From the NCBI RefSeq assembly GCF_014084105.1, contig NZ_CP048289.1:3791922-3855921 (forward strand): 64,000 nucleotides of DNA. Direction: 5' to 3'. The position numbers and the translations under genes were made by a program. The stretch is from Streptacidiphilus sp. P02-A3a. GTDB lineage: Bacteria > Actinomycetota > Actinomycetes > Streptomycetales > Streptomycetaceae. Below the pieces are notes generated by a model, which was not told the origin of the DNA, did no database searches, and saw nothing but the letters and a program-made list of their open reading frames with translations. Numbering within the stretch: position 1 is the stretch's first letter; each line of letters starts with the position of its first letter. Shown one piece after another: positions 1 through 64,000 of the stretch.

Positions 1-991
1 AGCCCGCGAGCTCGGTGTCACCGGTGGCCCAACGGCCCAGGATGGTGGTCAACGGCGGGTCGTCCCACAGTACTTGCTCCACCGCGTCGGGCAGCGTCAT
101 CCGCCCCCCGGCCAGCGAGAGGCGGAACCGCTGGTCGGTGAGGACCACCCGCAGGGTGTTCGCGATCAGGTTCGCGGTCGACTCGTACGCGGTGATCAGT
201 ACCAGCCGCAGGTGCTCCACCAACTCGCTTTCACTGAGCCCGGCCTGATGGATGATCAGCCAGGAGGCGAAGTCCTCGGCGGGGGCCTGCCGTCGGCGCG
301 CGACCAGGTGGCGCAGCGTCGCGACGATGTAGTCGTTGCTGGCCAGCGCGGTGGCGGTGCCCTTGACCAGGTCCCGGGCCGCCTCCACCAGGCGGTTCCC
401 GTACTCCTCGGGCATGCCCACGAGTTGCGTCATCACCAGCATCGGCAGGTGCTCGGCGAACTGGCTGACCAGCTCGGCCCGGCCGGTACCGGCGAAGCCG
501 TCGATCAACTGGTGCGCGAAGCGGGTGACATGGCGGCGCACGCCGCGGCGGTCGAACCGGGCCAGGCTCTCGGTGACCGCGCCGCGCAGCCGCTCGTGTT
601 CCTCGCCGTCCATGAAGGTGCACATCGGCTGCCAGGTGCCGACCGGCGTCAACGGGTTGTCCGGGGTGACCCGGCCCTCGCGCATGTCGCGCCAGATGCG
701 GGAGTCGCGGGTGAACCGCGAGGGGGTGCGCGCCACGTCCAGGTTGTCCTGGTAGCCCAGGATCAGCCAGGCCGGGAGGTCGCCGTGGACGAGCACCGGC
801 GCCACCGGTCCGTGTTCGGCGCGCAGCTTCTCGTACAGGCCCCTGGGGTCGGCCTCGGCCTCGGGCCCGTACATCCGGCGCAGCCCGGGCACGGGACAGC
901 CGGGCGGCGGCGCGGTGGACGGCGCGGTGGACGGCGCGGTGGACGCTGCGGTGCCGGGGGCACCGGGGTGCTCCGGCGGGGAGAGGGTCAC
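1..991 (-). CDS. cvnE: CYP157-type cytochrome P450 of a conservon, 3' end cut by the window
   Basis: The GTG start at 991 shares bases with the stop of the GTPase gene (GTGA), so the two are translationally coupled. About 330 residues are visible. The N-terminus has a low-complexity run (STAPSTAPSTAPP, residues 17-29) before the P450 fold begins near PVPGLRRMYGPE. The I-helix reads AYESTANLI. The K-helix reads AVEQVLWDDPP, so the normally invariant Glu and Arg of ExxR are Gln and Trp. The haem-Cys loop lies outside the window. From family knowledge, CYP157 enzymes of Streptomyces conservons lack ExxR, which fits. I infer a P450 serving the conservon signalling complex; its substrate is unknown. 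Confidence 0.9.
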   Translation of the reverse strand, partial: MTLSPPEHPGAPGTAASTAPSTAPSTAPPPGCPVPGLRRMYGPEAEADPRGLYEKLRAEHGPVAPVLVHGDLPAWLILGYQDNLDVARTPSRFTRDSRIWRDMREGRVTPDNPLTPVGTWQPMCTFMDGEEHERLRGAVTESLARFDRRGVRRHVTRFAHQLIDGFAGTGRAELVSQFAEHLPMLVMTQLVGMPEEYGNRLVEAARDLVKGTATALASNDYIVATLRHLVARRRQAPAEDFASWLIIHQAGLSESELVEHLRLVLITAYESTANLIANTLRVVLTDQRFRLSLAGGRMTLPDAVEQVLWDDPPLTTILGRWATGDTELAG

Positions 992-1671
992 AGTCGCTCC
1001 AGGGTCATCGGGTCCGGGTTCGGGTTCGGGGGCTGGGGCTGGGGATCCGAGCGCCGTGGGTTCGGCGCCATGGCCAGGGTGTGCAGGTACCGCATCAGGG
1101 TCAGCAGCACGTCGCGGCTGGACTCGCGGCTGCGGGCGTCGCACTCCACGATCGGCACCCGCGCGGGCAGGTCCAGCGCGGCGCGGACCTCGGCCAGCGG
1201 GTACGAGGGGGCGCCGGTGAAGGTGTTCACGGCGACGACGAAGACCACCCCGCGCTCCTCCAGCCGCCCGATCACGTCGAAACTCACTTCGAGCCGGCGG
1301 GTGTCGACCAGCACCACGGCCCCCAGCGCCCCGTTGAACAGGCCGTTCCACAGGAACCAGAAGCGCTGCTGGCCCGGCGTGCCGAACAGGTACAGCACCA
1401 GCTCCTCGTCGATGCTGATCCGGCCGAAGTCCATGGCCACGGTGGTCTCGGTCTTGAGTTCCACGCCCGCGGTGTCGTCCACGCCGACCCCGGCCCGGGT
1501 CATCGTCTCCTCGGTGGTCAGCGGCCGGATCTCGCTCACCGCGCCGACCAGCGTGGTCTTGCCCACGCCGAAGCCCCCCACGATCACGATCTTCACCGCG
1601 GTCGTGGCCGAGGCGGGGAGTACGTCCGCGGCGCGCGGCCCGTTGATCCCGTCACAGTCGTTGAAGTCCAT
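988..1671 (-). CDS. cvnD: Conservon Ras-like GTPase (CvnD)
   Basis: Small GTP-binding protein of 227 residues. The P-loop is GGFGVGKTT (about residues 32-40), the switch region carries TETTVAMDFG, and the G3 motif is FGTPGQQRFW. This is the ATP/GTP-binding conservon family related to MglA-type GTPases. It starts 20 bp inside the upstream DUF742 gene and ends on the start of the P450 gene, as expected for a tightly coupled operon. In characterised conservons the four Cvn proteins form a membrane-associated complex resembling eukaryotic G-protein signalling. I infer that this GTPase is the switch, controlled by the roadblock protein. The C-terminal tail is Pro-rich (PQPQPPNPNPDP). Confidence 0.93.
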   Translation of the reverse strand: MDFNDCDGINGPRAADVLPASATTAVKIVIVGGFGVGKTTLVGAVSEIRPLTTEETMTRAGVGVDDTAGVELKTETTVAMDFGRISIDEELVLYLFGTPGQQRFWFLWNGLFNGALGAVVLVDTRRLEVSFDVIGRLEERGVVFVVAVNTFTGAPSYPLAEVRAALDLPARVPIVECDARSRESSRDVLLTLMRYLHTLAMAPNPRRSDPQPQPPNPNPDPMTLERL

Positions 1672-2029
1672 GCATCACCGCCTCAAGTAACGCCACGTCA
1701 GGAAGGGCGGCCAACTGGACGGGCGCCCGGGCCTGCACCCGCTCGTCGGCCAGGAGGTCCGCCAGCAGTACGGTGACCACGCTGAACGGCAGGGACAGGT
1801 ACGCGGACAACTCGGCCACCGACAGCGGGAACCGGCAGAGCCGCAGGATCGCCGCGTGCTCCGGCTGCATCTCCGGCCGGGGCTCCGCGCGGGCGACGAT
1901 CAGGGAGACCAGGTCCAGCGCTGCCCCCTGGGCGAGGCCGCTGCGGCCCCTGGTGATCACGTACAGCCGCTCCGGGCTGCCCTCGTCCCAGCCCTGCTCC
2001 GCCCCGTCACCGGGGTCCGGGCCCGTCAT
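1652..2029 (-). CDS. cvnC: DUF742 conservon protein (CvnC)
   Basis: A 125-residue DUF742 protein. The ATG at 2029 overlaps the stop of the roadblock gene (ATGA), which fixes the start. Family hallmarks are the N-terminal RLYVITRGRSG segment and a winged-helix-like C-terminal half (LSVAELSAYLSLPFSVVTVLLADL, read as two helices and a turn). The product lies between the roadblock protein and the GTPase both in gene order and, by analogy with known conservons, in the complex. Its biochemical role is unknown; the helix-turn-helix resemblance suggests a binding or regulatory function. No unusual features were seen. Confidence 0.92.
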   Translation of the reverse strand: MTGPDPGDGAEQGWDEGSPERLYVITRGRSGLAQGAALDLVSLIVARAEPRPEMQPEHAAILRLCRFPLSVAELSAYLSLPFSVVTVLLADLLADERVQARAPVQLAALPDVALLEAVMHGLQRL

Positions 2030-2433
2030 GCGGTCTGCTCGTCGTCGCGCGGCCGGGCACTCAGGTGCTCCCCGATCCTGGCCACCAGGTCGCGCATCCG
2101 CGCGCCCATCAGACCGGCGTCCACCCCCTCGTCGGCGAGCACCGCGAGATAGGCCCGGGCCCCGGCGGCCATCAGGTAGAAGAAGCCGCCGGACATCTCG
2201 ATCACCACCAGCCGCATCCGCCCGTCGCCGTGCGGGAGTTCGGTGGCGACCGCCGCCGCCAGGCTCTGCAGCCCGGCGCAGGCGGCGGCCAGCCGGTCGG
2301 CGGTGTCCAGGTCGGTGCCGTACTGGGCCATGCGCAGTCCGTCGGCCGACAGCACCACGATGTTGCGGGTCTGCGGGACGCCGTCCGCCAGGTCCTTGAG
2401 CATCCAGCCCATGTTGGCCTGCTGCTGAAGCAC
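2026..2433 (-). CDS. cvnB: Roadblock/LC7 domain protein (CvnB)
   Basis: A 135-residue single-domain roadblock/LC7 protein. The core motif VVLSADGLRMAQYG (about residues 26-39) and the following Leu/Ala-rich helices are typical. In other bacteria, roadblock proteins act as GTPase-activating or dimerisation partners of MglA-like GTPases, so it probably regulates the GTPase encoded two genes downstream. It starts two bases after the stop of the kinase-like gene and overlaps the DUF742 gene by four bases. Length and motif are normal for conservon members. Confidence 0.93.
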   Translation of the reverse strand: MLQQQANMGWMLKDLADGVPQTRNIVVLSADGLRMAQYGTDLDTADRLAAACAGLQSLAAAVATELPHGDGRMRLVVIEMSGGFFYLMAAGARAYLAVLADEGVDAGLMGARMRDLVARIGEHLSARPRDDEQTA

Positions 2434-2435
2434 AG

Positions 2436-3995
2436 CTACTCCACCTCATCCGACGACTCGTCACTGACATGCGCGGCCGGGACGCCGGTCGGCGCCTGGC
2501 TGCCCACGGCGTTCTGGAAGGCCGACAGCCACATCCCCGGCGGCACCGCCGCACCGTCCGCCGCCGGTTCCGCGGCGTGCCTGGCCGTGCTCCGGGGGCC
2601 GATGCGGTCGATGTCGTGGGTGGCCGCGCGGCCGATCGTGCGGTCCGCGACCCGGCCCGGTCCCGTCGCGGACGAGGCGGGAGCGCTGCGGCGGCGCTGC
2701 GGCAGGCCGCCCGGCGTCCGCTCGGACAGCGCCGCCGCCTCCCGCTCGCCGGTGGAGCGCAGCCGCTGCGCCAACGGCTGCGGCGGCGCGGGCTGTTGCC
2801 GCGGGTGCGGCTGCTCCGGCCGGGGCATGGACACCGCCCCGAGGCCCGGAACGCGGCCGGTGGCGGGAGCGGTGGTGATCAGGTTCTGCGGCACGATCAG
2901 CACCGCGCGCACCCCGCGATAGGCCGAGGGCCGCAGCGAGACCTCGAAGTCGTAGGCCCGGGACAGCCGCCCGACCACGGCCAGGCCCAGCCGCGGCGTC
3001 TCACCAAGGTCGTTCAGGTCGATCCCGGCCTGGGCCTCCGCCAGCATCCGCTCCGCCCGCGCCCGGCCCTCCTCGGTCAGGCCGAGGCCGCCGTCCTCGA
3101 TCTCGACGGCGATGCCCGCCTGCACGTCCACGGCCGTCAGGTGCACCCGGGTCTGCGGCGGCGAGTACAGGGTGGCGTTGTCCAGCAGTTCGGCCAGCGC
3201 GTGGATCAGCGGCTCCACGGCCGGGCCGATCACCGCGACCTCGGACACCGAGTGCAGGTCCACCCGCTGGTAGTCCAGGATCCGCGACATCGCCCCGCGC
3301 AGCACGCTGTACAGCGGCACGGCGTTGTTCCACTGGCGTCCCGGCCGGGCCCCGCCGAGGACGGCCATGCTGTCCGCCAGCCGACCGACCCGGGCGAAGC
3401 CGTGGTCGAGCCGCAGCAGGTCGTCGAAGACCTCCGGGCTGCGGCCGTGCCGGTGCTCCATGTCCTGTAGGTCCTGGGCCTGTTGGTGGACGATGGCCTG
3501 CACCCGGCGGGCGATGTTCACGAACGCGCGCTGCGCCGACTCACGCAGGTTCTCCTCGGCGCTGACGGCCTCCAGTACCGAACGCAGCACCGTCAGGTGC
3601 GCGTCCTGGAGCTGGTGCCCGTCGGCGTCGGCGGAGGCCGCGTCGGCGAGGACGTCGGTGACGAAGTCGCCCTGCTGGATCCGGGCCACGGCCCGCGGCA
3701 GCAGCACCGTGCCGAGCCGGGCGGTCTGGGTCTGCTGGCCCGCCAGCAGGCGCTCCAGGACGGCCGCGTGCCGCTGCCGCTCGGCCAGCGCGCGGCCCCG
3801 GCGCACGGTCTCGGCCACCAGGACCGCGGTCGCCATCAGCGCGACCACGCCGCACCAGGCCACCGCGCCGCGGTCCGCGGCGGTGACGAGCGATACGGCT
3901 CCGCCCACGGCCGCCACCACCACGGCCGCGGGCAACAACCAGGCGAGCACAGAGGCGGCTCGCCGCCCCGCGGGTGACGCTCCAGCACCAACCAT
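2436..3995 (-). CDS. cvnA: Sensor histidine kinase-like ATPase (CvnA)
   Basis: First gene of the conservon, 519 residues. Two hydrophobic segments lie near the N-terminus (about residues 15-60), followed by a helical region (residues about 130-210) and a HATPase_c domain. The N-box is ELLDNATLYSPP and the G-box EIEDGGLGL. The last 130 residues are Pro/Arg-rich and probably disordered. CvnA proteins resemble nitrate/sulfonate-type sensor kinases but have no linked response regulator. The ATG at 3995 is preceded by a GAGGA ribosome binding site about 8 bases upstream. The product is predicted to sit in the membrane and nucleate the Cvn complex. Transcription probably starts in the AT-richer region upstream (4010-4200). 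Confidence 0.92.
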   Translation of the reverse strand: MVGAGASPAGRRAASVLAWLLPAAVVVAAVGGAVSLVTAADRGAVAWCGVVALMATAVLVAETVRRGRALAERQRHAAVLERLLAGQQTQTARLGTVLLPRAVARIQQGDFVTDVLADAASADADGHQLQDAHLTVLRSVLEAVSAEENLRESAQRAFVNIARRVQAIVHQQAQDLQDMEHRHGRSPEVFDDLLRLDHGFARVGRLADSMAVLGGARPGRQWNNAVPLYSVLRGAMSRILDYQRVDLHSVSEVAVIGPAVEPLIHALAELLDNATLYSPPQTRVHLTAVDVQAGIAVEIEDGGLGLTEEGRARAERMLAEAQAGIDLNDLGETPRLGLAVVGRLSRAYDFEVSLRPSAYRGVRAVLIVPQNLITTAPATGRVPGLGAVSMPRPEQPHPRQQPAPPQPLAQRLRSTGEREAAALSERTPGGLPQRRRSAPASSATGPGRVADRTIGRAATHDIDRIGPRSTARHAAEPAADGAAVPPGMWLSAFQNAVGSQAPTGVPAAHVSDESSDEVE

Positions 3996-4142
3996 TCAGT
4001 GTCCTCAAACGAATCGGTTACGGCGACGGTCGACGGCGAAACGGTCGACGATCGGGATGACGGCAGCGGGAAGATAAGGGGCATATCTTGCGCAAGTACT
4101 ACCAAAGACCCGCCGCAGGCACCCTAGTCCGGTCACGCCCTG

Positions 4143-4158
4143 TGTTGTCGTGACAACA
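4143..4158. promoter_or_regulatory. Inverted repeat upstream of the conservon, possible operator
   Basis: TGTTGTC and GACAACA are perfect 7-bp arms around a GT spacer, in an AT-rich stretch about 150 bp upstream of the cvnA start. The size and symmetry suit a dimeric regulator. I cannot assign the binding protein. Confidence 0.45.
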
Positions 4159-4337
4159 GATTTATCCGCAAAGGATGTTGGTGGAATTTGACAGGGCGGT
4201 CGGACGGGCGGTAAAGACCGGGGCCCGGGCGGCGCTGATCCGGGGCCCGCGCGGGTGTCAGCGGGCCACGCGGACGGCGGACGGCGGGTCGTGCGGCAGG
4301 GCGCAGCGGGCGCGCGCCAGGGGCGTGCGGAAACGCG

Positions 4338-4375
4338 CGACAGCCCCCGGGCGGCGGAGCGCGCGGGGGCTGTCG
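4338..4375. terminator. Hairpin terminator after the methyltransferase gene
   Basis: CGACAGCCCCC (4338-4348) pairs perfectly with GGGGGCTGTCG (4365-4375). It lies 18 bp downstream of the stop of the leftward methyltransferase gene. There is no long T-run, which is common in high-GC actinomycetes. Confidence 0.65.
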
Positions 4376-4392
4376 GGGAGCTGCGGGTGGGG

Positions 4393-5295
4393 TCAGCTGC
4401 TCGGGCGGCGGGCCGCCCAGGCGAGGCGTCGGGTGCGGACCACGAGGTCGGTCCGGTGGCGGACGCTCTCCGGGCCGTCGTCGCTGATCAGCAGGTCGAG
4501 CGTGGTCAGGTCCTCGGCGCTGAGGCTGCCGTCGAGGCCGCCGCGCATGCGTTGCAGCGCGGCCTGGGCGTAGCGTCCGGCGGCGGCGGGCAGCGGCGCG
4601 CGCAGGTCCACGGCGAGCTCGCGCTCCGCCTCGACGGTGAAGCCCGCCCCGGCCAGTCGCGGGCCCCAGTCCGAGCCCAGGTCCGGCAGGTCGCCGCCGT
4701 GCCGGTGGGTCAGCGCGGCGTGGCAGCGCTCCTCCAGGCCCGGGCGGCCGAGGCCGAGCTCGTGCGGCAGGAAGCGGGGGAAGGGCACCGAGTCCATCTC
4801 GATCGCCAGCAGCAGCCCGCCCGGGCGGAGCGCCGCGAAGGCCTCGCGCAGGGTGCGGTCCGGGTCGGCCAGGTGGTGCAGCGAGGCGGAGGCCCACACC
4901 AGGTCGACGGTGCCGACGGCGGCGGGCCAGGTGGTGTCCAGGTCGGCCCGCACGGGGTGGACCCGGTCCGCCAGGCCGAGCGCGCGGGCCCGGTCGGCCA
5001 GGTGCTGGAGCAGCTGCGGGGAGGCGTCCACGGCCTCGGCCTCGGCCGACTCGAAGCGCTTGAGCAGTGCGAAGGTGCCGGTGCCGGTGCCGCTGCCGAG
5101 GTCGAGGATCCGGCGCGGCGGTGTGCCGTCGGTCAGTTCGGCGGCCCAGGCGGTCAGGCCGTCCAGCTGCTCGTGCAGGACCTCGGCGTCCAGGTCGAGC
5201 AGTTCGGCCAGGTGCGTGTCGTCGGGCCGGGGGCCGTCGTGGTGGTGTGCGTGGGGCGCGTGCTGCCGGGGTGCCGCGGGGTGTTGGGATGCCAT
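4393..5295 (-). CDS. Class I SAM-dependent methyltransferase
   Basis: A 300-residue methyltransferase. Motif I is ILDLGSGTGTGTFAL (about residues 54-68), and the acidic residue ending strand 2 is in EAVDASPQ. The later motif PGGLLLAIEMDS is also typical. The N-terminus is His-rich (HAPHAHHHDG), which might bind metal or be a linker. The ATG at 5295 is chosen because homologous sequence begins shortly after it and the divergent regulator starts only 48 bp away. The substrate cannot be read from sequence. The shared control region suggests regulation by the neighbouring XRE-cupin protein. Confidence 0.85.
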   Translation of the reverse strand: MASQHPAAPRQHAPHAHHHDGPRPDDTHLAELLDLDAEVLHEQLDGLTAWAAELTDGTPPRRILDLGSGTGTGTFALLKRFESAEAEAVDASPQLLQHLADRARALGLADRVHPVRADLDTTWPAAVGTVDLVWASASLHHLADPDRTLREAFAALRPGGLLLAIEMDSVPFPRFLPHELGLGRPGLEERCHAALTHRHGGDLPDLGSDWGPRLAGAGFTVEAERELAVDLRAPLPAAAGRYAQAALQRMRGGLDGSLSAEDLTTLDLLISDDGPESVRHRTDLVVRTRRLAWAARRPSS

Positions 5296-5336
5296 GCCTC
5301 CGAGCCTACGACGCTCTTGCGGCATTGGCGTAGCAT

Positions 5337-5353
5337 CTTGCGTATGACGCAAG
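5337..5353. promoter_or_regulatory. Palindrome over the start codon of the XRE gene, probable autoregulatory operator
   Basis: CTTGCGT and ACGCAAG form a perfect inverted repeat whose 3-bp spacer is the ATG (5344-5346) of the regulator. A further TCTTGCG copy lies about 20 bp upstream, between the divergent genes. A repressor bound here would block its own gene and could also affect the divergent methyltransferase. Confidence 0.55.
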
Positions 5354-5928
5354 ACAGTGAGCTCGACGTCCTGGTCCGCACCCGGATCCGGGGGCTCCGC
5401 ACGGCGGCGGGCTGGTCGCTGGACGAGCTGGCCGCCCGCTGCTACCTGAGCCCGTCCACCCTCAGTCGGATCGAGACCGGCCACCGGCGGATCAGCCTGG
5501 ACCAGCTGAGCGCGATCGCCAGGGCCCTGGGCACCACCCTGGACCAGCTGGTGGAGGCGCCCGGCGACGACGACGTGGTGATCAGGCCGCACTACGACGC
5601 CACGCGCGGGGTGACCACCTGGCTGCTGAGCGACACCCCCGGGGTGGCCGTCGCCAAGATGCGGCTGACCAGGCCGGAGGCGCAGTGCACCGCCGAAGAG
5701 CTCAAGGTCCACCCCGGCAAGGACTGGTTCACCGTGCTGTCCGGGACGGTGGTGCTGCGGCTGGGGGAGCGGACGGTCGTGGTCGAGGCCGGGCAGGCGG
5801 CGCAGTTCTCCACCATGGTCCCGCACTCCTTCGGGGTGCGCGGCGGCCCGGCCGAGATCCTGGGCATCTTCGACCACGACGGACAGCGCACCCACCTGTG
5901 GCCCGGCACCGGCGGCCCGGCGGCTTGA
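5344..5928 (+). CDS. XRE-family regulator with C-terminal cupin domain
   Basis: A 194-residue protein of HTH_3 plus cupin_2 architecture. The helix-turn-helix spans about residues 10-64 (LDELAARCYLSPSTLSRIE), and the cupin barrel about 110-190 (VHPGKDWFTVLSGTVVLRLG and VPHSFGV). Such regulators sense a small ligand in the cupin and control adjacent genes. It is divergent from the methyltransferase by 48 bp, and its start codon is the centre of a palindrome. The SDR-MarR pair follows 32 bp downstream on the same strand but has its own promoter-like sequence. The ligand is unknown. Confidence 0.88.
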   Translation: MTQDSELDVLVRTRIRGLRTAAGWSLDELAARCYLSPSTLSRIETGHRRISLDQLSAIARALGTTLDQLVEAPGDDDVVIRPHYDATRGVTTWLLSDTPGVAVAKMRLTRPEAQCTAEELKVHPGKDWFTVLSGTVVLRLGERTVVVEAGQAAQFSTMVPHSFGVRGGPAEILGIFDHDGQRTHLWPGTGGPAA

Positions 5929-5960
5929 CCGAGATACTTATACGTAACACAATCATTACT
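5925..5960 (+). promoter_or_regulatory. Promoter placing transcription start at the SDR start codon (leaderless mRNA)
   Basis: TTGACC (5925-5930) and CACAAT (5948-5953) are 17 bp apart. The -10 ends 7 bases before the ATG at 5961, and no Shine-Dalgarno sequence is present. This geometry predicts a leaderless transcript. The AT-rich stretch with a TACGTA palindrome between the boxes (5941-5946) could bind the MarR protein. Confidence 0.5.
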
Positions 5961-6680
5961 ATGACTACAACTGATGCGACCGGAACTGACGCGACCGGCC
6001 GGGTGCTGCTGATCGGCGCGTCCCGCGGTCTGGGCCTCGCCCTGGCCCGGGAGTGGGCGCAGGACCGCCGACAGGTGGTGGCCACCGTCCGCGGCCAGGG
6101 CCGGACCCCGCTGCACGACCTCGCCGACAGCGACCCGGAGCACGTCGGGATCGAGACCGTCGACATCACCGAGCCCGCGCAGATCGCGGCGCTGCGCGAG
6201 CGGCTGGCGGGGCGCACCTTCGACCTGCTGTTCGTGAACGCGGGCGTCACCAACGAGCCCGAGGGCACGGTGGCGGAGACCTCGACCGACGAGTTCACCC
6301 GGGTCATGGTCACCAACGCGCTCAGCCCGCTGCGGGTCGTGGAGGCGCTGCAGGACCTGGTCGAGCCCACGGGCACGATCGGGGTGATGTCCTCGGGACA
6401 GGGCAGCGTGGCCAACAACGAACGCGGCGGCCACGAGGTCTACCGGGGCAGCAAGGCCGCGCTCAACACCTTCATGCGCAGCTACGCCGCCCGCCAGCCG
6501 GACGGCGGCCGGACCCTGGTGCTGATGGCCCCCGGCTGGGTGCGCACCGAACTCGGCGGCCCGCAGGCCCTCCTCGGCATCGACGAGAGCATCCCCAACG
6601 TGGTCCGCACCCTCGACGCGCTGCACGGCAAGCCCGGCCTGCACTACGTCGACTACCTCGGCCGGACGGTCGCCTGGTGA
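5961..6680 (+). CDS. Short-chain dehydrogenase/reductase
   Basis: A 239-residue SDR. The nucleotide-binding motif is LLIGASRGLGLALAREW (about residues 15-31), the structural motif is VNAG, and the catalytic positions are Ser in VMSSGQGS and Tyr-Lys in YRGSKAA. Arg at the end of strand 2 (ATVRGQGR) suggests NADP(H). There is no ribosome binding site before the ATG. Upstream in-frame extension runs into the regulator gene and lacks homology. The stop overlaps the GTG of the MarR gene, so the two form one transcript. The substrate is unknown. Confidence 0.88.
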   Translation: MTTTDATGTDATGRVLLIGASRGLGLALAREWAQDRRQVVATVRGQGRTPLHDLADSDPEHVGIETVDITEPAQIAALRERLAGRTFDLLFVNAGVTNEPEGTVAETSTDEFTRVMVTNALSPLRVVEALQDLVEPTGTIGVMSSGQGSVANNERGGHEVYRGSKAALNTFMRSYAARQPDGGRTLVLMAPGWVRTELGGPQALLGIDESIPNVVRTLDALHGKPGLHYVDYLGRTVAW

Positions 6681-7105
6681 ACCCGGCACCGCAGCAGGCC
6701 TGGGCACTCATGCGGCGGTTCGTCGAGGCGCACCACCGCCGGGGCGAACTCGCCGAGGAACTGGGCTTCCGGCTCGGCGGCGGCCGGGGCAAGGTCCTCT
6801 TCCAGCTCCGCGAAGGGCCATTGACGCTCAGTCAGATCGCCGCCGCGAACCGCGTCGACGCCCCCTACGCGACCCTGATCGTGGACCAGCTGGAAGCCCA
6901 CGGCCTGGTCGAACGCCGTCCGCACCCGGACGACCGGCGACGCAAACTGGTCACCCTCACCGCCGCCGGGCACCAGGCCATCGCGGCCGCGGACGCGATC
7001 CTGCTGCGCCCGCCCGCCGCGCTCGGCACCCTCCCCGCCGAGGACCTCGGGCAGCTCACCGAACTGCTCACCCGCCTGCTGGAGGCGGACGCCGCCCCGA
7101 GGTAG
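6677..7105 (+). CDS. MarR-family transcriptional regulator
   Basis: A 142-residue winged-helix regulator. The recognition region is LTLSQIAAANRVDAPYATLIVDQLE, read as helices 2-3, followed by the wing ERRPHPDDRRRKLVTLT, whose DxRxK pattern is typical of MarR proteins. The GTG start at 6677 overlaps the SDR stop by four bases, so it is translationally coupled. It probably represses the SDR-MarR operon; the TACGTA palindrome in the promoter is a candidate site. Phenolic or other small ligands usually relieve MarR repression. Confidence 0.88.
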   Translation: MNPAPQQAWALMRRFVEAHHRRGELAEELGFRLGGGRGKVLFQLREGPLTLSQIAAANRVDAPYATLIVDQLEAHGLVERRPHPDDRRRKLVTLTAAGHQAIAAADAILLRPPAALGTLPAEDLGQLTELLTRLLEADAAPR

Positions 7106-7156
7106 TGCGCGGTAACCCGGTCGCGCTCGGGCCGGGTGGGACGGCAGGATCGCGGT

Positions 7157-7969
7157 ATGCCGACCAATGACGTACCGCCCGACATCATCGACTACTACGC
7201 GCGGAGCTACGACGAGGACGCCCGGCTGCGGCAACAGGTCCACGGCCGACTGGAGTTCCTGCGCACCCAGGAACTGCTGCGCCGGTACCTGCCGCCGAGC
7301 CCGGCCCGGGTGCTCGACGTCGGCGGCGGCACCGGCGTCCACGCCGAGTGGCTGGCCGCCGACGGGCACCGGGTGCACCTGGTCGACCCGGTCGCCCGGC
7401 ACCGCGAACAGGCCGCCGCCCTGGGCACGTTCACCGTGTCGGACGGCGACGCCCGGGCGCTCGACGCCGCCGACCACGGGTACGACGTGGTGCTGTTGCT
7501 CGGGCCGCTCTACCACCTGACCCGGCGCGCCGACCGGCTCCGCGCCCTGGACGAGGCGCGCCGCGTGGTCCGCCCGGGCGGCCTGGTGGTGACGGCGGCG
7601 ATCAGCCGCCACGCGGCGCTGCTCGACCTCGCCGTGCAGGGGCAGGTCAACCCGGGGAACGAGGCGCGCTACGCCCAGGGGATCAGCGACGGCGCGTACG
7701 ACGGCAGCAACGGGTTCACCACCGCCTACTTCCACACCGTGGCCGAACTCCGCCAGGAATGGGCCGACTCGGGCCTGGGGCAGCCGCAGGTGTTCGGCGT
7801 CGAGGGCCCGCTCTGGCCCACCGTCAGGCACCTCACCGCGTCCGGACTACCGGTCCCCGCGGCGCTGTTCGACTCGGTGCTGTCCGCCGCCCGGATCGTC
7901 GAACGCGACCCCGACCTGTTGGCCGCCAGCTCCCACCTGCTCGCGGTCAACTCCCCGGCGCCGAGCTAG
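7157..7969 (+). CDS. Class I SAM-dependent methyltransferase
   Basis: A 270-residue methyltransferase, unrelated in detail to the one at 4393-5295. Motif I is VLDVGGGTGVHAEWLA (about residues 53-68), motif II HLVDPVARH, and the post-motif VVRPGGLVV. It resembles UbiE/Coq5-like enzymes acting on small molecules. The stop shares the palindrome CTAG with the stop of the convergent penicillin-binding protein gene. Its start is placed at the ATG after an AT-poor spacer with no strong ribosome binding site, so an alternative upstream start is possible. Confidence 0.83.
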   Translation: MPTNDVPPDIIDYYARSYDEDARLRQQVHGRLEFLRTQELLRRYLPPSPARVLDVGGGTGVHAEWLAADGHRVHLVDPVARHREQAAALGTFTVSDGDARALDAADHGYDVVLLLGPLYHLTRRADRLRALDEARRVVRPGGLVVTAAISRHAALLDLAVQGQVNPGNEARYAQGISDGAYDGSNGFTTAYFHTVAELRQEWADSGLGQPQVFGVEGPLWPTVRHLTASGLPVPAALFDSVLSAARIVERDPDLLAASSHLLAVNSPAPS

Positions 7970-10164
7970 ACCGGCGGACGCGGGCGCGGGCGGTGCGGGT
8001 GGCCGTGGCCGAACCTGCCGCCGTGCTTGGCGAAGCTGGTGGTGGAGCCGCTGGCCGGGCTCGCGGACGGGGACGGGGAGGCCGAGGGATCGATGAACGG
8101 CGTCTCGTCCAGGCCCGCCTGCGGCTGCCCGGACATGGCCCCGGTCATCGCCTGCGCCCAGATCGGCCCGGCCATGGAGTAGCCGAAGGCGACCGGGAAG
8201 TAGGACGGCCCGAGTTTGGCGCCGTCGAGCGAGGCCAGCGGCGCGGTGGTGTCGCTGACCACGGTGGAGGCGGCGATCTGCCTGGTGTAGCCGGTGAACC
8301 AGACCTGCAGGCTGTTGTTGGTGGTACCGGTCTTGCCGGCGTCCTGCCAGCCGATGCTGCCGATGCTGGAGGCGGTGCCGCCGTCCGCGACCACACTGGC
8401 GAGCAGGGTGTTGACGGACTTCGCCGTGGTCGGCGACATCGCCTGGTTGCACTGCTGCGTCGGCACGCTCAGCACGTGCCCGGTGTTGTCGCTGACCGAG
8501 GTGATCGGCATCGGCTTGCAGTACCGGCCGTCGGCGGCGAAGGCCGCGTAGACGGCGGCGATCTGCATGGGGGTGTACGAGTTCACGCCGAGCGTCAGCG
8601 ACTGGACCTGCTCCAGCGGGTACAGCTGGCCCGGATGGGCGGGGTCGAGCGTGGCCTGGTAGCCGAGCCCGAGCCGCTGGGCCATGTGGACCACGTTGCA
8701 CAGCCCCGCCTTCGCCTCCAACGGCACGAAGTAGGTGTTGACCGACATCGCCATGGCGGTCTTCATGTTGAACTTCCCCTGGAGGTCGGGGCTGTCGTTC
8801 TGGTCGCCGGGCGTCTGCGGGTGCACCGCGCCGGTGCAGTCGGTCATCTGCGGATAGTCCGCCTGGTACGGCGCGTTGACGGTGTAGGACATCGGGATGC
8901 CCTGCTCCAGCGCGGCCGCCGCGGTCACCGCCTTGAAGGTGGACCCGGTCGGGAAGCCGCTGCCGCCGCCGGTGAGCCGGTCGGTGTTGTAGTTGAGGTC
9001 GGTCTGGTCGGGGCCGTTGCCGTACGGGCGGCTCTGCGCCATGGCCAGCACCCGGCCGGTCCCCGGCTGGATCATGGTGATGGCGGTGGCCGGGCGGTCG
9101 CCCGGGTAGGCGTGCGAGGTGACCGAGGCGTTGGCCGCCTGCTGGCTCTTCGGGTCCAGCGTGGTGTGGATCTGCAGGCCGCCGCGGCTCCACAGCTGCT
9201 CCCGGGCGGCCACCGTCGGCCCGAACTCCGGGTCCTGCAGGATCTCGTGCTCGACGTAGTCGCAGAAGAACGCCTCGCCCTGGACCGCGGTGATGCAGCC
9301 CTCCTGCGGCGCGCTGGCCTTCAGCCCCAGGTTGGTCGCCTGGTAGGTGGTTGCCTGGGCCCGGGTGATGGTGCCGTACGCCGCCATCGCGCCCAGTACC
9401 TGGTTGCGGCGCTGTAGGGCGAGACCCGGGCTGGCGATCGGGTCGTAGGCGGAGGGCGACTGCACCAGGCCTGCCAGCAGGGCCGCCTGAGGGACCGTCA
9501 ACTGCGCCGCGTGGACGCTGAAGTAGCGCTCGGCCGCGGCCTCGACGCCGTACGCCTGCTCGCCGAAGAAGGTGATGTTCAGGTAGTCCGCCAGGATCTG
9601 ATCCTTGGTCAGGTTCTCTTCCAGCTTGATCGCGTAGCGGAGTTCCTTGATCTTGCGCCCGGTGGTCTGCCGCTGGGCCTCCAGCACCTTCGCCTGGTCG
9701 TCCCCCGCCGCCTCCACGAAGACGTTCTTGACGTACTGCTGGGTCAGCGTCGAGCCGCCCTGGCTGACGCCCCCGGATCCGGCGTTGCTGGTCAGCGCGC
9801 GCAGGGTGCCCTGCAGGTCGATGGCGCCGTGCTGGTAGAAGCGGTGGTCCTCGATGTCGACGATCGCGTTGCGCATGATCGGCGCGATCTGGCTGAGCGG
9901 TACCACGGTGCGGTCACGCGAGTAGGCCGCGGCGATGACCCCGCCGGAGGCGTCGTACACGGTCGAGGCCTGGGCCAGTACCGGCGCGGCCAGCTCGTCG
10001 GGGAGCTTGTTGAAGTCCTCGGCCGCGGACTTCGCGCTCAGTCCGAGCACGCCGACCAGCGGCGTGAACGCGGCGGCCACGAGGCCGCCGGCCAGTACGC
10101 TCGCGCCCACCAGGCGCACGGCGAGGCCTGCTTTGTGAAGACCCCCCGGGGACTTGGATGCCAT
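7966..10164 (-). CDS. Class A penicillin-binding protein (transglycosylase/transpeptidase)
   Basis: A 732-residue bifunctional cell-wall synthase. One N-terminal membrane anchor (about residues 14-42) precedes the GT51 transglycosylase domain, with catalytic Glu in IEDHRFYQHG (residue 105). The transpeptidase domain has STFK (Ser408-Lys411), SVN (474-476) and KTGTT (from 611), so all three penicillin-binding motifs are intact. The C-terminus is a Ser/Pro-rich and then His/Arg/Pro-rich tail outside the membrane. It is predicted to polymerise and cross-link peptidoglycan at the cell surface. Its stop overlaps the convergent methyltransferase stop by four bases. Confidence 0.95.
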   Translation of the reverse strand: MASKSPGGLHKAGLAVRLVGASVLAGGLVAAAFTPLVGVLGLSAKSAAEDFNKLPDELAAPVLAQASTVYDASGGVIAAAYSRDRTVVPLSQIAPIMRNAIVDIEDHRFYQHGAIDLQGTLRALTSNAGSGGVSQGGSTLTQQYVKNVFVEAAGDDQAKVLEAQRQTTGRKIKELRYAIKLEENLTKDQILADYLNITFFGEQAYGVEAAAERYFSVHAAQLTVPQAALLAGLVQSPSAYDPIASPGLALQRRNQVLGAMAAYGTITRAQATTYQATNLGLKASAPQEGCITAVQGEAFFCDYVEHEILQDPEFGPTVAAREQLWSRGGLQIHTTLDPKSQQAANASVTSHAYPGDRPATAITMIQPGTGRVLAMAQSRPYGNGPDQTDLNYNTDRLTGGGSGFPTGSTFKAVTAAAALEQGIPMSYTVNAPYQADYPQMTDCTGAVHPQTPGDQNDSPDLQGKFNMKTAMAMSVNTYFVPLEAKAGLCNVVHMAQRLGLGYQATLDPAHPGQLYPLEQVQSLTLGVNSYTPMQIAAVYAAFAADGRYCKPMPITSVSDNTGHVLSVPTQQCNQAMSPTTAKSVNTLLASVVADGGTASSIGSIGWQDAGKTGTTNNSLQVWFTGYTRQIAASTVVSDTTAPLASLDGAKLGPSYFPVAFGYSMAGPIWAQAMTGAMSGQPQAGLDETPFIDPSASPSPSASPASGSTTSFAKHGGRFGHGHPHRPRPRPPV

Positions 10165-10203
10165 AGCGGCACACTACGTGATGATATGTCTGGATTATTG
10201 TTA

Positions 10204-11136
10204 TTAACCGCTATCGGGGTGTCCCCGGGAGGGTCGGCCTTCGTGCCGGGCGGTCCGCTTCGCCGGGTCCTGCTCGGGAGCGGTCATGTCGAGCAGCGTG
10301 ACCGCGTCGTGCTCGGGGGTACCGGGCGTGGTGACGAACACGCCGAGGCGGTGACCGGGGGTGCCCTCCAGCTGCATGCCCTGGAAGTCGAGGGTGATCT
10401 CGCCGACCAGGGGGTGGCGGAAGGTCTTCGGCCGCTGCCCGTGGGTCCGCCGGGTGACCTGGTAGTGGTCCCACAGCTTGGCGAAGTCCGGGCTCTTCAG
10501 CAGCAGTTCGCCGATGAGCGGGGCCAGGTCGGGGGCGTCGGGATCGGTGCCGGCCAGGGCGCGCAGGCGGGCGACGCAGGCGCGGACCTGGGTGTCCCAG
10601 TCGGCGTGGAGGTCCTGGGCGGCGGGGTGCAGGAAGAGGAACCGGGCCAGGTTGCGCCGGCTGGCGGGCCAGTCCTGGATCCCGGCGTACAGGGCGAGCG
10701 CGCCCGGGTTGTGGGCGAGCAGGTCCAGCGTACGGCTGGTGACGTAGGCCGGGCTCGGGCGCAGGTTCTCCAGCAGCAGCCTGACCTGGGGGCTCACCGC
10801 GCGGCTGGGGGCGACCGGGGGGTCCGGGGCGTGGCGTGCGGCCCGGACCACCAGGTCGCGCAGGTGTTCGGACTCGTCCTGGTCCAGCTTCAGCGCGCGC
10901 CCGAGCGCGTCCGCGACGGCCAGACTGGGGCGGGTCTCCTTGCCGCGCTCCAGCCGGGTGTAGTAGTCGATGCTCACCCCGGCCAGCGCGGCGACCTCCT
11001 CCCGGCGCAGCCCCGGGGTCCGGCGCACGCCCGCGCCGGGGGTGAAGCCGACCTCGGCCGGGGTCAGCTGGGTGCGCCGGGCCCGCAGGAACCGCCCGAG
11101 CTCGGTACCGCCGTCGTGCTGCCGCTCCGCTGCCAT
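10204..11136 (-). CDS. XRE regulator with MmyB-like ligand domain
   Basis: A 310-residue regulator. The HTH is in residues about 10-75 ([24 protein letters not shown]). An MmyB-like ligand-binding domain follows (about 100-270), with [12 protein letters not shown] and [16 protein letters not shown]. These proteins usually regulate a divergent reductase or dehydrogenase, here the aldo/keto reductase 341 bp away. The ATG at 11136 is chosen because the HTH begins soon after it. A degraded relative lies at 63359-63813, again next to an aldo/keto reductase. Confidence 0.88.
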
Positions 11137-11476
11137 GGGCACCAGTGTGGCCCGCCCGCCACCCGGACGCGCGCCGCGAGGGGGGCCCTGGCACACCCCC
11201 GCTGGCGTTCCCCGGGATGTCCCGGCCTGCCGCGCGGCCGAGGTGTGGGGCACGGTTGAGGCAGCGGGCACCGTTCCTCGGCGTGGTCGAGGAGACCGGC
11301 GCGGCGGCCCCGGCACCACCCGGGCGGTACGCCGAAGTCCTGCTCGGATCGCCGGAGTTCCTGCGTACTATCACCCTGACCGGCGGTGTCGCGGCCGCCC
11401 GCGGCTCCATCGGACCAGGTCGCGGCCCCCCAAGGAACCGCTACCTCCCGACAGACACCGAGCGAATGGAACACCT
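11137..11476. other. Divergent control region between XRE regulator and aldo/keto reductase
   Basis: No supported gene. It should hold the promoters of both flanking genes, but I found no clear -10/-35 pair or strong inverted repeat. A four-codon reading frame, ATG GAA CAC CTG TGA (11466-11480), overlaps the GTG start of the reductase. Confidence 0.5.
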
Positions 11477-13057
<1,581 letters not shown>

Positions 13058-13061
<4 letters not shown>

Positions 13062-13609
13062 GACGGGTCCTGGGCGGTGGCCGGTCGGTCGGCGGGCGGC
13101 CGGGGGTCGGTGGCCGCGCGTTCGGCGATCCAGTCGCGGAGCTGCTCCTGGGTGGTCGCCGGGTCGGAGACCAGGGCCAGCAGTTCGTCGTCGGGGGAGT
13201 TGAGGGTGGTGACGGCGGGGCACCGGCGGCAGGCGTCCACGCCGACCTGGTGCCACCAGGTGCAGCGGGGCCGCAGGTGGCACTGCGGAACACTGGACGC
13301 GACCGGCCCGGACGGCGCGGTACGGATGCGTTCGACCAGACCGCACTCGGTACCGACCCGCTGCGCGCACTCCGCCACGCAGTGCGAGGCGAAGCGCAGG
13401 ACCCGGGTGGGCGCGATGCCCTCCGGGATCGAGCCCAGCGCCTCGGCCGCGGGCATCGGCGCGTCCAGGTACACGACCTGGCCGTCCGGCCCGGACCTGA
13501 CGCCGAGCACGACGGCCTCCGGTCGGTCCGGCGAACCGCTCGGACACCAGGTGACCGGTCGCGGGGACTGGTCCTCGGTGCTGTTCGGCGGGTGTTCCAC
13601 GGTGCTCAC
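13058..13609 (-). CDS. Cys-rich protein of unknown function, last gene of the putative RiPP operon
   Basis: A 183-residue protein I do not recognise. It contains several spaced Cys and His residues (HCVAEC, TEC, QCHLRPRC, ACRRC) in the middle third, which could form one or more metal sites. Pro- and Asp-rich tails flank this region. The gene starts 22 bp after the small secreted peptide gene and runs in the same direction as the RiPP genes, so it is probably co-transcribed. Codon use looks normal for the genome. Its role could be regulatory, redox or immunity; the sequence does not decide. Confidence 0.65.
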
Positions 13610-13631
13610 CTCCGGCCCCGGTGCGTGTCGG

Positions 13632-13850
13632 TCAGTCGGCGGACTTGGCGACGTTGGCGAAGCCCGAGATCGGGCCGCTGCCGATGGCGTTGACGCTCTC
13701 GGCGGCGACCGCCTTGCTCAGGTGCGCCTGGAACTGCGTGAGCGAGGTGATCCGGGCGCTGCTGGCCGCGGCCTCGGCCGGACCGGCCGCCGCGAGCCCG
13801 GCGACCAGCACGGCGGCCGCGGTCGCGGCGCGGATGGTGTTCCTGTTCAT
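13632..13850 (-). CDS. Small secreted peptide in the putative RiPP operon
   Basis: A 72-residue protein with a clear Sec signal: MNRNT, a hydrophobic core to about residue 24, and an Ala-rich cleavage region ending near PAEAAA. The predicted mature part is about 45 residues, without Cys, starting near SSARITSL and ending ISGFANVAKSAD. The ATG at 13850 is preceded by a good AAGGGAACCACC site. It lies between the DUF5825-type gene and the Cys-rich gene, in the same orientation. It could be a secreted partner, an immunity factor or an unrelated exported peptide. I do not recognise a family. Confidence 0.7.
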   Translation of the reverse strand: MNRNTIRAATAAAVLVAGLAAAGPAEAAASSARITSLTQFQAHLSKAVAAESVNAIGSGPISGFANVAKSAD

Positions 13851-13892
13851 GGTGGTTCCCTTCGGTTGGGGTTGACGGGCGGATCCAGGCGG

Positions 13893-14570
13893 TCAGATGG
13901 CCATGGCCTCCTGGGTCCACCGGTCGACGCGGTACGGCAGCCACCAGGCCAGTGGACCGAGGTGCAGCAGCAGCCGCTCCTCGGTGAAGTCCGCCACCGC
14001 GTCGGCCGGGGCTTCGGCCGGTTCGGCTCCGTAGGCCAGCTGCTCGATGGCCAGCTGGTAGTGCGGCTCGTCGACGGTGAACCGGGCCAGGTGCCCCCAG
14101 CGCCGGTCCCGGATCTGGACGAAGCCCGGCCCCTGCCGCCACAGGCACTTGCCCAGGTAGTGGCCGTCGCGCCAGCCTGCGAGCGCCTGCTCGGCCTCGG
14201 GGACGCCACTGAGCCGGCGCGGCGGCTGGAGGTGGCTGAGCAGCCGCCAGCCCTCCGGTTGGGCGGGGTCGAGTTCCAGCTCCCAGTCGACCAGGACCGC
14301 CCGCGCGGTCAGGTCCCGGACCAGGCTCAGCCGCCGCAGTCGGCGGCGGGCGGTCCCGGCGTCGGCGGGCGGGGCCAGCGAGACGGCGCCGGGCACGCTG
14401 ACGAACCGCGCGCCCAGCTCCCACAGTCGGCGGCTCCAGTCGGCGGCGGGTCCGTCGAGCTCGATCGCGCCGAGGGCCATGCCGGGCAGCGCCCGCGCGA
14501 CCGGGTCGTAGTCGCGCCAGGCGCTCACCAGCACGGTGTCGGCGACCGTGGCGGAATTGGTCTCAGGCAT
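13893..14570 (-). CDS. DUF5825-type partner protein of the radical SAM enzyme
   Basis: A 225-residue soluble protein without membrane segments. It overlaps the radical SAM gene by 8 bp, so the two are likely translated together. The N-terminal half has a TIM-barrel-like hydrophobic pattern (SRRLWELGARFVSVPGAVSL). The C-terminal half contains GPGFVQIRDRR and an acidic helix before HLGPLAWWLPYRVDRW. From memory, DUF5825 proteins occur beside RiPP-maturation radical SAM C-methyltransferases in actinomycetes. I assign it on both sequence impression and context. Possible roles are precursor binding or a second modification step; neither is shown by sequence. Confidence 0.7.
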   Translation of the reverse strand: MPETNSATVADTVLVSAWRDYDPVARALPGMALGAIELDGPAADWSRRLWELGARFVSVPGAVSLAPPADAGTARRRLRRLSLVRDLTARAVLVDWELELDPAQPEGWRLLSHLQPPRRLSGVPEAEQALAGWRDGHYLGKCLWRQGPGFVQIRDRRWGHLARFTVDEPHYQLAIEQLAYGAEPAEAPADAVADFTEERLLLHLGPLAWWLPYRVDRWTQEAMAI

Positions 14571-16506
14571 GTGCGGCCACCAGGGACTCGTGCCGGGCGC
14601 CCGGCACGGGCGCGGTCACGTCGGCGGGCGCCGACTCGGCGGGGGCGGCGTGGGCGTGGCGCATGAAGTCCAGCCGCAGCAGGTCCTCGTTGACGGCGGC
14701 CGGGGCCAGCTGCACGTAGTGGCCGCTGTCGGTGAACACCAGCCCCAACTCGACCCAGCTGTCCAGCAGTTCGCTGACCCGTCGCTCGTCGCCCGCGGCG
14801 GCCTTGCGGGCCAGCGCGGCGGGGGAGTGCGGCTGGTCCAGCAGCCGGAAGATCTGGATCTCCCACGGGTCGGTGAGTTCCAGCACCCGCCAGTCGAACG
14901 CGCGGCGCCGGCTGACCAGGACGATCCGGGTCCCCAGGTCGGTCTGGGTGAGCCGGGCGTCCGTGTGGTGCTTCTTCCACAGCGCCAGCGCGTCGTTGAG
15001 CGTGCTGACCGTGGGCTCACCGATGCCGCGCTCGGGCGCCTCGAAGACGTAGGCGAGGTCGTAGAGTTCCGACTCCGGCAGGTCGTAGGTGAAGCGGTAG
15101 TGCACCTCGGGGCGCAGCCCGTCGAAGCCGAGTTCGGGGCGGTTGAAGTACGGGCTGAAGCGTTCGATGGCGATCCGCGCGGACAGGTCCACCGGCGGGT
15201 CGAGGTGCTCCAGCGCGGGTATCTGCGCGATCACCCCCTCGTAGTCCTCGGCGGTCTCCCCGGGGAAGCCGTGCAGGTAGTTCCAGGACACGTTGAGGCC
15301 GGTCTCGGCGCCGTCGCGGAGCATCCGGACGTTCTGGCAGCCGCTGACGCCCTTGTCCATCAGGTTCAGCACCCGGTCGTTCAGGCTCTCGATGCCGGGC
15401 TGGACGTAGATCAGTCCGGCGTCGGACAGGGTGCGCAGTTGCGAGCGGCGCATGTTGGCCTTGATCTCGATGTGCAGCCGCAGGTCGTAGCCGCTGTCGA
15501 TGATCCGCGGCAGCACGGTGGACAGGTAGCCCATGTCCAGGATGTTGTCGACCACGTACATGTCCAGCACCCGGTGCTTGCGGGCGAGTTCCATGATCTC
15601 GTCGTAGAAGACGTCCGGGCTCTTGCTGCGGAACTGCATGAACGAGCCGTTCAGGCCGCAGAAGGTGCAGTGGTGCTTCTCGCCCCACCAGCAGCCGCGG
15701 GCGCCCTCGACCACGAGTTTGGGCTCCACCCAGTTGCGGGCGACGGACGCGGCCAGCCGCTCGAAGTAGCCGCTGTAGTCGGGCGGCAGGATCGCCGACG
15801 GCGGCAGCGGGCTGGTGGCCATGGCGTTGACGGTGCTGCCGCCGTCGGCGCCGCGGTGGCACAGGCCCGGCAGCTGGTCCACGGACTCGCCCTGCCGCAG
15901 CGCGTTCAGCAGCCGGGGCAGCACGTCCTCGCCCTCGCCGCGCACCACGTAGTCCACGAACGGGAAGCAGCGGTGCAGCGCGGCGCCCTGGTCGGCGTCG
16001 CAGTTGGCCCCGCCCATGACCGTGACGATGTCCGGGGCGAGCCGTTTCACGTGCTTGGCGGCGGCCAGCGCGGCGGTGTTCTGCTGGAAGGTGGAGGTGA
16101 AGCCGACCACGTCCGGTTTCAGGTCGACGATCCGCTGGGCGATCTCGGCGACGAACTCCGGTACCAGTCGGTGCAGTTCCTGCGACATCCGCATTCTGGA
16201 CCGGCGCAGCTTGGTGCGCATCGCCTCGGTGAACTCCTGCTCGCGCCAGTGCGGGTCGTCGTACAGGGCGGAGGAGAAGACCCAGTCGCCGCAGCCCATG
16301 AAGTACGACGAGAGCGCGTAGTACTCGTAGTCCTCGGCGGTGAACTCGGTTCGGGCGGTGATCCAGTCGGTGAACTCCAGGTTGGCGTGCAGGACGTGCG
16401 CGTCGGCACCGGGTACCCGCTCGTCCACGCTGCGTTTGAGGATCCCCAGGGCCAGCGACGGGAGGTCGATCGGGGACCAGGGCATGTTGACCAGAAGGAC
16501 GCGCAC
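14563..16506 (-). CDS. B12-binding radical SAM enzyme, RiPP maturation C-methyltransferase type
   Basis: A 647-residue enzyme. The N-terminal part (to about residue 215) is a cobalamin-binding-like domain. The radical SAM domain follows, with the unusual cluster motif C272-x7-C280-x2-C283 (GCWWGEKHHCTFCGLNG). Residues 546-602 (from DPWEIQIFRLL) look like a winged helix of the PqqD/RRE type, which would bind the precursor leader. From memory this matches the TIGR03975 group, now described as RiPP maturation radical SAM C-methyltransferases. The expected reaction is SAM- and B12-dependent methylation of unactivated carbons in a peptide. It lies 106 bp after the precursor gene, beyond a hairpin. 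Confidence 0.88.
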   Translation of the reverse strand: MRVLLVNMPWSPIDLPSLALGILKRSVDERVPGADAHVLHANLEFTDWITARTEFTAEDYEYYALSSYFMGCGDWVFSSALYDDPHWREQEFTEAMRTKLRRSRMRMSQELHRLVPEFVAEIAQRIVDLKPDVVGFTSTFQQNTAALAAAKHVKRLAPDIVTVMGGANCDADQGAALHRCFPFVDYVVRGEGEDVLPRLLNALRQGESVDQLPGLCHRGADGGSTVNAMATSPLPPSAILPPDYSGYFERLAASVARNWVEPKLVVEGARGCWWGEKHHCTFCGLNGSFMQFRSKSPDVFYDEIMELARKHRVLDMYVVDNILDMGYLSTVLPRIIDSGYDLRLHIEIKANMRRSQLRTLSDAGLIYVQPGIESLNDRVLNLMDKGVSGCQNVRMLRDGAETGLNVSWNYLHGFPGETAEDYEGVIAQIPALEHLDPPVDLSARIAIERFSPYFNRPELGFDGLRPEVHYRFTYDLPESELYDLAYVFEAPERGIGEPTVSTLNDALALWKKHHTDARLTQTDLGTRIVLVSRRRAFDWRVLELTDPWEIQIFRLLDQPHSPAALARKAAAGDERRVSELLDSWVELGLVFTDSGHYVQLAPAAVNEDLLRLDFMRHAHAAPAESAPADVTAPVPGARHESLVAAHA

Positions 16507-16574
16507 TAAGGCTCCTTGACGGAATGATCAGAGCGGTACTGATCAGGGCGGTACGAGGGCGCGGCGGCCGGGGC

Positions 16575-16605
16575 GGGCCGGTCGGGCGCGGAGCCCGACC
16601 GGCCC
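16575..16605. terminator. Hairpin between precursor and modifying enzyme genes
   Basis: GGGCCGGTCGGGC (16575-16587) and GCCCGACCGGCCC (16593-16605) pair perfectly over a 5-base loop, just after the precursor stop codon. In RiPP operons such hairpins commonly act as partial terminators or mRNA stabilisers, so that much more precursor than enzyme is made. I infer that role here. Confidence 0.7.
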
Positions 16606-16612
16606 GGGAGGA

Positions 16613-16732
16613 CTAGTCCTCCTCGGACTCGTCCGCGTTGCGGAACGGAATCGTCACCGTGATGCCGATGCCGGGACGACGGTTCTCCTCGTCACCGGTG
16701 AGCGGGTCGTTGTTGATGATGTCCTTCTGCAT
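16613..16732 (-). CDS. Putative RiPP precursor peptide, 39 residues
   Basis: Reading leftwards from the ATG at 16732 gives 39 codons ending in TAG at 16613. A strong ribosome binding site (AGAGGAGT) lies about 8 bases upstream. The N-terminal part starts MQKDIINNDPLTGDEENRR and is hydrophilic. Then comes a short hydrophobic stretch, GIGITVTIPF (residues 22-31), and an acidic tail, RNADESEED. There is no Cys, and only two Ser/Thr-type clusters, so lanthionine or thiazole chemistry is unlikely. Ile, Val, Pro and Phe in the hydrophobic stretch are plausible C-methylation targets for the adjacent B12-radical SAM enzyme. It lies 15 bp after the S9 peptidase gene and before a strong hairpin. Confidence 0.8.
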   Translation of the reverse strand: MQKDIINNDPLTGDEENRRPGIGITVTIPFRNADESEED

Positions 16733-16747
16733 GACCGGTACTCCTCT

Positions 16748-18649
16748 CTACGGGGCGTGCGGACGGGAGGTGCTGGCCGGGGCAGCGCGGGTACGCTGTC
16801 CGGCTTCCTGCCGCCCGGTGGCGGCAGGAGTCTGCGGCGCGGTGCGCGGGCGGTCGCGCAACTCGCGGGCCAGGAAGGTGATCGCGCGGCGCAGCACCGC
16901 GACGTGGTCGCCCCCGTCGTAGCCGTCGTGGCCGGTCGCCAGCCACATGGCCTCGTTCGGCACTCCGGCGGCGGCCAGCGCGCGCAGGTAGCCGCGGACC
17001 TGCTCCGGCGGGCACTTCAGGTCGTACTCGGCCGCGACCACCAGCAGCGGCGCCCGCACCCGCGCCGCGTAGTGGGAGGGGGAGCTGCGCGCGTAGCGCT
17101 CCGGGACCTGGTCCGGGGTGCCGCCGAAGAGCCGCTCGTCCAGGGCGCGCAGCGCGGGCGTCCCGGCGTGGAAGGCCTCGGCGCAGTCGGCGACCGGCTT
17201 CACGGCGACGCCCGCCCGCCACAGCTCCGGCTGGACGCCCAGCGCCAGCAGCGCCAGGTACCCGCCCCAGGAGGTGCCCCACAGCGCGGTGGCCCGGCCG
17301 TCGATCCAGCCGCGGTCGACCAGGTCCGCGCGGACCGAGGCCAGGTCGGCGATCTGGGTCAGGCCGACGCCCTCGCTGAAGGCCTCGCGCCAGGCGGGCC
17401 CGTACCCGGTGGAGCCGCGGTAGTTGACCCGGGCCACGGCGAAGCCGGAGGCCGCCAGCGAGTGGACGATGCCGTCGTAGGCGTCGCGGTCGTGGTCGGC
17501 GGGGCCGCCGTGCACCAGGAACACGCAGGGCGGCCGGTGCGGCCCCGGCTCGGGCAGGGTGACCAGGGTGTGCACCGGTCCGTCCGGGCCCGGGGTCCAC
17601 AGCTCGCGCCCGGTCCCGGGCAGCCGCACCTCGGCGCCGGGCATCGGCGGCAGCGCGGTGCCCGCGGTGGACCGGGCCCGGGCCGGATGCGCGGAGTCGG
17701 TCCACAGGTAGTGCACCTCACCGCCGGGGCGGGGCGCCGCGTCCAGCAGGGTGCCCGGCGGGGTCGGCACGGTGGTCAGCGTGCGGGCGTCGAGGTCGGC
17801 CAGGTGCAGGGTGCCGCGGCCGTGCCGCTCCTGCCGGATCAGCAGGGCGCGGCCGTCCGGGCACCAGCGCGCGGTGATCTCGGTGTCGAAGGCGCACCAG
17901 GGCAGTTCGACCGGGTCCGTGCCCGGCTGCCACAGGGCGGGCAGGTAGCGGCCGTCGCGCTCGCGGACCAGCAGCAGCGTCCCGGCCTTGTCGTCGGGGG
18001 CGAAGCCGAGCGGCCAGAGAGCACCGCTCTCCCCGGAGAGCACCGCGCACGGTTCGCCGTCGGCCCGCAGCACGGTGACCGCCCGCGCCGAGCGGGCCTG
18101 TCCGCCGAGGGCCAGCAGGCCGCCGTCCGGGCTGATCCCGGCCAGGTCGGCGTGGCCGTCCAGCCGGGCCACCCGTCGCCCGGTGCCGCCACGCGGACCG
18201 GTGTACAGCGCGGTCCCCCCGGATCCGGCCGCGGTTCCAGGCCCGGTTTGAGTCCCGGTCCCGGTTCCGGTTTCGGTCCCGGTTTCGGCCACGGCGAGGG
18301 CGACCTGGCCGTCGTCGCTCACGGCCAGCCCGTGGGTCCGCGCGGACGGTACGCCGGGCAGGCCGGGCAGGTCGGGGCCGCCCGCGAACGGCTGGTACCG
18401 CCAGATCCCCGCGCCGTGCTCGTCCTCGTCGAACCACCAGACGTGGCCGTCGCCGTCGATCGCCGCGTGGAAGGTCCCGCCGGGGCGATCGGTGACCTGC
18501 CGGGCGCGCGCGGTGCGGGCGTCCCAGGTGAAGATCTCGCAGCGGCCCGCCGCGTCGCCGGTGAACACCATCCGGGTCGGATCGCCGTCGCAGACCTCGG
18601 GCAGCGCCGCCCGGAACACCTCGAAGCTGCCCCGGTCGGTCGCGGTCAC
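16748..18649 (-). CDS. S9 family (prolyl oligopeptidase-type) serine peptidase in the RiPP operon
   Basis: A 633-residue protein with an N-terminal beta-propeller (about residues 20-340) and a C-terminal alpha/beta-hydrolase domain. The catalytic triad is visible: Ser460 in GTSWGG, Asp543 in AAEYDLK and His574 in ATGHDGY. Residues 121-137 are a Thr/Gly repeat (TGTETGTGTGTQTG) within the propeller. There is no signal peptide, so it should act in the cytosol. The GTG start at 18649 overlaps the MFS stop (GTGA). Given its place directly before the precursor gene, I infer that it trims the modified peptide or its leader; a Pro lies in the core region (IPF). A general peptidase is the alternative. 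Confidence 0.88.
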   Translation of the reverse strand: MTATDRGSFEVFRAALPEVCDGDPTRMVFTGDAAGRCEIFTWDARTARARQVTDRPGGTFHAAIDGDGHVWWFDEDEHGAGIWRYQPFAGGPDLPGLPGVPSARTHGLAVSDDGQVALAVAETGTETGTGTGTQTGPGTAAGSGGTALYTGPRGGTGRRVARLDGHADLAGISPDGGLLALGGQARSARAVTVLRADGEPCAVLSGESGALWPLGFAPDDKAGTLLLVRERDGRYLPALWQPGTDPVELPWCAFDTEITARWCPDGRALLIRQERHGRGTLHLADLDARTLTTVPTPPGTLLDAAPRPGGEVHYLWTDSAHPARARSTAGTALPPMPGAEVRLPGTGRELWTPGPDGPVHTLVTLPEPGPHRPPCVFLVHGGPADHDRDAYDGIVHSLAASGFAVARVNYRGSTGYGPAWREAFSEGVGLTQIADLASVRADLVDRGWIDGRATALWGTSWGGYLALLALGVQPELWRAGVAVKPVADCAEAFHAGTPALRALDERLFGGTPDQVPERYARSSPSHYAARVRAPLLVVAAEYDLKCPPEQVRGYLRALAAAGVPNEAMWLATGHDGYDGGDHVAVLRRAITFLARELRDRPRTAPQTPAATGRQEAGQRTRAAPASTSRPHAP

Positions 18650-20016
18650 CGGACGCTCCCCAGGCTCGGTCCGGCGGCTGGGAGCTCCAGCGACCGGGGG
18701 CCGACCCAGCCGGTGTACAGCGCCAGCGCGCCCAGCAGCGCGGCGCAGCCGAGCGCCAGCGCCGCCCGGCCGGACTGCCCGGGCAGTGCCCCGCCGACCG
18801 CGCCGGCGGCGACCGGGCCGAGCGCGGCGGCGGCCCCGGTGGCGGCGGTGAGCACCGCGCTCGCCCGGGCCCGCAGTTCGCCGGGCACCACGTGGATGGC
18901 GCGGGACTGGAGTACCACGGTGGCGCTGGGGACCAGCAGGCACACGGCGGCGAGCGGCGCCGCGAAGGCGAGCGGTCGGCCGCCCAGCGCCATGGCCGCG
19001 CTCAGCGGCACCAGCAGCCAGGTCACCGCGAGCACGGTGCGGGTGCCGCCGATCCGGCGGGCGGCGGCGGGCGCGCCCAGCGCCCCGGCGATGCCCGCCG
19101 CGCCGCACCCGGCGAGCACCGCGCCGGTGACCGCGCCGCCGTAGCCGCCGCGTTCCAGCACGAACAGCGCGCCGTAGTACAGCGCCGCGAGCACCAGGTT
19201 GACCGCGGTGACCCAGACCAGCACCGTCCGCAGCAGCGGGGTGCCGCGTACCAGCCGGGCACCGGCGGTGGCCTCGGCCAGGGCCCGGGCGGTCCGGCCG
19301 CCGCGCGGGGCCCGGGCCGCGGGCCCGCGGCCCGGGGAGCCCGCGCGCAGGTCGTCGCGCATGGACCGGACGCACAGCGCGGTGATCGCGTACGATCCGG
19401 CGTCGGCGGCGAACGGCCAGGCCCGGGCCAGCTGGTAGAGCAGGCCGCCGAGGGCCGGGCCGAGTACCAGCGCGCCCTGTTCGCCCGCCTGGAGCCGGGC
19501 GGTCAGCGTCGGGTAGTCGGGCGGCGCGCAGAGCGCGGCGACGGTGCCGCCGAGCGCGGCCTGGTAACAGCAGGCGCCACAGCGCTCCACCAGCAGCAGG
19601 CCGAGCAGCACCGCCAGCGGCGGCCGCCCGGCGGCGACGGTGACGGCCACGGCCGTCATCGCGGCGGCGGACGCGGCGGCGGACCAGACCAGTACCGCCT
19701 TGCGCGCGCCCCGGTCGGCCGGGATCGCGGCCAGCGGGCCGAGCAGCAGTCCGGCTCCGGTGGCGGCCCCGGCGAGCGCGCCCACCACCGCGACCGGGTA
19801 GCCGAGGCCGAGCAGCAGCAGCGGTAGCACGACGCCGGAGGCCTGGCTGCCGAGGGCGTCCGAGGTGCTGGCCCACCAGAGCCGCCGCAGGTCGTGCGCC
19901 GCATTGGCCGGGGCGGTGACCGGGGCGTCGGCCGGGGCGGTGACCGGCGGCGCGGGTTGCGGGGCGGCCGGGGCAGCCAGGACGCCGTCGGCGTCGAATC
20001 CCGAATCAGTGCCCAC
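18646..20016 (-). CDS. MFS transporter, first gene of the putative RiPP operon
   Basis: A 456-residue membrane protein with about 12 hydrophobic segments starting near residue 50, and a 45-residue Ala/Pro-rich cytosolic N-terminus. It resembles the enterobactin-exporter-like (EntS/MFS_3) group: LLPLLLLGLGYPVAVVGAL and the loop ADRGARKAVL, a weak form of the MFS signature. A GGGGGGTGA ribosome binding site precedes the GTG at 20016. It is the first of seven leftward genes, and I infer that it exports the mature peptide. There is no ABC transporter in this operon. Confidence 0.85.
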   Translation of the reverse strand: MGTDSGFDADGVLAAPAAPQPAPPVTAPADAPVTAPANAAHDLRRLWWASTSDALGSQASGVVLPLLLLGLGYPVAVVGALAGAATGAGLLLGPLAAIPADRGARKAVLVWSAAASAAAMTAVAVTVAAGRPPLAVLLGLLLVERCGACCYQAALGGTVAALCAPPDYPTLTARLQAGEQGALVLGPALGGLLYQLARAWPFAADAGSYAITALCVRSMRDDLRAGSPGRGPAARAPRGGRTARALAEATAGARLVRGTPLLRTVLVWVTAVNLVLAALYYGALFVLERGGYGGAVTGAVLAGCGAAGIAGALGAPAAARRIGGTRTVLAVTWLLVPLSAAMALGGRPLAFAAPLAAVCLLVPSATVVLQSRAIHVVPGELRARASAVLTAATGAAAALGPVAAGAVGGALPGQSGRAALALGCAALLGALALYTGWVGPRSLELPAAGPSLGSVR

Positions 20017-20484
20017 GGAATCACCCCCCCGGCGTCGTGTCGGACGGCAGGGATATCCGGTGCCGTTCCAGGTGTTGCCTTGCTGCTTGCTGTGCGCAGA
20101 AGAAGCAGGTGCAGGACGTGTGCGGAATGGCGTCCGGAGAATAGCCAGACCGCGCCGGGCGGCGCAATGACTGCTTCCGGCGGATGGATGGAATCGCGCC
20201 GTGGGCCCCCGCCCCGGCCTCGGGCCGTCCGGTCCCGCCGCACGGTCCCGCGCCCCAGGAGGCGCGCCTCGCGTCGCCCTGGCTGTTTCCCCTGGTCAGG
20301 CGGCTGGGCAGATGGTTGGAAAATCCCACGGTCCGGCGTCCCGGGCCGACCGTGCCGCCGCCCGCGCCCGGCGGGAGGCTCGGTGGACCGGCCCGCGATT
20401 GGCCGGAAGCAGTTTGCCCACCGGGGAATACTTGGACCAGCGGGCATTTTTGTCCGTGAGGCTAATTCGCGGAATCGGCTCGCG
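20017..20484. other. Gene-free region upstream of the RiPP operon
   Basis: I see no supported gene. AT-richer patches at about 20090-20170 and 20400-20475 stand out and probably carry the leftward promoter of the RiPP operon, but I could not pick a convincing -35/-10 pair. A frame ending at 20021 contains a Cys cluster, but it has poor codon use and no good start. Confidence 0.5.
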
Positions 20485-20721
20485 TCAGCGTGCTGACTTC
20501 CGCCGCCCGGTCAGTGCGCGCAGCGCCACCCAGGGGTTCTTTCCGCGCTCGGCCCGGCGCCGGTTCCACTCGGCGTCCCGGCGGGCCCGCATGACCGCGG
20601 GCGGGTCGACCGAGTGCCCGCAGCGGGAGCAGCAGTACCCGCCGTCCGGGCCGTCGACCACCCGGTCGCCGCACGCCTGGCAGGCCGAGATGACCTGCCC
20701 GGCCTCGCTGTCCGCCGCCAT
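20485..20721 (-). CDS. Small zinc-ribbon protein
   Basis: A 78-residue protein with two Cys pairs, CQACGDR and YCCSRCG, spaced as in a zinc ribbon (about residues 14-34). A basic C-terminal half follows (RRRAERGKNPWVALRALTGRRKSAR). The function is unknown; such proteins often bind nucleic acid or act as small adaptors. It is an orphan between the RiPP promoter region and a small membrane protein on the same strand. Codon use is normal for the genome, which supports a real gene. Confidence 0.65.
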   Translation of the reverse strand: MAADSEAGQVISACQACGDRVVDGPDGGYCCSRCGHSVDPPAVMRARRDAEWNRRRAERGKNPWVALRALTGRRKSAR

Positions 20722-20821
20722 CCGCGCTACCCGTCCCGTCCGGCCGCCGCGGCCGCGGTCCGAGCCTACGGGGTCGCGGGCGGCGGCCGCCGGGGGCGCG
20801 CCGAGCCTGGTCGGGCGGGTG

Positions 20822-21166
20822 TCAGCGGCCCCAGCGCCGCTGCTCGGCCATGCGGCGGTGGATCACGACGAGGTCGACGACGGCGACCACCGCGCAGACC
20901 GCGCAGACGATCGCCACGCCGAGGTTGACCGGCCGGTCCTCGCCCGGCCCGGTGGCGGCCAGCAGCGCGAAGGCCACCGCGCCCAGCGCCATCAGCGGCG
21001 CGAAGACGGCCGCCAGCAGCCGTCGGGCGGGCAGGTCGCTGCGGGCCCACCGCGGTTCGGAGCCGTCGTGGCGCCAGCGTCGGGCGGCTGCCCTGCTCCG
21101 CCGGTCGGCCGCCCGCGCCCGCAGGCTCTCTCGGATGGGGTGTCGCGCCCCGTGCGGATACGACAT
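20822..21166 (-). CDS. Small membrane protein with two transmembrane helices
   Basis: A 114-residue protein with a strongly basic cytosolic N-terminus (many Arg in residues 8-45). Two hydrophobic helices follow (about 49-70 and 80-102), then a short basic tail. It has some resemblance to the small actinomycete membrane protein families annotated only as DUFs. The start at 21166 is preceded by a GAAAGGGGCG site. Nothing in sequence or neighbours gives a function. Confidence 0.6.
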   Translation of the reverse strand: MSYPHGARHPIRESLRARAADRRSRAAARRWRHDGSEPRWARSDLPARRLLAAVFAPLMALGAVAFALLAATGPGEDRPVNLGVAIVCAVCAVVAVVDLVVIHRRMAEQRRWGR

Positions 21167-21225
21167 GGGTCGCCCCTTTCCAGCGGCATCCACCCTCCAG
21201 CATGGACCCGTGCGGGGGCGGCGGC

Positions 21226-21804
21226 TCAGCCCGCCTGCCACTCCTCGGCCAGCAGCGACCAGATCTCCTTGTCGTGCCGGACGCCGTTGTGCGGGTAGTA
21301 CTTGCGCAGCACCCCGTCCCTGGTCATGCCCACCCGCTGGGCGACCGCGCGGCTGCGGGCGTTCAGGGTGGAGCTCCACCACTCGATCCGGGACAGCCCG
21401 CGCGCGTTGAAGCCCCACTCCAGCAGGACCCGGACGGCGGCGGTGACCAGGCCGTGGCCCTCGCCGTCCGGCTCGGTCCAGACGCCGATCTCGCCCACGC
21501 CGGAATCGGCGCTGTAGCTGACGAACATGGCGCCGCCGACCAGGCGGCCCTGCCGCCAGATGCCGACGATCCGGCCGCCGTCCTTGGCCTGCAGGTCGGC
21601 GTAGCGCTGGAGGGTGGCCCGGGCCGACTCCAGGTCGGTGGAGCGCCGGGCGAACGGGACCCACGGGTCCACATGGGCCCGGGCGCGGTCCATGTGGGCC
21701 AGGAACTCGGCGGCCTGCCAGGGTTCCAGCGGGCGCAGTTCGGCGTCGTCGGCGAGCGGGATCGCGTACAAGGGGGCTCCGTTCGGGCGGGGTCCAAGGT
21801 ACAT
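21226..21804 (-). CDS. GNAT acetyltransferase, RimJ/RimL type
   Basis: A 192-residue acetyltransferase. The acetyl-CoA site is in the region EIGVWTEPDGEGHGLVTAAVRVLLEW (about residues 107-132), and the following SRIEWWSSTLNARSRAVAQRVGM is the conserved RimL-type segment. These enzymes acetylate N-terminal amines or small molecules. Its start lies inside a 26-bp inverted repeat shared with the divergent TetR gene 29 bp away, so TetR control is likely. Confidence 0.87.
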   Translation of the reverse strand: MYLGPRPNGAPLYAIPLADDAELRPLEPWQAAEFLAHMDRARAHVDPWVPFARRSTDLESARATLQRYADLQAKDGGRIVGIWRQGRLVGGAMFVSYSADSGVGEIGVWTEPDGEGHGLVTAAVRVLLEWGFNARGLSRIEWWSSTLNARSRAVAQRVGMTRDGVLRKYYPHNGVRHDKEIWSLLAEEWQAG

Positions 21805-21824
21805 AGCAAGTGTTTGGTATGTAC
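21799..21824. promoter_or_regulatory. Inverted repeat between GNAT and TetR genes, probable TetR operator
   Basis: GTACATA (21799-21805) and TATGTAC (21818-21824) are perfect arms around a 12-bp AT-rich spacer. It covers the start of the acetyltransferase gene and ends 9 bp before the TetR start. One repressor dimer here would silence both genes. Confidence 0.6.
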
Positions 21825-21833
21825 GATAGCGCC

Positions 21834-22436
21834 ATGCCGCCCGCCCGTGGAGACCACGAAGCCCGCCGTCGCGACGTCTCCGAGGCGGTGTGGGGCGTCC
21901 TCGCCGACAGCGGCTTCGGCGGGCTCACGCTGCGCGCCGTCGCGGCCCGGATGGGCGCCAGCACCGGCCTGCTGACCCACTACTTCCCCAGCAAGCAGGC
22001 GCTGGTGGCGCACGCGCTGGAGATCCTGGACCAGCGGCGCGAGCGCAGCCGGATCCCGGACGACGCCGACCGCCCGCCGGGCCTCGCCGAACTGCGCCGG
22101 GTGCTGCTGGAGATCCTCCCGCTGACCCCCGACTCGGCCGCGGAGAACCGGGTCTGGGTCAGCTCCTGGGACGTCTCGCTGGCCGACCCCGACCTGGCCC
22201 TGGCCCAGGCCGAGCGCTACCGGCGCTCCCGGGCCCGGCTGCGCGACCACGCGGCGGTGGCCCGCGCCGCCGGCGAACTGCCGCGCTCGGCCGACCCGGA
22301 GCTACTGGCCGCCGCCGCCATGGCCTTCGTCCACGGACTGGTGGTGCAGGCCCTGTTCGACCCGGCCGCGTTCCCGCCGGAACGGCAGACGGCGCTGCTC
22401 GACGACTTCCTGGGGTCGCTGCGGGCGCGGGGATGA
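21834..22436 (+). CDS. TetR-family transcriptional regulator
   Basis: A 200-residue TetR protein. The N-terminal helix-turn-helix is GGLTLRAVAARMGASTGLLTHYF (about residues 26-48). The C-terminal ligand domain resembles the BetI/TetR_C_6 type (SAENRVWVSSWDVSLADPDLA). The ATG at 21834 lies just after the inverted repeat; an earlier in-frame ATG (21810 or 21822) would sit inside that repeat. It is divergent from the acetyltransferase and likely autoregulated. Confidence 0.87.
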   Translation: MPPARGDHEARRRDVSEAVWGVLADSGFGGLTLRAVAARMGASTGLLTHYFPSKQALVAHALEILDQRRERSRIPDDADRPPGLAELRRVLLEILPLTPDSAAENRVWVSSWDVSLADPDLALAQAERYRRSRARLRDHAAVARAAGELPRSADPELLAAAAMAFVHGLVVQALFDPAAFPPERQTALLDDFLGSLRARG

Positions 22437-22455
22437 GCGGCGGTCGGCCGGGCCG

Positions 22456-23430
22456 TCAGCCGCGCCCCGGCCGGTCCGCCGCGCCCGAGCGCTTGACCGT
22501 GCGTATGATCGGCGCGGTCTCGATCCCCCGGATCCCGGGCAGGCCGCCGACCCGGTTCGCGATGTACTCGTACAGCGCGTAGACGTCCGGGCACAGGACC
22601 GAGGCGAGCAGGTTGCTGGGACCGGTGGTGGCGGCGGCGAAGGAGATCTCCGGGTGCCGGGCCAGCGCCTCCCCGGCGGCGGCCAGCTGCCCGGGTTCGA
22701 CCGAGATCCACAGCAGCGACGGGCTGGCGTAGCCGAGCAGCCGGTCGTCCACGTCGATGTCGAAGTACAGCGCGCCGCTCGCCCGCAGGTGCGCGATCCG
22801 GCGGCGGACCGTCGCCTCGTGCCAGCCGGTGGCCTCGGCCAGCGCCGCGTGGGTCGCCCGGCCGTCGCGGGCCAGCCCCGCCAGCAGCGCACGGTCGCCC
22901 TGGTCCAGCTCGACCGGTCCGGACCGGTCCGCCGCGGTGACCGGTGGCGGCGCCAGCAGCGCGGCCTGCTCGTCGGTCAGCGCGCAGGTGACGCCATGCC
23001 AACTGGTCGGGCCGCCCCGGAAGGTGTGCATCACGCAGTAGGCGCTGATGGCGGTCACCGGACGGGTGGCCGGGAGCTTCTTCAACAGCAGCGCGTCGCG
23101 GTCCCGTTCACCCTCGGCCTGGACGTTGCAGATGACCTCGGTACCGCCCGAGGCCAGTCGGATCCAATGGGTGTCGTCGCGCTTCGCCAGCGCCTCGGCG
23201 ACGCTGCCGGAGGTCCCCGGCGCGCACTGCAGCCGCAGCACCCAGACCACATGCCCGAGCCGCCCCGGGTCGAGGCGGCCGTGCACCCGCAGCGCGCCCT
23301 CCTGGCTCAGCCGCCGGTAGCGGCGGGCGACGGTCTGGTCGGAGACCCCGAGCACCTCGGCGATCCGGCTGAACGCGGCCCGGCCGTCGACGTACAGGGC
23401 ATGGATGAGCTGGCGGTCGACTGGATCCAT
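22456..23430 (-). CDS. Lrp/AsnC-family regulator with two AsnC modules
   Basis: A 324-residue double-module regulator. The first HTH is at residues about 3-50 (VDRQLIHALYVDGRAAFSRIAEVLGVS) with a ligand domain after it. The second HTH is near residues 172-215 (LAGLARDGRATHAALAEATGW) with a second AsnC ligand domain to about 310. Duplicated Lrp proteins of this kind are common in actinomycetes. It is divergent from an NADP-dependent oxidoreductase (150 bp between starts), which carries a 17-bp tandem repeat before its start. The effector is probably an amino acid or related molecule. Confidence 0.85.
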   Translation of the reverse strand: MDPVDRQLIHALYVDGRAAFSRIAEVLGVSDQTVARRYRRLSQEGALRVHGRLDPGRLGHVVWVLRLQCAPGTSGSVAEALAKRDDTHWIRLASGGTEVICNVQAEGERDRDALLLKKLPATRPVTAISAYCVMHTFRGGPTSWHGVTCALTDEQAALLAPPPVTAADRSGPVELDQGDRALLAGLARDGRATHAALAEATGWHEATVRRRIAHLRASGALYFDIDVDDRLLGYASPSLLWISVEPGQLAAAGEALARHPEISFAAATTGPSNLLASVLCPDVYALYEYIANRVGGLPGIRGIETAPIIRTVKRSGAADRPGRG

Positions 23431-23534
23431 GACTCGACACCCTACCGATGTCGGAAACCGGCGCGAATCAGCCGCTACCTGGAAGGGGTGGACGTCCCCG
23501 GGTGATCGTGGACCAGGGCCGACGACCAGCCCGA

Positions 23535-23568
23535 GACGATCCACCCGACGTGACGATCCACCCGACGT
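23535..23568. repeat. Two tandem 17-bp repeats before the oxidoreductase gene
   Basis: GACGATCCACCCGACGT occurs twice without a gap, ending just before the GAGGAG ribosome binding site of the downstream gene. The length is close to one and a half DNA turns, as seen in Lrp-type arrays. It could be an operator or a recent duplication. Confidence 0.7.
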
Positions 23569-23580
23569 GAGGAGCACACC

Positions 23581-24615
23581 ATGTCCGACCTGCCTCCGAC
23601 CTGCCGCGAGGTGCGGCTCGCCGCCCGGCCCGACGGCCTGCCCGGACCGGAGCACTTCACGCTGGTGCGGACCCCGCTGCCGGTGCCCGGCGCCGGTCAG
23701 GTACTGGTCCGCAACCGCTTCTTCCGGGTCTCGGCCTCGCTGCGGATGATGATCAGCGAGGGCGCCGAGCAGGTCGAGGGGGTGCCCTTCCCGGCGCTGC
23801 GCCCGGGCGACCCGCTGGCCGAGGAGGCCGTGGGCGAGGTGGTCTCGGCCCCGGCCGGGAGCGGGCTGCACCCCGGCGACCTGGTCTCGCACCACCTCGG
23901 CTGGCGCGAGTACGCGGTGCTCGCCCCCGCCGCCTGCACCCGCCTCGACCAGGCGCTGCCGGACCCGGTGGCGCACCTGGGGCACGGCTGGACCGCCTAC
24001 GCGGCGCTGACCCGGGGCGTCGAGCTGCGGCCCGGCGACACCGTGTTCGTCTCGGCCGGGGGCAGCGCCATCGGCTCGATGGCGGGGCAGATCGCCCGGC
24101 TGCTCGGCGCGGGCCGGGTGATCGGCAGCACCGGATCGCGGAGCAAGGCCGAGCGCCTGGTCGGCGAGCTGGGCTACGACGCGGCCGTGGTCCGGGACGC
24201 GGACCAGCCGCTCGCCGAACAGCTGGCGGCGGCCGCCCCCGACGGCATCGACGTCTTCCTGGACAACGTCGGCGGCGAGCAGCTGCGGGCCGCGGTCGGC
24301 GCGGCCCGCCAGGGGGCCAGGTTCGTCCTGGTCGGCGCCCTGTCCGGGCAGCTCGCGGCGCACGGCGCGGGCCGGACCGCCCCGGTGGAGCTGGACTCCT
24401 TCCCACTGCTGCTGAAGAAGATCACCATGCGCGGCTACAGCGCCGACGACAACCCCGAGGCGCGGGCGGAGTGGACCGAGCGCTTCGGCGGCTGGCTGCG
24501 CTCCGGCGGGATCAGCTTCCCGCACGTCCGGATCAGCGGCCTCGACCAGGCGCCGAACGCCCTGCTCGACGTCATCGCCGGACGCCATCTGGGCACGGTC
24601 GTGGTCGAGTTGTAG
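23581..24615 (+). CDS. NADP-dependent medium-chain oxidoreductase
   Basis: A 344-residue zinc-independent MDR enzyme of the alkenal/leukotriene B4 reductase type. The cofactor motif is VFVSAGGSAIGSMAGQIARLLGA (about residues 155-177), and the later GIDVFLDNVGG is typical of this family. The start ATG at 23581 has a GAGGAG site at 23569-23574. Divergent from the Lrp regulator, it is the likely target. It is predicted to reduce a C=C bond next to a carbonyl. Confidence 0.87.
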   Translation: MSDLPPTCREVRLAARPDGLPGPEHFTLVRTPLPVPGAGQVLVRNRFFRVSASLRMMISEGAEQVEGVPFPALRPGDPLAEEAVGEVVSAPAGSGLHPGDLVSHHLGWREYAVLAPAACTRLDQALPDPVAHLGHGWTAYAALTRGVELRPGDTVFVSAGGSAIGSMAGQIARLLGAGRVIGSTGSRSKAERLVGELGYDAAVVRDADQPLAEQLAAAAPDGIDVFLDNVGGEQLRAAVGAARQGARFVLVGALSGQLAAHGAGRTAPVELDSFPLLLKKITMRGYSADDNPEARAEWTERFGGWLRSGGISFPHVRISGLDQAPNALLDVIAGRHLGTVVVEL

Positions 24616-24689
24616 CCGGTCAGGGCCCACCGCGATGCGGTCGGGCCCGGCCCCCGACGGCGAGCGCTGGGCTCGGGGATACTGGGGGC

Positions 24690-25436
24690 ATGTACCAGGA
24701 ACGTGCCGCGCTGCTGATCCCCAGGGGGAAGGTGTGGACGCGGCAGTCCGAGTCCGAGGCGGCGGCCCGGGTACTGCCCGACGGCTGCATGGACCTGATC
24801 TGGCACGACGGCGACCTGCTGGTCGCCGGGCCGGACACGGCGGCGGTGCTGGTGCCCGGTCGGCCGGGCGAGCGCTACCAGGGGCTGCGCTTCGCGCCGG
24901 GGGTCGGCGGGGCGGTGCTGGGCGTCCCGGCGCACGAGTTGCGCGACCGCCGGGTGCCGCTGGCGGCGCTGTGGCCGCAGCGGGAGGTCCGGGTGCTGGC
25001 GGAGCGGGTGTCGCTGGCGGCGGACCGGGGGGCGGCGCTGGAGCGGCTGATCGTGGCCCGAGTGGACCGGGCGGACCCGCCGGACCCGGTGCGCGACGCC
25101 GTCGTGTCCGGGCTGCGGCACGGCCGGCGGGTCCCCGAGCTGGCCCGGCTGACGTACCTGAGTGAACGTCAGCTGCGGCGTCGCTGCCTGGAGTTGTTCG
25201 GCTACGGGCCGAAGACCCTGGACCGGGTGCTGCGGTTGCAGCGGGCCCTCGCCCCGGCCCGCCGAGGCGTCCCGCCGGCCGACGTCGCGGCCCGGGCCGG
25301 GTACGCCGACCAGGCGCATCTGGCCCGTGAGGTAAGGGCGTTGGCCGGAATCCCGCTGACCGAACTGCTGGCCTGCCCACCAGGTAGCGGCGCAGCGCCC
25401 GGAAGTCCTCCCAGTACTGCCGCAGCGCGATGCTGA
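24690..25436 (+). CDS. AraC-family transcriptional regulator
   Basis: A 248-residue regulator. The N-terminal domain (about residues 1-120, LPDGCMDLIWHDGDLLVAGP) is the DUF6597-like sensor seen in many actinobacterial AraC proteins. The C-terminal DNA-binding part has two helix-turn-helices (VPELARLTYLSERQLRRRC and PADVAARAGYADQAHLAREV). No obvious target is divergent; the oxidoreductase lies upstream on the same strand. The last 20 residues are low-complexity and may come from loss of the original stop. Confidence 0.84.
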   Translation: MYQERAALLIPRGKVWTRQSESEAAARVLPDGCMDLIWHDGDLLVAGPDTAAVLVPGRPGERYQGLRFAPGVGGAVLGVPAHELRDRRVPLAALWPQREVRVLAERVSLAADRGAALERLIVARVDRADPPDPVRDAVVSGLRHGRRVPELARLTYLSERQLRRRCLELFGYGPKTLDRVLRLQRALAPARRGVPPADVAARAGYADQAHLAREVRALAGIPLTELLACPPGSGAAPGSPPSTAAARC

Positions 25437-25475
25437 CCTCACCCCGACCGGCCGGGCAAAGGGATTTCGCCGGGT

Positions 25476-25509
25476 GCCCCGTGGCCGGAGGACGGTCCGG
25501 TCACGGGGC
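25476..25509. terminator. Hairpin between convergent AraC and beta-helix genes
   Basis: GCCCCGTG (25476-25483) pairs with CACGGGGC (25502-25509), and CCGG/CCGG pairing inside extends the stem. It lies between two convergent stops and can serve both. Confidence 0.55.
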
Positions 25510-25531
25510 GGCTCGGTGGGGGCGGGGGCGG

Positions 25532-27358
25532 CTAGCCGGCCACGCCGTTCGAGTAGCCGGTGAGGTTGTAGGTGCCGAAGCCGTTCTGCACCGGTCCGCC
25601 GCTGTTGTTGATGCAGTGCAGGATGCCGCCGCCGCCCGCGCCGTTCAGGCAGACGATCATCAGGTCGGTGAAGACGACGCCGGGGGTGTCCGGCACCTCG
25701 TACGCGCGGTCGGTGTAGATGTTGGCCTGCAGGTCGAAGTAGCAGTAGCTGCCGAGACCCCAGGCCTGGTGGTCGGTGACCGAGTCGGCCACCTTGTAGG
25801 CCGCGTAGCCGTTGGTGGTGCCGTGCACCCAGGCGGACTGGGTGGGGACGTCGTAGGGGTGCTCGTTCTGGAAGAAGTAGGTGCGGCCGTGGTTGCCGCG
25901 CCACAGCACCTCGTACTTCTGATAGTGCTCGACGGCCAGGCCGTAGGCGGTCACCCGGTCGCCGTTCACCAGGAAGCCGGTGTCGGCCGGGTTGACCGAC
26001 CAGCCGACGGTTCCGTCCAGGCCGTGGTCGGCGCGCCACAGCCAGAAGTTGTCGCAGATGACGTCGTTGCTGTCGAGCTGGACGCTGACGGTCGCGCTAC
26101 CGGCGACGGCGCCGCCGATCCGGGCGTACACGTCGAACAGCACGGTCGGGTCGGCGGCGTGGTTGCGGCGGCTCGGTCCCTCGCCGACGCGCAGCAGTAC
26201 CGGCGAGTCGGCGGAGGCGGCCTCCAGCAGCACCCCGGCCACGGAGACGCCGCCGATGTCGGCGACCTCGATCAGCGAGTTGCCGTGCGTGGCCTGGAGG
26301 GTGGCCAGGCCGAGGCCGAGCAGCACGGTGCCGGGGCGGGTGACCCGGATCGGTGCGGACAGCGGGTAGACGCCGGGGGTGAGCAGCAGGTGCTGGCCCC
26401 GGGCCAGGGCCTCGTTGATGCTCGCGGCGGAGTCGCCGGGCTGGGCCACGTGGAAGCGGGACAGCGGCAGGCTGTGCCCGGCGGCGGAGCCGGAGGCCCA
26501 GCTGGTGCCGGTGGAGTTCCGGTGCAGGGCGGGGACGAAGACGTGGTACGAGCCGTCCTTGGCGATGGTCAGGAAGGGCTTCTCGCGGACGGTCGGGGTC
26601 TTGTCCACCACGGTGTACGGCGGGCTGGGGAAGCTCTGGGCGGGCGCGCCCTCGACGCCGACGAAGACCATGTTCCAGTTGGAGCCGGTCCAGCTGCCGA
26701 AGCTGTCGTTGCGCGACAGCCACTGCTGCTGCGAACCCGACTGCACCTGGCCGTCCACCACGCTGTCGGCCAGGAAGCCGCCGCTGGACCACTGGTTGCC
26801 GGGCGGGCTCGGCCACAGCGAGAGGTCGCCCTTGACGTGGGTGCGGCGCATCGGCCCGGCCTGGGCCACCGCCCAGCGCTCCAGGCCGTCCGGCGGGACG
26901 ATGCACAGGTTCTCGGCGGCCCGCCAGAAGTTCTGGGTGCCGTTGCCCTGCAGCCACTGGGCGTCGACGGTGACATGGCCGTTGATCACGACATCGTCGG
27001 GGGAGGCGCCGAGGCCCAGGACATGGGTGTAGAAGCCGACGTTGACGTCGACGTTGTACGTCCCGGGCTTGAAGGCCAGTGCGTAGCGCTGGGTGCCGAA
27101 CTGGTTCGACTGCTGGGTGGTGAACACGGCGTCGACCTGGGCCTGGATCGCGGCGTCGCCCATCGACGGGTCGAAGACCAGCACGTTGGCGCCGAGGCCG
27201 GGAGTGCGGCCGGGGCCGTGGCCGTGACCGGCGGCGGACGCGGCGCCGGCGGGCTCGGCGGCGAAGGCGGAGCCGCCGGTGAGGGCCCCGGCCAGGGGCA
27301 GGGCGGCCAGCGCGGCGGTGCCGCGCAGCAGGCTGCGGCGGTTGGGGGTGAGTGACAT
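25532..27358 (-). CDS. Tat-secreted right-handed beta-helix protein, GH55/pectate-lyase-like
   Basis: A 608-residue exported protein. The N-terminus has a twin-arginine signal (RRSLLRGTAALAALPLAGAL, about residues 7-26), followed by Ala/Gly-rich linker. The rest is rich in the short beta-strand/turn pattern of parallel beta-helices (VLLGLGLATLQATHGNSLIE, GGVSVAGVLLE). A conserved late segment includes FFQNEHPYDVPTQSAWVHG and CYFDLQANIYTDRAYEVP. It probably acts outside the cell on polysaccharide, most like GH55 beta-1,3-glucanases, but I cannot identify catalytic residues with certainty. A LacI-type palindrome lies 57 bp upstream of the start. Confidence 0.72.
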   Translation of the reverse strand: MSLTPNRRSLLRGTAALAALPLAGALTGGSAFAAEPAGAASAAGHGHGPGRTPGLGANVLVFDPSMGDAAIQAQVDAVFTTQQSNQFGTQRYALAFKPGTYNVDVNVGFYTHVLGLGASPDDVVINGHVTVDAQWLQGNGTQNFWRAAENLCIVPPDGLERWAVAQAGPMRRTHVKGDLSLWPSPPGNQWSSGGFLADSVVDGQVQSGSQQQWLSRNDSFGSWTGSNWNMVFVGVEGAPAQSFPSPPYTVVDKTPTVREKPFLTIAKDGSYHVFVPALHRNSTGTSWASGSAAGHSLPLSRFHVAQPGDSAASINEALARGQHLLLTPGVYPLSAPIRVTRPGTVLLGLGLATLQATHGNSLIEVADIGGVSVAGVLLEAASADSPVLLRVGEGPSRRNHAADPTVLFDVYARIGGAVAGSATVSVQLDSNDVICDNFWLWRADHGLDGTVGWSVNPADTGFLVNGDRVTAYGLAVEHYQKYEVLWRGNHGRTYFFQNEHPYDVPTQSAWVHGTTNGYAAYKVADSVTDHQAWGLGSYCYFDLQANIYTDRAYEVPDTPGVVFTDLMIVCLNGAGGGGILHCINNSGGPVQNGFGTYNLTGYSNGVAG

Positions 27359-27414
27359 GGCGCTCCCTGGAAAAGGTGGATGGGGAGGGCGGTGCGGTAG
27401 TCGGGGAGGCGCCT

Positions 27415-27428
27415 AGAGAGCGCTCTCT
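27415..27428. promoter_or_regulatory. LacI-type palindrome upstream of the beta-helix gene
   Basis: AGAGAGCGCTCTCT is a perfect 14-bp palindrome with a GAGCGCTC core. The core is shared with the CebR boxes at 52925, 53058, 54235 and 54368, but the flanks differ. A LacI-family sugar repressor is the likely binder; no such regulator is adjacent. Confidence 0.6.
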
Positions 27429-27626
27429 GCGAAGGGAGTGAAGCACTGGGGCTGTCACAGCGTCAAGAGCTGTCAGCCGTCGGGGCTTGGCGGGTTCTCC
27501 GGCGCCCGCCGACCGGCCATCGTCCTGAATTCGCAGCTGACACGCCCCGGCGCGGGGTGTAGGTTCGCTGCCCAGGACGTCGGACCGGTGGGGGCGCCGG
27601 ACGCACGCGGGCGGTCCGGGCGCGGC

Positions 27627-28817
27627 TCAGCTCCCGGACGTCGCGAGCGCGTGCCGTCCGCGTTGCTGCGGCACTCCGTGGCGCCCGCCGCGCGTCGGGC
27701 GGCTGGGCGCGCAGAGCACGAACGCGGAGGAGACCACGACGAAGCCGAGTCGGATGAGTCCCTGCGCGGAGGGGGAGGGAACCAGCAGCGCGGTGCCGTA
27801 GAGCGAGATCAGCGCGGACCAGCTCCACCAGGGCACCAGGCGCCGCTGCCCCAGGGTGTCCCAGAGCAGGGTCCCCAGCAGGATGGCGGCGGTGTAGTAG
27901 GTGTAGACGCTGGGGTCCAGCAGGATCCGCGCGTCCGCGCCCAGCAGCACGACCCCGGCCCAGCGTCCGCGTCGCACGGCCAGGGCGCCCAGGGCCAGCC
28001 CCAGGCCGGTCTGCGCCGGGCGGTCCCACCAGGGGGTGGCGGCGCTGTGCACCCCGAACCAGCGCAGCGACGAGGCCGGTTGGTTGGGGATGGTGAACTT
28101 GGCGGCGGCCAGGGAGCTGAGGTCGCCCAGGTAGAACGGCAGCCAGGCGACGCCGATCGCGCCCGCGGCGGTGAGCAGCGCCGGGCGCCAGCTGGAACGG
28201 GGCAGCGCCAGCAGCAGCGGCAGGAAGTTCACGGCCCAGGGTTTCGAGTCCACCGCGAGGGCGAGCAGCAGGGCCGTCGGGATCGCCCGGCCCTGGACCA
28301 GCGTCCGCACCGCCAGTGTGGTGAAGAACAGCGCGAGCACGTCGTCGAGGTGGGCGAAGCGCACCGCGACCTCGGTCCACATCGGGATGAAGGCGAGACC
28401 GGCGATCAGCACCCGCTGCTGTAGTCGGCGGTGGTTGGTGCCGCTGCCGAGCAGGTGGTCGGCGGCGGTCCGGCCGACGAGTACCAGCATGTACAGCCCG
28501 AGCGCCGACATCAGCCCCTCGGCCAGGGCCTCGCCGATCGCGGGGGGAAAGGGCGAGAAGAGCCCGGCTGCGAGGAAGCTGACCGGGCCCATCTGGAGCT
28601 CCGGATGGTTGGCGTACAGCGCCAGCCCACCGCCCGGTATGGACCCGAGCAGCAGTTGTTCGCCGGTCCGGACGTAGTGCCAGGAGACCCCGCCGTGCGG
28701 TGACACCACGGCGAACCAGGCCACCGCCCACAGGGTCAGCAGGATGTGGTGCCGACGCACACGCGGTTGACGCCCACCGCGCCCGTCGTCGGGCCCGGTG
28801 CCCGCCAAGCTGTCCAT
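27627..28817 (-). CDS. Polytopic membrane protein, glycosyltransferase-like (GT87/DUF2029 type)
   Basis: A 396-residue protein with about nine to ten hydrophobic segments. Early loop residues in VSPHGGVSWHYVRTGEQLLLG and the later segment RFAHLDDVLALFFTTLA suggest the Asp-containing loops of polyprenyl-phosphate-sugar-dependent transferases. I chose the ATG at 28817 because an AGGAGGGG site lies about 8 bases upstream. Longer in-frame starts add only low-complexity residues. The likely role is in cell-envelope glycan or glycolipid synthesis, but the donor and acceptor are unknown. Confidence 0.65.
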   Translation of the reverse strand: MDSLAGTGPDDGRGGRQPRVRRHHILLTLWAVAWFAVVSPHGGVSWHYVRTGEQLLLGSIPGGGLALYANHPELQMGPVSFLAAGLFSPFPPAIGEALAEGLMSALGLYMLVLVGRTAADHLLGSGTNHRRLQQRVLIAGLAFIPMWTEVAVRFAHLDDVLALFFTTLAVRTLVQGRAIPTALLLALAVDSKPWAVNFLPLLLALPRSSWRPALLTAAGAIGVAWLPFYLGDLSSLAAAKFTIPNQPASSLRWFGVHSAATPWWDRPAQTGLGLALGALAVRRGRWAGVVLLGADARILLDPSVYTYYTAAILLGTLLWDTLGQRRLVPWWSWSALISLYGTALLVPSPSAQGLIRLGFVVVSSAFVLCAPSRPTRGGRHGVPQQRGRHALATSGS

Positions 28818-28893
28818 TCCATTTGCCCCTCCTGTGGTCGCAGCGGAGATCATATGTAAGTCACATGAGAGCCCTTGCTCCGGGGCCATGCCG

Positions 28894-29169
28894 TCAGGCG
28901 GTCGCGGCCTCGATGTCGTCGGCGGCGTCCTGGGCGCAGGCGGTGGCCAGCACGTCCAGGGACAGGCCCAGGGCGTGGGCCAGGGCGGCGACGGTGAAGA
29001 AGGCCGGGGTCGGCGCCCGGCCGGTCTCGATCTTGCGAAGGGTCTCCGCGGACACCCCGGCCGCCGCCGCCACGTCCACCATGCTGCGGTCGCCGCGTGC
29101 CTCGCGGAGCAGGGCGCCGAAGCGTTCCCCGCGTCGCCGTTCCTGCGGGCTCAAAGGAGTTCTCACCAT
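28894..29169 (-). CDS. Small XRE-family regulator
   Basis: A 91-residue protein that is little more than a helix-turn-helix (about residues 20-65: VDVAAAAGVSAETLRKIETGRAPTPAFF). It resembles Cro/CI-type regulators found beside single genes. It is divergent from methionine aminopeptidase with 64 bp between starts, and the spacer contains a 10-bp palindrome. It probably represses both itself and the aminopeptidase. Confidence 0.82.
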   Translation of the reverse strand: MVRTPLSPQERRRGERFGALLREARGDRSMVDVAAAAGVSAETLRKIETGRAPTPAFFTVAALAHALGLSLDVLATACAQDAADDIEAATA

Positions 29170-29182
29170 GACTGTGATACTA

Positions 29183-29192
29183 ATACCGGTAT
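29183..29192. promoter_or_regulatory. Palindrome between XRE regulator and map
   Basis: ATACCGGTAT is a perfect 10-bp palindrome in an AT-rich spacer (29171-29200). It lies 14 bp from the XRE start and 41 bp from the map start, so a bound XRE dimer could cover both promoters. Confidence 0.55.
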
Positions 29193-29233
29193 AAGAATTG
29201 GGAAGCACCGCATCACTAGGAGTTGCGACACAC

Positions 29234-30001
29234 ATGGTGGAGATCAAGACCGACACCGCACTGGAGGCGATGCGGGAGGCCGGACGCGTGGTGGCGCAGG
29301 CGCTCGCCGCGGTCCGCGCGGCGGCGGCCGTGGGAGTGAGCCTGCGCGAGCTCGACGAGGCCGCCCGCACCGTGCTGACCACGGCCGGGGCCACCTCGCC
29401 GTTCCTCGGCTACCAGCCCTCCTTCGCCCCCGTCCCCTTCCCGGCGGTCATCTGCGCGTCGGTGAACGACGCCCTCGTGCACGGCATCCCCGACGACTAC
29501 CGGCTCCGCGACGGCGACCTGGTCAGCATCGACTGCGGCGCCGGACTGGACGGCTGGACCGGCGACGCCGCGATCAGCTTCACCGTCGGCACCCCGCGCC
29601 CCGGCGACCTGGAGCTCATCGACGCCACCCAGCGGGCCCTGGACGCCGGGATCGCCGCCGCCACCGTCGGCCACCGGATGGGGGACATCTCGCACGCCAT
29701 CAGCACGGTCGCCCGCGCCGCCGACTGCGGCATGCCGGGCGACTTCGGCGGCCACGGCATCGGCCGCCGGATGCACGAGGACCCGCACGTCCCCAACCAC
29801 GGACGGCCCGGGCGCGGCTTCCCGCTGCGCCACGGGCTCGCCCTCGCCATCGAACCCATGCTGATGGCCGGGGGAAAGAACGACTACCGGACCGACCCCG
29901 ACGGCTGGACCCTGCGCACGGTCGACGGCAGCCGCGCCGCCCACATCGAGCACACCATCGCCATCACCGAGGACGGCCCCCGGATCCTCACCCGGCTGTG
30001 A
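29234..30001 (+). CDS. map: Type I methionine aminopeptidase
   Basis: A 255-residue metallopeptidase that removes the N-terminal Met of new proteins. The metal ligands are visible: Asp in VSIDCGAG, Asp in GWTGDAAI, His in GGHGIGRRMHE, Glu in IEPMLM and Glu in HIEHTIAIT. An AGGAG site (29218-29222) precedes the ATG at 29234. Length is normal. This copy is paired with its own XRE regulator, so it is probably a paralogue expressed under special conditions. The stop lies three bases from the convergent ABC pseudogene stop. Confidence 0.93.
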   Translation: MVEIKTDTALEAMREAGRVVAQALAAVRAAAAVGVSLRELDEAARTVLTTAGATSPFLGYQPSFAPVPFPAVICASVNDALVHGIPDDYRLRDGDLVSIDCGAGLDGWTGDAAISFTVGTPRPGDLELIDATQRALDAGIAAATVGHRMGDISHAISTVARAADCGMPGDFGGHGIGRRMHEDPHVPNHGRPGRGFPLRHGLALAIEPMLMAGGKNDYRTDPDGWTLRTVDGSRAAHIEHTIAITEDGPRILTRL

Positions 30002-30004
30002 CGC

Positions 30005-31857
30005 TCAGTCGCCGCCTCGGGGCGCGGGGACGCCGGTGTCGTCGTCCGCGACGTGCTGGAGCAGCCACAGCTCGTGGAAGAGCCGGCCCGGCTGGGCCAG
30101 CAGTTCGTCGTACGTCCCGCACTGGATGACCCGGCCCTTGTCCAGTACGTAGATCCGGTCGGCCAGGCGGACGTTCTGCAGCCGGTGGGTGACCAGGCAG
30201 ACCGCGCGGTCCTCGGCCAGGACGCGCAGGTGCGAGAAGACCCGGTGCTCGCCCCGGGCGTCCAGGGCGGAGGTCGGCTCGTCCAGGACCAGCAGCGCGG
30301 CGGGCCGGTAGAAGGCGCGGGCGATCGCCAGCCGCTGCCACTGCCCGCCGGACAGCTCCTGCCCGCCCCAGAACGCACGGGCGAGGAGCGTGTCCAGCCC
30401 GCTGCGCAGGGTCGCGATCACCTGGTCCGCCCCGGCTCGCGGGTGTCCTGGCCGTCCCAGGTGACGGCGCCCTCCTGCGGCAGGAACAGACCGGCCAGCA
30501 GGCGGCCCAGGGTGGTCTTGCCGGAGCCGTTCTCGCCCACCAGGGCGATGATCTCGCCCCGCCGGACCTCCACGTCGACCCCGGCCAGGGCGGGCTCGGC
30601 CGCCTCCTCGTAGCGGTAGCCGACTGCCTCGGCCCGGATCACCGTGGCCCGGCCCGGGTCCGCGCTGCCCCGGGCCAGGGCGTGGCCGCCGACCTCGTCG
30701 AGGTAGGTGGCCCAGTCGTCGAGGAACATGCCGTAGCGGAACACCGAGCCGCCGTAGCCGATGATGCCCTGCAGGCTGCCGGCGGCGTTGCGCAGCGCGA
30801 ACACCGCCGTTCCGGCCTTGGCCACGTCGATGTGGCCGGTCGCCAGCAGCACCGCCAGTACGCCCCAGGTCAGGCAGGAGGCCAAGCCGCCGCAGAGCGC
30901 CCCGATCACCCCGTACCGCGCGGCGATCGCCACCGCCCGGTCGTTGCTGGCGTCGACCCGGGCCCCGATCGCGTCGTAGCGGCGGATCAGGAACGGTGCC
31001 ATGTGGTTGCTGCGCACCTGGTCGGCGGAGTTCTTGTCCAGCATCCACCAGCGCAGCAGGAACAGCGCCCGCCGCTCGCTGCTGGTCTCGTGGGTGGCCA
31101 GGTAGCCGGCGGTGGCCCCCTTGACGCTGGCGATGCCCTGCGGCAGCGAGGCCAGCATCAGCAGCGGCAGCAGCAGCGGGTGCAGGACGCAGACCACCAC
31201 CGCGGCGGCGGCCAGTGACGCGGCCGAGGCGATGATGTTCTGCGCTCCGGAGAGCAGGTCCTGGATGGTCTGCGCGCCCCGGTCGGCGGCGTCCCAGCGG
31301 TCGGAGTAGCCGGGGCTGTCGTAGGCCGCCAGCTCGGCCTCCATGCCGCCGACCGCCAGCAGGCGCTCGGCGGCGCGGGCGACCTTGGGCGACAGCCGCT
31401 GCGACATGCCGCTGACCGCGAGCCCGAGGACCGCCCGCAGACCGGCCGTCCCGGCCAGGACCAGCACCGAGGGCAGCGCGGCGGTCAGCCGCGCGGTGAT
31501 GTGTCCGGGGCCGATGATCGCGCTGATCGTCCCGGTGGTCGCCAGCAGGCCGCCCACCTGCAACAGGCCGGAGGCGAGCTGGCAGCCGAGCAGGGCGGCG
31601 GTGGCGCGGCGGTCGGTGTCCCAGGCGAGTCTCGTGGCCCGGCCGACCAGCCGCGGCAGGCGCGCGGCCATCGCCCGGCCGCTGAACCGCATCAGCTCCA
31701 GGGCGCGCTTGTCGGCGCCGAACTGGAGCCGCAACTGCTCGTCGAACTGCTCGTCGAACTGCTCCTCGGCCCCGGCGGCCCCGCCGGATTCGGCGGATTC
31801 GGCGGTCCCGGTGGGGGCGTCCTCGGTCGCGCTGGTGGTGCCGCTGGTCCGGGTCAT
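30005..31857 (-). pseudogene. ABC exporter (membrane plus ATPase domains) broken by an internal deletion
   Basis: The first frame (31857-30418) encodes six membrane segments and an ATPase domain up to just past Walker A (VGENGSGKTT, near residue 447). It then reads GQDTREPGRTR and stops. The second frame (about 30440-30005) resumes with ADQVIATLRSGLDTLL, the signature LSGGQ, Walker B LLVLDEPTSALD and the H-loop THRL. The intervening stretch of about 40 residues that normally carries the Q-loop is missing, and the frame shifts. The ATG overlaps the NUDIX stop. The N-terminus has a repeat, EEQFDEQFDEQ, from three 12-bp units at 31733-31768. The protein is probably non-functional unless the gap is an assembly error. 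Confidence 0.8.
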
Positions 31858-32426
31858 GGCCGTGCTCCCGGGAATCCGTCGCCGCCGGATCCGGTCGGGC
31901 CGTCCGCGCCCGGCGCGGGCTCGTCCTCGCAGATGTAGGCCGCGACACCGCTCGTCCGGGCCTGGTGGGCGGCCAGCAGCCGACGCCAGTGGTACTCGCC
32001 CATGTCGGGCTGCCAGTCCTCCAGTTCACGCACCTCCCAGGCGTTGTGCTCCTGCGGGTCGAGCCGCACCTGCCGCAACTGCGCGGCGGTCAGCACCCCG
32101 CCGTCGAAGACGAAGCCCACCTTCGCCAACGGCCAGCCCTCGTTCGGGAGTCGGAAGCACACCGCGAGCAGGCGCGGCGGTCCCTCCAGCCGCAGCCCGG
32201 TCTCCTCGGTCAGCTCCCGCAGCGCCGCCTGCCAGGGCGTCTGCCCGAACTCGCAGTTCCCGCCGGGAAACTGCCATCGCTGCGGATGTTCGGGCAGGGC
32301 CGTGTGCAGTTGGAGCGGCCGGTCCGCCTCGTCGGTGAGGTAGAGGCAGCCGTACATCGTCGCTTGCTGGATGGTCCGCACGTACTGCTCGGGCGGGAGC
32401 CAGGGGGTGGTCGGCGGCGTGGTCAT
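31854..32426 (-). CDS. NUDIX hydrolase
   Basis: A 190-residue NUDIX-fold protein. The box reads GGNCEFGQTPWQAALRELTEETGL (about residues 55-78 in two parts). It keeps REL-TEE-TGL, but the Glu expected after Gly is Gln (GQ). The metal-binding Glu pair is intact. It probably hydrolyses a nucleotide sugar or similar diphosphate. An AAGGAG site precedes the ATG at 32426. The last residues overlap the start of the ABC exporter gene, so they form an operon. Confidence 0.85.
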   Translation of the reverse strand: MTTPPTTPWLPPEQYVRTIQQATMYGCLYLTDEADRPLQLHTALPEHPQRWQFPGGNCEFGQTPWQAALRELTEETGLRLEGPPRLLAVCFRLPNEGWPLAKVGFVFDGGVLTAAQLRQVRLDPQEHNAWEVRELEDWQPDMGEYHWRRLLAAHQARTSGVAAYICEDEPAPGADGPTGSGGDGFPGARP

Positions 32427-32811
32427 CACAACTCCTTCGGTTCGAAGGCGAGTCGGCGGGCGGGCAGGCATCGGCGGCGAACCCTCCCGTCACTCGCGGC
32501 CATCTGTCGAGCGCGCTGAGTCACTCTCTCAGACGCCACTGACAACGCCGCTCCCGGCGGGCGCGGAGGCACGCCCGTGTGCCCCCGGCGCGGGTGTCCG
32601 GCGGATCCCCCGGACGGCCGTCGCTCGGGCGCGCCTGGTCAACGGGGCGGAGCGGGCGCATGGTCAACGGGGCGCGGAGAACGGGCGGCAAGGAAACCGG
32701 CCCCGCTCGCGGGGCCGGTCACGCTCGGATCACCTTCAGGGGCGGGCGCTCACCGGCCCGGAGGCCGGAACCGGCGCGGCGGCCCGGCCCGCCGGCCGGG
32801 GCTCGCGGTGC
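32427..32811. other. Gene-free region between the NUDIX and small-protein genes
   Basis: No supported gene. It holds a terminator hairpin (32696-32719) and two copies of TGGTCAACGGGGCG (32636-32649 and 32661-32674). The promoter of the leftward NUDIX-ABC operon should be near 32440-32560, where the composition is more mixed, but I cannot name boxes. Confidence 0.5.
32696..32719 (-). terminator. Terminator after the 99-residue protein gene
   Basis: ACCGGCCCCG (32696-32705) pairs with CGGGGCCGGT (32710-32719) over a 4-base loop. On the minus strand it is followed by TTTCCTT, giving a rho-independent shape. It lies about 90 bp past the stop of the leftward gene. Confidence 0.7.
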
Positions 32812-33111
32812 TCAGGGCCAGACCGCGAAGCCGTCGCTCACCGGCGGCGGGGGCGGCAGCGGGAGGTAGTCGCAGTCGTAGAGTGCCCGCCGCAGCACCA
32901 CGGCCGCCGTGTTGTCCGCCGCCATCTGGTCGGCCACGTCGACCAGGCAGGTGAACGCGTAGCTGGGCGGCTCGGGGGAGGGGGTGAAGGCCTGCGACCG
33001 GGCGTCGACCTGGGCGCCGTGCTGCGCCAGGGACTTCTCGACCTGCTGGAGTTCGTCGTCGCTCAGCGCGTCGGGGAACTCGAAGACGCTCTTTCCCGTG
33101 TACTCGGCCAA
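32812..33111 (-). CDS. Small protein of unknown function with a Pro-rich C-terminus
   Basis: A 99-residue protein with a TTG start (AEYTGKSVFEFPDALSDDELQQ). An AAAGGCGG site lies about 12 bases upstream. The N-terminal third is an acidic amphipathic helix region. The middle has a Cys in FTCLVDVADQ, and the end reads LPLPPPPPVSDGFAVWP. I do not recognise the family. The good downstream terminator supports expression. An alternative is that another reading frame starting GTG at 33121 is used, but its product is Arg/Gly/Pro-biased and looks like a shadow. Confidence 0.6.
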   Translation of the reverse strand: MAEYTGKSVFEFPDALSDDELQQVEKSLAQHGAQVDARSQAFTPSPEPPSYAFTCLVDVADQMAADNTAAVVLRRALYDCDYLPLPPPPPVSDGFAVWP

Positions 33112-33242
33112 GGGACCACACCGCCTTTCGCTGAGGCAGTCTGCCGGTGGCCTGCCGCCGTCAGCATCAGGCTTCCCGCTCGGCGGACCCCGGGCCAGCC
33201 AGGACCGCCACTCGGGGGAGGGCGCGGCGTGGCGAACTTGTT

Positions 33243-33264
33243 CGTAACGAACATGTTCGTTACG
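33243..33264. promoter_or_regulatory. Perfect inverted repeat just upstream of the TetR gene, probable operator
   Basis: CGTAACGAAC and GTTCGTTACG are perfect 10-bp arms around an AT spacer, ending 8 bp before the TetR start codon. A second overlapping palindrome, GTTCGTAACGAAC, lies on its left. This is a textbook position for TetR autoregulation. Confidence 0.75.
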
Positions 33265-33272
33265 CTGGATCC

Positions 33273-33965
33273 ATGACAGCCCGGACCCCCGCCCCCCGCA
33301 GCCGCCGCGAGCGGCCCGCCAAGCCCGCCCTCAGCCACGAGGGCATCGTCGCCACCGCCGTCACCCTGATGCGGAGCGAGGGGCTGCGGCGGGTCACCAT
33401 GCGCCGACTGGCGCAGGAGCTCGACACCGGACCGGCCTCGCTGTACGTCTACCTGGCGAACACCGCCGAGCTGCACGCGGCGATCCTGGAGGACCTGCTC
33501 GGCGCGGTCGACCTGGCCCCGGCGCGAGCGGGCGGCGACTGGCGGCAGCGGCTCGGCGACCTGCTCGGCCGCTACACCCGAGTGCTGTTCGAACACCCCG
33601 GCCTCGCCCACTCGGCGCTGGTGGCCCGGCCCTCGGGGCCGAACTACCTGGCGCTGGTCGAGACCGTCCTCGCGCTGCTGCACGAAGGCGGGGTGCCCGA
33701 CGGGCAGGCAGCCTGGGGGGTGGACGTGCTGCTCCAGGTGGCCACCGCGACCGCCGCCGAGCAGTCCACCCGGGACCGCGGCACCGACACCGAGGCCGAG
33801 CACCACGCGCTGCTGGAGGCGCTCGGGCGGGTGACCGCCCGGTCGCACCCACGGATCGCGGCGCTCGGCCCCGACCTCACCTCCGGCACCCCCGAGCAGC
33901 GCCTGGCCTGGGTCTTCCGCGTGGTCATCAACGGCGCGCAAGCCACCCCCAGGCAGCCGGACTGA
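33273..33965 (+). CDS. TetR-family regulator
   Basis: A 230-residue regulator. The HTH is LRRVTMRRLAQELDTGPASLYVYL (about residues 38-61), followed by a TetR_C-like ligand domain as in tetracycline-type TetR proteins. The N-terminus is basic (PRSRRERPAKPA). The operator overlaps its promoter. The FAD monooxygenase gene follows 61 bp downstream in the same direction and is probably co-regulated. Confidence 0.88.
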   Translation: MTARTPAPRSRRERPAKPALSHEGIVATAVTLMRSEGLRRVTMRRLAQELDTGPASLYVYLANTAELHAAILEDLLGAVDLAPARAGGDWRQRLGDLLGRYTRVLFEHPGLAHSALVARPSGPNYLALVETVLALLHEGGVPDGQAAWGVDVLLQVATATAAEQSTRDRGTDTEAEHHALLEALGRVTARSHPRIAALGPDLTSGTPEQRLAWVFRVVINGAQATPRQPD

Positions 33966-34026
33966 CCCCCCCCACCGAGAACCGGCCGCCGGACAGCGGC
34001 CCCCGCAAGCGAATCGAGGCACCACC

Positions 34027-35172
34027 ATGACGACCACCATCCACCACCCCGTCGCCATCGTCGGGGCCGGCCTGGGCGGACTCACCCTGGCCTGCGTCCT
34101 GCGCACCGGCGGCGTCGATGCCGCCGTCTTCGACCTGGACACCGACCGGCACGCCCGCACCCAGGGCGGCATGCTCGACATCCACGAGGAGTCCGGCCAG
34201 GCGGCCCTGCGCGCTGCCGGGCTCCACCAGGAGTTCCTGGGTCTGGTCATGCCCGGCGGGGAGGCCATGCGGGTCCTGGACAAGCACGCCACCGTCCACC
34301 TGGAGGCGAGCGACGAGGACTCCTCGCACGGCCGCCCCGAGGTGGACCGGGGCCGGTTGCGCGAGCTGCTGCTGGACGCCCTGCCCGAGGACGCCGTCCG
34401 CTGGGGCGCGAAGGCCACCGCCGCGCGCACCCTCGCCGACGGCCGCCACGAGGTCACCCTCGCCGACGGCACCGTGTTCACCGCCGACCTGCTGGTCGGC
34501 GCCGACGGCGCCTGGTCCAAGGTCCGCCCGCTGCTCTCCGACGCGGTGCCCGAGTACACCGGGATCTCCGTGGTCGAGAGCGACCTGCACGACGCCGACG
34601 TCCGTCACCCGGAGGCGGCCGCGACCGTCGGCGGAGGCATGCTCTTCGCCCTCGGCGACGGCCGGGCCTTCCTGGCCCACCGCGAGTCCGACGGCAGCCT
34701 GCACCTCTACACCAGCGTCCGCGCCGACCGGTCCTGGCTGGACGGGATCGACTTCGCCGACACCGAGGCCGCCAGGCAGGCGGTGCTGGAGCGGTTCACC
34801 GACTGGGACCCGAGCCTGCGGGCGCTGCTCGCCGACGCCGAGGGACCGCTGGTGCCGCGTCACATCGTGGCGCTGCCGGTCGGCCACCGCTGGCCGCGGG
34901 TGCCCGGCGTCACGCTGCTCGGCGACGCCGCCCACGTGATGTCGCCGTTCGCCGGAGAGGGCGCGAACAACGCCATGCAGGACGGCGCCGAACTCGCCCG
35001 GGCACTGCTGGAGCACCCCGGCGACACCGAGGCCGCGCTGGCCCGGTACGAGCAGGCGATGTTCCCCCGGGCGCAGGACGCCGCCGCGGAGTCCGCCGCC
35101 AACCTGCTCCTGTGCTTCGCCGACGACGCCCCCAAGGGCCTGCTCGACCAGTTCGCCGCACCCCACGAGTGA
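34027..35172 (+). CDS. TetX-like FAD-dependent monooxygenase
   Basis: A 381-residue flavoprotein monooxygenase. The FAD site is VAIVGAGLGGLTLACVL (residues 9-25), the DG motif is LLVGADGAWSKVR, and the late FAD motif is LLGDAAHVMSPFAGEGANNAM. The pattern SHGRPEVDRGRLRELLLDAL is typical of TetX-like enzymes, which hydroxylate polycyclic drugs. With the preceding TetR gene and operator it looks like an inducible detoxification pair. A natural substrate is not identifiable. Confidence 0.85.
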   Translation: MTTTIHHPVAIVGAGLGGLTLACVLRTGGVDAAVFDLDTDRHARTQGGMLDIHEESGQAALRAAGLHQEFLGLVMPGGEAMRVLDKHATVHLEASDEDSSHGRPEVDRGRLRELLLDALPEDAVRWGAKATAARTLADGRHEVTLADGTVFTADLLVGADGAWSKVRPLLSDAVPEYTGISVVESDLHDADVRHPEAAATVGGGMLFALGDGRAFLAHRESDGSLHLYTSVRADRSWLDGIDFADTEAARQAVLERFTDWDPSLRALLADAEGPLVPRHIVALPVGHRWPRVPGVTLLGDAAHVMSPFAGEGANNAMQDGAELARALLEHPGDTEAALARYEQAMFPRAQDAAAESAANLLLCFADDAPKGLLDQFAAPHE

Positions 35173-35262
35173 ACGCCGCAAACCAACGCCCGGCGGCGTC
35201 GGTTCGGAGCGAGCCGGGGTCGGGCGGGTGTGTGCTGTCCCCCCGCGGGGCAGCCGCATCCC

Positions 35263-37368
35263 ATGACGACGATACGGCCCGGCCGCTCCTATCCACTGGG
35301 AGCCACCTACGACGGCTCCGGCACCAACTTCTCGCTCTTCTCCGAGATCGCCGAACAGGTCGAACTGGTGCTGATCGCCGACGACGGCACCCAGGAGTGC
35401 GTCACGCTCACCGAGGTGGACGGTTACGTCTGGCACGCCTACCTGGAGGGAGTGCACCCGGGCCAACGGTACGGCTTCCGTGTGCACGGCCCCTACCAGC
35501 CCGAACGGGGTCATCGCTGCAACCCCTCGAAACTGCTCCTGGACCCGTACGCCAAGGCGATCGACGGGCAGCCGGACGGCGACCCGGCCCTGTTCGGCTA
35601 CCTCTTCGACAAGCCCGAGGAGCCGAACACCGCCGACAGCCTGGGCCACACCATGCTCTCCGTCGTCAGCGACCACACCTTCGACTGGGGGGACGACCGG
35701 GCCCCGGACCTCGCCTACCACCACTCGGTGATCTACGAGGCACACGTCAAGGGGATGACCCGCGACCACCCCGACCTGCCCGAGGAAATCCGGGGCAGCT
35801 ACGCCGGTATCGGCCACCCCGCGATCATCGAACACCTCCGCACGCTCGGCGTCACCGCCATCGAACTCATGCCCGTGCACCAGTTCGTCCAGGACGGGCA
35901 CCTGCGCGAGCGGGGGCTGTCCAACTACTGGGGCTACAACACCATCGGGTTCTTCGCTCCGCACAACGGCTACTCCTCCTCCGGCACCCGTGGCCAGCAG
36001 GTGACCGAGTTCAAGCAGATGGTCAAGAACCTGCACGCGGCAGGCATCGAGGTCATCCTGGACGTGGTCTACAACCACACCGCCGAAGGCAACGAGCAGG
36101 GCCCCACCCTCTCCTTCCGGGGCATCGACAACAACGCCTACTACCGGCTGGTCAACGACGACCCGGCGCACTACTTCGACACCACCGGTACCGGCAACAG
36201 CCTGCTGATGCGCCACCCCAGCGTGCTGCAACTGATCATGGACTCGCTGCGCTACTGGGTCACCGAGATGCACGTCGACGGCTTCCGCTTCGACCTCGCC
36301 TCCACCTTGGCCCGGCAGTTCCACGAGGTCGACAAGCTCTCCGCGTTCTTCGACCTGGTCCAGCAGGACCCGGTCATCAGCCAGGTCAAGCTCATCGCCG
36401 AACCCTGGGACATCGGCGACGACGGCTACCAGGTCGGCATGTTCCCGCCGCTGTGGACCGAGTGGAACGGGCGGTACCGCGACACGGTCCGCGACTTCTG
36501 GCGCGGAGCCGAGGCCACGCTGCCCGAGTTCGCCTCCCGCATCGCCGGCTCGGCCGACCTGTACAAGCACGACCGGCGGCGGCCGCTGGCCAGCATCAAC
36601 TTCATCACCGCACATGACGGCTTCACCCTGCGCGACCTCGTCTCCTACAACGACAAGCACAACGAAGCCAACGGCGAAGACGGCAACGACGGGGACAACA
36701 GCAACAGCTCCTGGAACTGCGGCGCCGAAGGCGACACCGACAACCAGGAGGTCCTCGACCTCCGCGCCCGCCAGCAGCGCAACCTGCTGACCACACTCCT
36801 GCTCTCGCAAGGCGTGCCCATGATCGCCCACGGCGACGAACTCGGCCGCACCCAGCTGGGCAACAACAACGCCTACTGCCAGGACAGCGAACTCACCTGG
36901 ATCAACTGGGACCTCGACCAGGCACAACGCGACCTGCTGGACTTCACCCGCCGACTGGTCCACCTGCGCCGGACCCATCCGATCCTGCGCCGGAGGCGCT
37001 TCTTCCAAGGAGCCGGTACCGGTGAGCAGATCGGCGACATGGTCTGGCTCCTGCCCGACGGTCAGCAGATGCAGGACACGCACTGGCACTGGGAGGAGGC
37101 CCGCGCGGTGGCGGTCTTCCTCAACGGGGACGCCATAACCGAACCCGACCAGCAGGGCGACCGGGTTACCGACGACTCCTTCCTCATCATGTTCAACGGC
37201 CACCACGAGCCCGTCGACTTCCGTCTCCCCGGCAAGGAGTACGGCCGGACCTGGGACATCGCCGTCGACACCGCCCACCCGCTCGGCCAGGACGGTCTTG
37301 AGGAACTACAGGCCGAAAGCACCGTCCGTCTCGACGGACGCAGCACCCTGGTCCTCATCCGCCGCTGA
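35263..37368 (+). CDS. glgX: Glycogen debranching enzyme GlgX
   Basis: A 701-residue GH13 enzyme (subfamily 11). An N-terminal beta-sandwich (residues 1-150, PLGATYDGSGTNFSLFSE) precedes the catalytic barrel. The nucleophile is Asp344 in DGFRFDLAS, the acid Glu380 in LIAEPWD, and His451-Asp452 in ITAHDGF complete the active site. The conserved EVILDVVYNHTAEG is also present. It hydrolyses alpha-1,6 branches of limit dextrins during glycogen turnover. No other glycogen genes are adjacent. The ATG at 35263 is chosen because the family N-terminus starts there. Confidence 0.95.
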   Translation: MTTIRPGRSYPLGATYDGSGTNFSLFSEIAEQVELVLIADDGTQECVTLTEVDGYVWHAYLEGVHPGQRYGFRVHGPYQPERGHRCNPSKLLLDPYAKAIDGQPDGDPALFGYLFDKPEEPNTADSLGHTMLSVVSDHTFDWGDDRAPDLAYHHSVIYEAHVKGMTRDHPDLPEEIRGSYAGIGHPAIIEHLRTLGVTAIELMPVHQFVQDGHLRERGLSNYWGYNTIGFFAPHNGYSSSGTRGQQVTEFKQMVKNLHAAGIEVILDVVYNHTAEGNEQGPTLSFRGIDNNAYYRLVNDDPAHYFDTTGTGNSLLMRHPSVLQLIMDSLRYWVTEMHVDGFRFDLASTLARQFHEVDKLSAFFDLVQQDPVISQVKLIAEPWDIGDDGYQVGMFPPLWTEWNGRYRDTVRDFWRGAEATLPEFASRIAGSADLYKHDRRRPLASINFITAHDGFTLRDLVSYNDKHNEANGEDGNDGDNSNSSWNCGAEGDTDNQEVLDLRARQQRNLLTTLLLSQGVPMIAHGDELGRTQLGNNNAYCQDSELTWINWDLDQAQRDLLDFTRRLVHLRRTHPILRRRRFFQGAGTGEQIGDMVWLLPDGQQMQDTHWHWEEARAVAVFLNGDAITEPDQQGDRVTDDSFLIMFNGHHEPVDFRLPGKEYGRTWDIAVDTAHPLGQDGLEELQAESTVRLDGRSTLVLIRR

Positions 37369-37482
37369 CACCGCACCCGCCGGGGAAGCCGACCGCCGCC
37401 GGGGTCCTCGGCTGCGAACCGGCCCGAGAGGAGCGGGAGCCGGGCGCGGTACCGGCGGGCTGTGGTCGGCCACGGGGGACGA

Positions 37483-38154
37483 CTACGTGGCGGTCGCGTG
37501 GATCACCGCGCGCAGGGAGGCGGAGGTGCGGTCGATGTGCTGGGCGAGGAGTTCGGCGGCTGCGGCCGCGTCGCGGGAGAGGACGACGTCCAGCAGTTCC
37601 TGGTGTTCCCGGGCCACGTTGCGTTCGTAGTCGTGGCCGACCGGGCGCGACCAGCGGCGGTAGATCGCGGCGGCGTCGCGCAGGTTCGTGGCGACGGCCA
37701 GCAGGCGGTCGTTTCCGCATCCCTCCAGGAGCGCCTGGTGGAAGCGCTCGTGCACGGCGAACCAGTCGCCGCTGACGTGGCCGTCGGGCAGGATGGCCGG
37801 GGTGCTGGCCAGGTGGTGGTGGGCGGCGACGGCTGAGGACTCCCACTGGATGTCCCCTCGCTCGACCGAGCGGCGCAGCACCATGGACTCGATCTCGGTG
37901 CGGGCCTCGGTGAGTTCGTTGAGGTGTTTGAGCGACAGGGCGATCACACTGAAGCCCTGCTGGGGCGCGGCGGTGACCAGGCCCTGTTCGGACAGGCGGG
38001 TCAGCGCCTCGCGGATGACGGACTGGCTGACCCCGAACCGTTCCGCGAGCTCGACCAGCCGCAGGCGCTGCCCGGGGTCCAGCTCGCCGTGGAAGATCTC
38101 CTCGCGGATCTGCGCGTGGACCGCGCCCGCCCGTGTCGCCTTCTCTCCCGCCAT
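37483..38154 (-). CDS. GntR-family (FadR/FCD) regulator of the catabolic operon
   Basis: A 223-residue regulator. The winged HTH is at residues about 8-75 (GQRLRLVELAERFGVSQSVIREALTRL), and the all-helical FCD ligand domain follows. Metal-binding His and Asp residues of FCD domains are plausible in HERFHQALLE and HQELLD. It is divergent from the FAH-dioxygenase-hydroxylase operon by 135 bp. The AT-rich spacer holds two inverted repeats. I infer that it represses the operon until an aromatic intermediate binds. Confidence 0.88.
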   Translation of the reverse strand: MAGEKATRAGAVHAQIREEIFHGELDPGQRLRLVELAERFGVSQSVIREALTRLSEQGLVTAAPQQGFSVIALSLKHLNELTEARTEIESMVLRRSVERGDIQWESSAVAAHHHLASTPAILPDGHVSGDWFAVHERFHQALLEGCGNDRLLAVATNLRDAAAIYRRWSRPVGHDYERNVAREHQELLDVVLSRDAAAAAELLAQHIDRTSASLRAVIHATAT

Positions 38155-38162
38155 GGCGTACA

Positions 38163-38203
38163 GGTTAGCAGATAACCGCCAGATGGAGAGATTAGCGTTA
38201 ATC
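38163..38203. promoter_or_regulatory. Two inverted repeats between GntR and the catabolic operon
   Basis: GGTTA(GCAGA)TAACC (38163-38177) and GATTA(GCGT)TAATC (38190-38203) lie about 27 bp apart, centre to centre, in an AT-rich spacer. Short arms with few bases between are usual for FadR-type GntR sites. Both lie within 50 bp of the GntR start. Confidence 0.55.
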
Positions 38204-38289
38204 CATTGCCTTCTCGCTAAGTTGTGTGAACACTACGGTGCATACGCCGAGGCGTTGCACACCGAACACGACTACAGCGGGAGACACAG

Positions 38290-39153
38290 ATGCGCGTGGC
38301 CAACATCGACGGACGGCTGGCCCTGGGCCGCGCCGACGGCTACCTCGACGTGGCCGGTGCGAGCGGGGGCCGCTTCGGACCGGATCCGCAGGCGGCGTTC
38401 GCCGACTGGGACGCCTTCGCCCGCTGGGCCCAGGAGTACCTGGCGGCCGCTCCGGACGACCCCGCGACCAGCCTCGACCCGGGTGCGGGAGCCGTCCGGG
38501 GAGCACCGGTGCCCCGCCCGGCCCAGGTGTTCGCCATCGGCCTGAACTACCGCGACCATGTGGCCGAGGCCGGGCTGCAGATCCCGGAGGAACCGGCTGT
38601 CTTCACCAAGTTCCCCACCTCGCTCACCGGCCATGGGCAGAGCGTCACCCTGCCGGAGGGGCTGGTGGACTGGGAGGCCGAGCTGGTGCTGGTCATCGGC
38701 CGCCACTGCCACCGGGCCACCCGCGCGAACGCCTGGTCCCACGTCGCCGGGCTGACCGTGGGGCAGGACCTCTCCGAGCGGCGACTGCAGTTGACCGGCC
38801 CCGCGCCGCAGTTCTCACTCGGCAAGTCCTACCCGGGCTTCGCCCCCACCGGTCCCGAGCTGGTCACGCTCGACGAGTTCGCCGACCCCGACGACCTGGA
38901 ACTGGGCTGCATGCTTGAGGGCGGTGAGGTGCTGCAGAAGAGCCGCACCTCGAACATGATCTTCGATGTGCCGGAGCTGATCGTCCGGCTGTCGGCGGTC
39001 TGCCCGCTGCTGCCCGGGGACCTGGTCTTCACCGGTACCCCCGCCGGTGTCGGCGGTGCCCGCACCCCGCAGAAGTTCCTGGCCCCCGGCGACATCCTGA
39101 TCACCTGGGTCGAAGGGGTCGGCACTCTGCGCAACCCGATGCGGGGCAGCTGA
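38290..39153 (+). CDS. Fumarylacetoacetate hydrolase-family protein
   Basis: A 287-residue FAH-fold enzyme. The conserved core is AIGLNYRDHVAEAG (about residues 83-96), then the metal-binding acidic pattern VDWEAELVLVIGR, and the late LPGDLVFTGTPAGVG. Such enzymes hydrolyse C-C bonds of acylpyruvates or decarboxylate oxo-acids after aromatic ring cleavage. As first gene of the operon with an extradiol dioxygenase and an FAD hydroxylase, it most likely cleaves the ring-fission product. If true FAH chemistry occurs, acetoacetate is a product and the downstream synthetase would use it. Confidence 0.9.
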   Translation: MRVANIDGRLALGRADGYLDVAGASGGRFGPDPQAAFADWDAFARWAQEYLAAAPDDPATSLDPGAGAVRGAPVPRPAQVFAIGLNYRDHVAEAGLQIPEEPAVFTKFPTSLTGHGQSVTLPEGLVDWEAELVLVIGRHCHRATRANAWSHVAGLTVGQDLSERRLQLTGPAPQFSLGKSYPGFAPTGPELVTLDEFADPDDLELGCMLEGGEVLQKSRTSNMIFDVPELIVRLSAVCPLLPGDLVFTGTPAGVGGARTPQKFLAPGDILITWVEGVGTLRNPMRGS

Positions 39154-39220
39154 GCCGCAGCGCCCTTCCTCGCGAGAAGAAGTCCGTCAAGAGAGAACGT
39201 CCGTCTGAAGAAAGGTGGCA

Positions 39221-40186
39221 ATGATGCCACTGCACCGCCTGACCCAGATCGTCATGGGTGTGCCGAACGTCGAACAGACCGCCGCCTACTACCGGGACTT
39301 CGGCCTGACGCCGAGCAGCGGCCCCCTGGACGCCGCCGCGCCGCGGCACGGCGGGCACAGCTTCTCCACCGTCGACGGCGGGGAGCAGCTGCGGATCGTC
39401 CGCACCCCCCGCCGTCGGCTGGTCGAGCTCGGTGTCGGTGCCGACGACCCGGACGACCTGGACCGGGTCGCGGTGTCCTTGGCGAAGCTCGGCGTCCAGG
39501 TGGAGCGGACCGCCACCGGCGTGTCCGCCGTCGACCCCGGCACCGAACTGCTGGTCCGGGTCGAGCTCTCCCCCCGCTGCGAGCAGCGGCCCACGCCGCC
39601 GCCGCCCTACAACGCGCCGGGCATCGCCGCCCGGGTGCAGGAACGCGCGCCCGGCATCCTGCGCGAGGGGCCGGTCCGCCCCCGCAAGCTGGGGCACGTC
39701 GTGCTCGGCTCCACCGACCAGGAGTTCTCGCAGCGGTTCTTCCAGCAGGGCGTCGGGCTCAAGGTCAGTGACACCGTGCCGGGCCTGGCCGCGTTCATGC
39801 GCTGCTCCAGCGACCACCACAACGTGCTGGTGCAGCAGGCGCCGGTGGCGTTCCTGCACCACACCTCCTGGCAGGTGGACGACGTCGACGAGGTCGGCCG
39901 CGGGGCCACCACCATGCTGGAGGCCGACCCCGCCCGGCATGTCTGGGGCCTGGGACGGCACTTCCTCGGCTCCAACTTCTTCTGGTACCTCAAGGACCCG
40001 GCCGGCACCTTCTCCGAGTACTACTCCGACCTGGACTGCATCGTCGAGGACGCGCTGTGGAAGCCGGGTGAGTGGGAGGGAGCGAAGGCACTGTGGGCGT
40101 GGGGGCCGCCCCCGCCGCCGTCCTTCCTCGCCCCTGAGGACCTCGCGGAGCTGATGACCGGGGCCCACGCCGGCCCGGCGAAGTAG
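39221..40186 (+). CDS. Extradiol (VOC-fold) ring-cleavage dioxygenase
   Basis: A 321-residue protein with two VOC domains. Candidate Fe(II) ligands are in LGHVVLG, FLHHTSWQV and FSEYYSD, the 2-His-1-Glu set of catechol 2,3-dioxygenase-like enzymes. An AAAGGTGG site precedes the ATG at 39221; a second ATG follows at once. A five-Pro run (WGPPPPPSFL) lies near the C-terminus. It would cleave a catechol or similar diol made by the downstream hydroxylase. Confidence 0.85.
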   Translation: MMPLHRLTQIVMGVPNVEQTAAYYRDFGLTPSSGPLDAAAPRHGGHSFSTVDGGEQLRIVRTPRRRLVELGVGADDPDDLDRVAVSLAKLGVQVERTATGVSAVDPGTELLVRVELSPRCEQRPTPPPPYNAPGIAARVQERAPGILREGPVRPRKLGHVVLGSTDQEFSQRFFQQGVGLKVSDTVPGLAAFMRCSSDHHNVLVQQAPVAFLHHTSWQVDDVDEVGRGATTMLEADPARHVWGLGRHFLGSNFFWYLKDPAGTFSEYYSDLDCIVEDALWKPGEWEGAKALWAWGPPPPPSFLAPEDLAELMTGAHAGPAK

Positions 40187-40195
40187 GAGCCGGTG

Positions 40196-41815
40196 ATGAC
40201 ACCTCACGACGACCGCCCCACGGACTGCGACGTCCTGGTGATCGGGGCCGGGCCGGTCGGCCTGGCCTGCGCCCTCCTGCTGGCGCGGGACGGGTGGACG
40301 GTGACCGTCCTGGAACGGTGGCCCTCGCCCTATCCCCGGCCCCGGGCGGTGCACTTCGACGACGAGGTCGGCCGCCTGCTGGCCGGTGCCGGGCTCGGCG
40401 ACCGGCTCGCCGAGCTCACCGAGGCCGGTGACACCTACGAGTGGCGCAACGCCGACGGTGCCACGCTGCTGCGGTTCGACTGGTCCGGGCTCGGCCCCTC
40501 CGGCTGGCCCACGGCGTCGATGATGCACCAGCCGGACCTGGAGCGGGCCCTGGTGGAGACCGCCGAAGCCGATCCGGCGATCATGGTGATGCGTGGACAC
40601 GAGGCCGTCGAACTCGTCCAGCACGCCGACTCGGTGACGGTCACCACGCGCGACGGCCTCGGCGACGAGCACCGCTTCACCGCCCCCTGGGTCGTCGGCT
40701 GCGACGGGGCCAACAGCTTCGTGCGCACCCGCATGCCCACCGAGATGCTGGACCTGGGCTTCTTCTACGACTGGCTGATCGTCGACGTGCGCACGCAGCA
40801 GGACCGCGTCTGGAGCCCCGCCAACCTCCAGATCTGCGACCCGGCCAGGCCCACCACCGTCGTGTCCGGCGGCCCCGGGCGCAGGCGCTGGGAGTTCATG
40901 CGGATGCCCGGCGAGAGCGTGGAGGAACTCAACACCGAGGCCACCGCCTGGAAGCTGCTGGCGCCCTGGGACCTCACGCCCGACAACTGCACGCTGGAAC
41001 GGCACGCCGTCTACACCTTCCAGGCCCAGTGGGCGGACGTCTGGCGCGCGGGCCGGCTGCTGCTGGCCGGGGACGCCGCGCACCTGATGCCGCCCTTCGC
41101 CGGGCAGGGCATGTGCTCGGGCATCCGCGACGCGGCCAACCTGGCCTGGAAGCTCGGCCTCGTCCTGCGCGGTGCGGCCGACCCGGCGGTGCTGGACACC
41201 TACGGCAGTGAACGCAGCGCACACGTCCAGCACGCGATCGGCATGTCCGTCGAACTCGGCAAGGTCATCTGCGTCACTGACCCCGCCGCCGCGACCGGGC
41301 GGGACAGCGCGATGATCGCGCTGGGGGCGGACCCGGAGCGCATCCTGCCCCCGCTGCCCCCGCCGACCCTCAGCAACGGCGTCATCTCGGGCGGCCCGGC
41401 CGACCCCTCGGCCGGTCAGCTCAGTACGCAGCCGCGGGTCCGCCATCGCGGCCGTACCGGGCTGCTGGACGAGGTGGTGGGCCACGGCTTCGTGCTGGCC
41501 GCCACCACCGACCCCCGCACCGTCCTGACGACCGAGCAACTCGCCTTCCTGGAAAGGATCGGCGCCCACCTGCTGCACCTGGCACCGGTGGACGTCGAAG
41601 CCGATCCGCAGGTCGCCGGGTACGACGTCGACGAGGTCCTGCTGCCGCACCTCCGGGAGGCCGGGCACGCGGGCCTGCTGATCCGCCCCGACCACTACAT
41701 CTTCGGCACGGCCCGCACCCCTGAGGAGTTGTCGGCGCTGGTCGACGAGCTCCGGCAGCAGCTCACCGCAACCCCGGCTCCCTCGGCTCCCGCGACTCCG
41801 GCGGGTGACGCATGA
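40196..41815 (+). CDS. MhpA-like FAD-dependent aromatic hydroxylase
   Basis: A 539-residue flavin hydroxylase resembling 3-(3-hydroxyphenyl)propionate hydroxylase. The FAD motif is VLVIGAGPVGLACALLLARD (about residues 13-32), the DG motif is VVGCDGANSFVR, and GDAAHLMPPFAGQGMCSGIRD is the MhpA-type FAD/phosphate motif in two parts. The C-terminal thioredoxin-like domain is present. A GGAG site lies six bases before the ATG at 40196. It probably adds the hydroxyl group that makes the ring cleavable. Confidence 0.88.
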   Translation: MTPHDDRPTDCDVLVIGAGPVGLACALLLARDGWTVTVLERWPSPYPRPRAVHFDDEVGRLLAGAGLGDRLAELTEAGDTYEWRNADGATLLRFDWSGLGPSGWPTASMMHQPDLERALVETAEADPAIMVMRGHEAVELVQHADSVTVTTRDGLGDEHRFTAPWVVGCDGANSFVRTRMPTEMLDLGFFYDWLIVDVRTQQDRVWSPANLQICDPARPTTVVSGGPGRRRWEFMRMPGESVEELNTEATAWKLLAPWDLTPDNCTLERHAVYTFQAQWADVWRAGRLLLAGDAAHLMPPFAGQGMCSGIRDAANLAWKLGLVLRGAADPAVLDTYGSERSAHVQHAIGMSVELGKVICVTDPAAATGRDSAMIALGADPERILPPLPPPTLSNGVISGGPADPSAGQLSTQPRVRHRGRTGLLDEVVGHGFVLAATTDPRTVLTTEQLAFLERIGAHLLHLAPVDVEADPQVAGYDVDEVLLPHLREAGHAGLLIRPDHYIFGTARTPEELSALVDELRQQLTATPAPSAPATPAGDA

Positions 41816-43779
41816 CCGCGGCACCGATCTGGACGCCCGACCCGGCCGCCGTGGCCCGCTCACGGATCGCCCGCTTCACCGAGTTCGTCGCGGCCAGGAC
41901 CGGCACGTCCCACCCCGACTACCCATCGTTGTGGCAGTGGTCGGTGCGGGACCTGGACGGGTTCTGGGCGGCGGTGTGGGAGTTCTTCGACCTCCGCTCC
42001 AGCGCGCCGTACGACAGCGTCCTCGACGACGCGCCCATGCCGGGCACCCGCTGGTTTCCCGGCGCACGGCTCAACTACGCCGAACACGCGCTGCGCGCCC
42101 GGGGTCGGGAGACCGCGCTCGTCTCGGTCGCCGAGGACGGAACCACCACCCGTACCAGCCGGGACGAACTGCGGCGCCAGGTCGGCTCGCTGGCGGCCTG
42201 GCTGCGCCGCAACGGCGTCACCGCGGGGGACAGGGTCGTTGGCTACCTGCCCAACACCGTGCACGCGGCCGTCGCCTTCCTGGCCGCCGCCAGCATCGGG
42301 GCCGTCTGGTCCGCCTGCGGCCAGGACTACGGTGCCCCCGGCGCGGCCGCCCGCTTCGCCCAACTGGAGCCCGTCATCCTGTTCGCGGCCGACGGCTACC
42401 GGTGGAACGGCACGGCACACGACCGCCGCACCGAGGCGGATGAACTCCGTGACGCGCTGCCCAGCGTGCGGCACACCGTGCGCGTGCCCTGCCTCGGACT
42501 GCTGACGACCGACGACCCGTGCTCGTCCGACTGGGCCGAGGTGACCGGCGGTACCGAGGAGCCCGTCTTCGAGCAACTGCCGTTCGACGCCCCGCTGTGG
42601 GTGCTGTTCTCGTCCGGGACGACGGGCACGCCGAAGGGGATCGTGCACGGGCACGGCGGCGTGCTGCTGGACCACCACCGGCTGCTGGGTCTGCACCTGG
42701 ACCTGAATCCCGGCGACCGGTTCCTCTGGTACACGACCACGAACTGGATGATGTGGAACCTGGTGGTCTCCGGCCTGCTGGTCGGCGCCGTCCCGGTGCT
42801 CTACGACGGCAGCCCCAACCACCCGGGCCCGCAACGGCTGTGGGAACTGGCGGCGGAACACCGGACGCCGGTCCTGGGCGTGAGCCCCGGCTACCTCCAG
42901 GGCTCGGCCAAGGCCGGACTCGAACCCGGGCGCGACCTCGACCTCTCCGCCCTGCGGGTGCTCGGCTCCACCGGCGCGCCGCTGGCCGCCCAGCCCTACC
43001 ACTGGGTCCGGGAACACGTCGGGGAGCGGGTGCAGGTCGCCTCGCTCAGCGGGGGCACCGACATCGTCAGCGGATTCGCGGGCAGCGCCCCCACCACCCC
43101 GGTCTGGGCCGGAGAGATCTCCGCCCCGCTCCTCGGCGTCGCGCTGGAAGCCCGGGGCGCGCACGGCCACCCGGTCACCGACGAGGTGGGCGAACTGGTG
43201 GTGACCCGACCGCTGCCGTCGATGCCCCTGTACTTCTGGAACGATCCCGACGGCTCGCGCTACCACGACGCCTACTTCGACGCCTGGCCCGGCGTCTGGC
43301 GCCACGGCGACTGGATGACCCGCACCGCACACGGCAGTGTCGTCGTCTCCGGCCGTTCCGACTCCACCCTCAACCGGCAGGGAGTCCGCCTCGGCAGCGC
43401 CGACGTCTACGCGGTGGTCGACGGGCTGCCCGGGATCAGGGAGAGCCTGGTCATCGGCGCCGAACTGGCCGACGGCGGGTACTGGATGCCGCTGTTCGTG
43501 GTGATGGAACCCGGCCACGAGCTCACCGACGCCCTGCGCGCCCTGATCACTACCAGCATCCGCACCCAGGCATCGCCCCGCCACGTCCCCGACACGATCC
43601 TGGCCGTCCCCGCCGTGCCCCACACCAGGACCGGAAAGAAGCTGGAGGTACCGGTCAAGCGCCTCCTCCAGGGCGCGTCGATCAGTGACGTGGTCAGCCG
43701 CGAGGCGGTCGCCGACTTCGACGCCCTCGCCTACTTCAGCCGCTTCGCTCACCGGGCGACTTCGGTCTCCAGCAACTGA
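41812..43779 (+). CDS. aacS: Acetoacetyl-CoA synthetase
   Basis: A 655-residue ANL-family enzyme. The ATP motif is LFSSGTTGTPKGIVHGHGG (about residues 266-284), the AacS-type WTTNWMMWN region reads TTTNWMMWNL, and the C-terminal catalytic Lys lies in TRTGKKLEVPVKRLLQG. It would convert acetoacetate plus CoA and ATP to acetoacetyl-CoA. The ATG overlaps the hydroxylase stop (ATGA). Its presence in a ring-cleavage operon implies that acetoacetate is an end product. The 3' end overlaps the convergent IclR gene by 31 bp. Confidence 0.9.
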   Translation: MTAAPIWTPDPAAVARSRIARFTEFVAARTGTSHPDYPSLWQWSVRDLDGFWAAVWEFFDLRSSAPYDSVLDDAPMPGTRWFPGARLNYAEHALRARGRETALVSVAEDGTTTRTSRDELRRQVGSLAAWLRRNGVTAGDRVVGYLPNTVHAAVAFLAAASIGAVWSACGQDYGAPGAAARFAQLEPVILFAADGYRWNGTAHDRRTEADELRDALPSVRHTVRVPCLGLLTTDDPCSSDWAEVTGGTEEPVFEQLPFDAPLWVLFSSGTTGTPKGIVHGHGGVLLDHHRLLGLHLDLNPGDRFLWYTTTNWMMWNLVVSGLLVGAVPVLYDGSPNHPGPQRLWELAAEHRTPVLGVSPGYLQGSAKAGLEPGRDLDLSALRVLGSTGAPLAAQPYHWVREHVGERVQVASLSGGTDIVSGFAGSAPTTPVWAGEISAPLLGVALEARGAHGHPVTDEVGELVVTRPLPSMPLYFWNDPDGSRYHDAYFDAWPGVWRHGDWMTRTAHGSVVVSGRSDSTLNRQGVRLGSADVYAVVDGLPGIRESLVIGAELADGGYWMPLFVVMEPGHELTDALRALITTSIRTQASPRHVPDTILAVPAVPHTRTGKKLEVPVKRLLQGASISDVVSREAVADFDALAYFSRFAHRATSVSSN

Positions 43780-44561
43780 CGCGAGATCGCTCGGGCGGTG
43801 GCGCGCACGGCCGGTACGTAGGCAGCCGGATCGAACTCCGGGCTCGGGGCGACCACCGACAGGGCGGCGACCACGCCCTCCCGGGCGCGAACGGGTGCGG
43901 CGACCGTCGTGCGCGGGGCCGCCGGATCGAGCCGGCGTGCCACGGCGTAGTCGCCTCTCCTGATCTCCGCGAGGCTACGGCGCAACTCCTCGGTGGTGCG
44001 GATGGTGGTGTCGCCCTCGCCGGAGACGAAGTCCCGCAGGACCTGTTCCTGGACGCCGACCGGTGCGTTCGCGAGCAGCACCAGGCCGACTCCGGTCGTC
44101 GTCAGTGCCATCCGCTCGCCGACCCGGAACCTAACCGGTACGGCGTCGTGTGCGGAGAGCCGCTCCACCAGCAAGGCCTTGTCGTGGTCGCGCACGGCCA
44201 GCAGCACGTGCTGGCCGGTGACATGAAAGAGGTCCTCCATGAACGGCATCGCCACGGCCCGCAGCCCGTGTCCGCGCGGCGCGAGCGAGGCGATCTCCAG
44301 CAGCCGCAGACCGACGACGAAGCGGCCGTCGTCGAGCCGTTCGAGTGCGCCGACGTCGGTCAACTGCCGGGCGAGGCGCAGCGCGGTGCTGCGCGGCATG
44401 CCGGTTCGACGGGTGAGACCCGCCAACGGCAGGGCCCGGTTCTCCGAGTCGAAGCAGCTGAGCAGCGCGAACGCCCGCTCGATGAGCGCCTCGCCCGCGG
44501 CTGGATTCGCTCCCCGCGAGGACGCCGCCTTGCCTTCTGATGGTCTATCCGCTGACTTCAT
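43749..44561 (-). CDS. IclR-family transcriptional regulator
   Basis: A 270-residue regulator. The winged HTH is LPLAGLTRRTGMPRSTALRLARQL (residues about 40-63, in two helices), and the IclR effector domain follows (VGERMALTTTGVGLVLLAN, RRGDYAVARRL). I use the ATG at 44561, with GGAAAC ahead of it; a GTG at 44576 would extend it by five residues into the operator. It is divergent from the cyclase-led operon and convergent with acetoacetyl-CoA synthetase. It is the likely regulator of the right-hand half of the island. Confidence 0.88.
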   Translation of the reverse strand: MKSADRPSEGKAASSRGANPAAGEALIERAFALLSCFDSENRALPLAGLTRRTGMPRSTALRLARQLTDVGALERLDDGRFVVGLRLLEIASLAPRGHGLRAVAMPFMEDLFHVTGQHVLLAVRDHDKALLVERLSAHDAVPVRFRVGERMALTTTGVGLVLLANAPVGVQEQVLRDFVSGEGDTTIRTTEELRRSLAEIRRGDYAVARRLDPAAPRTTVAAPVRAREGVVAALSVVAPSPEFDPAAYVPAVRATARAISRQLLETEVAR

Positions 44562-44572
44562 GAGTTTCCGTT

Positions 44573-44597
44573 CCACTCAGTGGCACAGTCGGTGCCA
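44573..44597. promoter_or_regulatory. Overlapping inverted repeats upstream of the IclR gene
   Basis: CCACT-C-AGTGG (44573-44583) overlaps TGGCAC(AGTCG)GTGCCA (44581-44597). Both are perfect and lie just before the IclR start and about 110 bp before the cyclase gene. This fits an IclR operator controlling both directions. Confidence 0.55.
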
Positions 44598-44706
44598 TTA
44601 TCACCCACCGCTCCTAGCATGACGACACTCAGCGGAAATTCTCTGGAAACCTCCCCGACATGTGGGGGCTCTCTCCGGCCTGGATGAAAACGCAGGTGAC
44701 CGAGCA

Positions 44707-45591
44707 ATGACGACACCCGACAGCACCGAGGACCTTCCCACGAACTGGGGTCGATGGGGTCCGGACGACGAGCTCGGCACCTTGAACCACATTTCGGACG
44801 CCGCCCGTGCCCGCGGGGTGGCGGCGGCGCGCATGGGTCGGGTGGTCTCGCTCGCCCTCCCGGTGCGGCCCGCGCCGCTCGCCGGCCCGGTCCCCTTCGC
44901 GACCGGCCCCCAGCCCGCCGGCGTCATGCAGATGATGAACTTCAACGGATCGCCCACGCGGGCGCTGACCGACGTGCTGATCGTCAACACCCACCACGGC
45001 GCCGTCACCCACATCGACGCCCTGGCCCACATCCCCCTCGGCGACCAGGTGTACCCGGGCGTCCCCATCGCCCGGGCGGTCGTCGGCGGAACGGTCCAGC
45101 ACGGCTCCACCACCCCCTTCGCGGCCGGGATCACCACCCGGGGCGTCCTGCTCGACCTCGCCCCGCAGGGGCGGCTGAGACCGGGCCACCTGGTGACCGG
45201 CCAGGACCTCGACGAAGCCGAACAGCGCGCCGGCGTCCCCCTCGAATCCGGCGACGCACTCGTCGTCCGGGGAGGTTGGCGGATCGCCGACCACCTGGGG
45301 GAGCCGGTACCGGCCATGACCGTCGATGCCGTGCGGTGGATGGCCGAGCGTGAGGTCAGCCTCTACGCCGGTGACATCGGTGACCCGCCACCGATTCGTC
45401 CGAGTGGACCCCTGGCCATGCACCAGGTCGCGCTCGCGCGGCTGGGCATGCCGCTGATCGACAACGCCGAGGTGACCGCCCTGGCCGCGGCCTGCCACGA
45501 ACTCGACCGCCACAGCTTCCTGTTCGTGGTCGCCGCTGCTGCGATCACCGGTGCCACCGGCCTGCCGGTCAACCCCCTGGCCATCTTCTGA
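44707..45591 (+). CDS. Cyclase-family (kynurenine formamidase-like) metal hydrolase
   Basis: A 294-residue protein of the cyclase/KynB fold. The metal motif is HHGAVTHIDALAHI (about residues 98-111), a variant of HxGTHxDxxxH. These enzymes hydrolyse amides, esters or lactones and often act in aromatic catabolism. The start ATG at 44707 has an AGGTGA-like site. The PLAMHQVALARLGMPLIDN segment is well conserved. It is the first gene of the IclR-controlled operon. Confidence 0.85.
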   Translation: MTTPDSTEDLPTNWGRWGPDDELGTLNHISDAARARGVAAARMGRVVSLALPVRPAPLAGPVPFATGPQPAGVMQMMNFNGSPTRALTDVLIVNTHHGAVTHIDALAHIPLGDQVYPGVPIARAVVGGTVQHGSTTPFAAGITTRGVLLDLAPQGRLRPGHLVTGQDLDEAEQRAGVPLESGDALVVRGGWRIADHLGEPVPAMTVDAVRWMAEREVSLYAGDIGDPPPIRPSGPLAMHQVALARLGMPLIDNAEVTALAAACHELDRHSFLFVVAAAAITGATGLPVNPLAIF

Positions 45592-45628
45592 TCCGCCAGC
45601 TGACAGTCCAACAGAACAGGTACCCAGC

Positions 45629-46615
45629 ATGACCCTTCCCTCCGAGCCGCTGATCGACGTGCACGCGCACTTCGTCACCGAGCACTACATCGCCGCCGCG
45701 CAGTCGGCCGGCATCGCCCATCCGGACGGCATGCCGTCCTGGCCCACCTGGAGCACGGCCGACCAGCTGGACCTGATGGACCGCGGCGGAATCCAGACCT
45801 CCTTCCTGTCCGTCTCCTCGCCCGGAACGCACTTCGGCGACGACCGGGCCGCGCGGTCGCTGAGCCGGGAGGTCAACGAGTTCGCCGCCCGGATCCGTGA
45901 CCAGCACCCCGCACGCTTCGGATTCTTCGCCTCGCTGCCGCTGCCGGACATCGAGGGCTCCGTGTGGGAGGCCGTCCACAGCCTGGACACCCTGGGCGCC
46001 GACGGCATCGCGGTCGAGACCAACCACCACGGCCTGTACCTCGGCGACGCGCGCTTCGAGCCGCTGTGGCAGGAGCTCGACGCCCGGGGCGCGGTGGTGT
46101 TCGTCCACCCCACCTCGCCTCCGCACTCCGACGCGGTTTCGCTCGGGCGGCCCCGTCCGATGCTGGAGTTCATCTTCGACACCACCCGCGCCGCGAGCGA
46201 CCTCGTTTTCAACGGCGTCCTGACGCGGTACCCGGGCATTCAGTGGGTCTTCACCCACGGCGGCGGGGCGCTTCCGCTGCTCGCGGACCGGATGGAGCTG
46301 TTCCGCCAGGGCCTGCGGATGGGCGCCGAGGACGGGGATCTGCCCTCCCTTTCCGTGCAGGACCAGGTGTGCGGCCTCTGGTTCGACATGGCGGGCACGC
46401 CCTTCCCGAACCAGATCCCCGCCTTCGTCCAGGCCTTCGGCACGGAGCGTCTGCTGTACGGCAGCGACTACTGCTGGACGCCCCCCGCGCTGGCGCTGGC
46501 CCAGATCGCCGCCATCGACGCCGCGCCGCGGCCCTCGGCCGAGGACAGCTGGCGGACCCTCACCACCCGCAACGCGGAGCGCCTGTTGAAGCGCCCCGCC
46601 CTGCGTCACGTCTGA
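45629..46615 (+). CDS. Amidohydrolase family 2, ACMSD/gamma-resorcylate decarboxylase-like
   Basis: A 328-residue metal-dependent enzyme. HxH is in DVHAHFV (residues about 10-16), a metal-binding His in VFVHPTSPP, another His in WVFTHGGGALP, and Asp in LLYGSDYCWTP. This set matches the ACMSD branch, which mostly performs non-oxidative decarboxylation of aromatic or ring-cleavage acids. It follows the cyclase gene by 37 bp in the same operon. Decarboxylation or C-C hydrolysis of a pathway intermediate is my inference. Confidence 0.87.
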   Translation: MTLPSEPLIDVHAHFVTEHYIAAAQSAGIAHPDGMPSWPTWSTADQLDLMDRGGIQTSFLSVSSPGTHFGDDRAARSLSREVNEFAARIRDQHPARFGFFASLPLPDIEGSVWEAVHSLDTLGADGIAVETNHHGLYLGDARFEPLWQELDARGAVVFVHPTSPPHSDAVSLGRPRPMLEFIFDTTRAASDLVFNGVLTRYPGIQWVFTHGGGALPLLADRMELFRQGLRMGAEDGDLPSLSVQDQVCGLWFDMAGTPFPNQIPAFVQAFGTERLLYGSDYCWTPPALALAQIAAIDAAPRPSAEDSWRTLTTRNAERLLKRPALRHV

Positions 46616-46641
46616 TCCCCACTCGACGAAAGGCTGAACCC

Positions 46642-47769
46642 ATGCCCTGTGTATCGACAGCACTGATCATCGGAGGCGGCATCGCCGGCCTCTCGGCGGC
46701 CGTGGCGCTGGCCCGGGTCGGAGTCCGGTGCGAGGTGGTGGAGCTCGCCGACTCGCCCGCCGGAGCATCGATCGGCCTGTCCGGCCGGGTGCCGGAGGCG
46801 CTCGACGAACTGGGCGTCTACGACGCGCTCTACGCCGTCAGCACACGGTTCGACGCCGACACGACGGCGGTCTCCCAGCGGGACTCGACCGGCCGCATCC
46901 TCAGCGCGGGCCCGCAGCGCCCGCAGTGGCCCGGAGCCAAGACCGCGATCGGCGTCCACCGGCCGGTGCTGCTGCAGATCCTGGAGGACACCGCGCAGGA
47001 GCTCGGCGTGAAGGTCTTCAAGGGCGTCACGGCCGACACCTCGGAGGAGGACGACGACGGTGTGGCCGTCACCATGACCGACGGCCGGCAGGCCCGCTAC
47101 GACCTGGTCGTCGGGGCCGACGGGATCGGCTCCAGGACCCGCGCCCAGCTCTTCCCGGACGGCCCGAAGCCCACCTACGCGGGGCAGTTCAGCCTGCGCT
47201 GGATGCTGCCGAGTGCCCCCGTCGACGGGGAGGGGTGGTACCGGGGACCGGTCGGGCGGGTGGGTTTCTACCATCTGCCCCAGGACCTGGTCTACATCCC
47301 GGCTGTGGTGGACGTGCCCGAGCGGGCGCGCATGTCCGACCAGGAGGTGTACTCGCTCTTCGCCCGCCTCCTCGACTCGTACACCGCCCCGGCCATGGTC
47401 GAGTTGCGGAGTCGGCTGACCCCGGACGCGGATCTGATCGGCAGGCCCTTCGAGTGGATCCTGCTGCCCGCTCCGTGGCACCGCGGGCGCACCCTGCTCA
47501 TCGGCGACGCCGCCCACGCGACCACCGCGCACATGGGCATGGGCGGTGGGATGGCGATCGAGGACGCCGTCGTCCTGGCGCAGTGCATCGCGGCGGCACC
47601 CACCCTGGCGGCGGCCTTCGACGCCTTCATGACGCGGCGGTTCGCCCGGGTCTCCACGGTCGTGGAGACGAGCGTCGCCATGTCCCGCCTCGAACTGGAC
47701 GATGCTCCTCCGGCCGAGAACATGGCCCTGGCCTCGGCCGCGTTCAAGATCCTCGGACAGCCCTACTGA
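46642..47769 (+). CDS. FAD-dependent monooxygenase
   Basis: A 375-residue aromatic-ring hydroxylase type flavoprotein. FAD motif ALIIGGGIAGLSAAVALARV (about residues 7-26), DG motif VVGADGIGSRTR and late motif LIGDAAHATTAHMGMGGGMA. It lacks the extra C-terminal domain of the MhpA-like enzyme at 40196, so it is closer to salicylate-hydroxylase-like enzymes. It probably performs the first or a second hydroxylation of the pathway substrate. The start at 46642 is 26 bp after the amidohydrolase gene. Confidence 0.87.
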   Translation: MPCVSTALIIGGGIAGLSAAVALARVGVRCEVVELADSPAGASIGLSGRVPEALDELGVYDALYAVSTRFDADTTAVSQRDSTGRILSAGPQRPQWPGAKTAIGVHRPVLLQILEDTAQELGVKVFKGVTADTSEEDDDGVAVTMTDGRQARYDLVVGADGIGSRTRAQLFPDGPKPTYAGQFSLRWMLPSAPVDGEGWYRGPVGRVGFYHLPQDLVYIPAVVDVPERARMSDQEVYSLFARLLDSYTAPAMVELRSRLTPDADLIGRPFEWILLPAPWHRGRTLLIGDAAHATTAHMGMGGGMAIEDAVVLAQCIAAAPTLAAAFDAFMTRRFARVSTVVETSVAMSRLELDDAPPAENMALASAAFKILGQPY

Positions 47770-47968
47770 GTCGGTCGGTGGGCGGTCAACCGCGACACCC
47801 CGCGATGCCCCGCCCCGTATCGGCGCTGACCATCCTTCCGTCCGTCTGCGCGGCACGCGGCGCGCCCTCGGCGCACGCCTCCTCCAGGACCAGCCCGACG
47901 TCGCCTGCCCTTCCTCACCTCCTGCCCGTGCGCCGGGTCCTCCGGCACTGTCCTCGCGAAGGTGTCCC

Positions 47969-49252
47969 ATGAGTGCGTTGAACGCAGAACCGGACGGCAC
48001 GACGAACACCGGCACGACGATCCCCACCGGGGCGCTGCCGCAGGTACTACCCGGCAGTCTCCGCAACCTGTTCGGTTGGCTGGCCGCCGGCTACGCCTCC
48101 ATGTTCATCGTCTCCCTGGGCGCCGGTACGGTGCTCAACCCCCTGCTGGTGGAGCACGTCGTGGGCAGCGCCCACAAGGTGTCGGCGCTCGGGGTCGTGT
48201 CCGGCGTCAGCGCCGTGTTCGCTGCCCTGGCCAATCTGGTCGCGGGCGCCTGGTCCGACCGGATGGGTCGCCGCAACCCGTTCATCCTCGGTGGAGGGCT
48301 GCTCGCGGCGGTGTCCCTCGCCTTCCTCGGCGGTGCCGGAAGCCTGCTGCTCATCACGCTGCTGTGGTCCGTGAGCCAGTTCTTCCTGGGCGCTTACCAG
48401 GCGGCGCTCACGGCCGTGGTGCCGGACCGCATCCCCAAGCACCGACTTGGCACCGCCTCCGCCATCGTCGGGGCCGGTCTGCCGTTCGGTGGCCTGGTCG
48501 GGGTCCTCGCCGCCGGCGCCCTGTCGAAGTCCCTCGCCGTCGGCTATCTGGTGTTCGCCGTCGTCATCGCCCTCACAGCGGTGCTGTTCGCGCGGCGGAT
48601 CAAGGACGTCCCACGTCCCAGGAGCGCACCGGGACGACCGGGCCTGCGCCGCCAAGCGGCCGCTCTCGCGAGCAGCCTGCGGGACCACGACTTCCGCTGG
48701 GCCTTTACCGCCCGGGTGCTGATGGTGCTGGGGTACTTCTCGGTGTTCGGCTACCAGCTGTACATCCTCCAGGACCATGTGACGATGCCCCACGGCATCA
48801 GCCCCACTACCGGTGTCGGCATCCTCACCGCCATCGGGATGATCGCCACCGGCGTGGCCGCGGTGCTCGGCGGACTGCTGTCCGACCGGCTGGGACGGCG
48901 CAGGATCTTCATGACGGTGGCAGGAGTGGTACTCGGCCTGGTGATGATCCTGCCGATCGTCAGTCCCACCTGGCCCGTCATGATGGTGTTCTCCCTGCTC
49001 AACGGCCTGGCGTTCGGCTGCTTCATGGCCGTGGACATCGCCGTGGTCATCACCGTGCTGCCCAGCGAGAGCGATGCCGCGCGTGACCTGGGCGTGCTCA
49101 ACGTCGCCAACGCGGGCCCGCAGATCTTCGCCCCGTTCCTGGCCGCGCTGCTCATCGCCCACCTCGGCGGATACGACGCCCTGTTCGCGGTCGCGGGGGT
49201 CTTCGCGATCGCCGGAGCCGCCGCCGCGTCCCGGATCAGAAAGATCCGCTGA
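47969..49252 (+). CDS. MFS transporter, likely substrate importer for the catabolic island
   Basis: A 427-residue membrane protein with 12 hydrophobic segments. The MFS loop motif is GAWSDRMGRRNPFI between segments 2 and 3, repeated as GGLLSDRLGRRRIF between 8 and 9. It lies inside the catabolic operon, which suggests uptake of the aromatic substrate. A GAAGGTG site precedes the ATG at 47969. The 199 bp before it show no other gene and could contain a secondary promoter. Confidence 0.87.
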   Translation: MSALNAEPDGTTNTGTTIPTGALPQVLPGSLRNLFGWLAAGYASMFIVSLGAGTVLNPLLVEHVVGSAHKVSALGVVSGVSAVFAALANLVAGAWSDRMGRRNPFILGGGLLAAVSLAFLGGAGSLLLITLLWSVSQFFLGAYQAALTAVVPDRIPKHRLGTASAIVGAGLPFGGLVGVLAAGALSKSLAVGYLVFAVVIALTAVLFARRIKDVPRPRSAPGRPGLRRQAAALASSLRDHDFRWAFTARVLMVLGYFSVFGYQLYILQDHVTMPHGISPTTGVGILTAIGMIATGVAAVLGGLLSDRLGRRRIFMTVAGVVLGLVMILPIVSPTWPVMMVFSLLNGLAFGCFMAVDIAVVITVLPSESDAARDLGVLNVANAGPQIFAPFLAALLIAHLGGYDALFAVAGVFAIAGAAAASRIRKIR

Positions 49253-49306
49253 CCCCACCCACTGCCACGAGCCCCGTACCTCACGTGCACGACTAGGAGT
49301 GTTCGA

Positions 49307-50242
49307 ATGAAACGATCCCCGAAGGCCATCATCAGCTGCGCCGTCACCGGCTCGGCGCACACGCCCAGCATGTCCGAGCACCTCCCGGTCACACCGGAGG
49401 AGATCGCCGCACAGAGCGTCGACGCGGTGGAGGCCGGCGCGGCGATCGTGCACCTGCACGCCCGGGACCCGCTGACCGGGCAACCGACGGCCGACCCGGA
49501 GGTGTTCATGCGGTTCCTGCCGTGCATCAAGGAGCGGACGAACGCGGTCGTGAACATCACCACCGGTGGTGCCATGACCATGTCGATCGACGACCGGCTC
49601 GCCGCGGCCCGCCGCGCCCGGCCGGAACTGGCGTCGATGAACATGGGGTCGATGAACTTCGGCGTCTTTCCCGCCGCCGAGGTCGACCGCGTCTGGAAGC
49701 ACGACTGGGAGCAGCGCTACCTGCGTGCCTCCGAATCAGCGGTGTTCACCAATACCTTCGCCCAGATCGCCACCACCCTGCGGGAGTTGGGTGACGGCGC
49801 GGGCACCCGTTTCGAGTACGAGTGCTACGACGTCGGGCACCTCTACAACCTCGCCCACATGGCCGACCGCGGCCTGGCGAAGCCGCCGTTCCTGGTCCAG
49901 TGCATCTTCGGCGTCCTCGGCGGGATCGGGGCCGATCCCGACAACCTCCAGCACATGGTGACCATCGCCGACCGGCTGTTCGGCGATGACTACTACCTCT
50001 CGGCCTTCGCCGCGGGCCGCCACCAGATGCCCTTCGCCACGCAGTCCGCGCTGCTCGGCGGCCACGTCCGGGTCGGCCTTGAGGACAGCCTGTACATCGC
50101 CCGGGGCGAGCTCGCCACCTCCAACGCCCAACAGGTCGCGAAAGTGGCGCGGATCCTGACCGAGATCGGCCGCGACATCGCCACCCCGGACGAGGCCCGC
50201 ACCATGCTCCACCTGAAGGGAGCGGACCATGTCGGTTTCTGA
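49307..50242 (+). CDS. Beta-keto acid cleavage enzyme (BKACE, DUF849)
   Basis: A 311-residue Zn-dependent TIM-barrel protein. The metal motif HLHARDP (about residues 48-54) and Glu in FEYECYDVGHL are family hallmarks. BKACE enzymes condense a beta-keto acid with acetyl-CoA to give acetoacetate and a new CoA ester. Its position, together with the acetoacetyl-CoA synthetase in the neighbouring operon, suggests that a beta-keto acid is an intermediate. The AGGAGT site lies 8 bases before the ATG. Confidence 0.9.
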   Translation: MKRSPKAIISCAVTGSAHTPSMSEHLPVTPEEIAAQSVDAVEAGAAIVHLHARDPLTGQPTADPEVFMRFLPCIKERTNAVVNITTGGAMTMSIDDRLAAARRARPELASMNMGSMNFGVFPAAEVDRVWKHDWEQRYLRASESAVFTNTFAQIATTLRELGDGAGTRFEYECYDVGHLYNLAHMADRGLAKPPFLVQCIFGVLGGIGADPDNLQHMVTIADRLFGDDYYLSAFAAGRHQMPFATQSALLGGHVRVGLEDSLYIARGELATSNAQQVAKVARILTEIGRDIATPDEARTMLHLKGADHVGF

Positions 50243-51515
50243 GGCAGCCGCGTTCGTCGTGCGGAACGTCCGCCTCTTCGACGGCGAGCAGATCATCGAC
50301 CGGGCCGACGTGGTGGTCGAGGGCGAGCGGATCACCGGTGTCACCCCCCATTCGGGAACCCCGCACCACGACGCCGAACGCTACGGCGTCGAACGCTACG
50401 ACGCCGATCGCTACGAGGTCGTCGACGGCACCGGTGCCACCCTGCTGCCGGGCCTCATCGACTCCCACACCCATCCGACCGGCAACGCGCTCGCGTTGGC
50501 GATCCTGTTCGGCGTCACGACCGAGATGGACCTGTTCACCGTCCCGGAGCGTCTCGGCAACCAGCGCGCGGTCGCCGCCGAACGCAACGACGTCGCGGAC
50601 ATCCGCTCGGCGTCGACCGGTGCGACCGTCCTCGGCGGACACCCCTCGATGCTGATCGGCCTGTCGTTCCGGGAACAGTTCCCGGTGATCGACGGCCCCG
50701 AGGACGCGGCGCAGTTCGTCCGGGACCGTGTGGCCGAGGGGGCCGACTTCATCAAGCTCCTCATCGACGACGGAACCGCGATGGGGCATCCCTCGCCGAC
50801 GCTGTCCGAGGAGACGGCCCGCGTCGTGGTCGCCGAGGCACACGCGCACGGACTGCTCGCGGTGGCCCACGCGACGAGCGTGCGGAACGCGCTCGCGGCG
50901 GTACGGGCCGGAGTCGACGGCCTGGTCCACGTCTTCATGGACCAGCCGCCGGGCGAGGACGTCATCCACACCATCAGGGAGGCGGGAGTCTTCGTCATCC
51001 CGACGCTCGTGACGATGGGCTCGATGGCTGGGGAACTCACCGGCCAGGCAGTCGCCGATGACGGTCGTGCCCGACCGTACATTCCTGACGACTGGCACCA
51101 GAACCTCTGCAGCTGCTGGCAGTTGGGCAGCCCCAGCTCCCTGGAGAACGCGAAGCTCGCGACCCGCGCACTCCACCGGGCCGGTGTCACCATCGTGGCC
51201 GGTACCGACGCCGCCGACGTCGGTGTGCTCGGCACCGCACACGGTGTCAGCCTCCACCAGGAACTCGCCCTCCTCGTCGACTGCGGGCTCACCCCGACCG
51301 AGGCACTGACCGCGGCGACGTCCTCGGCGGCCACCAGCTTCGGGCTGCTGGACCGGGGACGCGTCACGCCGGGCCGACAGGCGGACCTGCTGATGGTCCA
51401 CGGTGATCCGACTACGGACATCACCGCCAGCCTCTCCATCCGAGCCGTGTGGCGCCGGGGTCAACGACTCCACCGCGCTCCCGCGTCGCGGCCGTCGGCC
51501 ACCCCGAGCGGCTGA
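50229..51515 (+). CDS. Metal-dependent amidohydrolase (imidazolonepropionase-like)
   Basis: A 428-residue amidohydrolase of the cyclic-imidase/dipeptidase type. HxH lies in LIDSHTHPTG, the bridging Lys in DFIKLLIDDG, a His in LAVAHATS, and the catalytic Asp in VAGTDAADVG. Near residues 38-62 a short repeat occurs (HDAERYGVERYDADRYEV). It starts 14 bp inside the BKACE gene, so it is coupled. It may open an amide or lactone ring of the pathway substrate, but this is uncertain. Confidence 0.85.
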   Translation: MSVSEAAAFVVRNVRLFDGEQIIDRADVVVEGERITGVTPHSGTPHHDAERYGVERYDADRYEVVDGTGATLLPGLIDSHTHPTGNALALAILFGVTTEMDLFTVPERLGNQRAVAAERNDVADIRSASTGATVLGGHPSMLIGLSFREQFPVIDGPEDAAQFVRDRVAEGADFIKLLIDDGTAMGHPSPTLSEETARVVVAEAHAHGLLAVAHATSVRNALAAVRAGVDGLVHVFMDQPPGEDVIHTIREAGVFVIPTLVTMGSMAGELTGQAVADDGRARPYIPDDWHQNLCSCWQLGSPSSLENAKLATRALHRAGVTIVAGTDAADVGVLGTAHGVSLHQELALLVDCGLTPTEALTAATSSAATSFGLLDRGRVTPGRQADLLMVHGDPTTDITASLSIRAVWRRGQRLHRAPASRPSATPSG

Positions 51516-51521
51516 CGGGGG

Positions 51522-51560
51522 ACGGCGGCGGGGTGCCTGCTGGGGCGGCCCCGCCGCCGT
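51522..51560. terminator. Bidirectional terminator between the catabolic operon and the cellulase gene
   Basis: ACGGCGGCGGGG (51522-51533) pairs perfectly with CCCCGCCGCCGT (51549-51560). It begins 7 bp after the amidohydrolase stop and ends 5 bp before the convergent cellulase stop. Confidence 0.7.
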
Positions 51561-51564
51561 TCCG

Positions 51565-52878
51565 CTACCTGCTGGGGCTGAGGCCGCCGGGGAGGTTGAA
51601 GGTCAGGGCGGGGTTGGCGTCGTCGGCGAGGGTGAGGGCCTGGGCGGGCCACCAGGCGCCGGCGGCGGGGTCGGTGGTGCCGCCGTAGACGGGGTCGCCC
51701 GGTCCGGCCGTGCCGCGGGTGCAACTGCCGTCCGACTGGCCGATGGTCTTGACGTAGAGGTACGCGTCGACCAGCGGGACACCGGTGTTCGCGGTCGGCC
51801 GCAGGCCGACACCGCGGTCGGGGGCGTTGCACCAGGTCTGGTTGTCCGGGTACAGCGTGGCTGCCGGGGTCCAGTTGCCCTGGCCGTTGCGGCTGGTGTC
51901 CACCACGAAGTGGGTCAGCTGCGCGGCGGGCGGCGTGCCGACGTTCTGGTCGAACCAGGCGTCGGTCCAGTGCCAGGTGCTCGGGTCGGTCTGTACGACC
52001 GCGTCGCCGGGCAGGCCGTCATTCGGGGCGGCGGGGGAGTAGTACTGGCTGGCGCACCAGTCGGCGTTGCCGACGGCCCAGCTCGGCCCGTCGGTGGCGA
52101 ACCAGATGCACTTGGACACCCACGTGCCGTACTCGTCGGACTGGTCGGTGGGCTGGGTGTTGGAGACGTTCAGGAAGAAACCCTGCGACTGCTGCACGTC
52201 CGCGTCGATCAGCGTCTGCGCCATGGTGCCGACGGACTGCCAGCCGCTGTTGCCGCCGTCGAGGTAGACGGACGTGCCCGGCTGCGCCTCCAGGTCGGTG
52301 ACGGCGGCGTGGATGTCGGCGATGCGTCCGGCGGTGAGCGCGCCGGTCGGGTCGGAGGTCGCGCCGCAGTCCTGCGGCAGGTTGGCCAGGGCGTCCGGCT
52401 CCAGGATCACCACGGCCCTGGCGTTGCCGATCGCCTTGGCGAAGGCGGCGATCCACTGCTGGTAGGCGGCGTCGGAGGCGGCTCCGCCGCTGGAGTACTG
52501 GCCGCAGTCGCGCAGCGGGATGTCGTAGGCGACCAGTACCGGGACCGCGTGCTGGGCCCTGGCCCCGGTCATCACGGTGCGGACCTGCTGGTGGACCTGG
52601 GCCGGGGTGCCGTCGGTGAGCCAGATCGCCTCCGGCCAGCTCGCCAGCTTCGCCATGGTCACCGCGTCGGCCGGGTGGCCGCCGCGCAGGTCGGTCACTG
52701 CCTGCTGGGCGGCGTCGCTGTCCGGGGCGACGTAGAAGCGGGTGTTGGCCGGCAGGGTGTGGTTCGGCGGTGCGGCGGGCGGCGGTACGGCGGCGGACGC
52801 GAAGCCGGTGAGGCTCCCGGCGGCCAGGACGGCGCCGACCACGGTGAGGCACCAGCGCCTCAGTCTGCTTGCTCTCAT
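51565..52878 (-). CDS. Secreted GH6 cellulase
   Basis: A 437-residue glycoside hydrolase family 6 enzyme without a carbohydrate-binding module. A Sec signal covers about residues 1-29. Catalytic Asp candidates are Asp124 in LRDCGQYSSGG and Asp162 in VVILEPDALAN. The late active-site segment VVDTSRNGQGNW is conserved. It contains an insert (SKCIWFATDGPSWAVGNADWC) that the short GH6 at 54460 lacks, which suggests a cellobiohydrolase-like tunnel or loop. Regulation is probably by the CebR-type boxes at 52925 and 53058. A GAGGAG site precedes the ATG. Confidence 0.92.
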   Translation of the reverse strand: MRASRLRRWCLTVVGAVLAAGSLTGFASAAVPPPAAPPNHTLPANTRFYVAPDSDAAQQAVTDLRGGHPADAVTMAKLASWPEAIWLTDGTPAQVHQQVRTVMTGARAQHAVPVLVAYDIPLRDCGQYSSGGAASDAAYQQWIAAFAKAIGNARAVVILEPDALANLPQDCGATSDPTGALTAGRIADIHAAVTDLEAQPGTSVYLDGGNSGWQSVGTMAQTLIDADVQQSQGFFLNVSNTQPTDQSDEYGTWVSKCIWFATDGPSWAVGNADWCASQYYSPAAPNDGLPGDAVVQTDPSTWHWTDAWFDQNVGTPPAAQLTHFVVDTSRNGQGNWTPAATLYPDNQTWCNAPDRGVGLRPTANTGVPLVDAYLYVKTIGQSDGSCTRGTAGPGDPVYGGTTDPAAGAWWPAQALTLADDANPALTFNLPGGLSPSR

Positions 52879-52924
52879 TGCGCGGGTCTCCTCATGCGGA
52901 GTGGGTGGGATGGCCCTGCATTTT

Positions 52925-52940
52925 CTGGGAGCGCTCCCAG
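52925..52940. promoter_or_regulatory. CebR-type operator box
   Basis: CTGGGAGCGCTCCCAG is a perfect 16-bp palindrome whose inner 14 bp match the known CebR box of streptomycetes exactly. It lies 47 bp upstream of the leftward GH6 gene and 220 bp before the LacI gene. Confidence 0.85.
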
Positions 52941-53057
52941 TTTATTTCGGTTCACCGGTGTCACGTGCATGGTGGCGACCCCCTCTCCGAACTGTCAATA
53001 GCCACGACAGTCCGCTCCACCCCTGGTTGCCCACGGGTGCGGCCGCGGTGGAATCTG

Positions 53058-53071
53058 GAAGCGCTCCCGGC
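53058..53071. promoter_or_regulatory. CebR-type operator box near the LacI gene
   Basis: TGGAAGCGCTCCCG differs from the perfect box at two positions. It lies 89 bp before the LacI-family gene, suited to autoregulation. Confidence 0.7.
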
Positions 53072-53159
53072 ACGGATCCGATGTCATAGGATCGGCTGGT
53101 CCGCAAGAGGTCCCCCTCCTGGCCTCGGGAGCGTCGTCCCGGGAAGGTGAGCACTGTTC

Positions 53160-54182
53160 ATGGAGACACCGCCCGCCCGTCGGCAGCCGACGCTCGACGA
53201 AGTGGCGCAGCTGGCCGGGGTGTCGCGGTCCGCCGCCTCCCGGGCGATCAACAACACCCAGCACGTCAGCCAGGCCAAGCGCGAGGCCGTGGAACGGGCC
53301 GTCAGGGAGCTCGGCTACGTGCCCAACCCCTCGGCCCGGGCGCTGGTCACCAACCAGGTCGGCGCGGTGGTACTGGCCCTGTCCACCGAGGACCCGAGCA
53401 TCTTCGCCGACGCGTTCTTCGCCCAGGTCCTGCTGGGTGTCAGCGCGGCGCTGGAGCGGGCCGACCTCTCGCTCACGCTGGTGCTGGCCGGTTCGATGGA
53501 CGGCCCGGCCCGGCTCCGGCGGATCCTGCGGTCCCGCCGCGCGGACGGGATCATGCTGATGAACCTGCACGGCGACGACCCGCTGACCAGGCTCGCGGAG
53601 CAGACCGCCGTCCCGGTGGTCTTCGGCGGTAGGCCGCTGCACGGTGAGCCCCGCTGGTACGTCGACACCGACAACCGGGGTGGTGCGCGACTGGCCACGG
53701 AGCACCTGGTCGCCACCGGTCACCGCCGCATCGCGACGATCACCGGCCCGCTCGACATGGACGTCGCCCGTACCCGTCACCACGGCTACCAGGAGGCGAT
53801 GGCCATGGCCGGACTTTCCGCCGACCGGGTCGAACACGGGGACTTCACCGAGGCCAGCGGCGCGCAGGCGATGGCACGGCTGCTCGCCGCCCATCCCGAT
53901 CTCGACGCGGTCTTCGCCGCCTCGGACAACATGGCAGCCGGTGCGCTGCGTGTGCTCAGGGCGCACGGCAGGTCAGTGCCGGACGAGGTCGGCGTGGTCG
54001 GCTTCGACGACCTGGCGACCGCGCGGCACACGGACCCGCAGCTGACCACGGTCCACCAGCCGATCCGGGCGCTCGGCCATGAGATGGCCAGGATGCTGGT
54101 CGCCCTGCTGGCCGGTGAGCGGCCCACGGCACTGATCCTGCCGACCCACCTGGTCATCCGGGACTCCACCCGCCCGCTGTAG
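53160..54182 (+). CDS. LacI-family repressor, CebR-like
   Basis: A 340-residue repressor. The HTH is TLDEVAQLAGVSRSAASRAINN (residues about 11-32, in two parts) with the hinge SARAL. The sugar-binding periplasmic-like domain follows. In Streptomyces, CebR binds boxes like those around this gene, and cello-oligosaccharides release it. The gene is flanked on both sides by GH6 cellulase genes and four boxes, so I infer that it is the local cellulose repressor. No cebEFG transporter is in the window. Confidence 0.87.
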   Translation: METPPARRQPTLDEVAQLAGVSRSAASRAINNTQHVSQAKREAVERAVRELGYVPNPSARALVTNQVGAVVLALSTEDPSIFADAFFAQVLLGVSAALERADLSLTLVLAGSMDGPARLRRILRSRRADGIMLMNLHGDDPLTRLAEQTAVPVVFGGRPLHGEPRWYVDTDNRGGARLATEHLVATGHRRIATITGPLDMDVARTRHHGYQEAMAMAGLSADRVEHGDFTEASGAQAMARLLAAHPDLDAVFAASDNMAAGALRVLRAHGRSVPDEVGVVGFDDLATARHTDPQLTTVHQPIRALGHEMARMLVALLAGERPTALILPTHLVIRDSTRPL

Positions 54183-54234
54183 CCCCGGCGGCACGCCAGC
54201 TGGCCCCGGCGGCAGGACACCGCACCGGGCATTC

Positions 54235-54248
54235 TGGTAGCGCTTCCA
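54235..54248. promoter_or_regulatory. CebR-type operator box
   Basis: TGGTAGCGCTTCCA keeps the AGCGCT core and outer TGG/CCA. It lies 212 bp before the second GH6 gene, just after the LacI gene. Confidence 0.7.
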
Positions 54249-54367
54249 GTTATGCCTCGTGCTCCGGTCGGCGAACACCAACTGTCGGCTCGCGCTGCCG
54301 AAGTACTTGACAGCGACTGGCTGTGACATCACCATCCATTCGAGGTCATGCACAGGCCGAGAAAAAC

Positions 54368-54381
54368 TGGTAGCGCTTCCA
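54368..54381. promoter_or_regulatory. CebR-type operator box
   Basis: An identical copy of the 54235 box, 133 bp downstream and 79 bp before the second GH6 start. Two boxes could allow looping or tighter repression. Confidence 0.72.
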
Positions 54382-54459
54382 GTTTCACTCCCACCCGCCG
54401 ATGCGGTCACCCGCGCCCTGAGCCGAGGGCGGACCGCTTCGAGAACAGGACGTACCGCT

Positions 54460-55434
54460 ATGAGACGCATCATCCGTACCGCCGCCATCGTCAGTGCCAC
54501 CGCGCTGGCCGCCCTTCCCCTGGTCGGTGCTCCCGCCGCCTACGCGGGCAGCAACCCGGTCACGTCGACCAACGGCTTCTACGTGGACCCGGGCAACGCC
54601 GCCGCCACCTGGGCCAACGCGAACCCCGGCGACGGACGTACCGCGGCCATCAAGTCGGCCATCGCCAACAAGCCCAGTGCCGACTGGTTCGGTGACTGGA
54701 GCGGGACGATCGGCACCGCCACCGGCGCCTACGTCGGCGCGGCGGCGCTCACCGACAAGCTGCCGGTCCTGGTCGCCTACAACATCACCGACCGCGACAT
54801 CTGCTCCGGCCAGTCCAGCGGCGGCGCCACCTCCGACGCCGCGTACGACACCTGGATCGCCGCCTTCGCCGGAGGCATCGCCAAGCGCCCGGCCCTGGTC
54901 ATCCTGGAACCCGACGCGGTGGCCGACGAGAGCTGCATGACCTCGGCCCAGATCAGCGACCGGGACGGGCTGCTGAACAACGCCATCACCCAGTTCACCA
55001 ACCAGGCCCCGGACAGCTGGGTCTACCTCGACGCCGGCAACCCCGGCTGGCTGTCCGCCGCCACCATGGCCTCCTACCTGAACTCATCCGGACTGGCCAA
55101 GGCGCACGGGTTCTCGCTCAACGTCTCGAACTTCTACACCACGGCCCAGAACACGGCCTACGGCAACGCGATCAACGCCGACCTACAGGCCTGGTACGGC
55201 TACACCAAGCCCTACGTGATCGACACCAGCCGCAACGGCAACGGCTCGAACGGCCAGTGGTGCAACCCGGACGGGGCGAAGCTGGGCACCACCGACCAGC
55301 AGGGCGGGGGCGCCGAGATGCTGCTGTGGATCAAGACCCCCGGTGAGTCCGACGGCAACTGCGGGACCGGCACCGGCACCACCGCCGGAGAGTTCTCCCC
55401 CCAGGCCGCCTACGACCTGGTCTACGGCTACTGA
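54460..55434 (+). CDS. Secreted GH6 endoglucanase
   Basis: A 324-residue single-domain GH6 enzyme. The Sec signal ends near AYAG (residue 30). Catalytic Asp candidates are Asp113 in NITDRDICSGQ and Asp152 in LVILEPDAVAD. The segment YVIDTSRNGNGSNGQWCN is typical of bacterial endoglucanases such as CelA. It is shorter than the GH6 at 51565, suggesting an open cleft. Two CebR-type boxes lie upstream. No carbohydrate-binding module is present. Confidence 0.93.
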   Translation: MRRIIRTAAIVSATALAALPLVGAPAAYAGSNPVTSTNGFYVDPGNAAATWANANPGDGRTAAIKSAIANKPSADWFGDWSGTIGTATGAYVGAAALTDKLPVLVAYNITDRDICSGQSSGGATSDAAYDTWIAAFAGGIAKRPALVILEPDAVADESCMTSAQISDRDGLLNNAITQFTNQAPDSWVYLDAGNPGWLSAATMASYLNSSGLAKAHGFSLNVSNFYTTAQNTAYGNAINADLQAWYGYTKPYVIDTSRNGNGSNGQWCNPDGAKLGTTDQQGGGAEMLLWIKTPGESDGNCGTGTGTTAGEFSPQAAYDLVYGY

Positions 55435-55442
55435 CCACACGG

Positions 55443-55493
55443 GGCCCTGCCGGGACCGGGCGCGCGGAAGCACGCCGGGTTCCTGGCAGGGCC
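55443..55493 (+). terminator. Terminator after the second GH6 gene
   Basis: GGCCCTGCC (55443-55451) pairs perfectly with GGCAGGGCC (55485-55493), with GC-rich sequence between. It begins 8 bp after the stop codon. Confidence 0.65.
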
Positions 55494-55839
55494 TCTGATC
55501 CACCGTCACGTACGGTCGGCATCGGGCCCCGGGATCGTTGCGAAGCAGTGCTCCGCGCGGGCGGCGGCCACCACCCCGGCCCGATGCCGCGCCCGCATTG
55601 TGAACCACGTGCTGCGCGAGTGTGTCGTGACTTTAAGTCTTGCCGCCCCACCCCTACGAACAGGCGTTTGTCTTGCCGGTTGACCGCATCAGGGGTTGAC
55701 TGGCCTGTATGCGGCTCTGCGCCACGCTGCCAAAGGGCCCATGCAGTTCAACGAAGGCAATCGTCAGCGGCAGCAGCGGCGCGCACGGTGGGTTTCGCGC
55801 GCACCCGCTCTCCCGCTCCATTGAGAACCGAGGTTCGCC
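55494..55839. other. Gene-free region before carbonic anhydrase
   Basis: No supported gene. AT-richer sequence at 55620-55720 includes TTGACC (55680-55685) and TTGACT (55697-55702), which may be -35 elements of the carbonic anhydrase promoter. I cannot place a convincing -10. Confidence 0.45.
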
Positions 55840-56328
55840 GTGTCCGTGACCGATGAGCTCCTGGCCAACAACGCTCGCTACGTCGAGTCCTTCACCGGGC
55901 CGCTCCCCCTGCCGCCGTCCAAGGGCCTGGCGGTGGTGGCCTGCATGGACGCGCGGTTGAACGTCTACGCGATCCTGGGGCTGAAGGAGGGTGAGGCGCA
56001 CGTGATCCGCAACGCCGGCGGCGTGGTCACCTCGGACGAGATCCGCTCGCTGGCCATCAGCCAGCGGCTGCTGGGCACCGAGGAGATCATCCTGATCCAC
56101 CACACCGACTGCGGCATGCTGACCTTCACCGACGACGGCTTCAAGGACTCCGTCCAGCAGGACACCGGCATCCGCCCGCCCTGGGCCGCGGAGGCCTTCA
56201 CCGACCTGGACACCGACGTGCGCCAGTCCGTCGCCCGCATCCAGGCCGACCCCTTCATCGTCCACAAGAACCACATCCGGGGCTTCGTCTTCGACGTGGC
56301 CACCGGCAAACTCAACGAGGTCCACTGA
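55840..56328 (+). CDS. Beta-class carbonic anhydrase
   Basis: A 162-residue Zn enzyme converting CO2 to bicarbonate. Zn ligands are Cys35 in CMDARL, His88 and Cys91 in HHTDCGM. The Asp37-Arg39 dyad is intact. It is a short type common in actinomycetes. The GTG at 55840 gives the usual N-terminus (SVTDELLANNARYVESF). It is a monocistronic gene ending before a strong terminator. Confidence 0.93.
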   Translation: MSVTDELLANNARYVESFTGPLPLPPSKGLAVVACMDARLNVYAILGLKEGEAHVIRNAGGVVTSDEIRSLAISQRLLGTEEIILIHHTDCGMLTFTDDGFKDSVQQDTGIRPPWAAEAFTDLDTDVRQSVARIQADPFIVHKNHIRGFVFDVATGKLNEVH

Positions 56329-56370
56329 CGCGACCACGCCGGGGGCACACCGCGCCCGCGATCCGCGTGC

Positions 56371-56395
56371 TGGCGCGTGCGACCGGCACGCGCCA
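56371..56395. terminator. Bidirectional terminator
   Basis: TGGCGCGTGC (56371-56380) pairs perfectly with GCACGCGCCA (56386-56395) over a 5-base loop. It lies between the convergent carbonic anhydrase and S9 peptidase stops. Confidence 0.75.
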
Positions 56396-56406
56396 GCGGA
56401 CCCTTC

Positions 56407-58383
56407 TCACGTCGCGTCCCGGAGCCAGCGGTCGTACCAGCCGCGGATGCGCCGCAGGGCGTCCAGCTGGTGGCTGCGCTCCGTGAGGCCGTGGCCTTCG
56501 CGGGGGTAGACGACGAACTCGTGTTCGACGCCGCGGTGGCGCAGGGCGCGATGGAAGTGGATGGCCTGGCCGAGCGGGACGTTGGTGTCCTGCTCTCCGT
56601 GCAGGATCAGGATCGGGGTGCGGATCCCGGCCGCGTAGGAGATCGGGCTGTTCCGGTCGTGGACGTGCGGTCCCGGACCGTCCCAGCCGGTGCTGCCGCC
56701 GAGCGCCGCGTCCAGGATTCCCCAGTCGCCGGTACCGGCCTGCATGCCCCAGTCGCTGATGCCGGCGCCCATCATGGCGGCCTTGAAGCGGTCGGTCTGG
56801 CTGATGGCCCAGGCGGCCATGAAACCGCCGTGGCTCCAACCGGAGATGCCCAGGCGTTCCGGATCGGCGACCCCCTCGGCGACCAGCAGGTCGATTCCGG
56901 CGAGGATGTCGGTCCACTCGTCGCCGCCCACCGCGCCCGCCACCATCGCGGCGAACTCGTGGCCGTGGCCCGATCCGCCCCGGGGGTTGGGCAGGAAGAC
57001 GGCGTAACCGGCGGTCGCCAGCCACTGCCCGCAGTCGATCGAGTTCACCTCGAAGGCGTCCGGGTAGCGGTTGTACGGCCCGCCGTTGACCATGGTGACC
57101 AGCGGGAAGGGGCCTTCGTCCCGCTCGCGGCCGGCCGGGAGGATCAGCAGTCCGTCCAACTGGAGTCCGTCGCCCGCCCGGTAGCTGAGGCGCTCCTGGA
57201 CTCCCCAGCGGATACCGCGCAGTTGCGGCCTGGTGTCACTGAGCCGGAGCAGCGGCCCGCCGACCGGTCCCGCGTGCACGTTCGCGGGCTCGTACGCGGT
57301 GCTCCACAGCACGGCGTGGGCCGCGCCGGAGCGGCTCGCGCTCAGCCGGTCGAGCGCGCCGGTGGCGGAGGACAGCTGCTGGAACCGCTGGGACTGCGGA
57401 TCGAGCCGGTACAGCGCGGTGTCCAGTCCGTCGGCGAACAGCGCCAGCGGTGGCCCGTCGGCGACCTGCACCAGTTCGGTCGGGTTGACCGGCATGCCGA
57501 GGGTCAGGTTGCGGTGCTCGACCGCCGGACCGGTCACCGGCGGGACGGTGTCCAGCACCGCAAGGCCGCCGATGAGGTGCGGCGGGGTGATTGCCAGGTG
57601 CGCCAGGTGCCACACACCGTCATGGTGCCACCAGACCGGGGACGCGGCCTCGATGCCGATCGGGCCCAGGTCCTGGACGGCTGCCGTGTGCGGGTCGACC
57701 AGGTGCAACTCCGCGTTCAGGACGCCGGGGTCGAGTTCCGGGGTGGCCCAGCTGAGCACTGCCAGCGGGCCGCCGTCCGGACGCTGGGCCAGCTCCACGA
57801 CATGGCGGTTCCCGAGCCGCTCCACGGTGCGGAGCACGCCGGTCGCCAGGTCGAGCAGGCGCAACCGGGTGACGGGGAGGTGCCGACCCCAGACCTTGGC
57901 ATCGTCGCCCTCGGCCTCCCGGCGTTCGTCCTCCGCGGTGGGTTCGTCCTCGGCGAGAACAGCGACCGTCCGGCCGTCGGCGAGCGGGTACTGGTCGGAG
58001 ATTCCCCCGCGCCAACTGGTCAGTGCCTGGACCCTGGTGACGTCCTCGCCGTCGCCCACGGGGATCCGGTGGAGTTGGGCGGTACCCCGCTGCTCGCGCT
58101 CGGAGGTGAAGAAGAGCGAGGCCGAGTCGGGTGCCCATTTCGGAGCGAGGTCGCGGGCGGTGCTGTCGGTCAGTCGGCGCGGGGCCTCGCCGCCGTCCGT
58201 GGCGGCGACCCAGAGGGAGCCGTGCGGATGCCCGTCCTTGCCGCCTTCCGCGGTCACCCCGTACGCGACCAGGCGACCGTCGGGTGAGATGGCCGGTGTC
58301 ACCGCTATGGCGACGTCCTGCATCATTTCGGCGGTGAGCTCCTCGGCGGCTCCGGGAGTCGGTCGCGGTGCAAGGTGCGGCAT
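56407..58383 (-). CDS. S9 family peptidase (acylaminoacyl-peptidase type)
   Basis: A 658-residue cytosolic peptidase: an N-terminal beta-propeller (about residues 20-390) and a C-terminal hydrolase domain. The triad is Ser517 in GWSHGG, Asp599 in LHGEQDTNVP and His631 in REGHGL. The oxyanion region VNGGPYNRYPDAFEV is also typical. It is not closely similar to the S9 peptidase in the RiPP operon (GTSWGG). It probably trims oligopeptides in general protein turnover. No operon partner. Confidence 0.9.
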   Translation of the reverse strand: MPHLAPRPTPGAAEELTAEMMQDVAIAVTPAISPDGRLVAYGVTAEGGKDGHPHGSLWVAATDGGEAPRRLTDSTARDLAPKWAPDSASLFFTSEREQRGTAQLHRIPVGDGEDVTRVQALTSWRGGISDQYPLADGRTVAVLAEDEPTAEDERREAEGDDAKVWGRHLPVTRLRLLDLATGVLRTVERLGNRHVVELAQRPDGGPLAVLSWATPELDPGVLNAELHLVDPHTAAVQDLGPIGIEAASPVWWHHDGVWHLAHLAITPPHLIGGLAVLDTVPPVTGPAVEHRNLTLGMPVNPTELVQVADGPPLALFADGLDTALYRLDPQSQRFQQLSSATGALDRLSASRSGAAHAVLWSTAYEPANVHAGPVGGPLLRLSDTRPQLRGIRWGVQERLSYRAGDGLQLDGLLILPAGRERDEGPFPLVTMVNGGPYNRYPDAFEVNSIDCGQWLATAGYAVFLPNPRGGSGHGHEFAAMVAGAVGGDEWTDILAGIDLLVAEGVADPERLGISGWSHGGFMAAWAISQTDRFKAAMMGAGISDWGMQAGTGDWGILDAALGGSTGWDGPGPHVHDRNSPISYAAGIRTPILILHGEQDTNVPLGQAIHFHRALRHRGVEHEFVVYPREGHGLTERSHQLDALRRIRGWYDRWLRDAT

Positions 58384-58534
58384 CCGGTGTGCCCTTCACT
58401 CGTCAGTACGGCAGTCGGTCATCCTGCCGCACCGGCGGACGGCTGTCAGTTGAATTTTTGCGTGCCGCTGAAGGGGCGCGCACCGGGGCGGTGGCTCGTG
58501 GGTCAGCGCCCTCGACCCGGACTACGATCCGGGG

Positions 58535-59425
58535 GTGCAGCAACAGATCGGGATCATAGGTATCGGGCGGATGGGGACTCCCATCGCCGCCCGGCTCGTC
58601 GACGCCGGACTGGCGGTGGCCGTCCACGACGTCCGGGCCGAACGCGAACAGGCCGCGCTGGACCACGGGGCCCAGTGGCGGACCTCGGCGTGCGCGGCCG
58701 CCGCCGACGCGGAGGTGCTGATCACCGTGCTTCCAGGACCGGCCGAGGTCACGGCGGCGGTGACCGAGGAGGTGCTGGCGGCCCTGGCCCCGGGCGCGAC
58801 CTGGATCGACATGTCCAGCAACGCGCCCGCCGCCGCCGCGCCGCTGCGCGAGCGGGCGGCGGCGCGCGGGATCGGCGTGCTGGAGGCCCCGATCGGCGGC
58901 AGCCCCGCCGACGCGGAGACCGGCTCGCTGCGTCTTTTCGTGGGCGGGGACGGCGAGTTGCTCGCCCGCCACCGGGCGCTGCTGGAGCTGGTCGCGGACC
59001 CGCGCCGGATCGCCCTGGTCGGTGGCCCCGGCGCGGGCTACACGGTCAAGCTGCTGATCAACCTGCTCTGGTTCGGCCAGGCGGCGGCCACCGCCGAGGC
59101 CCTGCTGCTGGGGCAGCGGGCCGGTGTGGACCTCAACGTGCTGCGCGACACCCTCGCCGAGAGCGCGGCCGGCAGCGACTTCATCCGCCGCGACCTGTCG
59201 TCCCTGTTCGCCGGTGACTACCTCGCCTCCTACCCGTTGGACCGCATCCACGACCAACTCGCGGTGGTGGCCTCGATGGCCGCCGAGCTCGCGACGCCGC
59301 ACACCATCGCCGAACGGGTACGCGGCCTCCACCAGGAGGCACTCCAGCGCTACGGCCCGGTCGACGGCGAACTCCTCGCCGTCGCCCTGCTGGAGGAGCA
59401 GGCAGGCGCCCGGCTGCGGGGCTGA
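58535..59425 (+). CDS. NAD(P)-dependent dehydrogenase of the 3-hydroxyisobutyrate dehydrogenase family
   Basis: A 296-residue beta-hydroxyacid dehydrogenase. Cofactor motif IGIIGIGRMGTPIAARL (residues 5-21), substrate motif MSSNAP in place of the usual DxSTxxP, EAPIGGSPADAETGSL, and the catalytic Lys in GAGYTVKLLINLLW. GTG start at 58535. Substrate may be a hydroxy acid or an imine; the altered substrate motif makes the exact activity uncertain. Confidence 0.87.
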   Translation: MQQQIGIIGIGRMGTPIAARLVDAGLAVAVHDVRAEREQAALDHGAQWRTSACAAAADAEVLITVLPGPAEVTAAVTEEVLAALAPGATWIDMSSNAPAAAAPLRERAAARGIGVLEAPIGGSPADAETGSLRLFVGGDGELLARHRALLELVADPRRIALVGGPGAGYTVKLLINLLWFGQAAATAEALLLGQRAGVDLNVLRDTLAESAAGSDFIRRDLSSLFAGDYLASYPLDRIHDQLAVVASMAAELATPHTIAERVRGLHQEALQRYGPVDGELLAVALLEEQAGARLRG

Positions 59426-59497
59426 TCACACCTGCGGACGACCGGCGCTGAGCCCGTCGTCCGCTGTCCGGGTTCTGGCTGCCGTCGGGCCGCGGTC

Positions 59498-61021
59498 TCA
59501 CTCACCGGTCAGCCCGGTCAGCCCGGTCAGCCCGGTCAGTGGTCCGAGGAAGCCCACGACCTCGCTGTGGCGGAAGTGCTCGGCCCAACCCAGTGGGGTG
59601 TCGTCGAACCGGGCGTCGTGGAGGTCGGGGTCGGCACCCAGGTCGACCAGGAGGCGGGCGCCGACCACGTCGCCGCTGGCCGCCGCCTGGTGAAGCGGGG
59701 TTTCCCACGACTGCTCCAGGGGGACGTCGCCACGGCCCAGCGCGTTGACGTCGAATCCGAGTTCCACGAGCAGCGGGACGGCGTGCCAGGCGCCGCGGGC
59801 CGCCGCCCAGACGATCAGGCCGGGCCGCCGGCGGCGGGCGGCGGCGGCGTGCTCGCGCAGCCGCTCCGCGGTGGCGTGGTCGCCCGCCAGGGCCGCGGCG
59901 ACCAGCGCGTCGACGCCGTCGGCCGGTGACGGTGACCACGGAGCGCCGTGCGCGGCCAGGTACTCCAGCACCCGGGCGCTGCCGCACACCGCGGCCAGGC
60001 GCGCCGGGGTGGTGCCGTTCCACGACCGCAGCCGCGCCGGGCGGTCGTCGGGGAACCGGAACGCGGCACGCGGGTCGGCGCACTCGGCGAGCAGCCGCAC
60101 CCGCTCGGTGAGGTCGTGGGTGATGGCCCACCACAGTTGATCGGCGACCAGGTCGGCCGGTGAGGGGATCGCGTGGCCCAGCCGAGCCCGCCACGGGCCG
60201 CCGCCGCGCCCGAGGCCGTGGTCGACCAGCAGGGCCAGGTGGTCGTCGGCGGAGCCGAACTGGCGGTTGTACAGCGCCTGGGCGTCATTGGGGTCGGCGC
60301 CCGCGGCCAGGAGCGTGCGGGCCAGGGCATCGGCTCTCGGGTGGGCCGGTTGGCCGCCCTCGCCACCGCCCAACGCACCGGCCAGCGCGGTGAAGGGCGA
60401 GGTCAAGCCGTGCCACAGATAGCCGGCGTTCGGGTCGGCGCCGTGATCGAGCAGCACCCGCGCGGCCCGGACGACCGCGTCCGCGCTGACGTCGGGATCG
60501 TGCCGGGCGTACGCGAGGTACAGGATCGGCTCCCAGCCGAACGGCCCTCCCTCGGCGGTGGCCAGCGTCGGATCCGCGGCCAGCAGGGAGGCAAGCGCGT
60601 CGACGTCGGCCGCGGCCGCGGCCGCGTGTACCGAGGCGCCGGTGAGCCCCGCCTGCGCGGCGAGCAGCGCGGCGGCCCGCCGCCAGCGGTCCGGATGGTC
60701 GTCGTGGCCGTACCGCAGACAGGCCAGCAGCAGGAACTCGTCCGCGGGTGAGGCCGCCGTCTCCACCTGGTCCGGCACGCGGCGGTGCCGCTGGATGATC
60801 TGGACGTGCCGCTTCAGCGCGGTCCACGAAGGGAAACCGTAGCGGCGGGCGATGACCAGTTGCGCGCCGGCCAGTGACGGCGAGTGCGGTCCGTCCGGGT
60901 GGTGCGCGCCCACCAGGGCCAGTGCCTCCGACGCACCGGACCTGGCACCGTCGCGAAGGTCCTTCGCCTGCTTGCGCAGTTGCTCGAAGTTCGGGTCGTC
61001 GGGAAGACGAACGGTCGCCAC
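59498..61021 (-). CDS. Ankyrin-repeat protein
   Basis: A 507-residue protein with an N-terminal helical region (FEQLRKQAKDLRDGARSG) seen in many actinomycete ankyrin proteins. At least six ankyrin repeats follow (for example VLLDHGADPNAGYLWHG, LLVELGFDVNALGRGD and LLVDLGADPDLHDARFDDTPLGWA). The GTG at 61021 has a near-perfect GAAGGAGGT site. The C-terminus is a repeat, LTGLTGLTGLTGE, from 9-bp DNA units. It likely mediates protein binding; the partner is unknown. Confidence 0.87.
   Translation of the reverse strand: MATVRLPDDPNFEQLRKQAKDLRDGARSGASEALALVGAHHPDGPHSPSLAGAQLVIARRYGFPSWTALKRHVQIIQRHRRVPDQVETAASPADEFLLLACLRYGHDDHPDRWRRAAALLAAQAGLTGASVHAAAAAADVDALASLLAADPTLATAEGGPFGWEPILYLAYARHDPDVSADAVVRAARVLLDHGADPNAGYLWHGLTSPFTALAGALGGGEGGQPAHPRADALARTLLAAGADPNDAQALYNRQFGSADDHLALLVDHGLGRGGGPWRARLGHAIPSPADLVADQLWWAITHDLTERVRLLAECADPRAAFRFPDDRPARLRSWNGTTPARLAAVCGSARVLEYLAAHGAPWSPSPADGVDALVAAALAGDHATAERLREHAAAARRRRPGLIVWAAARGAWHAVPLLVELGFDVNALGRGDVPLEQSWETPLHQAAASGDVVGARLLVDLGADPDLHDARFDDTPLGWAEHFRHSEVVGFLGPLTGLTGLTGLTGE
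59506..59541. repeat. Four 9-bp tandem repeats at the end of the ankyrin gene
   Basis: CGGTCAGCC occurs three times in a row, followed by CGGTCAGTG. On the coding strand each unit encodes a Leu-Thr-Gly triplet. Units are in frame, so changes in copy number would only alter tail length. Confidence 0.85.
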
Positions 61022-61221
61022 GGCGACCTCCTTCCATGGCCCGCGGTCCGCTACGCCGGGCTGAAAGGAGGCAGGAGGCCACAACGATGCCACACCCAAC
61101 CGGGCGGGCTCAGCCCTGTCCGCGGACCGGTGGCGCCCCGGAACGCCACCCGCAGTCTAGCCGGGCCACTGGCGCCGCGCGTTGATGATGCGGATTCGGA
61201 CTTGCCCGTGGTCGACGGGAC

Positions 61222-61242
61222 GTCGGGGCAGCGGGCCCCGAC
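61222..61242 (-). terminator. Terminator after the flotillin-like gene
   Basis: GTCGGGGC (61222-61229) pairs with GCCCCGAC (61235-61242) over 5 bases, immediately after the stop of the leftward gene. Confidence 0.6.
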
Positions 61243-61244
61243 CA

Positions 61245-62405
61245 CTACTCGATCCCGGGCGGGCCGTCGGGCCGCCGGGTCGGGGAGCTGCCACCGTCGG
61301 GGCCTGCGCTCCCGTCGGGGGAGCGCGGTGTGCCCAGGTTGGCGCGGACCGAGTCCAGGATGGTCAGGCCCTGGCTGACCAGGCCGGCGGCGATCTCGCT
61401 GAGGCCGTCGGCGCCGTTGAGGACGTTGACGTTGGCTCCGGCCAGGCCGTTGGCGGCCTCCTTGACGATCAGTGGGAGCTGGTCGATCAGCATCCGGTCC
61501 AGTGCCACCCGGTCGTAGGAGGCGGCGGCCTCGGCCTGGATCTTCATCCGGTTCGCCTCGGCGGTGGCCAGTACCCGGATCCGCTCGGCCTCGGCCTCGG
61601 CGGGCTTCACGATCTCGGCGACCAGCTGCTGCTGGCGCAGCTCGGCCGCGCGCTGGGCCAGCTCGGTCTGCGCCAGCAGCACCTCCTGCTGGGCCTGGGC
61701 CTGCGCCAGTGGCCCGGCCTGGGCGGCCTCGGCCTGGGCCCGCTCCACCTCGGCCGAGTACTGCGCCCGCACCACGGCGGTCTGCCGCTGGTACTCGGCC
61801 TGGTTCCGCTCGGCGGACTGCTGCGCCTCGGTCGACTGCTGGGTGGCCAGGGCCTGGGCGATCTGGGCCTGGCGCTGGATGGCGGCCTTGTGCGGGGCGG
61901 CCATGGCGGCGATGTAGCCGGTCTGGCCGTCGTCGATGGACTGGATCTGCAGCGAGTCCACGGTCAGGCCGATGGTGGCCATCTCGGTCTTGGAGGTCTC
62001 CAGCACCTCGGTGGCCAGCTTCTGCCGCTCGGTGACGATCTCCTCGACCGTCATCGAGCCGATGATGGAGCGCAGGTGACCGGCGAAGATCCGGCCGGTC
62101 AGCACCGACATCTGGTCCTGGTCGGAGAGGAAGCGCTGACCCGCGTTGACGATGCTCTCCTTGTCGTTGCCGACCTTGAACGCGATCACCGCGCGGACCG
62201 TCAACGCGATGCCCTGGTGGCTGACGCAGGTCTCGTCGACCTCCGATTCACACATCGCCAGGGTCAGGAAGCGGGTCTTGCGGAAGACCGGGAGCACGAA
62301 CGCGCCGTGACCGGTCACCACTCGAAATGGCGCCACGCCCATCCCGCGCCGACCTCCTGAGATCAGCATCGCCTGGTCAGGAGCGGGAACCCGGTAACCG
62401 AACAT
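61245..62405 (-). CDS. SPFH-domain (flotillin-like) protein
   Basis: A 386-residue protein with an SPFH/band 7 domain (about residues 10-180, including VTGRIFAGHLRSIIGSMTVEEI-like sequence). A long Ala/Gln/Glu-rich coiled coil follows (about 190-300), as in flotillins. I chose the ATG at 62405 because GAGGAGG lies 5 bases upstream; upstream ATGs add 14 to 21 residues without such a site. Flotillins organise membrane microdomains. No NfeD partner gene is adjacent. Confidence 0.88.
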   Translation of the reverse strand: MFGYRVPAPDQAMLISGGRRGMGVAPFRVVTGHGAFVLPVFRKTRFLTLAMCESEVDETCVSHQGIALTVRAVIAFKVGNDKESIVNAGQRFLSDQDQMSVLTGRIFAGHLRSIIGSMTVEEIVTERQKLATEVLETSKTEMATIGLTVDSLQIQSIDDGQTGYIAAMAAPHKAAIQRQAQIAQALATQQSTEAQQSAERNQAEYQRQTAVVRAQYSAEVERAQAEAAQAGPLAQAQAQQEVLLAQTELAQRAAELRQQQLVAEIVKPAEAEAERIRVLATAEANRMKIQAEAAASYDRVALDRMLIDQLPLIVKEAANGLAGANVNVLNGADGLSEIAAGLVSQGLTILDSVRANLGTPRSPDGSAGPDGGSSPTRRPDGPPGIE

Positions 62406-62665
62406 GCCTGCCTCCTCGGCCGACATCGCCAGGTCGCCGGTCAACGACTCCCAGAGCACAAGCGTCATCGCCCTGGCGACCGCTCTCCGTAGGTATCAGT
62501 CACGCGTACGGACATCCACCTGCGCCGTTACCCCCACGCTACGCCCGGTGCGGCCGACGGGCCGCGCCCAGCGGCCGGTGGACGGTCCTGCTCGGCGTCG
62601 AGCTCGGCCACGAGCGGGGAGCCGGTATCCCCGCGCGGCGGGACCGTCCCGGCAACCGGTGACGC

Positions 62666-62956
62666 TCAGAAAGGGATCGGGCCCTTGCCGGTGATCCGGG
62701 CCCGCACGCGGCCGGCGCCGGCCACCACCCGGGTGAGCCTGAATTCGCCCGTGCCGCCCTCGGGGAATCGCAGTTGTGCCGTATGGGCGTGCCGCAGGGT
62801 TCCGAAATCCTCATCCGGTTCTTCCGCCCAGATTTCCCCTTGCCAGCTCGCCACGCCCTGGACAGGTGCTTCGCCCGTCAGTTCCACGTGGACCGTGATC
62901 TCGCCCCCCTGGACCAGAACAGTTGCCGGACCGTCGTAGCTCGATGTCTTCACCAC
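62666..62956 (-). CDS. Small DUF4873-like protein
   Basis: About 96 residues, all-beta in appearance. It reads TSSYDGPATVLVQGGEITV near the start and RVRARITGKGPIPF at the end, which recalls DUF4873 domains. The start is uncertain: GTG at 62956 or 62953, both without a clear ribosome binding site. The function is unknown. DUF4873 domains also occur fused to flavoprotein monooxygenases, but none is adjacent. Confidence 0.6.
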   Translation of the reverse strand: MVKTSSYDGPATVLVQGGEITVHVELTGEAPVQGVASWQGEIWAEEPDEDFGTLRHAHTAQLRFPEGGTGEFRLTRVVAGAGRVRARITGKGPIPF

Positions 62957-63046
62957 TGCATTCTGCGGCCAGGACCGCTGCGATGCTCCCCGACCCGGTG
63001 CGCCAACGGTCCACGGGCCGCGTACCACCCACGCAGTGCGGAGCCG

Positions 63047-63092
63047 CACGGCAAAGGGGGAGTCACCCACCGGGTGACCCCCCTTTGCCGTG
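63047..63092. terminator. Very strong bidirectional terminator
   Basis: CACGGCAAAGGGGG on the left pairs with CCCCCTTTGCCGTG on the right, with an inner GTCACCC/GGGTGAC stem. The whole element forms a nearly continuous 20-bp stem just after the small hydrophobic protein gene. Confidence 0.85.
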
Positions 63093-63102
63093 CACTCGCT
63101 GT

Positions 63103-63261
63103 CTACCAGCGGTACCAGCGGCCGCCACCGGAGCCGCGGAAGACGAATCCGAGGACCCACAGCACCAGAACCACGATGGCGACCCACCACAGAATGTGAA
63201 TCGCGAAACCCGCACCGCCCAGGATCAGGGCAAGCAGAAGAACCAGCAGCAAAGCGCCCAT
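63103..63261 (-). CDS. Small hydrophobic membrane protein
   Basis: Reading leftwards from the ATG at 63261 gives 52 codons ending in TAG at 63103. An AAGGAGGA site lies about 9 bases upstream. Two hydrophobic stretches, MGALLLVLLLALILGGAGF and HILWWVAIVVLVLWVLGF, are followed by RGSGGGRWYRW. It resembles the short 'hydrophobic protein' family of Streptomyces. It probably inserts in the membrane with two helices. A strong terminator follows 11 bp downstream. Confidence 0.82.
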   Translation of the reverse strand: MGALLLVLLLALILGGAGFAIHILWWVAIVVLVLWVLGFVFRGSGGGRWYRW

Positions 63262-63358
63262 GTCATCTTCCTCCTTCGTCGAACAGGCGTCTGCCCCGAT
63301 TGGCGATGCCTATCCATGGGATACGGGTCCGGTCGGCACATCCGGGTGGGTGCGGCGG

Positions 63359-63813
63359 GACGAGGCGGCGGCCGCCCATCTCTTCCGGGTGGGCCCGTCC
63401 GCCTTCAGGACGTCGGAGGCCGCGACGACCGTGGCTCCGGAGCTGCTGCGACTGATGGACGGCATGCGTGACGTTCCGGCCTTCGTGGTCGGGGCGGCGC
63501 AGGACGTGCTCGCGGCCAAAGCGATGGCGCGCGAGCTGTACCGCGGTTTCGCCCGGTACGACAACCTGCTGCGCATGATCTTCCTCGATCCCTTCGCGCG
63601 CGAGTTCTACGCCGACTGGGACCACGCGGCACGGATCGCGGTGGGCAACCTCCGCGCGTCCTCCTCGCCCCCGGGCAGCACCTGTCCGTGTACAGCGCGG
63701 AACCCGGCGGCACCAGCGCCGATGCCCTGGGCCTGCTCGGCCAGCTGTCCGAGCAGGAAGCGGCCCTGACGGACCGGACCGAGCCCGCAGTGGAAGGAGA
63801 ACCCCGATCATGA
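63359..63813 (+). pseudogene. Remnant of an XRE regulator with MmyB-like domain
   Basis: The first part encodes DEAAAAHLFRV, ELLRLMDGMRDVPAFVVGAAQDVL and FLDPFAREFYADWDHAA, typical of the MmyB ligand domain; no helix-turn-helix precedes it. After NLRA (about 63657) roughly 60 residues are missing, and the frame changes. Then PGQHLSVYSAEPGGTSADAL, the usual C-terminal end, follows to a TGA at 63811-63813. That stop overlaps the ATG of the next gene. The intact relative is at 10204-11136. The N-terminal loss and internal deletion make it non-functional as written. Confidence 0.75.
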
Positions 63814-64000
63814 CCACGTCCTTGTCCGACGCCGCCGGTACTTTCGAGATCGCCGGTAAGAAGGTCGCCCGTCTCGGCTTCGGCGCCATGCGCCTGACCG
63901 GACTCGGGGTGTGGGGTGAGCCCGAGGACCGCCGGGAGTGCGTCCGGGTGGTGCGCCGCGCCGGAGGCGATCCATCCCTACCGCGACGACGTGCTGATCG
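63810..64000 (+). pseudogene. Aldo/keto reductase with an internal deletion, 3' end beyond the window
   Basis: The ATG at 63810 starts MTTSLSDAAGTF and continues IAGKKVARLGFGAMRLTG, the usual N-terminus. After RVVRRA (about 63960) the sequence changes frame and resumes as EAIHPYRDDVLI, which normally lies about 25 residues later. The missing stretch would carry the catalytic Asp and Tyr. The gene is broken unless the gap is an assembly error. It follows the XRE remnant in the same direction. Confidence 0.72.

Follow-up and report, generated by a model that had tools for sequence, protein, structure and literature searches.

In the 64,000-nucleotide stretch of Streptacidiphilus DNA analysed here (the window), the locus at 13058-20016 is, with high probability, a clavusporin-type (mpc-like) RiPP operon. 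Five adjoining genes very probably direct the formation of a small hydrophobic peptide with added methyl groups, of the clavusporin kind; the best reading of the sequence is a linear C-methylated peptide, with an S9 peptidase cutting off the leader. A preliminary description of this DNA had proposed a new kind of RiPP cluster. The kind is already known: in the passages that cite the work on clavusporins (Nat Chem Biol 2025), a homologous pair of a B12-dependent radical SAM enzyme and a DUF5825 protein C-methylates, and MpcP is the S9 peptidase that removes the leader (PMC12257519, PMC12951456). The locus is therefore a further example of that kind, in Streptacidiphilus. The gene content, families and order, the conservation of the precursor, its Ile/Val pattern and the DUF5825 model come from our own analysis, while the citing passages and the title of a cited reference are the source for how the homologous pair acts, for the surfactant role and for leader removal by MpcP.

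The conserved five-gene unit

All seven reading frames of the region lie on the minus strand, as described earlier, but the conserved unit extends only from the first gene to the fifth: an MFS transporter, an S9 peptidase, a 39-aa precursor, a B12-radical SAM enzyme and a DUF5825 protein. This order, on the same strand, is kept in 132 of the 136 loci having the precursor, Streptomyces clavuligerus included. S. clavuligerus is the reported clavusporin producer, and the plasmid of its strain ATCC 27064 carries the same five genes in the same order, with a single DUF5825 gene in the plasmid record. Identities between the window and this syntenic locus are 49% for the MFS protein, 61% for the S9 peptidase, 69% for the precursor, 81% for the radical SAM enzyme and 58% for the DUF5825 protein. 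The locus resembles the clavusporin system described in the citing passages in its enzyme pair, its S9-family leader peptidase and, by homology, a C-methylated peptide. It differs in the genus, in the predicted core (GIGITVTIPF in the window, SVGITITVPF at the S. clavuligerus locus) and in the extra two-gene module that follows the operon. Consistent with the preliminary description, a Pfam scan of 19 frames from part of the window (9 + 10, one plus-strand frame among the 9 being probably no gene) found no lanthipeptide, YcaO or lasso enzymes.

The first gene (18646-20016, minus strand) encodes an MFS protein, a probable exporter (Pfam MFS_1, 64.6 bits). Its stop is overlapped by the GTG start of the S9-family serine peptidase, as read from the sequence (16748 to about 18649, minus strand; Peptidase_S9, 117 bits). 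The catalytic residues Ser458, Asp541 and His572 (alignment numbering) are kept in 110, 110 and 109 of 110 sequences, window included, with one gap at the His. A strict test for G-x-S-x-G-G failed in 26 of 109 enzymes; in the alignment these 26 have G-x-S-x-G-A and keep the catalytic Ser. The peptidase also scored 36.2 bits, far below the NCBIfam cut-off of 400, against the family of the Atxe2 lasso isopeptidase, which is S9-like as well. By analogy with MpcP, this MpcP-like peptidase would remove the leader. Trimming of a C-methylated peptide by a prolyl-oligopeptidase-type enzyme had been proposed earlier, and the trimming agrees with our best reading. Among solved structures the peptidase is closest in sequence to acylamino-acid-releasing enzymes; a prolyl oligopeptidase ranks lower, and more than one cleavage rule may therefore apply.

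The predicted cobalamin-dependent radical SAM C-methyltransferase (14563-16506, minus strand) matches TIGR03975 at 622.6 bits (cut-off 281.85). This NCBIfam profile, its best, is named 'RiPP maturation radical SAM C-methyltransferase', which places the enzyme in a RiPP family rather than a non-peptide B12-radical SAM family. Both B12-binding and Radical_SAM domains were matched in Pfam, and the C-x7-C-x2-C motif noted earlier is present in the window enzyme and in all 110 relatives with a match of at least 500 columns. In a tree of 117 rows built by a quick method, the window enzyme pairs with that of Streptacidiphilus sp. 4-A2 (support 94) inside Streptomyces diversity, and the pair falls in a seven-row clade (support 96). 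Horizontal transfer is plausible.

A two-gene module beside the operon

Two genes behind the DUF5825 gene encode a 72-aa peptide with a signal-like N-terminus (13632-13850, minus strand) and a 183-aa Cys-rich protein with eight Cys in its conserved part (13058-13609, minus strand). For neither did NCBIfam or Pfam give a family match with a credible score. All seven genes might form one pathway, with the 72-aa peptide as a second substrate or product partner and the eight-Cys protein as an iron-sulfur accessory. The close position of both genes on the same strand speaks for this, as do three other distinct places (L092, L167 and L115/L168, four of 157 compared loci), all within the window's seven-member radical SAM subclade, where the module also lies near the operon. 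There it is upstream, further downstream or in opposite orientation, which suggests either that module and operon have stayed close or that they have come together again. However, the module was not found nearby in the other 153 of the 157 loci, some of them cut by contig ends; five of the 153 contain just weak stretches, 27-33% identical to the Cys-rich protein. Moreover, the module is also present at other genomic sites, where no neighbouring gene is widely shared. We consider a single seven-gene pathway unlikely. The 72-aa peptide and the Cys-rich protein, earlier counted as cluster members, are by sequence comparison a separate module outside the conserved unit, a subclade-specific neighbour.

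The Cys-rich protein is found in 26 of 297 genomes of the family, the window's own included. A 72-aa-like peptide lies beside 13 of the 18 stronger matches of the Cys-rich protein, again with the window included, and is the only widely shared neighbour of that protein. We considered whether the two genes have a pathway of their own, visible as a shared neighbourhood, and rejected this after gene calling and clustering of 20 loci: the Cys-rich family itself was recovered in 14 of the 20, and the sole other family in at least four loci was regulator-like (4 of 20), with a crude gene caller that mislabelled some frames and missed peptides under 60 aa. The possibility that relatives of the Cys-rich protein are selenoproteins, given an in-frame stop (mostly TGA) in many of them, was also rejected: in the alignments this is a normal stop codon close to the C-terminus, whose length varies.

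The precursor and its predicted methylation

The 39-aa precursor (16613-16732, minus strand; MQKDIINNDPLTGDEENRRPGIGITVTIPFRNADESEED) matched no NCBIfam or Pfam family in the profile scans. Within the order, 53 of the 391 genomes carry it, the window's own included, and a Shine-Dalgarno (SD)-like motif precedes all 111 distinct copies under a loose test. Single-base codon differences among the copies are about equally synonymous (19030) and non-synonymous (18947), while a ratio of about 1:3 is expected without selection. The 39-aa frame is therefore not a chance reading frame, and the short peptide is, as had been proposed, conserved beside the radical SAM enzyme.

Might the frame nevertheless be untranslated, or not the substrate, with the enzyme pair acting on something else? 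The pair does adjoin quite different peptides in other genomes. At L117 and L128 it lies with a YHSYTY peptide within 4 kb, resembling the YHxYxY biphenomycin-like clusters in which the pair is reported to stand beside the precursor, but which differ in having an MNIO, at least one further B12-radical SAM enzyme and another precursor (PMC12257519). One locus (L234) has the pair with no 39-aa peptide found and no assembly gap. Against this stand the strong conservation, start-site motif and codon evidence just given and the fixed place of the precursor between the S9 peptidase and the radical SAM gene, which make an untranslated frame or another substrate extremely improbable.

We aligned 110 precursors: the 111 distinct loci minus L168, whose frame is broken, and L186, whose core contains Ns, with the window added. 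Of these, 100 have a full-length core (Pro29) and ten do not. Loci counted as distinct when they differed in the precursor or in the 60 bases on either side of it, so that near-identical strains remain and the columns are not independent. The sequence suggests a division into a leader (1-20), a core (about 21-30), Arg31 and an acidic tail (32-39). Among the 100 full-length-core sequences, Arg18 is kept in 100, Pro20 in 96 and Arg31 in 99, and the tail has a net charge of -3 to -6 in all. Every one of the 100 has Ile or Val at positions 22, 24, 26 and 28, which appear the likeliest methylation sites. Computed [M+H]+ values are 1017.598 for GIGITVTIPF, 1173.699 for GIGITVTIPFR and 2062.993 for GIGITVTIPFRNADESEED, with methylated forms expected at + n x 14.0157.

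Methylation of aliphatic side-chain carbons by B12-radical SAM enzymes, as proposed here, occurs in proteusins such as polytheonamide. The window precursor differs in its 39-aa length and its lack of an NCBIfam or Pfam family, and so has no long proteusin-type leader.

The same operon could instead house a radical SAM enzyme that does not methylate, for example one forming carbon-carbon cross-links or desaturating. The pbs pathway is reported to have a B12-radical SAM enzyme that cross-links two ortho-tyrosines (PMC12257519); Phe30 occurs in 86 of the 100 full-length-core precursors, and among the ten cores that are not full-length, three (L104-L106) end in Tyr-Phe. Yet only one aromatic residue is present in the window core, and none of the 100 full-length cores has more than one, which makes an aromatic-aromatic cross-link impossible in them, other cross-link types being possible. 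Position 30 can also be Ile or Leu, and the homologous DUF5825-paired enzyme is reported, in the citing passages, to C-methylate. We judge a non-methylating enzyme very unlikely, and C-methylation remains our reading.

The DUF5825 partner and the proposed pathway

The DUF5825 protein (13893-14570, minus strand), correctly typed in the preliminary description, matches PF19142 at 238.7 bits (cut-off 25), and its gene overlaps the radical SAM gene by 8 nt. In the structural model, the N-terminal half is of alpha/beta type, and the C-terminal half (about residues 140-210) resembles an RRE. In an RRE, three strands come first, then helices and a wing. The same order is present in the modelled C-terminal half (E142-147, E150-155, E162-166, H169-178, H189-197, E201-204, E207-210; E, strand; H, helix) and recurs, at lower confidence, when this half is modelled alone. 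In a structural comparison of the C-terminal half, leader-bound TbiB1, a lasso-peptide RRE protein (PDB 5v1u, 5v1v), gave the two best matches and ThcOx the fifth, all with modest Z; other known RRE structures are absent from the matches listed, which excludes nothing. Foldseek gave no match at E < 0.001 for either the whole model or the C-terminal half, and a profile search against solved structures returned chance matches only (best E 0.17). For 31 DUF5825 members, the matches at E up to 5 covered seven families, PqqD not among them, with filters that drop most weak matches. DUF5825 differs from TbiB1 in its extra N-terminal alpha/beta half and in that no PqqD/RRE sequence-family match was found. 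The model gives a hint, possibly new, of how the DUF5825 protein may hold its peptide.

We consider it an even question whether DUF5825 is an unrecognised RRE carrier: a two-domain, detachable subunit that binds the leader on behalf of C-methylating B12-radical SAM enzymes in several RiPP types unrelated to one another. In the clavusporin type, such a subunit would offer the enzyme a strand-like core in which every second residue is fixed as Ile or Val, and methylation would fall on one face of the strand.

In the proposed pathway, the DUF5825 protein would bind the precursor via its conserved leader, MQKDIIxNDPLxGDEENR, probably through the RRE-like C-terminal domain of the model. By analogy with clavusporins, the B12-radical SAM enzyme would then methylate unactivated carbons of the hydrophobic core, most likely those of the alternating Ile/Val residues. 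The S9 peptidase would cut off the leader, with Pro20 or its immediate surroundings as the probable site, the acidic tail would also be removed, and the MFS protein would export the product, which by the same analogy may be a surface-active peptide aiding development.

Clavusporin-type operons now extend to Streptacidiphilus, and the variation of their precursors is shown to be narrow. The natural set of cores, such as GIGITVTIPF, SVGITITVPF, GVGVVVYF and GVIVGVRIPF, makes the methylation rule directly testable. The RRE reading, if true, would account for the need of a B12-radical SAM methylase for DUF5825 and would provide a sequence handle for finding further C-methylated peptides.

A five-gene unit shared among relatives

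Seven open frames occupy the minus strand of the window between 13058 and 20016, as the preliminary description had it. Profile searches gave clear family names to four of the seven: MFS transporter (18646-20016), S9 peptidase (16748-18649), B12-binding radical SAM enzyme (14563-16506) and DUF5825 protein (13893-14570). The radical SAM enzyme scores 622.6 bits against TIGR03975, 'RiPP maturation radical SAM C-methyltransferase' (cut-off 281.85), which bears out its earlier assignment to the RiPP C-methylation group, and the DUF5825 protein reaches 238.7 bits with the DUF5825 profile. The start of the S9 gene overlaps the MFS stop, and the radical SAM gene shares its last 8 bases with the DUF5825 gene. 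Upstream of the MFS gene, a 78-aa frame (20485-20721) has zinc-ribbon-like Cys pairs and sub-threshold Pfam matches only.

The preliminary description had proposed a search for the same gene order in relatives and an alignment of the peptides. The precursor is present in 53 of 391 genomes of the order and DUF5825 in 25 of 199 relatives, the window's own counted in both cases, versus none of 14 controls for DUF5825. We set 157 loci (numbered L; 3 plasmid and 74 + 80 genomic, with some places fetched twice) against the window proteins and detected the precursor in 136. The order MFS, S9, precursor, radical SAM, DUF5825 is kept on one strand in 132 of these 136; three exceptions (L101, L195, L241) lie at contig ends, and the fourth, L231, has no recognisable MFS gene although upstream sequence is present. 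Six loci in one genomic set of 80 lack the precursor: four of them (L173, L193, L208 and L217) lie at contig ends, the assembly of L216 is interrupted at the expected position, and L234 yielded no precursor although it has no gap. As judged by gene order, the conserved unit is these five genes, MFS to DUF5825, and not all seven as first grouped.

The precursor peptide

The precursor (16613-16732, minus strand) is a peptide of 39 residues, MQKDIINNDPLTGDEENRRPGIGITVTIPFRNADESEED. Removal of repeats left 111 distinct copies, all of them preceded by a loosely defined SD-like motif; single-base codon differences are about equally synonymous (19030) and non-synonymous (18947). Of the clean copies, 100 have a full-length core; in these, Lys3, Asp4, Ile6, Asn8, Pro10, Leu11 and Arg18 are invariant, Pro20 occurs in 96 (Val in the other four), Arg31 in 99, and every copy has Ile or Val at positions 22, 24, 26 and 28 and a tail C-terminal to Arg31 with a net charge of -3 to -6, counts that overstate independence because the sequences are related and were gathered by similarity to the window's genes. 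On this comparative evidence, the precursor is a real gene. Ten copies have other cores, eight being GVGVVVYF or GVGVVVYL. This shortened class of eight, followed by Arg, comprises L104-L110 and L124 and forms its own branch in the radical SAM tree.

A neighbouring gene pair outside the core pathway

The two remaining frames encode a secreted-looking 72-aa peptide (13632-13850) and a 183-aa protein with eight Cys (13058-13609); such pairs have a scattered distribution in Streptomycetaceae. Counting the window's own, 26 of 297 genomes of the family encode the Cys-rich protein, and a similar small peptide precedes its gene in 13 of the 18 stronger matches, the window among them. An O6-methylguanine-DNA methyltransferase gene (12561-13061, plus strand) is convergent with the Cys-rich gene and overlaps it by 4 bases.

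Among the 157 loci, three places besides the window have the pair close to the operon: L092, L167 and L115/L168, the last being a single place with two numbers. All four, the window included, fall in one radical SAM clade of seven (support 96). Of the other three members, L032 and L165 contain no such pair in the sequence available, and the L175 contig ends soon 3' of DUF5825. In the window the pair directly follows the operon, in L167 it lies upstream, in L115/L168 it comes several kilobases downstream, and in L092 it has the opposite orientation. We place the pair outside the core pathway, its nearness to the operon being a subclade habit with differing positions.

L115/L168 belongs to Streptacidiphilus sp. 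4-A2, a member of the window's own genus, which, with the window, falls inside Streptomyces diversity in the radical SAM tree. Several of its operon genes match in part only, as if frame-broken; the genome is rated 76% complete, and sequencing errors are the likely cause.

Other peptides and the clavusporin counterpart

The radical SAM and DUF5825 pair also adjoins other peptides within 4 kb. L117 (15499) and L128 (3021) share a 55-aa peptide with YHSYTY, which fits the YHxYxY biphenomycin-like precursors described in PMC12257519; L125 (11393) and L126 (15193) share a 33-aa peptide starting MKKVTVRKVGPVRLTSVAA, possibly a precursor of another type. Because of these neighbours, the two proteins appear to form a portable methylation module. 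Among 22 loci chosen for DUF5825, outside the precursor-based choice, no precursor was found in 15 (tblastn, E 0.001), so DUF5825 serves other systems too.

Clavusporins are peptides whose C-methylation was reported in 2025 for a homologous pair of B12-radical SAM enzyme and DUF5825 protein, and their reported producer is S. clavuligerus. Its plasmid pCLA1, like the window, carries all five genes in identical order, with identities of 49% (MFS), 61% (S9), 69% (precursor), 81% (radical SAM) and 58% (DUF5825). A search of the plasmid record gave one DUF5825 gene. As a testable hypothesis, the C-terminal half of DUF5825 may be a RiPP recognition element gripping the precursor leader. According to PMC12951456, the clavusporin leader is taken off by MpcP, an enzyme of the prolyl-oligopeptidase family. 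The chemistry first proposed, a C-methylated peptide trimmed by such an enzyme, largely stands as the best reading, but its novelty was overstated: the clavusporin kind was already known, and the window operon is very probably a further example of it.
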